From assembly GCA_026125585.1 (NCBI GenBank), contig JAHCLD010000004.1:1-34334 (forward strand): a stretch of 34,334 nt of DNA, written 5' to 3'. Source of the stretch: Burkholderiales bacterium (lineage in GTDB: Bacteria; Pseudomonadota; Gammaproteobacteria; Burkholderiales; SG8-41). Made by a program: the position numbers and the translations under genes. Each line of letters begins with the position of its first letter. Within the stretch, counting starts at the first letter, position 1. The notes beneath the pieces are model-generated. The model was not told where the DNA came from, searched no databases, and was given only the letters and a program-made list of their open reading frames with translations. Below, piece after piece: positions 1-34,334 of the stretch.

Positions 1-174
<174 letters not shown>

Positions 175-185
175 GGCGTCGTCCG

Positions 186-833
186 ATGGCCAGTGCCGCG
201 GCCGCGCGCCTGCTGCAGCATCCGCTGGCGAAGCCGCTGGTGTTCATCGCGGCGCTGGCGCCTTTCGCGCATTTCGTCTGGGCGGCTTTCGTCGACGCGC
301 TGGGGCCCAATCCCGCGGAAGCCCTGATCCGCGGCACCGGCGACTGGACGCTGCGCTTCCTCTGCATCACGCTGGCCGTAACGCCGCTGCGCCAGCTCAC
401 CGGGCAGAACCAACTGCTGCGCTTCCGCCGCATGCTGGGACTGTTCACTTTTTTCTACGGCGTGCTGCACATGCTCTGTTACGCAGGCTTCGACATGGCT
501 TTCGATCCCGGCGACATCGGGCGCGACATCGTCAAGCGGCCGTTCATCCTCGCCGGCTTCACCGCGCTGCTGCTGATGGCGCCGCTGGCCGCGACCTCGT
601 TCAACCGCGCGATCCGCGCCCTCGGCGCGGCGCGCTGGCAGCTGCTGCACCGGCTGGTCTACGCGACGGCCTTTGCCGGACTGCTGCATTTCTGGTGGAT
701 GCGCGCGGGCAAGAACAACTTCGCGGAACCGTCCGTCTACATCGCCATCGTCGCCGTGCTGATGCTGTGGCGGCTGTGGCACCGCCGCTTCCGGTCGCCG
801 CCGCGCGCGGCCACGGAGAAGACGGCGGGATGA
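186..833 (+). CDS. msrQ: MsrQ, heme-binding membrane subunit of the MsrPQ system
   Basis: The 215-residue protein is very hydrophobic, with about six membrane segments (roughly 17-37, 53-70, 84-100, 117-135, 150-170 and 185-200). It matches the YedZ/MsrQ ferric-reductase-like family, which passes electrons from the quinone pool through heme b to periplasmic MsrP. Candidate heme-ligand histidines are His95 (YGVLHML), His155 (LLHRLVY) and His168 (LLHFWW), in the places expected for the family. The gene follows msrP by 11 bases, which supports a coupled operon. The ribosome binding site is weak (AGGGCG just ahead of the ATG). No fusion or truncation is visible, and length is normal. Confidence 0.93.
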   Translation: MASAAAARLLQHPLAKPLVFIAALAPFAHFVWAAFVDALGPNPAEALIRGTGDWTLRFLCITLAVTPLRQLTGQNQLLRFRRMLGLFTFFYGVLHMLCYAGFDMAFDPGDIGRDIVKRPFILAGFTALLLMAPLAATSFNRAIRALGAARWQLLHRLVYATAFAGLLHFWWMRAGKNNFAEPSVYIAIVAVLMLWRLWHRRFRSPPRAATEKTAG

Positions 834-1102
834 GCGCCGGATGACGGTGCGCACATGTTGAACCTTGATCTGTTCACGGTTGCGACTGCCGTGTTATCGT
901 CGGCGCCGCCATGCATCCGCAAAACGAGCATCCCCCGTCCCTCCGCTGACCGCCAGGCGCGTGCCGCCCGGTCGACTGCAGCGAGCGCAAAAACGCAGCA
1001 CCCCGCATAAACCCAAACCGACGAACCCGCCGCGCGCTGCATCCGGTGCGGCCCGCGGTCGTCCCGGATGCGGCGTCTTCCGCGGCCCACCCGGGAGAAA
1101 CC

Positions 1103-2431
1103 ATGAAAGCCACACGTCGCAGGATCCTCAAGGCCGGCGCCGCCGCCGCACTGGCGGCCGCCGCGCCGCTGTCCGCCCAACCGCTGCTGTCCCGTCCCGC
1201 CTCGGCGCTGATGCCGAAGTCCGGCAAGCGCCGCGTCGTCATCGCCGGCGGCGGCTGGGGCGGTCTCAGCGCCGCCCGGCACCTGCGCAAACACGCGCCC
1301 GACCTCGAAGTGGTGCTGCTCGAGCGCAATCCCGTGTTCTGGTCCTGCCCGCTCAGCAACAAGTGGCTGATCGACGTCGTCGACACGCAGTTCCTCGTCC
1401 ACTCCTATCTCGCACCGGCGCAGCGCTACGGCTACACCTTCGTGCAGACCGAAATCACCGACATCGACCGCGCCGCCCGCCGCGTGCACACCGCGCAGGG
1501 TTACCTCGACTACGACTGGCTGGTGATCTCGGCAGGCATCCGCTACGCCTTCGAGCCCTGGTTCGGCAACGACCGCAAGGCGGCCGACTACACCCGCGAC
1601 ACCTATCCGACGGCCTACATCCCCAGCGCCGAGCACGCGGCGGTCAAGCAGAAGATCCGCGACTTCAAGGGCGGCACCTTCGTGATGACGCTGCCGCCGC
1701 CGCCGCACCGCTGCCCGCCGTCGCCGTACGAACGCGCCTGCCTGATGGCCTGGCACTTCAAGACCAACAAGATTCCCGCGAAGATCGTCATTCTCGACCC
1801 GAAACCGATGGTCGCGCCGATCACGGCCGGCTACAACCTCGCGTTCAAGGAGCTGTACGCGGACATCATCACCCACGTGCCGAAGGCGCCGGTGAAGGAG
1901 GTCGATCCTTTCAACAAGGTCGTCAAGACCGCCGCCGGCGACTTCAAGTTCGACGACGCGCTGCTGATGTCGCCGCACCAGGCGGGCGACCTCGTATGGA
2001 AGGCCGGGCTGATCGGCAAGACGCCCGACGGCAAGCCGACCGGCTGGGCCGGCGTTGATCCGCTGTTCTACAACACCAAGGACGATCCGCAGGTCTTCGT
2101 TATCGGCGATTCGGTCGGTGCGGTGTCGAAGCATTTCGGCCATTATCCGAAAAGCGGCCACGTCGCCAACAAGCAGGGCGGCGCGGTCGCGCAGTACATC
2201 GCGATGCAGGCGAAAGGACAGCCGCCGAAGCACGTGATGATCGACAACCTCTGTTACATGCTGGTCAACAACAGCCCGCGCGAGGCGATCTCGGTGCAGT
2301 TCGACTACGGCATCGGCGAGGACGGCCTGCTGTGGCAGAAGCAGATCGACGACAACACGCGCCGGCCCGAGCTGTGGCAGGAGGACCTGCACTGGGTGGA
2401 TGTGATGTTCAAGGATTTCCTCGCGTCCTGA
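1103..2431 (+). CDS. Tat-exported FAD-dependent oxidoreductase, sulfide-dehydrogenase (FCSD/FccB) flavoprotein type
   Basis: The 442-residue protein starts with a twin-arginine signal (TRRRILKAGAAAALAAAAP), so it is probably folded with its cofactor and exported. A dinucleotide-binding motif (GGGWGG, residues 49-54) marks the FAD domain. Cys204 in HRCPPSPYERA and Cys384 in NLCYM fit the positions of the redox-active disulfide of flavocytochrome c sulfide dehydrogenase (FccB Cys161/Cys337). GDS at about 335-337 is the second flavin-contact motif. The ATG at 1103 is preferred over an in-frame upstream ATG at 1046 because GGGAGA lies just ahead of it and translation then starts at the signal peptide. 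No cytochrome subunit gene is adjacent. A role in sulfide or thiol oxidation is inferred from family only; the electron acceptor is unknown. Confidence 0.85.
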   Translation: MKATRRRILKAGAAAALAAAAPLSAQPLLSRPASALMPKSGKRRVVIAGGGWGGLSAARHLRKHAPDLEVVLLERNPVFWSCPLSNKWLIDVVDTQFLVHSYLAPAQRYGYTFVQTEITDIDRAARRVHTAQGYLDYDWLVISAGIRYAFEPWFGNDRKAADYTRDTYPTAYIPSAEHAAVKQKIRDFKGGTFVMTLPPPPHRCPPSPYERACLMAWHFKTNKIPAKIVILDPKPMVAPITAGYNLAFKELYADIITHVPKAPVKEVDPFNKVVKTAAGDFKFDDALLMSPHQAGDLVWKAGLIGKTPDGKPTGWAGVDPLFYNTKDDPQVFVIGDSVGAVSKHFGHYPKSGHVANKQGGAVAQYIAMQAKGQPPKHVMIDNLCYMLVNNSPREAISVQFDYGIGEDGLLWQKQIDDNTRRPELWQEDLHWVDVMFKDFLAS

Positions 2432-2500
2432 GGCGGCATTGCCCGCGCGGCAAAGGGGAAAAGGCGCCCGCGGGCGCCGTCCGGCCTGCGGGCCTGTCCT

Positions 2501-3325
2501 TCAGTGCTGCGCCGGCGCGGCCTGGTGGAAGAAATCGGTCATCAGGAATTCCTCTAGTCCCGAATTGTCCCGGGGGCGCGCCGACAGCATCACGCTGCGG
2601 CCCAGCCGCTTCGACACCCACAGGAAATCCTCCTGCGTGTTGTCGCGGATGATGGCGATCATCCGGCGCACCACGACGATCCGGATGTCGGGATTGTTGC
2701 CCCTGTGCACGGCGATCAGCTGCTTGGTGTTGCGCCCGATGTCGCTGCGCCAGCCGTGGTACGTGAACTCGGCGTAGTCGCTGCCCAGTCGCTCGAGGTT
2801 GAACATGCCGCCGCTTTTTTCCGGGTCGTAACCGAAGGCCTGGTTCCGCGTCGAGCCGAGGTTGCCCTCGACGATGCGCCGGGCGCGGTCGTCCGCGTTT
2901 TCCGCCGGCGGCGCGGGCGGAACATTGGCCTGGCCGCGGCGCCGCGCCTCGATGTATGAGGCCAGATCGCCCGCCATCGCGGGGGGCGGTGGGGCCGGCG
3001 GCGCGACCGGCGCAGGCGCCTGCGGAACGGGCGTTGGCTTGACGACGGCCGGGGGCGTCAACCGCGGCGGTAACGCCGCCTTCGGCCGCGGTGCCGGTGG
3101 CGGCGACGGGATCACGGCAGGGCCCGGCAGCGGCGCGGGGGGCAGCAGCCGCAGGCTTAGCGGCGCGCGGCTGGAATCATCGCGCGGTTCGGAAACAGGC
3201 ACCGGTTTCTGCGGCGCGACCCACAGTGCGGCGGCGTGAACCAGCACCGACAGCGCGAGCGCCGCCGACAGCCGCGGCGCCGCGCCGTCGTATCTGTTGC
3301 GAAGAATGTCGTTCCGGTCGTTCAT
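2501..3325 (-). CDS. TonB-like proline-rich membrane-anchored protein, function unknown
   Basis: The 274-residue protein has a short cytoplasmic N-terminus, one membrane segment (about 20-38, LALSVLVHAAALWVAP) of the type found in TonB-family energy transducers, and a long stretch rich in Pro and Ala (about 45-118) that would cross the periplasm. The C-terminal part (about 120-274) is not the usual TonB beta domain as far as I can see. It has a conserved-looking region around FGYDPEKSGGMFNLERLGSD and RIVVVRRMIAIIRDN. No exbB, exbD or receptor gene is nearby. A similar layout (anchor, proline spacer, unknown domain) occurs in DUF-type proteins of betaproteobacteria. It sits convergent to the flavoprotein gene with 69 bases between stops. 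Specific function: not recognised. Confidence 0.7.
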   Translation of the reverse strand: MNDRNDILRNRYDGAAPRLSAALALSVLVHAAALWVAPQKPVPVSEPRDDSSRAPLSLRLLPPAPLPGPAVIPSPPPAPRPKAALPPRLTPPAVVKPTPVPQAPAPVAPPAPPPPAMAGDLASYIEARRRGQANVPPAPPAENADDRARRIVEGNLGSTRNQAFGYDPEKSGGMFNLERLGSDYAEFTYHGWRSDIGRNTKQLIAVHRGNNPDIRIVVVRRMIAIIRDNTQEDFLWVSKRLGRSVMLSARPRDNSGLEEFLMTDFFHQAAPAQH

Positions 3326-3528
3326 CGATCATGGTTGCCGCGGCGGGTTTTCCGGACGGCCGTTTGCAGGGCGAGGCCGGACGCGCGCGGACCGCGCAAT
3401 ATACTGCGTCTGACCACTCGGATCCGCTTTGATTCTCCGCCGGCGACGACTACCCGCGAACATGCGGCAGCAGGCCTGTGCCGGCCGCGGCGATGCGTAT
3501 TGCGGAAGGGCGGCCTGCGGCGGTCCGT

Positions 3529-3686
3529 TCAGTAGCCGAAGGTGTGGCGGCTGCCGGCGCCGGAATGGACCACCCTGTCTGGCATCTGCTGGCGCGGCCT
3601 GTCGATGAAACGCTCGCGGGTGCAGTGCATCGGCCCGATCGCGTCGGGGTTGATGGCCCGCGGCGCCTTCAGCATGTGTTGCAGGG
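3529..3686 (-). pseudogene. Relic of the 3' end of an MBL-fold hydrolase gene (duplicate of 8079-8238)
   Basis: Read on the minus strand this segment encodes a C-terminal fragment of about 52 residues, including INPDAIGPMHCTRERFID and ending GSRHTFGY before a stop codon. It lines up with the last residues of the intact hydrolase at 8079-9071 (INPDVIVPMHCTGERFID, ending GSRYTFGMQ). By hand about 20 of 152 aligned bases differ, near 87% identity with no internal gaps. Homology stops abruptly at about 3686, so the rest of the gene is absent. The stretch from 3326 to 3777 holds no other convincing gene: the open frames there are shadows of GC-rich sequence. The relic and the intact gene enclose the GntR, enolase and Bug genes as a direct repeat. 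Confidence 0.85.
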
Positions 3687-3777
3687 GTTTTCCGGAACAG
3701 AAAACGGTCCGGAGGGCTGTTGCGCTGCCAATCCTCGCGGCGCGCGCCAGTGCCGCATGCGGTCCGATGGCGTCGTT

Positions 3778-4542
3778 CTACTGCAATTCCTCGTGGGTGA
3801 ACAAATAGTAGTGCTGCTGTCCTTCGTAGGTTCGTCGACGCACTTCGACTGGGGTGTTGTTGAATGTATAGGCGACGCGCTCCACCTGCAGCAACGGATG
3901 CCCCCGGCGCAGGCGCAGGATGCTCGCCGTATCCGCGTCCGCCGTGCGCGCGGATACGCGTTCCTCCATGCGCAGCACGGTGACTCCGCAGGCCCGCTGG
4001 TAAACCGAGTAGATGTTTTCCGTCGTGGATTCGAGGTCTTTCGGCTTCAGCTTCGGGAACAGTGAAACGGGGAGCATGATTTCCATGATGCCGACAACGG
4101 CGTCGACACCATGCAAGGTGCAGACGACGTGATGCACCAGAGGGGAAGACGCTTCGCCAAGCCGCAGCAATTCCATGGTTCCGCGGTCGGCGCGCACTTT
4201 GCGCATGGAAAGGATTTCACGCCTGGTGGAGATCTTGCCGCGCTCCCAGCCGTAGATGTTCGAGAAGCGAAAATGCTGGGAATGGGGATCGTGTTGCGCG
4301 ACGAAGGTGCCTTTGCCCTGTCGGCGGATCAGGACCCCGGCGGCGGTCAGTTCCCTGACGCCGGCGCGCAGGGTGGAAATGGCGACGCCGAACCGGTCCG
4401 CCAGTTCGGATTCCGCCGGCAGGCGCTCCCCGGGTTTCCATTCCCCCTCGGCGACGCACTGGAGAATGCGCCGCCGCACCTCCCGGTAAAGCGGAGCGTC
4501 CAGTTTCATCGAATTGAGCCGGATTTTGAGGCGGTCGTTCAT
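3778..4542 (-). CDS. GntR-family transcriptional regulator, HutC subfamily (UTRA ligand domain)
   Basis: The 254-residue protein has an N-terminal winged helix-turn-helix (about 15-83, with LPAESELADRFGVAISTLR and GVLIRRQGKGTFVA, the GntR hallmark) and a C-terminal UTRA effector domain (about 105-248, ending YYLFTHEEL). In this family a small catabolite binds the UTRA domain and releases DNA. The ATG at 4542 gives the normal family length; a longer frame to 4629 adds residues unlike the family, and a nearby ATG at 4509 is possible because neither start has a strong ribosome binding site. It is divergent from the enolase-superfamily gene, and a 17-base palindrome lies in the shared intergenic space. 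The likely job is to repress the enolase-Bug operon and perhaps itself. Confidence 0.9.
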   Translation of the reverse strand: MNDRLKIRLNSMKLDAPLYREVRRRILQCVAEGEWKPGERLPAESELADRFGVAISTLRAGVRELTAAGVLIRRQGKGTFVAQHDPHSQHFRFSNIYGWERGKISTRREILSMRKVRADRGTMELLRLGEASSPLVHHVVCTLHGVDAVVGIMEIMLPVSLFPKLKPKDLESTTENIYSVYQRACGVTVLRMEERVSARTADADTASILRLRRGHPLLQVERVAYTFNNTPVEVRRRTYEGQQHYYLFTHEELQ

Positions 4543-4633
4543 CGGATTGCGGCGTGCCCGTGTTATTTGCGTGCCGGAAGTATAGACGACGGTCACCGGG
4601 CAACGGGTGGAGCGGGGTCCCGGGCACAACGGG

Positions 4634-4663
4634 TTGACGGCTGTGTCCGACCACTCTTATGAT
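4634..4663 (+). promoter_or_regulatory. Sigma-70-type promoter of the enolase-Bug-Bug operon
   Basis: TTGACG at 4634-4639 and TATGAT at 4658-4663 are separated by 18 bases and match the -35 and -10 consensus well. The predicted transcript start is near 4670, inside the palindrome at 4667-4683. The promoter points toward the enolase-superfamily gene. This is read from sequence; no expression data are available. Confidence 0.65.
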
Positions 4664-4666
4664 GAC

Positions 4667-4683
4667 ATTCCAATCATTGGAAT
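4667..4683. promoter_or_regulatory. Palindromic operator, probable GntR/UTRA binding site
   Basis: ATTCCAATCATTGGAAT is a perfect inverted repeat with 7-base arms and a 3-base centre. It begins 3 bases after the predicted -10 box, so a bound repressor would cover the transcription start. It lies between the divergent GntR gene and the enolase operon, which is the usual place for an autoregulatory operator. Assignment to this particular regulator is inference. Confidence 0.7.
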
Positions 4684-4757
4684 CATATAGATGAATATGA
4701 CCGGACTCGCCGGATGGCGGCGCGCCGGTTTTCGGGAACTTGCCAAGGAGGAGAGTG

Positions 4758-5885
4758 GTGAAAATAACCAAAGTCGAGACCTTTCAGGTCAGCGTGCCCA
4801 GCAAGGGCGATTACCGGATGGCACGTGGCACGCACGATTCCCTGCGCTCCCTGGTCGTGCGGATTCATACGGACGAGGGCATTGTCGGTTGCGGCGAGGC
4901 CCACCAGGGCGTGGCCGGCTATTCGTCGGAAACCACCGGCACCATGGATGCGGTGGTTTCGGGCGTCTACGGACCGTTGCTGGTCGGGCGCGAGCTCGCC
5001 GGCGTCGAGCAGATTGCGCTGGACCTTCAGGTCGCCCGGCGGGGAAATCTGTTCGCGCGCTGTGCGGTGGAAATGGCGCTGTTTGACGCGCTGGGGCGCG
5101 CGCGCGGACTGCCGGTGGTGGAGATGCTGGGCGGCCCGGTCCGGTCCCGGCTGGAACTGTCGGGCAGCATCGGCATAGATGAACCGGCGGTGATGGCCGA
5201 AAAGGCGGCGACCATGGTTGCCGCCGGCTATCGCACCATCAAGGTCAAGGTGGGCATGCCCGACCTCGCAGCCGATCTGAGCCGTGTCCGCGCGGTCCGG
5301 AATGCGGTGGGGGAGAGCGTGGCGATACGCCTTGATGCCAACTCCGGATATTCCCCGACCGATGCGCTGATCTTCATTCGCGGCCTCGAAGACCTGGCGA
5401 TCGAATACCTCGAGCAGCCGGTTGCCGCCGAGCATATCGACGCCATGGCCAAGCTCACCCGCATCGGCATCGTGCCGATACTCGCGGACGAGAGTGTGCA
5501 TACCCCGGAAGATGCCTACCGGTTTATCTCGGCGGGGGCGATCGACGCGATAAAAATCAAGATCAGCAAGGTTGGCGGCTATATCGCCGCCCGGAAGATC
5601 ATCGACATCGCGGAATCGGCGGGCATCAAGCTGGTGATCGGGCAGGGCATCTGCTCGAGCTTGGAGGCGGCTGCCGAAGCCCATCTGGCCTGCGCGTATC
5701 CCCATGTCAATCCGGTGGCGGAAATGGTCGGGCCGACGAAACTCAAGGGCGATCTGGTCGATCCGCCGCTGGACCTGCGCAACGGTTACCTCGAACTGCC
5801 GGAGGGACCCGGTCTGGGCGTCGAATTTTCCATGGACGCGCTCAGGCGGTATTCAATCGGCGCGGAAAAGGCGATGGCCGCATAG
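4758..5885 (+). CDS. Enolase-superfamily enzyme, muconate-lactonizing/dipeptide-epimerase type
   Basis: The 375-residue protein has the capping domain (about 1-125) and the barrel of the mandelate racemase/muconate lactonizing superfamily. Expected active-site residues are present: Lys162-Val-Lys164 (IKVKVG), metal ligands Asp193 (RLDANSGYS), Glu219 (EYLEQP) and Asp244 (LADES), and a lysine pair at the sixth strand (Lys266/Lys268, IKIKISKVGG). Lysines on both faces mark the MLE subgroup: cycloisomerases, o-succinylbenzoate synthase, N-acylamino-acid racemases and dipeptide epimerases. The exact substrate cannot be read. The start is the GTG at 4758, six bases after AGGAGG. It is first in an operon with two Bug binding proteins under the divergent GntR regulator, so the binding proteins probably capture its substrate or a precursor. 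Confidence 0.88.
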   Translation: MKITKVETFQVSVPSKGDYRMARGTHDSLRSLVVRIHTDEGIVGCGEAHQGVAGYSSETTGTMDAVVSGVYGPLLVGRELAGVEQIALDLQVARRGNLFARCAVEMALFDALGRARGLPVVEMLGGPVRSRLELSGSIGIDEPAVMAEKAATMVAAGYRTIKVKVGMPDLAADLSRVRAVRNAVGESVAIRLDANSGYSPTDALIFIRGLEDLAIEYLEQPVAAEHIDAMAKLTRIGIVPILADESVHTPEDAYRFISAGAIDAIKIKISKVGGYIAARKIIDIAESAGIKLVIGQGICSSLEAAAEAHLACAYPHVNPVAEMVGPTKLKGDLVDPPLDLRNGYLELPEGPGLGVEFSMDALRRYSIGAEKAMAA

Positions 5886-5984
5886 CGGTTTCTTGAGTGC
5901 CCGGGGCCGGACGCACCGGACCCCGGTTTCGGGAAGTACTCCGCGGGGCCACGGCGCCCGGAGACATGCCGAGGAGGAGATGTC

Positions 5985-6956
5985 ATGAAACGATGTGGAT
6001 TCCGTATCGTATCGCTGCCCGTCCTTGCCGCGTTGCTGTTCTGCGGCGCCGCGTCGGCCTATCCCGAGAGGCCCATTCGCCTGATTGCCCTGAATCCTCC
6101 AGGGGGCGTGAGCGACACGATCGCGCGGGCGGTCGGCGAGCGCCTGACGGAGGTATGGAAGCAGGGCGTGGTGGTCGACAATCGCGTTGGCGCGAGCGGC
6201 ATCATCGGCTCCGAGATTGTGGCCCGTTCCACGCCCGACGGGCATACGCTTCTCCTGGGGTTTGTCGGCAACCTTTCAATCAATCCGGGACTCTTCAGCA
6301 AGCTGCCCTACGATCCGGTCAAGGATTTTTCTCCCGTCAGCCTTGCCGGGCGCTCCCCCCTGATACTGGTCGTGCACCCGCCTTTGCCCGTCCGTACTGT
6401 CGGCGACCTTGTCGATCTCGCGAAGTCGCAACCAGGGAAGCTGGCCTATTCCTCGGCGGGCAACGGAAACGGCAATCATCTCGCCACCGAGCTTTTCGCC
6501 CACATGGCCGGCGTGCGCCTGCTGCACGTTCCCTACAAGGGCGGTCCGCCGGCGCTGACCGGAACCATACAGGGCGAAACCGCGATGATGTTCGCGAACT
6601 CCACTTTTGCCGTCGCGCAGGTGCGCGCCAAGCGCGTGCGCGCAATCGCCGTTTCCACGGATCAGCGGCTGGCGTTGCTGCCGGATGTGCCGACCGTCAG
6701 GGAATCCGGCCTCAGGGACTTTGTCGTGACCACGTGGTTCGGCGTGCTGGCGCCCGCGGGTACGCCACGGCCGATGATCAGGAAGCTTCATCAGGGTGTG
6801 ACGGAGGCTTTGGGCAATCCGGCGGTCATGAAGAAATTCGATAACGCGGGACTGATCGCTTCGCCCAGCACGCCCGAAGAGTTCGGCGCGTTGATCAGAT
6901 CCGAAATGGGACGCTGGGGGGAAGTGATCCAGAGGGCGGGTGTCATCGCCAACTGA
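5985..6956 (+). CDS. Bug/TctC-type periplasmic solute-binding protein
   Basis: This 323-residue protein has a Sec signal peptide (about 1-24, cleaved after GAASA) followed by the mature Bug fold starting YPERPIRLIALNPPGG. Family landmarks are the ligand loop GGVSDTIAR, VDNRVGASGIIGSEIVARS, PDGHTLL, and the second-lobe sequence LLHVPYKGGPPAL. Bug proteins bind carboxylates or amides and, with TctAB permeases, make tripartite tricarboxylate transporters; some act only as sensors. Start: GAGGAGATGTC precedes the ATG. It lies 99 bases after the enolase gene and a second, more diverged Bug gene follows. No permease is adjacent, so it must share one or act as a sensor. The ligand is unknown. Confidence 0.92.
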   Translation: MKRCGFRIVSLPVLAALLFCGAASAYPERPIRLIALNPPGGVSDTIARAVGERLTEVWKQGVVVDNRVGASGIIGSEIVARSTPDGHTLLLGFVGNLSINPGLFSKLPYDPVKDFSPVSLAGRSPLILVVHPPLPVRTVGDLVDLAKSQPGKLAYSSAGNGNGNHLATELFAHMAGVRLLHVPYKGGPPALTGTIQGETAMMFANSTFAVAQVRAKRVRAIAVSTDQRLALLPDVPTVRESGLRDFVVTTWFGVLAPAGTPRPMIRKLHQGVTEALGNPAVMKKFDNAGLIASPSTPEEFGALIRSEMGRWGEVIQRAGVIAN

Positions 6957-7022
6957 GAAATGGCCCGGGCATCGCGGATGTCGAAGCATCGGGCATGGCG
7001 GAATACAACGATGGAGGCGCTT

Positions 7023-8018
7023 ATGTCGAGCCGGCATTTTTTCCGTTTCATCCTTCTGGTCCTGCTGTGCGGTGCATCGGCATGGGGCGGCCTGGTCCAC
7101 GCGCAATCCTGGGCGCCGTCGCGCCCAGTTGCGTTCATCGTCGGATCGGCGGCGGGAGGCGGCATCGATCTGACGGCACGCGCGCTGCAGCGCCTGCTGG
7201 AGCAGGGGCGGATCGTGAAATCGCCGGTAGTCGTGATCAACAAGCCCGGGGCCGGCAATTCCGTTGCCTGGCAGTATCTGAACGAACGCGGCGGAGATGG
7301 CCATGCCATCGCGGTCGGCACGGCGAATCTGGCATCGAACCCGGTGATGGGAAAAACGCTGCTGGGCTACCGTGACGTAACGCCGCTCGCCCTGTTGTTT
7401 GACGACTATTTTATCCTGATGGTGCGGTCCGATTCGCCGCTCAGGACAATGGCCGATGTCAGGCAGCGCTTGCAGAAGGATCCGGCGGGGCTCGCCATCG
7501 GCTTCGGGCCGGGCATCGGCGCGGGGACGCATATCGCGGCGGCGATGGCCGTGAAGGCCATGGGCGCCGATGTCAAGAAGGGGCGTTTTATTCCGTACCG
7601 CAACGCCGGCGAGGCGGTGGCGGGCATGTTGAGCGGGGAGATTGACGTGGTCAGCGGAACGGCCGTGACCGCGCCGCCATTTATTGGCAGCGGACGCGTG
7701 CGCGCGCTCGGGGTCATTGCTCCCCAGCGCCTGTCCGGCGCCCTCGCGCACGTCGCGACCGTCAAGGAGCAGGGCGTCGATGTGGACTTCGTCAATTGGC
7801 GCGGCGTGGTTGGCCCCAAAAACATGGAGAAGGAACAGACCGCGTTCTGGGTGCGCGCCCTCGCGGAGATCAGCCGCAGCGATGCCTGGCAGAAAGAACT
7901 GGAGCGCAGTTTCTGGAAGGTGAACTTCAAGACGGGCGCCGAGCTCGACCGGTTTCTCCAAGAGCAGGAACGGGCATTCCGTACGATCTGGGCCGAAATC
8001 GGCGGAACGCGGCAGTAG
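7023..8018 (+). CDS. Bug/TctC-type solute-binding protein (diverged)
   Basis: The 331-residue protein has a signal peptide (about 1-27, ending VHAQ) and a Bug fold: PVAFIVGSAAGGGIDLTARALQ, VVINKPGAGNSVAWQYLNER and a second-lobe GEIDVVSG. The family YKG motif is replaced by FIPYRNAGEAVAG, and the chain is more diverged from the other seven intact family members than those are from each other. The ATG at 7023 is chosen because GGAGG ends five bases ahead of it; in-frame ATGs at 6960 and 7011 would add a poor leader. Such diverged pairs following a regular Bug gene recur in betaproteobacteria. It ends the operon that starts with the enolase gene. Its ligand is unknown and may differ from that of the gene upstream. 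Confidence 0.88.
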   Translation: MSSRHFFRFILLVLLCGASAWGGLVHAQSWAPSRPVAFIVGSAAGGGIDLTARALQRLLEQGRIVKSPVVVINKPGAGNSVAWQYLNERGGDGHAIAVGTANLASNPVMGKTLLGYRDVTPLALLFDDYFILMVRSDSPLRTMADVRQRLQKDPAGLAIGFGPGIGAGTHIAAAMAVKAMGADVKKGRFIPYRNAGEAVAGMLSGEIDVVSGTAVTAPPFIGSGRVRALGVIAPQRLSGALAHVATVKEQGVDVDFVNWRGVVGPKNMEKEQTAFWVRALAEISRSDAWQKELERSFWKVNFKTGAELDRFLQEQERAFRTIWAEIGGTRQ

Positions 8019-8078
8019 TTTTTCATCGCGGTCGCACAGGGCGGCTTTGCCGCGGGCGGCAATGCGCCGGCCTGCTTC

Positions 8079-9071
8079 CTACTGCATGCCGAAGGTGTAG
8101 CGGCTGCCGACGTTGGAATAAACCACCTGGTCCGGCATCTGCTGGCGCAGCATGTCGATGAAACGCTCGCCGGTGCAGTGCATCGGCACGATCACGTCGG
8201 GGTTGATGGCCTGCAGTTCCTTCAGCGTGTGCTGCAGGTAGTCCACGTGCGAGGGGCCGAGATGGAAACCGCCCATCACCGCGTGCACCTTGTCGACGTT
8301 GGCGGCCTTCATCGCGCTGCGCACCGTGTTGATGATGCCGGTGTGGCCGCAGGAGGAGATCACGACCAGGCCCTTGCCCTTGACGATGTAGCAGGTCGCG
8401 TGTTCGTCGGGGTGGGTGTCCTTGACCAGATTGCCGGCGCGCTCGGCTTCGGTGAAATGGTCGTCCACCACCAGCGAGCCGCCGGTGACCGTCTCGAAGG
8501 AATCGCGCTCGATGTAGCCCGACGTGAAGGCGCCGTCCAGCGCCTGCGGCTGCGGGCAGCACACCGGCATCACCTTCTGCGCCTCCAGCGCCGCGCGGTC
8601 GAGCGTGCACCAGGGCATCGGATCGCCGCCTTCCTTGATCCACTTGGTGCGGAACACCGTCTCGCCGCCGACGTAGAGCGCGATGTCGTCACGCATCTGC
8701 GCGCGGTGCTGCTTCACAAAACCCTGCAGCCCGCCGAAATGGTCGAGGTGGCCGTGGGACAGGATCAGCCCGTTGATCTTCGCGGGTTCGATGCCCAGCA
8801 GCTCGAAATTGCGGTTGATGATCTCCGGCGTGTAGCCGAAGTCGAGCACGTACTGCGCCTTCGCGCCGTCCTTCTCCGAGGTCAGGTGCAGCGACAGGCC
8901 CCACTCGCAGGCGAAGGTGCTCTCCGGCCGGCCGTAGATGCGGCCGACGTGCTCGACCTGCACGTGCGGATGCGTCATGCGCGGCAGGAAGCGCTCGTAG
9001 CGGGAATCGACGAGCACGCGGACGCTGAGGGCGTCGACGACGGGGGCGGTGAACGGGCTGTTGGCGACCAT
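8079..9071 (-). CDS. Metallo-beta-lactamase-fold hydrolase, COG1237 type
   Basis: The 330-residue cytoplasmic protein carries the metal motif HGHLDH (residues 106-111, in LSHGHLDHFGG), a second metal region CGHTGIINT (about 241-249), GGFHLG (about 267) and PMHCTGERF (about 296). This set fits the COG1237 branch of the MBL superfamily, which includes dihydropterin-linked phosphate synthase-like hydrolases; the actual reaction is not readable. The start at 9071 has GGAGG upstream and gives an MVANSPF terminus. The gene is last in a minus-strand operon after a mandelate-racemase-type enzyme and a Bug gene, so it probably opens a ring, lactone or ester made in that pathway. A decayed copy of its 3' end lies at 3529-3686. 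Confidence 0.9.
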   Translation of the reverse strand: MVANSPFTAPVVDALSVRVLVDSRYERFLPRMTHPHVQVEHVGRIYGRPESTFACEWGLSLHLTSEKDGAKAQYVLDFGYTPEIINRNFELLGIEPAKINGLILSHGHLDHFGGLQGFVKQHRAQMRDDIALYVGGETVFRTKWIKEGGDPMPWCTLDRAALEAQKVMPVCCPQPQALDGAFTSGYIERDSFETVTGGSLVVDDHFTEAERAGNLVKDTHPDEHATCYIVKGKGLVVISSCGHTGIINTVRSAMKAANVDKVHAVMGGFHLGPSHVDYLQHTLKELQAINPDVIVPMHCTGERFIDMLRQQMPDQVVYSNVGSRYTFGMQ

Positions 9072-9121
9072 GTGTTTTCCTCCGGTTGTCGGTTGGGGCG
9101 AATGCCTGCGGGGATGGAACG

Positions 9122-10090
9122 TCAGTCCACTTTCGCACCCGAAGCCTTGACGACCTTGTTCCATTTTTCGACCTCGGATTTGACGTATGCCGTCATGAAC
9201 TCCGGGGTGCTGGGCGCGGGCTCCGCACCCAGGGTCGCGAGCTTTTCGATGATGTCGGGCATGGCCAGGATCTTTCCGACTTCGCCATTGATCCTGGCAA
9301 TCACGTCTTTCGGGGTGCCCGCCGGCACCTGCATGCCGTACCACTGCGTCACTTCGTATCCCGGCAGTCCCGATTCCGCGATCGTCGGCAAATCCGGGAC
9401 CAGTTTGGAGCGTTTGGCGGTCGTGACGCCGAGGGCCCTGAGCTTGCCCGATTGGGTGTGCGGAATCGCGATGGTGAGCGGGCTGAACAGCATCGAGGTT
9501 TCACCAGCCAGCACGGAAGTCAGCGCCGGCGGGCTGCCCTTGTACGGCACGTGCAGGATGTTGACGCCGGCCATCGATTTGAAGAGTTCTCCCGCGAGGT
9601 GTGCGGGCGTGCCGCTGCCGCTGGACGCATAGTTCAGGTCTCCCGCCCTGGCTTTGGCGAGGGCGATGAGTTCCTTGACGTTCCTGACCGGCAGGGTCGG
9701 ATGCGCGACCAGCATGTTGGGCACATACGCGATGATGCTGACCGGCAGCAAGTCCCGGAAAGTGTCGTAGGGGAGCTTGTACATGCTGGGCGCGATCGTG
9801 AAGGCGGCCGTGTGCACGAGCAGCGTGTGCCCGTCGGGCGCGCTTTTGGTGACCGCGGTCACGGCGGCGATGCCGCCCGCGGTGGCCCTGTTTTCCACGA
9901 TGACCGGCTGCCGCCAGGCTTCGTTCATTTTCTGCGCCATGGCCCTGATGATCGTGTCGGGGGCCGAGCCCGCGGCGGTGGCGATCGAAATCGTGACGGT
10001 TTTGCCCGGGTAGGACTGGGCATGCGCGCCGGTTGTACTGATCACGAACAGGGCCGGCAGGGCGGCCAGTATTTTGAAGCCGTGTTTCAT
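9122..10090 (-). CDS. Bug/TctC-type periplasmic solute-binding protein
   Basis: This 322-residue protein has a signal peptide ending GAHAQ and a mature chain beginning SYPGKTVTISIATAAG. Landmarks are SAPDTIIRAMAQKM, VIVENRATAGG, APDGHTLLVHT, the second-lobe ILHVPYKGSPPALTSV and a terminal SEVEKWNKVVKASG. The ATG at 10090 is preferred because GGAGAA precedes it; an upstream in-frame ATG at 10114 gives an unlikely leader. It lies 33 bases after the enolase-superfamily gene and 50 bases before the MBL gene, so all three are probably co-transcribed. The binding protein likely collects the substrate of those two enzymes. No permease gene is adjacent. Confidence 0.92.
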   Translation of the reverse strand: MKHGFKILAALPALFVISTTGAHAQSYPGKTVTISIATAAGSAPDTIIRAMAQKMNEAWRQPVIVENRATAGGIAAVTAVTKSAPDGHTLLVHTAAFTIAPSMYKLPYDTFRDLLPVSIIAYVPNMLVAHPTLPVRNVKELIALAKARAGDLNYASSGSGTPAHLAGELFKSMAGVNILHVPYKGSPPALTSVLAGETSMLFSPLTIAIPHTQSGKLRALGVTTAKRSKLVPDLPTIAESGLPGYEVTQWYGMQVPAGTPKDVIARINGEVGKILAMPDIIEKLATLGAEPAPSTPEFMTAYVKSEVEKWNKVVKASGAKVD

Positions 10091-10123
10091 CGTTTTCTCC
10101 ACATCGACATGCATTGACGGAAC

Positions 10124-11269
10124 CTATTTTGCCGAGAATTCCCTGAGCACATCCAGGTCGGGGGCAAAGCCGATGCCCGCGGCACTGCTCAGGGTGACGA
10201 ATCCCTCCGAAACCCGGATGTCACCGGGCATCAGCAATTCGCGCAGGGGATTGGGATTCGCGTCGAACTCGCCCCAGCCCGAGCCGCCGGCGGCGCCCAG
10301 AAGGTTGAGCGACGACATCAGGCCGACGGAGCTGCCCAGCCAGTGCGGACAGAATTTGATGCCCGCGGCAATGGCGCGGCGCCCCAGGGGCAGGCATTCC
10401 GTGAATCCACCCCACTTTCCCATGTCGGGCTGCAGGAACTTCAACGCCCCGCTCTCGATGAATCCGTCGAAGGCCGCGCGTCCCCTGGCATTTTCTCCGG
10501 CGGCCAGCGGCAGCGCGCTGGTGCCGGCCAGCGTTTTCCATGCGCTGAGCGGCTCGTCCCCGGCAATGGGTTCCTCCATCCATACGGGGTCGAACTCGGC
10601 GAATTTCCGGATTTCCTTCTCCGCCTGCGCGACGGTCCAGCGCTGGTTTGCGTCGTACATCAGTTTTCCGGATTCGCCCAGTATGGTCCTGAGCTCGGCG
10701 GAATTCTTCAGGTCGACGGCGGACTCCATGCCGACTTTGAGTTTCGCCGCCCGGAATCCGTTCTTGACCGCCTGCTCGGCCAGCGGGCCGGGTTCATCGG
10801 GACTCAGGCCGCTGGCATACACTTCCACCCTGGATACGCCGCCGAAATACTGCCAGAGGGGCTTCCCGGCGCGTTTTGAAACCAGATCCCACAGCGCGTT
10901 GTCGATGCCCGCGGCAATCTGGGCGAAAGGGCCGGGCTCCCCCGCGGTGACCGCCGGAATGCGCAGCGCCTTTTCCAGGGTGCGAAACACCTGCTGGGGG
11001 CCTTCGAAATCGCGATCGGTGATGATCGGCGCGGCCACATGGTTGATGAGGTCCGCGCGGTGATGCGCCCCGCGGGGCGGATAGTTGCACCAGACTTCCC
11101 CCCAGCCCTGCGCGCCGTCGTCGCCGGTGATCCGGATCAGCAGCGCGCTGCGGGAGGTCAACGTCCGCCAGGAATTCCGGACCGGCTTCGCAATGGGCGC
11201 TTCCAGGACAAAGGTACTGATTTCCCCGATGCGGACCGGCGCGGACGCATCGACTGAAGAATGGCTCAA
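10124..11269 (-). CDS. Enolase-superfamily enzyme, mandelate racemase / sugar-acid dehydratase type
   Basis: The 381-residue protein shows the superfamily pattern: Lys176-Leu-Lys178 (AAKLKVG), metal-binding Asp206 (YDANQ), Glu233 (MEEP) and Glu259 (AGEN), then Asp282 (PDMGKWGG) and His309 (FCPHW). The Asp-His dyad plus KxK is the mandelate racemase subgroup, which also contains many acid-sugar dehydratases. This chemistry differs from the lysine-only enzyme at 4758. The start is a TTG at 11269, six bases after GGAG; a longer frame to 11446 runs into the DUF2235 relic and is not credible. It heads the operon with a Bug gene and an MBL hydrolase. The substrate is probably a hydroxy-acid or sugar acid, but that is family-based inference. 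Confidence 0.88.
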   Translation of the reverse strand: MSHSSVDASAPVRIGEISTFVLEAPIAKPVRNSWRTLTSRSALLIRITGDDGAQGWGEVWCNYPPRGAHHRADLINHVAAPIITDRDFEGPQQVFRTLEKALRIPAVTAGEPGPFAQIAAGIDNALWDLVSKRAGKPLWQYFGGVSRVEVYASGLSPDEPGPLAEQAVKNGFRAAKLKVGMESAVDLKNSAELRTILGESGKLMYDANQRWTVAQAEKEIRKFAEFDPVWMEEPIAGDEPLSAWKTLAGTSALPLAAGENARGRAAFDGFIESGALKFLQPDMGKWGGFTECLPLGRRAIAAGIKFCPHWLGSSVGLMSSLNLLGAAGGSGWGEFDANPNPLRELLMPGDIRVSEGFVTLSSAAGIGFAPDLDVLREFSAK

Positions 11270-11414
11270 TGTGGTCTCCTGCTCAGGACAAATCGGGGAA
11301 GTGTAACTTCTTTTGCGCCTTCGCCGATTCGAGGGTCCGGCCGGTCCGGCATATGTTGCGGTGTTTTCTTCGCGGTGTTTTTCAGGCATTGGGTCCGGCC
11401 GCCGTTCCGGACTG

Positions 11415-11618
11415 GCGTTCAGTCGACCAGTTCGATGTCGTCCCAATCCCTTTCCTGCAGCAACTGCTTCAGTGGGGCTGCTAGAAAGCGACCGCTGCGT
11501 CGTCGAAGCGCTTTTTCACGCTGCGGTGGAGCAGCGGCTCGACCGTGCGGTACTTCGAGCGGCCGAGGATCTTGTACATGCCCTTGTATTCGTTGTGTAT
11601 CTTTGCGCGGTGGCGGGC
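11415..11618 (-). pseudogene. Relic of the 3' end of a DUF2235 gene (duplicate of 14939-15143)
   Basis: The segment copies about 204 bases around the end of the intact DUF2235 gene, in the same orientation. The first 59 bases are identical, and by hand about 17 positions differ over the whole length (near 92% identity). A one-base deletion and clustered changes near 11473-11490 break the frame, so only the tail LKQLLQERDWDDIELVD before the stop remains readable. Homology ends near 11618, some 30 bases before the TctAB stop. The relic and the intact gene enclose the TctC-TctAB pair as a direct repeat. The flanking bases 11270-11414 hold no gene. Confidence 0.88.
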
Positions 11619-11651
11619 CGACCGGCCCTTGGTCTTTCGTCCGGCGTCCGC

Positions 11652-13622
11652 TCAGTCCAGCGGCCAGGGCATGTCCACGGCGGCCTGCAGCAGGCCCGCC
11701 GGGTACTGCAGCACGAAGAAGTGCCCGAACACGCTCATGACCGCGACCGCGGCCAGTGCGCTGGCCACGGCCCAATGCCATCGCACACCGGCCTTGATTC
11801 GCAGGAAAGCCGTGATGTAGATGAAGATGCCGATGATGAAGCCGAAGACGCCGATCGCGGCCAGCAGCGCCAGTATCCAGCCCTGGAAATGCAGGTCGCC
11901 GTGGGTGGGCCGGTCGTCGCCGCCCCAGTCGCGCTCGGCGTCGAAGAACACGTAGTCGGGCTGCCTGCGGGTGAACTGCAGCGCGGTGGCGGCCAGCAGC
12001 GCCAGGGTGATCAGCGTCACCGTGACCGGAAACACCTTGCCCAGAAACTGGAGATGCCAGGTGTCGTAAACCGCGTACAGGCAGATCGCGATCAGCAGCC
12101 CCAGGAAAACGGCCTGCGGCGCCCTGCCGGCCGGCGCATGCGGCCCCGTCGCCGTGAGCGGTTCGCGCGGCACCTTCATGCGGATCGCCAGGTAGATGGA
12201 GACGGCGCTCAGCGCCAGGATCAGCAGCACGCCGCTGCGCTGGAGGAAGGAGGCACCGTAAACCTGGATCGACTGGTAGACCGATGCATCGAGGCGCATC
12301 GACAGCACGAAACCGATCAGGAATGCAGGCCGCGACCAGCCGAAACGCTTCATGTACATGCCGAAAATACCGAGCACGAATAGCGCGATCAGATCCTCCC
12401 AGGCGCGCGTGGCCTGGAACGCCGCGAAATAGACGATGACGATCATGAAGGGCGCGATCAGCATGAAGGGCACCAGCGTTATGCGCGCGATCGGTTTCGC
12501 CAAGAACAGGCAGATGCCCGCGCCGATGACGTTGGCGATGGCGAGCGACCAGATGATGATGAAGGTGAGGTCGAGGTGGCGCTCCATCATGCCGATTCCC
12601 GGCTCCACCCCGATCAGGACCAGGGCGCCGAGGAACAGCGCCATGCTGCCGGAGCCCGGAATGCCGAACATCAGCGTGGGGATCAGCGCGCCGCCGTTGT
12701 CCGCATTGTTGGAGGCTTCCGGGCCGATCACCCCGCGGATGTCGCCCTTGCCGAACTGCGAGCGGTCTTTCGCCGATTGCATGGTATGGCCGTAGGCCAC
12801 CCAGTTGGTGACTGCGCCGCCCAGGCCCGGCAGCGCGCCGATGAACACGCCGAGCGCCGAACAGCGCACCACCAGCCACTTGTGCCTCAGCGTTTCGCGA
12901 AACCCCCGCAGTGTGCCGGCGCCGAGCTCGGCCATGGACGAGATGCTCGTCCGTTTGCGCATCACTTCCACGATCTCGGGGATCGCGAACATCGCGAGGC
13001 CGACGATCACCAGCGGCAGGCCGTCGCTGAGGTAGATCGTGTCGAAGGTCAGGCGGTCTTCGGCCGTTGCGGGCGCGGCGCCGATGCTGCCGAAGAGCAG
13101 GCCCATGCCGCACATGATCAGGCCCTTGATCGCGCTGGTCCCCGTCAGCATGCCGACCATCGTCAGCGCCAGCACGACCAGCATCAACTGCTCGCCGAAT
13201 CCCACCGCCAGTATCAGCGGTCGCGCGAATTGGATCGCCAGCGTCAGCATCAGCGCGCCGAACAGCCCGCCCAGCAGGGACGCCGAGAAGGCCGCGCCCA
13301 GCGCGCGCGCGGCCTCGCCGCGCCGGGCCAGCGGATGGCCGTCCATGATCGTCGCCTGGGCGCTCGAGGTGCCGGGAATGCCGATCAGCACGGCGGGGAA
13401 GGTGTCCGAGGTGTTGGTGACCGCCAGCAGGCCGATCATCATCGGCAGCACCAGCGTCGGATCGCCGCCGTAGACGAAGGGCAGCAGCAGCGACAGCGCG
13501 GCGATGCCGCCCAGGCCCGGCAGTATGCCCACCACCAGGCCGAGCAGCACCCCGCCCAGCAGGAACAGCAGGTGCTGCACGCTGGCGAGCGTGTACAGCG
13601 CCTGCAGGAGCTCCGCTTGCAT
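11652..13622 (-). CDS. TctA-TctB fusion, tripartite tricarboxylate transporter permease
   Basis: The 656-residue protein joins two subunits that are usually separate. Residues 1 to about 490 are the large TctA permease with about a dozen membrane segments, including GILPGLGGIAAL near residue 33 and the related repeat GALPGLGGAVTNW near 270, the hallmarks of TctA. After a short linker (about 485-505) residues to 656 form a four-helix TctB-like domain (PF07331 type). TctA and TctB form the membrane part of sodium- or proton-coupled carboxylate uptake with a TctC/Bug receptor. It follows a Bug gene by 28 bases. No strong ribosome binding site is seen, which suggests translational coupling. It is the only permease in the window and may serve several of the orphan Bug proteins. 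Confidence 0.92.
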   Translation of the reverse strand: MQAELLQALYTLASVQHLLFLLGGVLLGLVVGILPGLGGIAALSLLLPFVYGGDPTLVLPMMIGLLAVTNTSDTFPAVLIGIPGTSSAQATIMDGHPLARRGEAARALGAAFSASLLGGLFGALMLTLAIQFARPLILAVGFGEQLMLVVLALTMVGMLTGTSAIKGLIMCGMGLLFGSIGAAPATAEDRLTFDTIYLSDGLPLVIVGLAMFAIPEIVEVMRKRTSISSMAELGAGTLRGFRETLRHKWLVVRCSALGVFIGALPGLGGAVTNWVAYGHTMQSAKDRSQFGKGDIRGVIGPEASNNADNGGALIPTLMFGIPGSGSMALFLGALVLIGVEPGIGMMERHLDLTFIIIWSLAIANVIGAGICLFLAKPIARITLVPFMLIAPFMIVIVYFAAFQATRAWEDLIALFVLGIFGMYMKRFGWSRPAFLIGFVLSMRLDASVYQSIQVYGASFLQRSGVLLILALSAVSIYLAIRMKVPREPLTATGPHAPAGRAPQAVFLGLLIAICLYAVYDTWHLQFLGKVFPVTVTLITLALLAATALQFTRRQPDYVFFDAERDWGGDDRPTHGDLHFQGWILALLAAIGVFGFIIGIFIYITAFLRIKAGVRWHWAVASALAAVAVMSVFGHFFVLQYPAGLLQAAVDMPWPLD

Positions 13623-13650
13623 TTACGCGGCCGTGATGCCGTTGCCCGGT

Positions 13651-14748
13651 TTACTCGATCGTGAGGTTATGGTCGGTCTTGAAGTAGTTCTTGAGCCAGG
13701 CCCAGGCTTCGGGCTTGAAGGACGTGGCGTCCTTGATGATGGGTATTGCCGCCTCGCCGATGAACTGCGGGTAACCCTCGATGACCTGGGCCGCATGCTT
13801 CTCGAATTCCGGATCCTTCAGGATGCCGGCCACGGCCGCGCGCCAGGCCTCGACGACCGGTTTCGGCGTGCCGGCGGGCAGGAAGATGCCTTTGTTCAGC
13901 ATGGTCATCATCTTGTTGACCGATTGCCAGGCGTCGAAGGCGGGCCCCGAGGGCTTCTTGCCGAACATCAGCTCGTAGGCTTCGCCGACGTGGGGCAGGT
14001 CGGGCATGTTCGGATCGCGCACGAGCACGCCCCTGGTGTCGGTGATGCCCATTGAATACAGCGGCACCGCCTTGCCCGCCTTGACCAGCTTCGACGCGGC
14101 GCCGAGATAACCGGGCATCGAGTCGTAGTTGATGTTCAGCTCGTTGCGCTCGAAGGCCAGGCGCACCGGCCCGCGGTTCATGCCCCAGACATACTTCGGC
14201 TTGAGGCCGAGCAGTTCGAAGCTGATCACGGTGCGCGCCTCGCCGGAACTGGCGTTCTGTCCGCCGAAGATCAGCGACTGGCCCTTGAGCCTGGTGATGT
14301 CCTTCGGGCCGCGCAGGCCGAGCGCGGGCGTGGAATAGACCACCACGCCCTGCGGCGAGAGCAGCACCGGCACCCACTTGTCCAGCGCGAACTTCACCCG
14401 CGAGCGCTCGAACACGAAGCTGCCCACCGTGGTGGCCGAGATCACGACGGCATGCGTGCCGTCCGCGACCGCGCGCTCCTGGAAACGGTTGGCGCCGGGG
14501 ATCGAGCGCGCTCCGGGCACGTTGAGCACGATGATCGTCGGCTTGCCCGGCAGGTGTTTTTCGAGGAAAGGCTGGAGCGCGCGGATATAGACGTCCGAGC
14601 CGCCGCCCGGCGCGAAGGGCACGGTCACCAGGATGCGTTTGCCCGCGAAATCGACTTTTTGCGCCGAAGCCTGTGTCGCCGGCAGCAGCGCCGTGCAGGC
14701 GGCAATGGCCATCAGAACGGTTTTCTTCAACGAATGACGCAAATGCAT
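13651..14748 (-). CDS. Bug/TctC-type solute-binding protein partnered with the TctAB permease
   Basis: The 365-residue protein is longer than the usual 320-330. It has a signal peptide (about 1-33, ending ASAQ) and a first lobe with RILVTVPFAPGGGSDVYIRALQ. The second lobe lacks the common PYKG motif and instead reads GMNRGPVRLAFERNELNINYDS. This long variant is typical of receptors encoded directly beside TctAB genes. The ATG at 14748 follows GAGGAG closely; an upstream ATG at 14868 would give no signal peptide at the right place. With the permease gene 28 bases downstream, this is the one complete tripartite tricarboxylate transporter of the window. The ligand is not readable. Confidence 0.9.
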   Translation of the reverse strand: MHLRHSLKKTVLMAIAACTALLPATQASAQKVDFAGKRILVTVPFAPGGGSDVYIRALQPFLEKHLPGKPTIIVLNVPGARSIPGANRFQERAVADGTHAVVISATTVGSFVFERSRVKFALDKWVPVLLSPQGVVVYSTPALGLRGPKDITRLKGQSLIFGGQNASSGEARTVISFELLGLKPKYVWGMNRGPVRLAFERNELNINYDSMPGYLGAASKLVKAGKAVPLYSMGITDTRGVLVRDPNMPDLPHVGEAYELMFGKKPSGPAFDAWQSVNKMMTMLNKGIFLPAGTPKPVVEAWRAAVAGILKDPEFEKHAAQVIEGYPQFIGEAAIPIIKDATSFKPEAWAWLKNYFKTDHNLTIE

Positions 14749-14942
14749 GAACTCCTCCTCGCTTCGTTGTGGATGGGCCAAAACCGCCGCGGTCATCCGG
14801 GGGTGTCGACGATCTGCGTCGTCTGCATGACCCTTTGCCCGGCCGGCACGCTTTGCGCAGCGTGCCACACACGGGTGCCGGGCGTCACTCTAGCCCCTGC
14901 CGCCGATGCGGTCAATTAAGTTAGACGCCGCGACGCCAGCGT

Positions 14943-15953
14943 TCAGTCGACCAGTTCGATGTCGTCCCAATCCCTTTCCTGCAGCAACTGCTTCAGCGCG
15001 GGGCTGTTGTAGGCGACCGCTGCGTCGTCGAAACGCTTTTTCACGCTGCGGTGGAGTAGCGGCTCGACCGTGCGGTACTTCGAGCGGCCGAGGATCTTGT
15101 ACATACCCTTGTATTCGTTGTGCATCGCCGCCCGGTGGTCGGGCTTGAGGCTGGCCAGGAAATGGCGCTCGAAGGCGAGCCCGAAGCCGGAGGCCTCGCG
15201 CGTCATCCACTGTCCGGCGAAATCGCCCAGCGCATGGTCCTCGTAGCCGCCGCCGATGTCGGTGTGCACGCCGGCGAACCAGACCTGCCGCAGGTCGATG
15301 CCCTCCTTGGCCTCCCACAGGGACGGCAGGAAATCCTCTCGGCGCTCGTCGATCGCGACCGCGTGGCGGGCGTGCCGGATGATCTTGCTGGGCTGCGTGT
15401 CGTGAAAAAGATAGCGGCCGGTGTTCAGCGTGCCGAGGAAGGGCGCGGGAATGCCCAGCGCGCCCACGGTGTCCCACACGCCGATGAACTCGATCGGCGA
15501 GATGTCGGCGACCGCATGATCCCTGCGGAACTGCTTCGATTTCGGCGCATCCGGCACCGAGTTCGCGCTGCGCTCGCGGTACAGCTCGTAGGCCCCGGGA
15601 ATTTTTTCCGCGTGCGCGCGTTTCAGGATGCCGCAGTTGCGGATGAACCCGGCCAGCGAGCGCACCGTGTAGGCGCCGCGGCTGAATCCGAAAAAGAACA
15701 GGGCATCGCCGGGCGCGTAGTTGTGCACGATGAAGCGGTAACAATCCATGATGTTCTTGTCGAGCCCCGCGCCGGTGGCGCCGCCGCTGATCGAATCGCC
15801 CTCGGTGCCCACGCCCCAGTCGTAGTACACGACCTGGCGGGCGCCGCCGGCCCCGGCCGGCGCGATGCCGCGCGCGAGGCGCATCAGGTGGGTGGGATTT
15901 TCGGACTCCGGCGATTGCCAGGTGCCGTCGGAGCAGATGACGATTCGTTTCAT
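14943..15953 (-). CDS. DUF2235 alpha/beta-hydrolase-like protein
   Basis: The 336-residue protein opens with MKRIVICSDGTWQSPE and contains GFSRGAYTVRSLAGFIRNCG, a nucleophile elbow with Ser91, plus WDTVGALG and VWFAGVHTDIGGGYED. These are the signatures of DUF2235. The domain resembles alpha/beta hydrolases and is shared with Tle1-type phospholipase effectors of type VI secretion. No VgrG, immunity or secretion gene is adjacent and there is no signal peptide, so a cytoplasmic hydrolase is as likely as an effector. The start has no strong ribosome binding site. Its last 200 bases are duplicated as a relic at 11415-11618, so the present tail may be the incoming copy. Confidence 0.85.
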   Translation of the reverse strand: MKRIVICSDGTWQSPESENPTHLMRLARGIAPAGAGGARQVVYYDWGVGTEGDSISGGATGAGLDKNIMDCYRFIVHNYAPGDALFFFGFSRGAYTVRSLAGFIRNCGILKRAHAEKIPGAYELYRERSANSVPDAPKSKQFRRDHAVADISPIEFIGVWDTVGALGIPAPFLGTLNTGRYLFHDTQPSKIIRHARHAVAIDERREDFLPSLWEAKEGIDLRQVWFAGVHTDIGGGYEDHALGDFAGQWMTREASGFGLAFERHFLASLKPDHRAAMHNEYKGMYKILGRSKYRTVEPLLHRSVKKRFDDAAVAYNSPALKQLLQERDWDDIELVD

Positions 15954-16179
15954 GGGCGCTTTGGAAAAAATGAAGAGTCCTATTCTATAGCCGGTTGTCC
16001 GAAATCCGGCTGTTCCGCTTCCGGCGGCGGCCTGCTTTTCCGTGAATCCGCCGTGCTTCGGCGGGAACGGGACAGCGCCCGGCTTTCAGCGGCCGCGCCC
16101 CCGCGATGTCGTGTCTTCCCGAGCATGACGGGTGCGCTCCGGGGAGGCCAGATGCCGGTCTGAACGAATCCGTTCCGGT

Positions 16180-17535
16180 TCAGCGAATCACGTAGTCCTT
16201 CTCGCGGATCAGCCGCGCACAGGCTGCGCTGGCGTCGGCGTCGTAGAGCCGGCCGGCGTTGCGGATGATTTCGTCCAGCGCGGCGTCGGCACCCAGCGCC
16301 GCCCGGTAGGGGCGGTGGGCGCACATCGATTCGAAGACGTCCGCCACCGCGACTATCCGGGCGGCCGGCAGGATCTCGTCGCCCTTGAGTCCATTGGGAT
16401 AGCCGCTGCCGTCGAGACGCTCGTGGTGCTGCAGCACGGCCTGGGCGACGGGCTGCTGGAAATCGATCGCCTTCAGGATGTCGTAGCCGGTCTGCGCATG
16501 CGTTTTGATCAGATCGTATTCGGAAGGCTTGAGCCTGACCGGTTTGGTGAGGATGTCCAGCGGCACGCCGATCTTGCCGGTGTCGTGCACGATGCCGACG
16601 GTGCGCAGCATTTCCTGCGTCTGCGTGTCCAGACCCAGTTCGGCGCCGATGGCCGCGGCCAGGTTGCCGACGCGCGATTCATGCCCTGCGGTGTAGGCGT
16701 CGCGGACCTCGCCGATGTTCGAGATCGCGTGCAGCGTGTCGTCCAGCATGCGCCGGATGTGGGCGAGGTGCTCCTGCGCGCGTTGCCCGGCGAGATGTTT
16801 CTCGGTGACGTCGATCGCAACGCCCATCATGATCGGTTCGCCCGGCGCGCCGGCGCGCGTGTTCTGCACGTCGATGATGATCCGGCTGCCGTCCCGGCGC
16901 AGGCCGGTGAAGGTGCGGTGGCTGCTGGCGGCCGGGCTGTCGACAAGTTCGCGGATCGTCGCCTGCGCGGCGTCGCGCTCGGACGGCACGATCAGCTCCA
17001 GCAGATCCATGCCGACGAGATTTTCCTCTGGATAGCCGAACATCGCAGCGATGCGCGGGTTGACATAGGCGATTTTCATGCCCCTGACGATGTAAAGCCC
17101 GACCATCGTGTGCTCGATCAGGCTGCGGTACATCGCCTCGGCCGTCCGCAGTTTTTCCAGTTCGCGCACCTGTTCCGAGACATCGATGGCCATCATGAGC
17201 TCGGCAGCGTGGCCGTCGAAGAGAATCCTGTTCGAGATGATGTCCACGTGCAGCACCGAGCCGTCGTGGGTGCGGTGGCGCCAGCGGCCGGCGCGGTCGA
17301 CGGTGCCGGTCCGGGTGCGTAGGTGCGTGCGGTAGCGTTCGGCATCTTCCGGAAGGTGGAGGCTGTCCACCGACATTTTCAGGAATTCTTCCCGTTTGTA
17401 TCCGTAGCCGGCGATTGCGACGTCGTTCGCGGCGAGGAATTTCAGCGTTTTGGCGTCGAAGACCCACATCGGGTGCGGAGCGGCTTCGAAGAGTTCGAGG
17501 AAGACGCGGTTGCTGGCGTAGATGTCGTATTCCAT
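16180..17535 (-). CDS. PAS-PAS-HD-GYP protein, probable cyclic-di-GMP phosphodiesterase
   Basis: The 451-residue protein has two PAS/PAC sensor domains (about 8-125 and 135-245), a short helix and a C-terminal HD-GYP domain (about 265-445). Expected metal and substrate residues are visible: HESRVGN (285), VHDTGKIGVP (316-325), His336 in THAQTGYDIL, and the long signature HHERLDGSGYPNGLKGDEI starting at residue 350. HD-GYP proteins hydrolyse cyclic di-GMP, so this one likely lowers it in response to a signal sensed by the PAS domains. No membrane segment is present, so the signal is cytoplasmic; the ligand or cofactor is unknown. The start at 17535 is preferred over 17562 because GGAAGAG lies just ahead. 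It stands alone between unrelated genes. Confidence 0.92.
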   Translation of the reverse strand: MEYDIYASNRVFLELFEAAPHPMWVFDAKTLKFLAANDVAIAGYGYKREEFLKMSVDSLHLPEDAERYRTHLRTRTGTVDRAGRWRHRTHDGSVLHVDIISNRILFDGHAAELMMAIDVSEQVRELEKLRTAEAMYRSLIEHTMVGLYIVRGMKIAYVNPRIAAMFGYPEENLVGMDLLELIVPSERDAAQATIRELVDSPAASSHRTFTGLRRDGSRIIIDVQNTRAGAPGEPIMMGVAIDVTEKHLAGQRAQEHLAHIRRMLDDTLHAISNIGEVRDAYTAGHESRVGNLAAAIGAELGLDTQTQEMLRTVGIVHDTGKIGVPLDILTKPVRLKPSEYDLIKTHAQTGYDILKAIDFQQPVAQAVLQHHERLDGSGYPNGLKGDEILPAARIVAVADVFESMCAHRPYRAALGADAALDEIIRNAGRLYDADASAACARLIREKDYVIR

Positions 17536-18045
17536 CGTGGTATCTCTTCCGGCAGAGCGCATGTTCCGGCCCGCGCGGCTGGAGATTCTTTTTTACTCTG
17601 AAGAGCAAGGCCGGCAGCATACGCCCGCGGTGCCGCGGGTTACAACGCAAAGTCCGTCAAATGAAATATCGGGAGTGGTAGTGTGGCACGCGGCGCGCAG
17701 AAGCCATCAGGCACTTGCATGCACAGATCCTGTCGCAACAGCATCCGGCGATCATCGTTCCGGGTTTGGAAGCTCTTGCGGAGCTCCCGGGCACCGAATG
17801 GGGGCGGACGACCCGCAGGCCGGGGATTGGGGTGCGGGCGGCAGGGCGCGTTTCCTGAAACCGGTTGGCCCTGGCGCCCCGGATTCCGGGAGAAACGGGA
17901 TCAGATGCCCGCAGGCGGCCCGGCTGCCGTCGTCGTGCCGGCATCCGGGGCAGGTTTTTCCGCCGCGGTCACAGGCCCGCGCATGTGGGCTATGATGTTC
18001 CGGCAGCATCCATAAAAAACCATCAATGGCAATAGGAGGAGCAAC
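17536..18045. other. Gene-free stretch with a possible coding remnant
   Basis: No convincing gene is present in these 510 bases. One short plus-strand frame (17697-17858, 53 codons) reads like natural protein (HLHAQILSQQHPAIIVPGLE and ELPGTEWGR) but has no start codon, is preceded by a stop and is interrupted soon after. It may be a remnant of a gene tail; I do not recognise the family. The ribosome binding site of the next Bug gene (GGAGGAG) lies at the right end. Other open frames here look like shadows. Confidence 0.35.
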
Positions 18046-19023
18046 ATGTCAAGGACCCTTTTGCGCGTGGCGCTCGTTTGCGCCGCCGCGCTGACCGCAG
18101 CACCCGCCGCCCAGGTCGCGGCGCAGCAGTTCCCCAGCAAGATCCTGCGCGTCGTCAATCCCAACGCGCCCGGCGGCAACAGCGACGTGCTGTTCCGGTT
18201 GCTCGCGCCGAAGATGGGCGAGGTGCTGGGCCAGCAGCTCGTCATCGACTACCGGCCCGGCGCTGGCGGCAACATCGGCGCGGAGATGGTCGCGCGCGCC
18301 GCGCCCGACGGCTACACCACGCTGATCGCGGCGGCGAGTTTTCTGTTCAATCCCGCGCTGCTGAAGAACATTCCCTTCGACGCGGAGAAGGACTTCACGC
18401 CGCTCGGCATCATCGTCGACATCCCGGCCGGGCTCGCCGTGCACCCCTCGCTGCCGGTGAAAACCGTGCAGGACCTTGTCGCCCTCGCCAAGAAGCGGCC
18501 GGGTGATCTCAACTACTCCAGCTCCGGCCAGGGCGCGCTGGGCCACCTCTCGGGCGCGCTGTTCGACGCCACGGCCGGCATCAAGACCGTGCACATCCCC
18601 TACAAGGGCGCGGGCCCGTCGATCGTCGATCTCGTCGCCGGCCAGGTGCAGTTCTCCTTCGTCAGCATCCCGGCGATCACCGGCCATCTGCAGAGCGGGC
18701 GGCTGCGCATGATCGCGCAGTGCGGCGACAGCCGCTTCGTGTCCTTTCCCAATGTGCCGACCATGGTCGAATCGGGCGTGAAGGACTTCGTCGTCACCAG
18801 CCCCTTCAGCTACCTCGGCCCTGCGGGCTTGCCGCAGCCGGTCGCGACGAAGCTCAGCGACGCGCTGCGCGCGTCGCTCACCGATCCGAAAAACAGCAAG
18901 ATGCTGATCGAGCGCGGCGCGCTGCCCATCGGCAACACGCCGGCGGAACACGCGGCGATGATCAAATCCGAGATCGCCAAGTGGAAGAAGGTGGCGGCCG
19001 CGGCGGGGCTGAAGCCGCAGTAA
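18046..19023 (+). CDS. Bug/TctC-type periplasmic solute-binding protein
   Basis: This 325-residue protein has a signal peptide (about 1-27, ending QVAAQ) and a mature chain with QFPSKILRVVNPNAPGGNSD, VIDYRPGAGGNIGAEMVAR, APDGYTTLIA, TVHIPYKGAGPSIVDLVAG and a terminal SEIAKWKKVAAAAG. GGAGGAG lies six bases before the ATG, a strong ribosome binding site. The gene is followed by a terminator at 19067-19104 and has no co-directional partner, so it is probably monocistronic. It is an orphan receptor or a receptor that shares a distant permease. The convergent aminotransferase gene downstream may be functionally unrelated. Confidence 0.92.
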   Translation: MSRTLLRVALVCAAALTAAPAAQVAAQQFPSKILRVVNPNAPGGNSDVLFRLLAPKMGEVLGQQLVIDYRPGAGGNIGAEMVARAAPDGYTTLIAAASFLFNPALLKNIPFDAEKDFTPLGIIVDIPAGLAVHPSLPVKTVQDLVALAKKRPGDLNYSSSGQGALGHLSGALFDATAGIKTVHIPYKGAGPSIVDLVAGQVQFSFVSIPAITGHLQSGRLRMIAQCGDSRFVSFPNVPTMVESGVKDFVVTSPFSYLGPAGLPQPVATKLSDALRASLTDPKNSKMLIERGALPIGNTPAEHAAMIKSEIAKWKKVAAAAGLKPQ

Positions 19024-19066
19024 GGTGTGACGTAAAAGACCGTTGAAAGATTGGAAGGAAACGGGG

Positions 19067-19104
19067 CCGGTGCCGCTATTCAGCGTAGTTGCACCGGTCT
19101 TTTT
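19067..19104 (+). terminator. Rho-independent terminator after the Bug gene
   Basis: CCGGTGC (19067-19073) and GCACCGG (19091-19097) form a perfect 7-base stem, and an inner CGCT/AGCG pair extends it. TCTTTTT follows directly. It sits 44 bases after the stop of the Bug gene. Confidence 0.8.
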
Positions 19105-19114
19105 CATTCCATGC

Positions 19115-19163
19115 GGTCAAATGACATGAAAACCCGATACTGGGATTACTTGGTCAAATGACA
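19115..19163 (+). repeat. Twelve-base direct repeat GGTCAAATGACA, two copies
   Basis: GGTCAAATGACA occurs at 19115-19126 and 19152-19163, 25 bases apart, immediately left of the hairpin element. The copies may be a duplicated target or chance; the second copy overlaps the hairpin's left end by three bases. Confidence 0.6.
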
Positions 19164-19243
19164 ATCTTCCTCTCCCCGCTTGCGGGGACAAGGGGGCCCT
19201 TGAAGGGAGGCAGAGGGTTGGGGTGAGAGGCTGCGAAGATTGT
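19161..19243. repeat. Imperfect hairpin repeat element between convergent genes
   Basis: ACAATCTTC at 19161-19169 is the exact reverse complement of GAAGATTGT at 19235-19243. Inside these arms, CCTCTCCCC on the left pairs with GGGGTGAGAGG on the right. The centre contains CCCCGCTTGCGGGG, a smaller hairpin. The base composition (CTCTCCCC...GGGGTGAGAGG) resembles dispersed intergenic hairpin repeats common in proteobacterial genomes. It lies between the convergent Bug and aminotransferase genes and may act as a terminator. Confidence 0.6.
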
Positions 19244-19263
19244 CCGGCCGATTGCCGCGGACA

Positions 19264-20469
19264 TCACGGCACCCCGAACTCCCGCCGGCAAACCTCCGCC
19301 AGCGCCGCCACCCCCTGATTGATTTCCTCATGGCTCAGGTTGGCGAAACACAGCCGCAGGCGGCTTCGGGCATGGGCCTTGTTCACCGACCATTCGGGCC
19401 CGGGGTTGATGGCCACTCCCACGGCCTGTGCCAGCTTGCAGAGCTGCAGCGCATCCACGCCGTCCGGCAGCTTCACCCACAGGAAGATGCCGCCCTGCGG
19501 ATCGTCGAAGGCTGCCGCAGCGCCGAAATGAGCCTTTAGCGCTTCCATCAGCGTCACCAGCTTCGCACGCAGACTCCTGCGCAGCACCGGCACGTGTTTC
19601 GCGAAATGCGCCGCGCAGTATTCCGCCAGCACCATCTGCTCCAGCGCGCCGGAGCCGGCATCGGTCTTGATCGCCAGCATGCGCGACAGGATCGACCACG
19701 GCGCCACGATGTAGCCCACGCGCAGGGCGGGCGCGATGGTCTTCGAGAAGGAGCCGATGTAAATGACGTTGCCGTGGTCGCTCATCCCGTAAAGCGCCGG
19801 CGGGCGCTGACCCGACCATGTGAGATCGGCATAGCAGTCGTCCTCGAACACCGGCACACCGTATTCGGAAGCCAGCTTCAGCAGCGCCGCGCGCCGCTCC
19901 AATGGCAGCACGGTGGCGGTCGGGTTCTGCACCGTCGGGATGGTGTAGATGTACTTGGGGCGGATGCCCTTGCGCTTCAGGTCGGCCAGCGCGGCTTCGA
20001 GCGCGTCGATGCGCAGCCCGTCGCGGTCGAGCGGAATGCCGACCGGCGTCACGCCCAGCCGCAGCAGGCGATTGATCGAGCCCTGGTAACAATCCTCCTC
20101 GATGATCACGGTATCGCCGCGCGCGAGCAGCGTGTGGTTGACGAGGTCCAGCGCCTGCAGCGAACCAGAGGTGATCAGGATGTCGTCGGTGGAGCAGGCG
20201 ATGCCGGCATCGCGTTTGAGCTTGTTCACGAGAAAATCGCGCAGCGCGCGGTAGCCCTGCGGGCCGCTGTTGAGGCCGTAGGTCGACAGCGTGCGCCCCT
20301 CGCGCCGCAGCACTGCATCGGCCGCCGCGATCAGCCCGTCCAGCGGCAGCGCGTCCGGATCGTTGTTGCCGCCGGTGAAATCGTATTTGGGGCGACCGGT
20401 CCAGCGGGCGGCGGCGGGTGGGAGGTTAGGGGGTAAGAGTGAGGTGAAGTCGAAGGGGGCTGGGGGCAT
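19264..20469 (-). CDS. PLP-dependent aminotransferase, class I/II (2-aminoadipate/aromatic type)
   Basis: The 401-residue protein has fold type I features: an NPTAT substrate-binding Asn near 182, Asp210/211 in VFEDDCYADL which contacts the pyridine nitrogen, the PLP-binding Lys243 in GSFSKTIAPALRVGY, and an RLRLCFA sequence near 376 that should hold the carboxylate-binding Arg. It resembles the catalytic half of MocR regulators and LysN-like transaminases, but has no N-terminal helix-turn-helix, so it is an enzyme. Donor and acceptor cannot be assigned. AAGGATA lies just before the ATG. The neighbour upstream in the divergent direction is the restriction nuclease, from a different source. 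Confidence 0.88.
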   Translation of the reverse strand: MPPAPFDFTSLLPPNLPPAAARWTGRPKYDFTGGNNDPDALPLDGLIAAADAVLRREGRTLSTYGLNSGPQGYRALRDFLVNKLKRDAGIACSTDDILITSGSLQALDLVNHTLLARGDTVIIEEDCYQGSINRLLRLGVTPVGIPLDRDGLRIDALEAALADLKRKGIRPKYIYTIPTVQNPTATVLPLERRAALLKLASEYGVPVFEDDCYADLTWSGQRPPALYGMSDHGNVIYIGSFSKTIAPALRVGYIVAPWSILSRMLAIKTDAGSGALEQMVLAEYCAAHFAKHVPVLRRSLRAKLVTLMEALKAHFGAAAAFDDPQGGIFLWVKLPDGVDALQLCKLAQAVGVAINPGPEWSVNKAHARSRLRLCFANLSHEEINQGVAALAEVCRREFGVP

Positions 20470-20513
20470 GGATATCCTTTTGCGGGATTGTTTTTATTGA
20501 GGTGGTGACAGCT

Positions 20514-20544
20514 AAATATTTATAAAACAATTACTTAAAGAATT
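20514..20544 (+). repeat. AT-rich repeat, copy A
   Basis: The segment begins AAATATTTATAAAA and continues CAATTACTTA. It resembles segments at 23418-23450 and 29269-29300 in the same orientation. It lies between the aminotransferase and restriction nuclease genes, at the left edge of the AT-rich region. Confidence 0.45.
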
Positions 20545-20545
20545 C

Positions 20546-20573
20546 TTGCTGTTGCAATGACTGTCAGTATATT
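20546..20573 (+). promoter_or_regulatory. Possible promoter of the restriction-modification operon
   Basis: TTGCTG (20546-20551) and TATATT (20568-20573) are 16 bases apart. The -35 match is modest and the -10 match is good. The start codon of the nuclease follows 45 bases later. No controller-protein box is evident. Confidence 0.4.
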
Positions 20574-20617
20574 CTGCGAGCGCAATTGGCTTAGGGATAC
20601 TTTTTGGGAATCAGCTC

Positions 20618-21208
20618 ATGGCAATTGACGTCTTCCCCCAATTCATCAGGGAAAATTATGAGGTGCATCAATGGCGACACGCTTGTGCAATTTTGGCGCG
20701 TGATTTTCCCCATGAGCTGAACGAGATCGTAGATGTTCTTACCCGTTTCAGGGTTAGAAAAAGCTGGATAGCCAAGGGCGGTGGTAATAAATCGCCGATT
20801 TCAAAATGGATCGACGGCGAATTATCAAGGTACGGTTGGGTAGCAAAAAACTTTGATACCAGAATTGTGGTTGATCAGACGCAGATTGACTCTCCTACGC
20901 ACGAGGTTGATTGCTTTAAAAATAGGATAGCTTTGGAGATCGAGTGGAATAACAAAGATCCTTTTTTTGATCGAGATTTAAACAATTTTCGTTTGTTGTT
21001 TGATTTACGTGTGGTGTCGGTTGGTGTGATCATCACCCGGTCGGACGAACTCCAGAAAATTTTCAATTCCCTGGGTCGAGGCTCGTCTTACGGCAACTCG
21101 ACTACTCATATGTCAAAGTTGCTTCCCCGAATTCAAGGCGGTGGTGGCGCTGGTTGCCCATTGCTGGTTTTTGGAATCAAATCTTCCCTCTATGACAAAA
21201 ATAGTTAG
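20618..21208 (+). CDS. BglII/BstYI-family type II restriction endonuclease
   Basis: The 196-residue protein is recognised by EVDCFKNRIALEIEWNNKD followed by PFFDRDLNNFRLLFDL and VGVIITRSDELQKIF. Asp98, Glu107 and Glu109 form a D-x8-E-x-E set with the spacing of the BglII active site (Asp84, Glu93, Gln95 as I recall it), so the metal-binding chemistry is probably retained with Glu in place of Gln. BglII and BstYI cut AGATCT and RGATCY, but the target here cannot be assumed. The gene is much richer in A and T than its neighbours, which suggests recent transfer. It overlaps the methylase gene by 17 bases, so the two are translationally coupled. AGATCT occurs in the window at 4230 and 24869. Confidence 0.85.
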   Translation: MAIDVFPQFIRENYEVHQWRHACAILARDFPHELNEIVDVLTRFRVRKSWIAKGGGNKSPISKWIDGELSRYGWVAKNFDTRIVVDQTQIDSPTHEVDCFKNRIALEIEWNNKDPFFDRDLNNFRLLFDLRVVSVGVIITRSDELQKIFNSLGRGSSYGNSTTHMSKLLPRIQGGGGAGCPLLVFGIKSSLYDKNS

Positions 21209-21872
21209 CATTGCCAGGCCGACCGCCGCGCAGGATTTTGCGGCGAAGGTAACCGGACTTTATTCAACCATCGTTGCCGATCCACCTTGGCGGTTCGAGA
21301 ATCGGACGGGAAAGATGGCGCCTGAGCATCAGAGATTGCTTCGTTATCCGACCATGGATTTAGAAGAAATCTGTGAGATTCCGGTGGCGCAGGTTTCTGC
21401 GGAAAATTCACATTTGTACCTATGGGTGCCTAATGCGCTATTGGCTGAAGGGCTTCAGGTTATGCGTGCATGGGGCTTCAAGTACAAATCAAATTTGGTT
21501 TGGTACAAGGTTAGAAAAGACGGAGGGCCCGACGGTCGCGGGGTTGGTTTTTACTTTAGGAATGTCACGGAGTTGGTTTTGTTCGGTGTGCGGGGGCACA
21601 TGCGTACTCTTCCGCCCGGGAGGCGTCAGACAAACATTATGGTTTCCCAAAAAAGAGAGCATTCGCGTAAACCAGACGGTATTTACGGAATAGTTGAATC
21701 GTGCTCGCCTGGCCCCTATCTCGAACTTTTTGCAAGATTTTGTCGATCAGGTTGGTCCCAATGGGGTAATGAAGATGTTGAGCAAAACTCCCGGCTTGGG
21801 AAGGCAAAACGTAAAGGCCATGTTGAGCAATTGGCAATGTTTCAGCGTAAGGCCCAATACAAGGTGGGGTAA
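21192..21872 (+). CDS. MT-A70-family adenine-N6 DNA methyltransferase of the R-M pair
   Basis: The 226-residue protein has the catalytic DPPW (residues 30-33), the conserved NLVWYK near 101-106, and the SAM-binding element LELFARFCRSGW with WGNE near 178-194. DPPW ahead of the SAM loop is the MT-A70 order, seen in bacterial adenine methylases such as M.MunI. It should protect the host at the site cut by the nuclease upstream, so that site should contain adenine. The start is the ATG at 21192, inside the nuclease gene end; an in-frame ATG at 21141 would extend the overlap and adds no family sequence. Like the nuclease gene it is visibly AT-richer than the flanks. No specificity subunit or controller gene is present. 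Confidence 0.88.
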   Translation: MTKIVSIARPTAAQDFAAKVTGLYSTIVADPPWRFENRTGKMAPEHQRLLRYPTMDLEEICEIPVAQVSAENSHLYLWVPNALLAEGLQVMRAWGFKYKSNLVWYKVRKDGGPDGRGVGFYFRNVTELVLFGVRGHMRTLPPGRRQTNIMVSQKREHSRKPDGIYGIVESCSPGPYLELFARFCRSGWSQWGNEDVEQNSRLGKAKRKGHVEQLAMFQRKAQYKVG

Positions 21873-21948
21873 TCAAAGCGACTGGATAATCGGTTCTCTC
21901 AATTAATGCCGCATGATCACGCAGCAATCTGTGGGTGGCGGAGTTGAT

Positions 21949-23406
21949 TTATTTAATCAGTTTGCTAAACGTTGTGCCAATGACTCCTTTTGTTTGGTTA
22001 GTTTTTTTGAGCTGATCGTTTAACCAACCAATGCTCGTTTTGGTTTGGGTCACGGTTTCGGAAAGCATCCGTTTGGTTTCTTCACTCTGTGGTCCCCCCA
22101 ATCCCTTCCTCCCAAATACCATATATTCCGCACTGATCACCTCGCGGAATTCCTTCTCCGTCAGCGGCATCTTGCTCTTGGCCTGTTCCTCATAAATCCG
22201 CTGCGCCTCCGCAAACGGAATCTCCTGCAGCCTTAAGCCCTTGCCCCGCCCGTAATCCGTCAGCTTGCTGGCGAAGTGATGCCCAATGCGAAACGGCACC
22301 TCGGCCTTCTGCAGCAGCGCATCGGCGATCTCGGTGGTGGTGGAGTAGTCCGCATTGACCTCTTCCAGCGCGCGGTCCTTGTTGACCACGATGGCATCGA
22401 CCACCTGTTTCAGGATTTCCAGCACCTTCAGCAGCCGCGTTGCCGGCACCGGGTCGTACATGCGGTAGTCGAACATGCCCGTGCGGTTGTTGTGCGATAC
22501 CCAGGTCATGGTCTGCATTTCACTCAGCGTGATGCTCGATTGCGCGCGCAATTGCTCGAGAGCGGCGGGGTTGCGCTTCTGCGGCATGATGCTGCTGGTG
22601 CCGGTGAGCTTGCCTTCGGCCAGCATGAACCAGGGCCGGGGTTCAGCGTACTGAGCGTGGATGTCCTGCGCGAGCATACCCGTTTCCACGGCGAGGATGC
22701 TGTAGGCGGCGGCGACTTCCAGCGCGCTGTCGATGGGCGCGAGATGGTTGGCGTCGTAGGCGTTTCCGACGAGGCCGTCGAAGCCCAGCAGTTCCGCTAG
22801 GCGGTGGCGGTCGAGCGGGAAGCTGGAGGTGGCCAGCGCCGCTGCGCCGAGTGGACATTTGTTGACCCGCGCATACACTTCCTGCAGGCGCTCGGTCGCG
22901 CGCGCGAGCGCGGATTCGAAGGCGAGCAGGTAGTGGGCAAACGTCGTCGGCTGGGCTTGCACGCCGTGGGTGTAGGCGGGGATGATGGTTTCGACGTGTT
23001 CTTCGGCGCGTTTCAGCAGGCTTTCGCGGGCGGCGATCACGGCCTGCATGACCTGTAGCAACTGGTCGCGCAGGTTCATCCGCGCGATGGTCGAGGCGAG
23101 GTCCTGCCGGCTGCGGCCGGTGTGCAGCCGCGAGGCTTCGGGGCCAGCCAGCGCGATCAGCCGCGGTTCGTAGTCGAGGTAATCGGCGGACACGCGCGGC
23201 GTGGTGTTGTTGGCACCGGTGCGTTCGTTCTCGATCAGTTGCGCGATGCCTTTCGCGATGCGCGCGGCGACGTCCTTCGGCACGATGCCGGTCTCGGCCA
23301 GCATGACGATCGAGGCTTTGTTGATTTCATCCAGCCATTCGATGGAGCGGCCGCCGCCGCGGAAGGTGGCGTTGATGTCGAGGGTGCCATGTTCTGAGTT
23401 GCTCAA
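21949..23406 (-). CDS. Argininosuccinate-lyase-like enzyme (aspartase/fumarase superfamily)
   Basis: The 485-residue protein has the superfamily signature SSIMPQKRNP (residues 271-280, flexible loop with the catalytic Ser), HTGRSRQD (95-102) and YTHGVQAQP (154-162). In true ArgH the second motif is usually GRSRND; Gln replaces Asn here, and the genomic setting is catabolic. It is therefore probably a paralogue that eliminates fumarate from an aspartate-like N-substituted compound rather than the arginine biosynthetic enzyme. The start is a TTG at 23406 with AGGA seven bases upstream. The last 45 codons are much richer in A and T than the rest and adjoin the R-M pair. Its gene is followed on the same strand by none, and preceded by the FCD regulator. 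Confidence 0.85.
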   Translation of the reverse strand: MSNSEHGTLDINATFRGGGRSIEWLDEINKASIVMLAETGIVPKDVAARIAKGIAQLIENERTGANNTTPRVSADYLDYEPRLIALAGPEASRLHTGRSRQDLASTIARMNLRDQLLQVMQAVIAARESLLKRAEEHVETIIPAYTHGVQAQPTTFAHYLLAFESALARATERLQEVYARVNKCPLGAAALATSSFPLDRHRLAELLGFDGLVGNAYDANHLAPIDSALEVAAAYSILAVETGMLAQDIHAQYAEPRPWFMLAEGKLTGTSSIMPQKRNPAALEQLRAQSSITLSEMQTMTWVSHNNRTGMFDYRMYDPVPATRLLKVLEILKQVVDAIVVNKDRALEEVNADYSTTTEIADALLQKAEVPFRIGHHFASKLTDYGRGKGLRLQEIPFAEAQRIYEEQAKSKMPLTEKEFREVISAEYMVFGRKGLGGPQSEETKRMLSETVTQTKTSIGWLNDQLKKTNQTKGVIGTTFSKLIK

Positions 23407-23417
23407 GAGGGTATCCT

Positions 23418-23450
23418 AAAAATATTTAATAAAATCAGTTATTTATAATT
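23418..23450 (+). repeat. AT-rich repeat, copy B
   Basis: AAAAATATTTAATAAAATCA is followed by GTTATTTATAATT. It lies just upstream of the lyase gene and matches copies at 20514 and 29269, orientation the same. It could be a shared protein-binding site or a recombination scar. Confidence 0.45.
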
Positions 23451-23620
23451 ATATTTGCCTTGCCGGTAAGTAATCGCCAGACGGACTGATTTTTACCTAT
23501 TTTCAGAGCAGGCGGGTGGCGTCTTACGAAAGACCAGTCGTCGAGGAGGACGACTTATTGGCACCGCGCAATACGCGGAGATTTTCAGATGGCGTAGCCG
23601 GGGTGCCGGGAGGGGGTACG

Positions 23621-24313
23621 TCAGCGCAATTCGGTGGGCAGCACTGCAAGGATCATCGTTGCAGTGAGCTCAATGTGCTCTTCCATGAGACGACAGGCCA
23701 GTTCGGCATTCCGATTCAGGGCCGCCTCGGCAATGGCGGAATGCTCGGACTGCACATCACGGGGCACGTGGCGAAACTGGAGGAAGTTCCGGCGGTAGCG
23801 ATCAGACAGATCGTACAGGGTGTCGCAGAACTGCAGCAGGACCGGCAGTCGGCATGCCCCGATCAGGGCTGTGTGGAATTTCCGGTGCCAGCCTTCCCAC
23901 GCTTCGTCAATGTCGTCCATTTTCGCCGGATTGCGCGATTTGAATTTGGACAAGTGGTGCATCGATGACACGACTTCGGTTTCCCAAGCGTCGTCCCCGT
24001 GTTGTATGGAACGTTGCAGCGCAATCACTTCCAGCGACTTCCGCAGCAGAGTGACTTCGCGCAGGTTGTCGGCGGATACCGGTGCTACCTGGAAGCCGCG
24101 CTGGTCAGCGGCTTGCAGCACCAAGCCTTCTGAAACCAGTCGCGAGATTGCTTCCCGCAACGGACTGAAGCTCACGTCATAGGTGGTGCGCAACTGATCC
24201 AAGCGCAGTTTTTCGCCCGGGCCAATTGCTCCGGTGAGGATTTCCTTGCGCAGCCGGGAAAGCGTCGTTGAGAAAACGGTACCGGATTCGGTGGGGGTCT
24301 TGGTGTGTGCCAT
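23621..24313 (-). CDS. GntR-family transcriptional regulator, FadR subfamily (FCD domain)
   Basis: The 230-residue protein has an N-terminal winged helix-turn-helix (about 14-80: LRKEILTGAIGPGEKLRLDQL, VSFSPLREAISRLVSEGLV, QRGFQVAPVS) and an all-helical FCD domain (about 88-215). The FCD metal-binding residues are partly visible, with Asp/His in WHRKFHTALIG and SEHSAIAEAAL. FCD domains bind carboxylic acids with a metal ion. It is divergent from the cyclodeaminase-aldolase-Bug operon and upstream of the lyase on the same strand, so it probably controls both. An inverted repeat with 8-base arms lies in the divergent gap. No strong ribosome binding site is visible at the ATG. Confidence 0.9.
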   Translation of the reverse strand: MAHTKTPTESGTVFSTTLSRLRKEILTGAIGPGEKLRLDQLRTTYDVSFSPLREAISRLVSEGLVLQAADQRGFQVAPVSADNLREVTLLRKSLEVIALQRSIQHGDDAWETEVVSSMHHLSKFKSRNPAKMDDIDEAWEGWHRKFHTALIGACRLPVLLQFCDTLYDLSDRYRRNFLQFRHVPRDVQSEHSAIAEAALNRNAELACRLMEEHIELTATMILAVLPTELR

Positions 24314-24389
24314 AAAGAGTTTTTGGCTTTAATTCTTTGATTATATTGTAAAAATAAACTTTTATGGCAATAATCGACAAATATATTTA

Positions 24390-24417
24390 TTATCGATTAA
24401 TAAAATAATATCGATAA
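24390..24417. promoter_or_regulatory. Inverted repeat, possible operator of the FCD regulator
   Basis: TTATCGAT (24390-24397) and ATCGATAA (24410-24417) are perfect reverse complements separated by 12 bases. A related half-site, AATCGACAA, lies at 24372-24380. The position between the divergent regulator and the cyclodeaminase gene suits an operator. The sequence here is very AT-rich, so chance pairing is more likely than usual. Confidence 0.5.
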
Positions 24418-24447
24418 ATAGAAAATCGTCGGTCGAGGAATTCTCAT

Positions 24448-25452
24448 TTGCGTTACCTCTCGGATACGGAAATTGCGGGTTTGCTGGCGTGGCCCGATGT
24501 CATCCAGGTTCTCAGAACCGCATATCAAACGGGACACAAACCGGATGCCGTGCCGGCCCGGGTGGTCGCGCGGGGGGATACCTCGCGTTTGCGCGTGTTG
24601 ACTGCGGTGCCTTCGGGCAACCGCTACATGGGAACGAAGATCATATCGAGCGCGGTGACCGGCGCGACGTACACCATCATGTTGTGGGCTCAGGACACTT
24701 CCGAGCCGGTCTGTTTGCTCGATGCGGAACGCATTACAGCCATGCGCACAGGCGGCACTTCTGCCGTGGCCATGGATCGTTTATTGCCCGCCGGCCCGGT
24801 GCGTGCTGCCGTGCTGGGCGCCGGCACCGAAGCATCGGGTCATGTTCGTGCGCTTTCCGCCATCCGCAAGATCTCGTCACTCACGGTCTTCAGTCCGACT
24901 TCGTCCAATCGTGAGCGCTTTGCGAAAACGATGGCCGAAGAACTTGGGGTGATTGCGCGCGCGGTTTCGACGGCGCGGGAGGCGGTTGATGGCGCGCAGC
25001 TCGTCATTGCCGCGGCGCGCTCGCGCGATGAGACCCCGATACTGGAAGGCGCCTGGCTGGCACCGGGCATGCTGATTGTGTCGATAGGCTCAACCCTGCC
25101 CGAGCAGCGCGAGATTGACATCGAGGTTGTGCGCCGCGCGGATCTCATCGTTGCCGACATGCCGGACGAGGTGGCTCATGAGACGGGCGACATGCTGGCT
25201 GCGGCAAGGGCCGGTGTGGATTTCGCGGGGAAACTGATATCGCTGTCCTCGTTGCTGCAGGACGGGGTGCCGACGGCGCGGCGCGCCGGGAGCATCGTTC
25301 TCTTCAAGTCAGTGGGGTCGGGGCTGCAGGACGTGACCCTGGCCGGGATGTGTTTTGACAAGGCATTGCAGCAGGGCGTGGGAACGATGTTACCCGTGAC
25401 GATGAAACTCAAGAGTCGAAAGCAAGTGCAGTCAGGACAGAAGAATCTTTAA
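24448..25452 (+). CDS. Ornithine cyclodeaminase / mu-crystallin family enzyme
   Basis: The 334-residue protein has the family layout: a substrate-binding N-domain with MGTKII (Lys64), ERITAMRTGGTSAVA (conserved Arg, near 100), a Rossmann domain with LGAGTEASGH (123-132) and a C-terminal KSVGSGLQD carrying the catalytic-type Asp. Family members deaminate ornithine, reduce cyclic or linear imines, or act on N-substituted alanines with NAD(P). The reaction here is not fixed by sequence. The start is a TTG at 24448, seven bases after GAGGAA. It heads an operon with a DapA-like aldolase and two Bug genes, and sits near a lyase of the argininosuccinate family, which suggests breakdown of an opine- or aminopolycarboxylate-like compound. 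Confidence 0.88.
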   Translation: MRYLSDTEIAGLLAWPDVIQVLRTAYQTGHKPDAVPARVVARGDTSRLRVLTAVPSGNRYMGTKIISSAVTGATYTIMLWAQDTSEPVCLLDAERITAMRTGGTSAVAMDRLLPAGPVRAAVLGAGTEASGHVRALSAIRKISSLTVFSPTSSNRERFAKTMAEELGVIARAVSTAREAVDGAQLVIAAARSRDETPILEGAWLAPGMLIVSIGSTLPEQREIDIEVVRRADLIVADMPDEVAHETGDMLAAARAGVDFAGKLISLSSLLQDGVPTARRAGSIVLFKSVGSGLQDVTLAGMCFDKALQQGVGTMLPVTMKLKSRKQVQSGQKNL

Positions 25453-25470
25453 CCGGCAAAGGATGGTCAC

Positions 25471-26490
25471 ATGATTCCGTACAAAAAGGCAGATGCGCGC
25501 GCATGGGCAAAAGACAACATGAAGGGCGTTGCGAACGTGGTGATTCCCTCGTTTTCGTCCGATCTGACAAAGCTTAACGAGAAAGGGATTCGTCATGATC
25601 TTGCCAAGGAACTCGAGCTCGGGTTCTGGGGCACCCTGCTGGTGTCCGAAGTGGCCATCACGGTGCCGGAATACCGGCAGTTTTTCCAGTGGTCGAAGGA
25701 CATGGTCGGCGACAAGCTGGTGCTGATCCATCACGCGGGTTTCAATACCCTGGCGCAGAACATTGAGGCGGTGAAAATCGCCGAAAAAGAAGGCGCGCAG
25801 CTCGTTTTGCTTGCTTATCCGCAGAACTTCTATCCGACCACGGCGAAGGAAATCTACGACTACACCAAGTCTTTTTGCGATGCGACGGATCTTGGCGTGA
25901 TCCTGTTCTCGGTGCCGCATTGGGGTTTTGAGCGCATCCATCCGGCCGGCATGCCGCCGGAATTGATCGCGCAGATGATCAAAGACATACCGAACATCGT
26001 GTGCGTGAAATCGGAGGGCGGCAATCCGACGCCGTCAGGGTTTATCCAGACTTGGAAACGGCATTCGCATGAAGTAGTAGTGACATTTCCGGTTGAAGCC
26101 GAGGCATTGCCGTACATGGGGCTCATTCCGATGCAGTTCATGGGCACCAGCAATTCGGAATATTACGGCGCGATGATCCCGAAAATGTTCAATCTCGCAC
26201 ACGACGGGAAATTCGAGGAGATGATGGAGCTGTACTGGCAGTTGCATCCCGCGCGCATGGCCTACAAGCATGTCGGGGGTACATTCCGCGGCGGCATTCA
26301 TGTGACGCATCGTACGTTGTGGAAATACATGGCGTGGCTGCAGGGCTTCAATGGAGGTCCGTTGCGCCAGCCGGCGCTGAAGGTCAGTGATTCGCATATG
26401 CGGCAACTGCGGGAGGCCTCCAGGAAATCGGGCCTGAATCCGACGCCGGATCCGGATTCCCAGTATTTCATCGGCCGCAACCCTGTTTGA
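25471..26490 (+). CDS. Dihydrodipicolinate-synthase (DapA/NanA) family aldolase or lyase
   Basis: The 339-residue protein follows the family barrel: VIPSFSSDLTKLNEKGIRHDL, then GFWGTLLVSE in place of the common GTTGE, the Schiff-base Lys180 in NIVCVKSEGG, and an altered tyrosine region (LFSVPHWGFERIHPAG). It is about 40 residues longer than DapA, mainly at the C-terminus. The altered phosphate- and carboxylate-loop residues and its catabolic setting make it unlikely to be the lysine biosynthesis enzyme. Such members usually cleave a 2-keto acid to pyruvate. It starts 18 bases after the cyclodeaminase gene, and a Bug gene follows 16 bases after its stop, so the operon is tight. Confidence 0.87.
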   Translation: MIPYKKADARAWAKDNMKGVANVVIPSFSSDLTKLNEKGIRHDLAKELELGFWGTLLVSEVAITVPEYRQFFQWSKDMVGDKLVLIHHAGFNTLAQNIEAVKIAEKEGAQLVLLAYPQNFYPTTAKEIYDYTKSFCDATDLGVILFSVPHWGFERIHPAGMPPELIAQMIKDIPNIVCVKSEGGNPTPSGFIQTWKRHSHEVVVTFPVEAEALPYMGLIPMQFMGTSNSEYYGAMIPKMFNLAHDGKFEEMMELYWQLHPARMAYKHVGGTFRGGIHVTHRTLWKYMAWLQGFNGGPLRQPALKVSDSHMRQLREASRKSGLNPTPDPDSQYFIGRNPV

Positions 26491-26506
26491 TTTTCTGGTG
26501 AACGTC

Positions 26507-27484
26507 ATGCGATTAATTCGCTTTGCAGGCTGGAGCGGGCTCACGGCCATGCTGTGTTTCGCGTCCGCAGGGGGCGTTTCTGCCCAAGCTTACCCGGACA
26601 GGCCGGTCCGGCTGGTGGTGCAGTCCGTCCCCGGAGGAACTTCGGACCAGATGGCGCGGATGATCACCTCGGAGCTCGAAACAAAACTTGGACGCAACGT
26701 CATCGTCGACAATCGTGCCGGCGCGAGCGGGATCATTGCCACCGAGATCGTTGCGAGAGCGCAGCCTGACGGCTACACCTTGCTGCACACGACCGCAGCT
26801 TTTGTCACAAACTCGGCATTGAACCGCAAGTTGCCGTACGATGTGCAGAAGGATTTTTCGCCAATCAGCAATGTGGCCTTGGGAACCGGCTATCTGCTGG
26901 TCGTAAATCCGTCGGTACGAGCGAACTCGGTGCAGGAACTCGTCGCGTTGGCGAAGTCCGGGACGCTTGCTTATGGATCGCCTGGTATTGGCAATATTCT
27001 GCATCTTGTCAGCGAGATGTTTAATTCATCTGCCGGCACGCGCATCCTGCACGTGCCATACAAGAGTTCCGGCCTGGTGATCAACGGACTCGTCAGTGGC
27101 GAGATCAAGATCGCATTCGCGACGCCGGTGGTAAGCCTGCCGCAAATCAAGAACGGCAAGTTGCGAGCGCTTGCTTTTACGGGATCGGCACGGATGCCCA
27201 GCATGCCCGAGTTGCCAACCGTCGCGGAGTCTGGTTTGCCGGATTTCGTGGTGAATGGCGGGTGGCAAGGATGGGTTGCGCCTGTTCGGGTTCCCCCGAA
27301 AATCATTGAGACTCTGCATCGGAACCTCCATGAAATCACGCATGGCGCACGGATGCGTACTTATCTTGTTGAAAGCGGTTATCAGCCGCTGGGCAACGAT
27401 CCACGGGAGTTTCGAGCATTCATTGCCTCGGAGCTTGATCGGTACAAAAAAATCGTCCAATTGGCGAATATCAGGCTGGAGTAG
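26507..27484 (+). CDS. Bug/TctC-type periplasmic solute-binding protein
   Basis: This 325-residue protein has a signal peptide (about 1-26, ending GVSAQ) and mature sequence AYPDRPVRLVVQSVPGGTSDQ, VIVDNRAGASGIIATEIVAR, QPDGYTLL, RILHVPYKSSGLVING and a final ELDRYKKIVQLAN. The ATG at 26507 is used; GTG at 26498 is an alternative with equally weak signals. It directly follows the aldolase gene and is followed by another Bug gene 71 bases on, so it belongs to the cyclodeaminase operon. It presumably delivers the operon's substrate. The permease is not encoded here. Confidence 0.92.
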   Translation: MRLIRFAGWSGLTAMLCFASAGGVSAQAYPDRPVRLVVQSVPGGTSDQMARMITSELETKLGRNVIVDNRAGASGIIATEIVARAQPDGYTLLHTTAAFVTNSALNRKLPYDVQKDFSPISNVALGTGYLLVVNPSVRANSVQELVALAKSGTLAYGSPGIGNILHLVSEMFNSSAGTRILHVPYKSSGLVINGLVSGEIKIAFATPVVSLPQIKNGKLRALAFTGSARMPSMPELPTVAESGLPDFVVNGGWQGWVAPVRVPPKIIETLHRNLHEITHGARMRTYLVESGYQPLGNDPREFRAFIASELDRYKKIVQLANIRLE

Positions 27485-27555
27485 CGTGATATCCGGTTGA
27501 GGCGGTATTGCGGGCATCTGCGCTTCCGGCGCGGGCTGCCCAGGAGGAGACATCT

Positions 27556-28521
27556 GTGATTACGCTGCGAGTGTGTGTTCTGGCGGTTCTGGCGTCGTGT
27601 GTCTCTGGCGCAGCAGTTGCGCAGGGTTATCCAGAAAGGCCGCTGCGGCTGATCGTACCGCTTGTTGCCGGCAGCGGCACCGACCTGATGACGCGCCTGC
27701 TTGCCCAGAAGTTGGGTGAGCGCCTTGGGCAGCAGGTGATCGTGGACAATCGTGGCGGGGCGGGCGGCATGATCGGCGCCGAGCTTGCGGCGCGCTCACA
27801 GGCGGACGGTTACACGCTTTTCATGGGAGGGTCGGTTACCCTGACCATTACGCCCGCCGTTTACAGCAAGATTCCCTATGATCCGCTGCGGGATTTTATG
27901 CCGGTAGCGTCAATTTCACGCTTCTACAGCGTGCTTGTGGCCACACCTTCCATAAATGCCAAATCCATGAGTGAGCTCATTGCGTACTCTCGTTCGCATC
28001 CGGGTGAACTGCGTCTTGCGTCGGCAGAGCCGGGTACGGCGAGCCATCTCGCGGGACAGCTCCTCGCCAGCATGGCCAAGATTGATTTGCTGCAGGTGCC
28101 ATACAAGGGCGGTACGATGCGGCTTAACGCTTTGGCCACCGGCGAGAGCCATGCATCGTTCCTGACGGTCTCCGCTGCGTTGCAGTTCGTAAAACAGCTC
28201 AGGTTGCCGTTGTTGGGTGTTACCAGCCTCAAGCGCCTGTCTCCGCTGCCCGCGGTGCCAGCCATAGCCGAAAGCGTGCCGGGTTATGAGTGGAGCGGTT
28301 GGCAGATTCTCATGGTGCCGGCCCGGACACAGCCCGCGGTGATTGACCGCTTGCGCCTGGCGGTTACCGATATCGTTGCTTCACAGGAGTTCAAACGGTA
28401 TCTCTCTGCCGAGGGATCTGAGGGTTTTGACAAAACTCCCGACGAACTGCGGCAATACATACGTGCCGAAATGACCCGGAACGGTGCGCTGGTCAAATCG
28501 TCGGGTGCGCGCGCCGACTGA
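27556..28521 (+). CDS. Bug/TctC-type periplasmic solute-binding protein
   Basis: This 321-residue protein has a short signal peptide (about 1-22, ending AAVAQ) and GYPERPLRLIVPLVAGSGTD, VIVDNRGGAGGMIGAELAAR, QADGYTLFMG, LLQVPYKGGTMRLNALATG and a C-terminal AEMTRNGALVKSSG. The start is a GTG at 27556, eight bases after AGGAGG; an in-frame ATG-like frame beginning at 27508 lacks a ribosome binding site and adds a charged leader before the signal. It is the last gene of the cyclodeaminase-aldolase operon. Two different Bug genes in one operon also occur at 5985-8018. The two could bind different ligands or one could be a sensor. Confidence 0.9.
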   Translation: MITLRVCVLAVLASCVSGAAVAQGYPERPLRLIVPLVAGSGTDLMTRLLAQKLGERLGQQVIVDNRGGAGGMIGAELAARSQADGYTLFMGGSVTLTITPAVYSKIPYDPLRDFMPVASISRFYSVLVATPSINAKSMSELIAYSRSHPGELRLASAEPGTASHLAGQLLASMAKIDLLQVPYKGGTMRLNALATGESHASFLTVSAALQFVKQLRLPLLGVTSLKRLSPLPAVPAIAESVPGYEWSGWQILMVPARTQPAVIDRLRLAVTDIVASQEFKRYLSAEGSEGFDKTPDELRQYIRAEMTRNGALVKSSGARAD

Positions 28522-28623
28522 TGTATCGCTGTTGAGCGTTGATAGGCGCTGCTGTCATATTCGGTGGTGACGGGCGCTGTTCCGTGCAGGCGTGCCCGGG
28601 CGGTTACCCTGGGTTATGGGTCG

Positions 28624-28654
28624 AAGTTGTAAATATGATTGATGGTTACAACTT
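28624..28654. terminator. Inverted repeat between convergent genes, possible bidirectional terminator
   Basis: AAGTTGTAA (28624-28632) and TTACAACTT (28646-28654) form a perfect 9-base stem with a 13-base loop. It lies between the Bug gene and the convergent membrane protein gene, whose stop codon is inside the right arm. There is no long T-tract on either side, so termination would be weak or factor-assisted. Confidence 0.4.
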
Positions 28655-29215
28655 TCCCTCCGCGCTGTCCTTGACCTTCGCTTCGCCCGCCCGCAGCCGC
28701 CTGTGCCACATCAGCAGCAGAGGCACCACGGCAAGCGCGCTGACGAAATAGCCGAGCAGCCACAGCCAGTGGTTCATCTGCTCGCTGGTTTCGTGATCGA
28801 AGGTTTCGCGGTAGTCGATCAGGCGGCGGCCCTGCTGGTCGATCTGCCACAGGCGGTTGCCGAAATCGGGGTGCGGCTCGTACCACAGCGTGACCGGGCT
28901 GCCGCGGCGCAGCGCGCGGCTCGCGCGGGTGTAGGGGCCGGGGCCGTTCATGCGGCCGCTGTCGATCACGTATTCGGTGTCCGCGCCGTGCAGCCGCAGG
29001 TGGAGGGTGTCGATGTTAGGGCCGTAGCGGACGTAGCGGCTGTCCGTGCGTAGGTCGTCGACGATGCCCGAGGCCTGGCGCAGGTCCTCGCGGCCGGGGA
29101 TGGTCTGGCCCTGCAGCGCCGACATCAGCAGCGCGATGCCGGCGACGCACCACATCAATCCGAAGAGCGCCGGGCGGTGGCGCATCAGAAATTCACTGTC
29201 GTGGAGGCGGAACAT
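28646..29215 (-). CDS. DUF3592-like membrane protein, function unknown
   Basis: The 189-residue protein has two membrane segments (about 16-35 and 148-168) around a region of about 110 residues rich in charged and aromatic positions (GIVDDLRTDSRY, HLRLHGADTEYVIDSGRMNG, VTLWYEPHP). A short beta-rich soluble domain between two helices is the layout of DUF3592-like proteins; I am not certain of the family. The C-terminus is charged and cytoplasmic or periplasmic depending on topology. It stands alone on the minus strand, convergent with the Bug operon. An internal ATG at 29185 is a possible alternative start. Function unknown. Confidence 0.7.
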   Translation of the reverse strand: MFRLHDSEFLMRHRPALFGLMWCVAGIALLMSALQGQTIPGREDLRQASGIVDDLRTDSRYVRYGPNIDTLHLRLHGADTEYVIDSGRMNGPGPYTRASRALRRGSPVTLWYEPHPDFGNRLWQIDQQGRRLIDYRETFDHETSEQMNHWLWLLGYFVSALAVVPLLLMWHRRLRAGEAKVKDSAEGKL

Positions 29216-29268
29216 CGGTGGTCAGTAGTGGCTTGTAGCCTGTGCCAGGTTGAGGGCGAAATTCAAAA

Positions 29269-29300
29269 AAATATCAATATAATCAATTACTTATTAAATT
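29269..29300 (+). repeat. AT-rich repeat, copy C
   Basis: The segment begins AAATATCAATATAATCAATT and continues ACTTATTAAATT. It lies between the divergent membrane-protein genes and resembles the copies at 20514-20544 and 23418-23450, sharing AAATAT at the left and CAATTACTTA with copy A. The rest of 29216-29502 holds no gene. Confidence 0.45.
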
Positions 29301-29502
29301 GCGTCCCGCTGCGGCTGCGAAACCGTCCCGGAATGGAAGGTATTTTCCCCATCGTGGCGCATGTCGCGGGAGCGCGCAGCGCCTGTTGTTGTGGAATGCC
29401 CGGAGAATAAACGCGGCCGCGGCGGAATTCCAGCGCGAGCTTGCCGGGTAAGATGCGGAACCGTTTGCCGGCCCGGCCGGCGGTCTTTTGAAGGAGCGGT
29501 CC

Positions 29503-30144
29503 ATGGACGTGCTGAACCTGCTCGATACGCCGGCGTTCCGCCTGTGGTTTGCGCAATCGGCGGTGCTGTTCTTTTTCATCAGCGGCCTTGCGCTGCTGGC
29601 AGTGGGTCTGGCGCTGATCGTCAACAGCGCGGCGGCGCTGCGCTTTTTCGGTGGCATGAACCGCTGGGTGTCGATGCGGCGCGCGACGCGGCCGCTGGAG
29701 ATTCCCCGCGACACGCAGCCGCTGGTGCGGCGTTACCGGCACCTGATCGCGGTCTTCGTGGTCGCCGGCGGCGTGTTCGCGGTTTCCGGTTTGCTCACGC
29801 AGTACGACGCCCGCGCGGCGGTCCGCCTGCTGGGTCTGGAATCGCTGCGGCCGGATCTCGCGCTGTGGCTCACCGACAGCGCGCGCTGGTTGCTGATCGC
29901 TGGCAACGTTCTGGGCATCGCCGTCGGTCTCCTGCTCGCGTTCTCCCCCGGCCTGCTGTCGCGGATGGAAGCGCGCGGCAGCGACTGGTATTCGGAGCGG
30001 CGCATGGCCAAGGGCGCCGACGCGATGAACACCGGGCTCGATGCGCAGGTGACGGCGCACCCGCGCGCCGCCGGGATCGTCATCGTGCTGATGGCGTTGC
30101 TGCTGATCGGCGCCTTCGGGCTGCTGTTGCCGGCGGTTTGGTAG
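29503..30144 (+). CDS. Four-helix integral membrane protein, function unknown
   Basis: The 213-residue protein has about four membrane segments (roughly 15-42, 81-100, 128-150 and 190-211), separated by basic loops such as RWVSMRRATRPLEIPRD. A loop before the last segment (SDWYSERRMAKGADAMN) carries charge and may face the cytoplasm. I do not recognise a named family. The ATG at 29503 follows AAGGAG closely. It appears to be a single-gene unit between the AT-rich gap and the MBL-type gene, with no obvious partner. Confidence 0.75.
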   Translation: MDVLNLLDTPAFRLWFAQSAVLFFFISGLALLAVGLALIVNSAAALRFFGGMNRWVSMRRATRPLEIPRDTQPLVRRYRHLIAVFVVAGGVFAVSGLLTQYDARAAVRLLGLESLRPDLALWLTDSARWLLIAGNVLGIAVGLLLAFSPGLLSRMEARGSDWYSERRMAKGADAMNTGLDAQVTAHPRAAGIVIVLMALLLIGAFGLLLPAVW

Positions 30145-30313
30145 CAGCCGACTCTCGGCGCTGTCTGCTGTCTGGAATACCCGCGAGTTGCCTTGACGCG
30201 CGTTAGCGGGGTGAAGAGAATTGATGCCGGACAAGCCAGAGATCGGCGATTGGCATGCAACTTGCTAAAAGCCGAGTCGGCTCCACTGAAAATTTTCCTG
30301 GAAGCCATTGGAT

Positions 30314-31237
30314 ATGAGCACAACCCCCCAAGTACATGATCTAAGCGACGGCAAATCGGACGCCTCCAAGCTGCGCTTGACCCACTATGGTGCGGCGGCA
30401 TGGTCGATCACGGATGGCAAGACAGGCATCCTGGTGGATCCCTTTTTCTCGCGCATCCGTTATGCCGACAAGGGCTTCGGCACTTCGACTCCGCCGGTTG
30501 CGCCCGGAGATACGCGCCCGGTGTTCGGGCCGAATGACACGCTGTCACCGGATGCTGCGACGCTGAAGCTCATAGATGAGCACGTCGAGCGGGCGGACTA
30601 CATTCTCACTTCGCACTCCCACTTCAATCACTGCATGGACATGCCTTACATCGCAAAGAAGACGGGGGCGATGGTGCTGGGCACGGAGAGTACGGCCAAT
30701 ATAGCGCGTGCCCACGGTGTGCCGGAAGGCCAGATTATTACGGTGAAAGGCGGCGAAGACTTTGAGTTCGGCGCGTTCTCGGTCAAGGTCATTCCGAGCC
30801 TCCATTCAGCGCTCAGCAGCAAGCATTATTTTGATTCCGGGGTGGTACCACGCGATACTCGTGCCCCGATGAGGCTGGTCGATTATGTGGAAGGCAATAC
30901 CCTGGCTTATTTCATCCGCGTCGGCGGGCATCGCATTCTGGTGTTCTGTTCAATGAATTACATTGAACGCGAGATTGCCGGCCTAAAGCCGACCGCTGCG
31001 CTGATTCCGGCCGCCAAGGCGCGGCTAGAAATCCATGACTACACGGGCCGGCTGCTGCGAGGCCTTGGGCTGCCGCCAGTGGTGATCGCGACGCACTGGG
31101 ATGTGCAGTCGTGGCCCTACGGCGCATCGCAGGATTCGGCGTACAGGCAGGCCGAAACCTTCGTGGCCGAGGTGCTGAAGACGGCCCCTGGAACCCGTGT
31201 GGTAATTCCCCGCCATTTCGATACTGTGGAAATTTAG
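30314..31237 (+). CDS. MBL-fold metal-dependent hydrolase with an altered HxHxDH motif
   Basis: The 307-residue protein has the MBL layout of the metal-dependent hydrolase (UPF0173-like) group: DPFF early, then LTSHSHFNHCMD (101-106 core HSHFNH), GTESTANIARAHG, a central His in PSLHSALSSKH and a final VVIATHWD and VVIPRHFD. In most MBL proteins the first motif is HxHxDH; here the Asp is Asn. That residue normally binds the second metal, so the enzyme may use one metal or be altered in activity. A bridging Asp-type GDT motif is also not evident near CSMNYIE. The ATG at 30314 follows GGAAG. It precedes a Bug gene by 40 bases, suggesting a functional pair. Confidence 0.82.
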   Translation: MSTTPQVHDLSDGKSDASKLRLTHYGAAAWSITDGKTGILVDPFFSRIRYADKGFGTSTPPVAPGDTRPVFGPNDTLSPDAATLKLIDEHVERADYILTSHSHFNHCMDMPYIAKKTGAMVLGTESTANIARAHGVPEGQIITVKGGEDFEFGAFSVKVIPSLHSALSSKHYFDSGVVPRDTRAPMRLVDYVEGNTLAYFIRVGGHRILVFCSMNYIEREIAGLKPTAALIPAAKARLEIHDYTGRLLRGLGLPPVVIATHWDVQSWPYGASQDSAYRQAETFVAEVLKTAPGTRVVIPRHFDTVEI

Positions 31238-31277
31238 TCAACAACGCCGCATTCGCGGCGACTTTTGGAGCACGATC

Positions 31278-32255
31278 ATGAAGACATCCCTTGCATTGTT
31301 AAGCGCAGCACTGTTTGCGGCGGCCCTGCCCGCAGGCGCTGTTCATGCTCAGCAGATCGGAGGCGGAAAACCCATGCGCATGATGGTCGGCTTCGCGCCG
31401 GGAGGCGCCAACGACATGCTGGCCCGGCTGATTGGACAGCGCATGAGTGAAAGCCTTGGCCAGTCGATTGTCGTCGAGAACCGCACAGGTGCCGCAGGCA
31501 TCATCGCTTCGGAGTTCGTTGTGCGCTCTGCGCCTGACGGGGCAACGTTGCTGCTGGGTTCGATCGGAGCGCAGTGTTTCGTGCCTCTGCTGCGCAGCGA
31601 CATGCCTTACGATACTGCGAAAGATTTGCTGCCCGTGACGCATGTCGGCATGGCCGGGACGGTGCTGACCGTGAATCCAAGCATCCCGGCGAAATCGGTC
31701 CGCGATCTCGTTGCGCTTGCGAAGGCTCATCCAGGTAAGCTGACTTTCGCTTCTGGCGGCAATGGCAACTCCTTGCACATTGCGGGAGAGCTGTTCAAGT
31801 CGGTTTCCGGGGTTAACATGCTTCATGTGCCGTTCAAGGGTAACGCGCCGGCGCTGACTGCCGTATTGAGTGGCGAGGTCGACCTGATTTTCTCTGCGGT
31901 TGCCCCGGTACTGCCGCTGGCAAAAGCGGGCAAGTTGCGGCTGCTTGGCGTGTCCACCCAAAAGAGGTTGACTGGTCTTGAGGAGATTCCGACCATCGCC
32001 GAGTCCGGCGTGCCGCAATACGAAATGTCGAGTTGGTACGGGGTATTTGCAACGGGGAAAACCCCGCCGGACATTGCCACGCGCATTTCAGGGGAAGTGA
32101 ACAAGGCCCTCCAAGTCGCCCAGGTACGAAACCAGATGCTCGGCCAGGGCATCGAACCGACAGGAGGTTCGCCGGTTGATTTCCAGAAGTTCATTGCCAG
32201 TGAGCTTTCCAAGTGGGGCAAAGTCATCAAGGCGGCCAATATCCAGGTCAATTGA
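31278..32255 (+). CDS. Bug/TctC-type periplasmic solute-binding protein
   Basis: This 325-residue protein has a signal peptide (about 1-25, ending AVHAQ) and mature sequence with RMMVGFAPGGANDMLARLIG, IVVENRTGAAGIIASEFVVR, APDGATLLLGS, NMLHVPFKGNAPALTAVLSG and a final ELSKWGKVIKAAN. GGAG precedes the ATG by seven bases. It follows the MBL-fold gene, and the two are probably one operon. A relic of another Bug gene (32329-32499) lies just downstream on the opposite strand. Confidence 0.92.
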   Translation: MKTSLALLSAALFAAALPAGAVHAQQIGGGKPMRMMVGFAPGGANDMLARLIGQRMSESLGQSIVVENRTGAAGIIASEFVVRSAPDGATLLLGSIGAQCFVPLLRSDMPYDTAKDLLPVTHVGMAGTVLTVNPSIPAKSVRDLVALAKAHPGKLTFASGGNGNSLHIAGELFKSVSGVNMLHVPFKGNAPALTAVLSGEVDLIFSAVAPVLPLAKAGKLRLLGVSTQKRLTGLEEIPTIAESGVPQYEMSSWYGVFATGKTPPDIATRISGEVNKALQVAQVRNQMLGQGIEPTGGSPVDFQKFIASELSKWGKVIKAANIQVN

Positions 32256-32328
32256 TACTTCCTGAACTTCGGGGGCTTCCGTGGTTGCGGAGGAGTTCCA
32301 CTCCCGCACCGGGCGCGCTGCCGGACAA

Positions 32329-32499
32329 TTACTGCGCAGGTATGCCCGCAGTCTTGAATACGGACTGGTAATTCTGGATGTCCGCCTTCAGCAGTTTGGC
32401 GAGGCCCGCCGATCCCATGCTGTAGTGTTCAACCCCTTGCTTGGTCATCAGCTTTTTCATTGCTGCGGGCTGGCCGATCTGGACAAGGGCTGTTTCCAG
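32329..32499 (-). pseudogene. Relic of a Bug/TctC gene, C-terminal part
   Basis: On the minus strand this piece reads, from its truncated end, LETALVQIGQPAAMKKLM, then MGSAGLAKLLKADIQNYQ and ends VFKTAGIPAQ before TAA. That is the last lobe of a Bug protein (compare the terminal ELSKWGKVIKAAN type of its intact neighbour). Upstream the frame is lost at a poly-T run with an in-frame stop (about 32500-32508), and no N-terminal part is present nearby. It is a true truncated remnant, not a shadow, because residue pattern and codon third positions fit the family. The region from 32256 to 32328 holds no gene. Confidence 0.75.
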
Positions 32500-32523
32500 T
32501 TTTTTTCAGAACGGCAGGTGGTG

Positions 32524-32697
32524 TGCAAGAGATCGATAGCTACTTTCGCAAAATGCTCGCCGCCGGTCGTACGCCGGGTACTCCTGCCATCGCCGAGTGT
32601 GTGAGCGAGGTGCTCGGCAAGGGCTTACATCTATACGTATCTGTCGCGCCTATTGGCCGGCAGCACCAAGACCTATTTCAAGAGCGCGCACGGATGA
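32524..32697 (+). pseudogene. Frameshifted coding remnant, family not recognised
   Basis: One frame reads QEIDSYFRKMLAAGRTPG then TPAIAECVSEVLGKG, and after about 32626 the coding-like sequence continues one base out of phase as YIYTYLSRLLAGSTKTYFKS followed by AHG and a stop at 32697. Third codon positions are mostly G or C in both parts, as in real genes here, and the switch is consistent with a single-base insertion. The start is missing. I do not recognise the protein. It may be the tail of a gene disrupted when the neighbouring Bug relic formed. Confidence 0.5.
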
Positions 32698-32808
32698 GCG
32701 CGGCCGGAGGCGCGGCTCCTTGATCCGGCCCGGGCTGGCCGTACGTCAAAGGTACGGCTAAGATGGCCGCCTCGGGCGCGATCCGCCCGGCCTGACAGGG
32801 GAGTCGAC

Positions 32809-33021
32809 ATGGAAACCCTCTACAAGTGGCGCGTGCAGGAGAAGGACCGTTCCGGCCGGACGCGCTGGCGTCTGGTGCGCACGCCGATGACCGAGGAGAC
32901 CGCGCGGTTCTGGGCGGCCAACAACAACCGTGTCATCGAACGCATCGACTGGCCGGGCGCGGTGAAATTCTCGCTGCGGCCGGAGGCGGAGGTGATTCCG
33001 CTGCGCAGGACTTTCCGCTGA
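32809..33021 (+). CDS. Small conserved-looking protein of 70 residues, function unknown
   Basis: The 70-residue protein has no membrane segment and is basic and tryptophan-rich (METLYKWRVQEKDRSGRTRW, then a helix around EETARFWAANNNRVIERIDW). The AGGGGAG sequence 6-12 bases ahead of the ATG gives a good ribosome binding site. The gene lies 75 bases before nsrR in the same direction and could be co-transcribed. I do not recognise a named domain. Small size and good translation signals make it a probable real gene. Confidence 0.65.
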   Translation: METLYKWRVQEKDRSGRTRWRLVRTPMTEETARFWAANNNRVIERIDWPGAVKFSLRPEAEVIPLRRTFR

Positions 33022-33095
33022 ATTTTTTCCGCGGCCTTGCCGGCCGGTGACGGGGCGGACGGCGTCGGGGCACGTGAAAGGAACGGAGGCGGCGC

Positions 33096-33569
33096 GTGCA
33101 TCTGACGCAATGGACGGACTACAGCCTGCGGGTGCTGATGTACTGCGCCGCCACGGCGGAGCGGAGCACGCCGGCCACCATCAGCGAAATCGCCAGGGTC
33201 CACGGCATTTCGCGCACGCACCTCACCAAGATCGTGATGACGCTCGCCGAACTCGGGCTGCTCAAGACCACGCGCGGCCGCGGCGGCGGGCTCAGGCTGA
33301 TGAAGCCGGCCGCCGGGATCACCATCGGCGACGTGGTTCGCAGGACCGAGAAAGACATGGCCCTGGTGGAATGCTTCGACCCCGCGCGCAACACCTGCCG
33401 CATCGGCGACGTCTGCCGCCTGAAGACGGTGCTCAGGCGCGGGCTGGCGAAATTCATGGCCGAGCTCGACGGCGTCACGCTGGCCGAGGTGGTGGGCGGT
33501 GTCAGGCCGGGCGCCGCCGCGCGGGTGCCGCTGTCGGCGGTCGGCAGGGCCGCGCGGCGCAAGACTTAG
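33096..33569 (+). CDS. nsrR: Rrf2-family regulator, NsrR-type nitric-oxide sensor
   Basis: The 157-residue protein has an N-terminal winged helix (MHLTQWTDYSLRVLMY, ISRTHLTKIVMTLAELG, GRGGGLRL) and the three cysteines of NsrR: Cys93, Cys101 and Cys107 (ECF..., NTCRIGDVCRLK), plus Asp8, which is a cluster ligand in studied NsrR proteins. NsrR holds an iron-sulfur cluster that reacts with nitric oxide and derepresses NO-response genes. The start is a GTG at 33096, six bases after GGAGG. It is convergent with nosL, consistent with a denitrification neighbourhood. The C-terminal tail is rich in Arg and Ala and slightly longer than usual. Confidence 0.9.
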   Translation: MHLTQWTDYSLRVLMYCAATAERSTPATISEIARVHGISRTHLTKIVMTLAELGLLKTTRGRGGGLRLMKPAAGITIGDVVRRTEKDMALVECFDPARNTCRIGDVCRLKTVLRRGLAKFMAELDGVTLAEVVGGVRPGAAARVPLSAVGRAARRKT

Positions 33570-33674
33570 AGGCTGGCGTGCTGCGGCAGCCCCGATTCCC
33601 GCACGGCCTGGTATGCGCCGTCATGGCGCGGCGGATTGCGCCGTTCGTCCGGCCGCGCCGCGTCTTCGACGGCG

Positions 33675-34190
33675 CTACATCCGCTGGTCGTGCAGCGCGC
33701 CGCCGCTGAGGTCGACCATCTCGCGGGTGATCTGCTCGTATTTCAGCACCTTGCCGCCGTAGTCGGCCGCGTGGCGCCGGGCACCGGCTTCCTGCGCGAA
33801 GCTGGCGATGGTGGGGCCCATCGAGCCGTGGCGCTTGCCGCCGAGCACGTACCAGCCCTGGCGCGCGTCGAACCAGTGGCCGCGGGGCTCTTCCCACCGG
33901 GCCTGTCCCATGTCCTGCACGTAGATGCCTTCGATCCGCAGCGCCTGCTCGCCGGCGAGCACGGTGTTGAAGACCTCCGTCGTGTCGCAGAAGAACATCG
34001 GCTCGGCGAGGCCGGCGACGAGGATCTGGCCCTGGGGGCCGGGGTAGTCGGCGAGCAGCATGCCATCGAGCGCGCAGGAGGTGTCCTGACCGATCTCGAT
34101 CGGCACCATGGTCTCGGCCGGCTGATTGCTGCACGCCGTGAGCGAAGCGGCGAGCGACAAGGCGAGCAGCAGCGGGGAAAACAACTTCAT
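33675..34190 (-). CDS. nosL: NosL, copper-binding lipoprotein for nitrous-oxide reductase maturation
   Basis: The 171-residue protein has a lipoprotein signal (SLAASLTAC, lipidation at Cys20) and the NosL region CALDGMLLADYPGPQGQI, AEPMFFCDTTEVF and YVLGGKRHGSMGPTIASF. NosL is a periplasm-facing lipoprotein that delivers Cu(I) to the Cu centre of nitrous-oxide reductase. The ATG at 34190 overlaps the stop of the upstream nosY as ATGA, which is typical of the nos operon, and GGAGAT lies ahead of it. The in-frame ATG at 34205 is less likely. No terminator was found in the 105 bases before the convergent nsrR. Confidence 0.9.
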   Translation of the reverse strand: MKLFSPLLLALSLAASLTACSNQPAETMVPIEIGQDTSCALDGMLLADYPGPQGQILVAGLAEPMFFCDTTEVFNTVLAGEQALRIEGIYVQDMGQARWEEPRGHWFDARQGWYVLGGKRHGSMGPTIASFAQEAGARRHAADYGGKVLKYEQITREMVDLSGGALHDQRM

Positions 34191-34334
34191 CGACGAAATC
34201 TCCAAACGGCAATGCCCAGCGGTGCGGTGATCCAGGCGAGCATTACGCCACCCAGCACCCAGGGCCTCGAAAGCGCCTCGGGGAAAACGGTTGCGAGGCC
34301 GTACAGCGTACGTACCTCTTCGAGGCCAAAGATA
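34187..34334 (-). CDS. nosY: NosY, ABC-transporter permease of the nos cluster (C-terminal part)
   Basis: The last 48 codons of a gene continuing beyond the window are visible on the minus strand. They read LATVFPEALSRPWVLGGVML, then WITAPLGIAVWRFRR and a stop. This is the C-terminal end of NosY, the membrane component of the NosDFY complex that matures nitrous-oxide reductase. The stop overlaps the nosL start by four bases (ATGA). The rest of the nos operon should lie to the right of the window. Confidence 0.85.
   Translation of the reverse strand, partial: IFGLEEVRTLYGLATVFPEALSRPWVLGGVMLAWITAPLGIAVWRFRR

Follow-up and report, generated by a model that had tools for sequence, protein, structure and literature searches.

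A putative OCD-DapA catabolic module inserted beside a resident orphan lyase of the ArgH/EDDS-lyase type in a Burkholderiales bacterium

Introduction

Within the 34,334-nucleotide stretch of Burkholderiales DNA analysed here (the window), a gene for a lyase of the argininosuccinate family adjoins genes for an FCD regulator, a protein of the ornithine cyclodeaminase (OCD) type, a DapA-type enzyme and two Bug receptors. This raises the question of whether the six genes encode one pathway. According to the original prediction they do: the lyase would remove fumarate from an N-substituted aspartate, the OCD-family enzyme would oxidise the released amino acid and the DapA-type enzyme would release pyruvate, which together would dismantle a secreted chelator or opine. 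As set out below, this tempting six-gene story splits into two testable parts. The first is an OCD-DapA(-SSADH) core without a named function, which is widely distributed and occurs in bacteria of soil and skin as well as in plant-associated ones. The second is the clade of the lyase, the third among the ArgH/EDDS-type lyases; it is abundant, and its members are annotated as argininosuccinate lyase, an annotation against which their active-site residues argue.

Results and Discussion

Gene inventory

All six genes are present where they had been predicted, and each of them is assigned by Pfam to the family proposed for it (Table 1), with scores of 125 bits for Lyase_1, 133 bits for OCD_Mu_crystall (cut-off 24), which places the protein in the ornithine cyclodeaminase superfamily, 54 bits for DHDPS, and 208 and 194 bits for the two TctC proteins. 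The membrane protein flanking the module yields no Pfam match, and the window contains no tRNA gene that could mark the module boundaries. Comparison with relative L006 gives dN/dS values of 0.025 for the FCD gene, 0.039 for DapA, 0.11 for OCD, and 0.10 and 0.15 for the Bug genes; these low values show that the module genes are functional.

Table 1. Features of the locus (positions in the window)
Feature	Position	Strand	Remarks
Lyase, ArgH/EDDS-lyase-like orphan C-N (or C-X) lyase, resident gene	21949..23406	-	PF00206 (Lyase_1) + ASL_C2
FCD-OCD-DapA-Bug-Bug module, 5.1 kb, inserted	23413..28521	.	84% identical collinear DNA in L006; missing from L010, L013, L025
GntR/FCD regulator	23621..24313	-	Pfam FCD + GntR
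Repeated ATCGAY boxes, divergent FCD/OCD promoter, candidate FCD operator	24369..24401	.	
Putative OCD-family imine reductase/amino acid dehydrogenase	24448..25452	+	PF02423
DapA/NAL-superfamily enzyme, distinct subfamily of about 339 aa	25471..26490	+	PF00701
TctC/Bug solute receptor, first	26498..27484	+	Pfam TctC
TctC/Bug solute receptor, second	27508..28521	+	Pfam TctC
Membrane protein gene flanking the module, marks the insertion site	28646..29215	-	adjoins lyase in module-free relatives

The lyase and the module are separable

Orthologues of the lyase are found in 38 genomes and are common in the host genus and in other betaproteobacteria. Among the 29 informative relatives, i.e. those providing at least 6.9 kb of sequence upstream of the lyase, L006 is the only one in which FCD-OCD-DapA-Bug-Bug stands beside it. 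The DapA gene is wholly missing from 36 of the 38 lyase-bearing genomes, and in one of the two which possess it, it is located on another contig. The module, in turn, is widespread without this lyase. In the module-bearing genomes G144 and G559 the best lyases are 32-36% identical to that of the window, which is within the ordinary ArgH range, and G178 harbours only a 40% identical copy of a sister clade, 1.47 Mb away from the module. Likewise, five annotated plasmids with sister-clade lyases share no partners of that gene.

The arrangement in relatives indicates how the two parts came together. In genomes lacking the module the membrane protein gene directly precedes the lyase, and three relatives (L010, L013 and L025) display this empty arrangement with the same flanking genes. 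In L006, a duplicated 5' end of the lyase gene is present at the far edge of the module, from where the sequence continues in the L010-like arrangement; no such fragment is left at this edge in the window. Taken together, these empty sites and the duplication of the lyase end in L006 show that the module was inserted beside a resident lyase. The five genes thus represent one inserted module and the lyase is an older, independent neighbour. Base composition gives a mixed picture: GC3 amounts to 0.67-0.73 within the module compared to 0.80 in the lyase and 0.91 in the gene on the other side, but values near 0.69 also occur in genes just outside the module, which counts against reading this difference as an insertion signal.

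In the host lineage, duplicated gene ends are found on either side of several inserted modules. Adjacency in this lineage can arise from module insertion at gene ends, and neighbourhood alone is therefore a poor guide to pathways there.

The reading of all six genes as one chelator- or opine-degrading pathway has to be weighed against these observations. The lyase and the FCD gene point in the same direction, separated by 214 bp, and L006, the other bearer of the full cluster, has kept the arrangement at protein identities of 85-96%, so that a lineage-specific use of the lyase together with the module may exist. The repeated ATCGAY boxes in the FCD/OCD promoter, a pattern picked after inspection of this region, are also kept in L006, but they are present nowhere else in the window, the region upstream of the lyase included. 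Furthermore, the named neighbours comprise no genes for siderophore or opine export or synthesis. A lack of co-occurrence had been named in the original prediction itself as a refutation, and for the lyase this is the outcome. The co-occurrence counts and the empty sites lead us to reject the joint pathway, which we regard as quite unlikely even though the nearest solved structure of the lyase (see below) speaks in its favour. Amycolatopsis japonicum pairs an OCD-like enzyme with an ArgH-like lyase in its aesA-aesC genes for [S,S]-EDDS biosynthesis. That system is, however, biosynthetic, involves a cysteine-synthase-like enzyme and lacks DapA, FCD and Bug genes, and the pairing seen in the window is not conserved.

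Identity of the lyase

The lyase shares its domains with ArgH, and its catalytic loop, TSSIMPQKRN, corresponds to the GSSxMPxKxN signature of the superfamily including the catalytic serine; SSIMPQKRNP is invariant across 26 orthologues. The ArgH motif YNxDxQEDK, in contrast, is replaced by GMFDYRMYDPVP, and RSRQD is found where ArgH carries RSRND. The host genome contains a separate ArgH-type gene, 29% identical to the lyase, in which both ArgH motifs are present. Although the score with the ArgH model TIGR00838 virtually reaches the cut-off (279.4 versus 279.5), the missing motifs and the separate gene lead us to reject the lyase as the housekeeping ArgH, as had been anticipated.

The suspected kinship to chelator lyases is borne out insofar as the closest solved structure, both by sequence (31% identity) and by fold (6rx8/6g3d, TM 0.81), is EDDS lyase. 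Like the enzyme from Chelativorans sp. BNC1, the window lyase possesses the fumarase/aspartase superfamily fold, the SSIMPQK loop and equivalents of Arg112 and Asn288. The residues near the substrate of EDDS lyase are R112, N113, Q159, N288, D290 and Y320 (PMC12363623). At these positions the window lyase carries R, Q, H, N, A and M; hence only two of the six are kept, and because of the four exchanges (N113 to Q, Q159 to H, D290 to A, Y320 to M) we reject its assignment as an EDDS lyase. We place the enzyme in a third clade, alongside those of ArgH and EDDS lyase.

The OCD-DapA core

OCD adjoins DapA in all 16 loci (from several classes as well as Actinomycetota) in which the DapA homologue is at least 42% identical to that of the window. 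An aldehyde dehydrogenase gene is present in 13 of them, FCD genes also adjoin the pair in L055, L056, L057 and L061, and the lyase described above stands beside it in L006 only. More distant DapA homologues (L066-L068, 28-36% identity) are of a different subfamily and have no OCD neighbour. The window has no local aldehyde dehydrogenase gene, and the homologues elsewhere in the host genome are merely 29-40% identical. The combination had been considered unfamiliar, and indeed OCD-DapA-FCD proves to be a real, conserved partnership for which we found no description: in the literature covered, for the most part papers outside subscription, nothing relevant to a catabolic cluster of OCD and DapA emerged except a study of hydroxyproline degradation (PMC4113996). 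The OCD-DapA core thus appears to be a catabolic unit not described before, which most likely deaminates or reduces an imino or amino acid and cleaves the 2-oxo acid.

None of the named NCBIfam equivalog models of the OCD family (pyrroline-2-carboxylate reductase, SbnB, BhcD, EutC, alanine dehydrogenase) is reached by the OCD protein, whose best score is 138 bits compared to cut-offs of 266-500. Its nearest solved chain is a pyrroline-2-carboxylate reductase (6t3e). In the DapA homologue (PF00701, 53.9 bits), Lys180 aligns with the Schiff-base lysine of DHDPS. The catalytic tyrosine of the YNVP motif, however, is replaced by Phe146 in the alignment to DHDPS chains, and phenylalanine occupies this position in all OCD-linked members aligned. 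This exchange weakens the assumption of an aldolase and renders pyruvate release uncertain. The structure predicted for the DapA homologue from a two-sequence alignment reached a pLDDT of 38, too low to be of use.

Degradation of hydroxyproline provides a precedent, as catabolism involving 4HypE and t3HypD draws on precisely this set of superfamilies (OCD, DHDPS and aldehyde dehydrogenase), along with transporters (PMC4113996). The core would then comprise pyrroline-2-carboxylate reductase, pyrroline-4-hydroxy-2-carboxylate deaminase and alpha-ketoglutarate semialdehyde dehydrogenase, in line with the nearest solved chain of OCD. Yet both OCD and DapA score below the named models and lie outside the named families. 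Unlike in the hydroxyproline pathways, no gene of the proline racemase superfamily is near the modules: the window's genome contains none, six genomes together give a single match above the cut-off, which belongs to G178 and lies about 2.6 Mb away from the module there, and the diagnostic MCGH motif is not near any module locus. Since the module is not accompanied by a proline racemase, we reject this assignment as very unlikely.

The additional genes of several loci point in another direction. In Bradyrhizobium, Roseomonas, Corynebacterium and Streptomyces they include a gene resembling VOC extradiol dioxygenases. Several loci also encode an FAD monooxygenase with 6-hydroxynicotinate and methylhydroxypyridine-carboxylate oxygenases among its solved relatives, and many contain genes for an FAH-family hydrolase and a cupin. 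Possibly, then, the OCD-DapA-SSADH core finishes the catabolism of an N-containing (hetero)aromatic compound after ring cleavage by an oxygenase, handling the imino or 2-oxo acid and releasing a semialdehyde; the window would then hold a shortened form, supplied by import of a ring-opened acid. We can put this forward only tentatively, as the oxygenases are absent from the window, L006, L048, L049 and L065, no member of the core is characterised, and the FAD monooxygenase family is broad.

In L048 (genome G144), OCD-DapA-Bug appears to share an operon with genes for another lyase of the fumarase superfamily and for an Asp/Glu racemase-like protein. This second association of OCD-DapA with such a lyase, which also favours the six-gene pathway, is not statistically compelling. 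It invites the more general notion of a mobile catabolic unit for imino and 2-oxo acids with exchangeable front ends, namely ring-cleaving oxygenases (Bradyrhizobium, Roseomonas, Corynebacterium) or fumarase-superfamily lyases (ArgH-like in the window and L006, PcaB/ASL-like in L048), the latter supplying the amino acid via fumarate release from an N-substituted aspartate. We consider this notion unlikely.

A composite locus

Probably, the locus is a composite in which a self-contained, FCD-regulated catabolic module was inserted between the membrane protein gene and the resident orphan lyase, which acts independently. The gene content, the linkage of OCD and DapA, the insertion and the independence of the lyase are borne out by the comparisons above; the substrates and reaction directions we infer for this composite are as follows. 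Encoded divergently from OCD-DapA-Bug-Bug, FCD would control the module, and the Bug receptors would bind a carboxylate and pass it to a tripartite tricarboxylate transporter. With NAD(P) as cofactor, the OCD-family enzyme would interconvert an amino or imino acid and the corresponding ketimine or 2-oxo acid. The Schiff-base enzyme of the DapA family would cleave or dehydrate the 2-oxo or imino acid and, in most genomes, the SSADH-like aldehyde dehydrogenase would then oxidise the resulting aldehyde. The lyase would probably act on an N-substituted aspartate-like compound, from which it would eliminate fumarate or an acid of similar kind.

The closest model of the FCD regulator is CsiR, although the score remains below the cut-off (144 versus 218 bits). 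The host genome (2.5 Mb, incomplete) yields 141 TctC-family matches, which makes two nearby Bug genes weak evidence by themselves. The first Bug gene is conserved beside DapA in L006, L048 and L083.

The lyase and the module are independent

All six open reading frames (table), together with the families originally assigned to them, stood up to inspection of their coordinates and domain or family model matches, and their low dN/dS against L006, the nearest homologous locus, indicates that they are functional (regulator 0.025, DapA homologue 0.039, ornithine-cyclodeaminase-type (OCD) homologue 0.11, Bug proteins 0.10 and 0.15, lyase 0.26). The adjacency of two Bug genes means little by itself since this family is extremely expanded in the window's genome, with 141 TctC/Bug matches in 2.5 Mb (74% complete), i.e. 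about one per 18 kb.

The original prediction of a single six-gene pathway dismantling a secreted metal chelator or opine was not borne out for the lyase. Used as query against 84,980 species genomes, the lyase yielded 38 orthologous loci (about 58-80% overall identity), 29 of which comprise at least 6.9 kb of sequence upstream of the lyase and are informative for adjacency. Only one of these 29, L006, harbours FCD-OCD-DapA-Bug-Bug beside the lyase. According to whole-genome searches, a DapA homologue is present in two of the 38 lyase-bearing genomes, those of L006 and L010, the latter carrying DapA (67% identical), OCD and Bug on a separate contig without the lyase. Among module-bearing genomes, the lyases of G144 and G559 are just 32-36% identical, which is the range of ordinary ArgH, and that of G178 (40% identical) lies 1.47 Mb from the module. 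The lyase is a gene independent of the module. Plasmid-borne lyases of 34-37% identity (Agrobacterium, Caballeronia, Paracoccus, Comamonadaceae) have no neighbours in common and stand alone. In a more distant clade (L030, L031, L033, L034, L036, L039) a Bug gene follows the lyase, mostly as its immediate codirectional neighbour, and Bug, CitE-like and CaiB-like CoA-transferase genes lie upstream on the opposite strand.

Features of the window and of homologous loci (window coordinates unless a locus is named)
Feature	Position	Strand	Remarks
Lyase	21949-23406	(-)	Lyase_1 and ASL_C2 domains
Regulator	23621-24313	(-)	GntR and FCD domains
OCD homologue	24448-25452	(+)	OCD_Mu_crystall domain
DapA homologue	25471-26490	(+)	DHDPS domain
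Bug protein	26498-27484	(+)	TctC domain
Bug protein	27508-28521	(+)	TctC domain
Module	23413-28521		
Membrane-protein gene	28646-29215	(-)	homologue directly upstream of lyase in L013, L025 and, with small genes between, L010
Direct repeat pair, 151 nt, 87%	3535-3685 / 8088-8238		duplicated 3' end of gene 8079-9071
Direct repeat pair, ~199 nt, 94-97%	11415-11613 / 14939-15138		duplicated 3' end of gene 14943-15953
Lyase 5' fragments	L007:1203-1349, L017:4945-5094		near intact lyase, unrelated genes between
Lyase 3' fragments	L012:12916-13347, L013:12276-12431, L082:468-623		near intact lyase, unrelated genes between
Restriction-modification genes	20618-21872		GC 44-50%
Apparent operon	L048:5774-12155		locus in G144

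Relationship of the lyase to EDDS lyase and ArgH

EDDS lyase is the closest protein of solved structure, both by sequence (208 bits) and by predicted structure (TM 0.81; mean pLDDT 79.7, below 50 in the active-site loops), where every ArgH and crystallin entry ranks below it. The loop with the catalytic serine is preserved. Six residues of EDDS lyase are listed as lying near the substrate (R112, N113, Q159, N288, D290, Y320; PMC12363623); the window's lyase keeps the equivalents of R112 and N288 only, with Q, H, A and M in place of N113, Q159, D290 and Y320. Compared to ArgH, a conserved HN(N/T/V)RxGMFDYRMYDPVP block takes the place of YNxDxQEDK, and RSRQD that of RSRND; the window's genome has, in addition, an ArgH-type gene (L002) that possesses both ArgH motifs. 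Because of these differences and this second gene the lyase is best called a third clade. Its natural A and M fall at the two positions altered in D290M/Y320M, a variant of EDDS lyase with a deposited structure; this is a hint that the amine partner may differ and be less polar.

Insertion of the module

The module is an insertion between the membrane-protein gene and the resident lyase. In the window and in L006 a 5.1-kb segment, 84% identical in DNA between both, separates these two genes; in L013 and L025 the two are immediate neighbours, and in L010, whose locus is devoid of the module and aligns to the left part of that of L006, the small genes named below lie between them. The order in L006 is membrane protein, small genes (reading as a HicA/HicB pair), lyase 5'-end fragment, module and intact lyase, the fragment matching the lyase 5' end over a 156-nt alignment at 84% identity, of which about 98 nt are 98-99% identical. 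No such fragment is left at the far module edge in the window. The lyase end repeated in L006 and the scattered occurrence of the module lead us to infer a gain here rather than a loss elsewhere. GC3 amounts to 0.67-0.73 in the module, 0.80 in the lyase and 0.91 in the gene flanking the module's opposite end, but 0.69 is also reached by genes slightly further out.

Lyase 5' fragments occur in L006, L007 and L017, and 3' fragments in L012, L013 and L082, which makes the lyase locus look like a place of repeated insertion. Within the window, the 151-nt repeat pair brackets a GntR/UTRA-enolase-Bug-Bug segment and the ~199-nt pair a TctA-TctC segment, as if modules inserted at gene ends and left the displaced end behind; in the relative L099, the homologue of the gene bearing the latter repeat lacks adjoining TctA-TctC. 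Tests of 174 genes from 15 loci gave such terminal fragments for several, all oriented as the intact gene. These repeats suggest that insertions recur at gene ends in this lineage, perhaps via an integrase or one-sided homologous recombination, whereby unrelated genes would come to resemble a cluster. Directly downstream of the lyase, overlapping open reading frames of low GC for a restriction endonuclease of the BglII type and a DNA methyltransferase of the MT-A70 type likely constitute an acquired type II restriction-modification system.

The OCD-DapA core

The OCD-DapA pair is a real, conserved and apparently undescribed catabolic unit. In all 16 loci with a DapA homologue of at least 42% identity, an OCD homologue lies next to it or no more than 4 kb away; these loci are L006 and L083 (window's genus) and those from Variovorax, Roseomonas, Bradyrhizobium, Novosphingobium, Corynebacterium, Rhodococcus, Paraburkholderia, Streptomyces and three further genomes. 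An aldehyde dehydrogenase (ALDH), SSADH-like by annotation and best model, is found in 13 of them. Five have an FCD regulator adjoining the pair, and five a VOC extradiol-type gene; genes for FAH-family hydrolases, cupins and FAD monooxygenases turn up repeatedly. Among the sampled genomes of the order, few (3/399) contain the DapA subfamily. In alignments its members retain the Schiff-base lysine (K180), but Phe146 stands where the catalytic tyrosine is expected. Neither the OCD nor the DapA proteins scanned reach the cut-off of any named NCBIfam family. Among described pathways, hydroxyproline catabolism comes closest in combining the OCD, DHDPS and ALDH superfamilies (PMC4113996), but the proline racemase superfamily gene that defines it is absent from the window's genome and from the module loci.

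Most likely, the FCD protein would control the divergent FCD/OCD promoter, whose ATCGAY boxes (a pattern chosen after inspection) are conserved in L006 and absent from the remainder of the window, lyase promoter included. The Bug receptors would serve a tripartite tricarboxylate transporter whose genes lie elsewhere. The OCD enzyme is predicted to interconvert amino/imino with 2-oxo forms, and a Schiff base on K180 would let the DapA homologue cleave or dehydrate the resulting product. For core loci with oxygenases, one may reasonably guess at a nitrogen-containing aromatic as the substrate.

L048 and the window provide two associations of the core with fumarase-superfamily lyases, albeit different ones. 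As we estimate about 0.4-0.5 such associations by chance (about five such genes per genome, 20 kb at about 14 independent loci), this link is suggestive at most. The apparent operon in L048 consists of PcaB/adenylosuccinate-lyase-like, Asp/Glu racemase-like, AraC regulator, OCD, DapA and Bug genes and is a compact candidate for finding what the core acts on.
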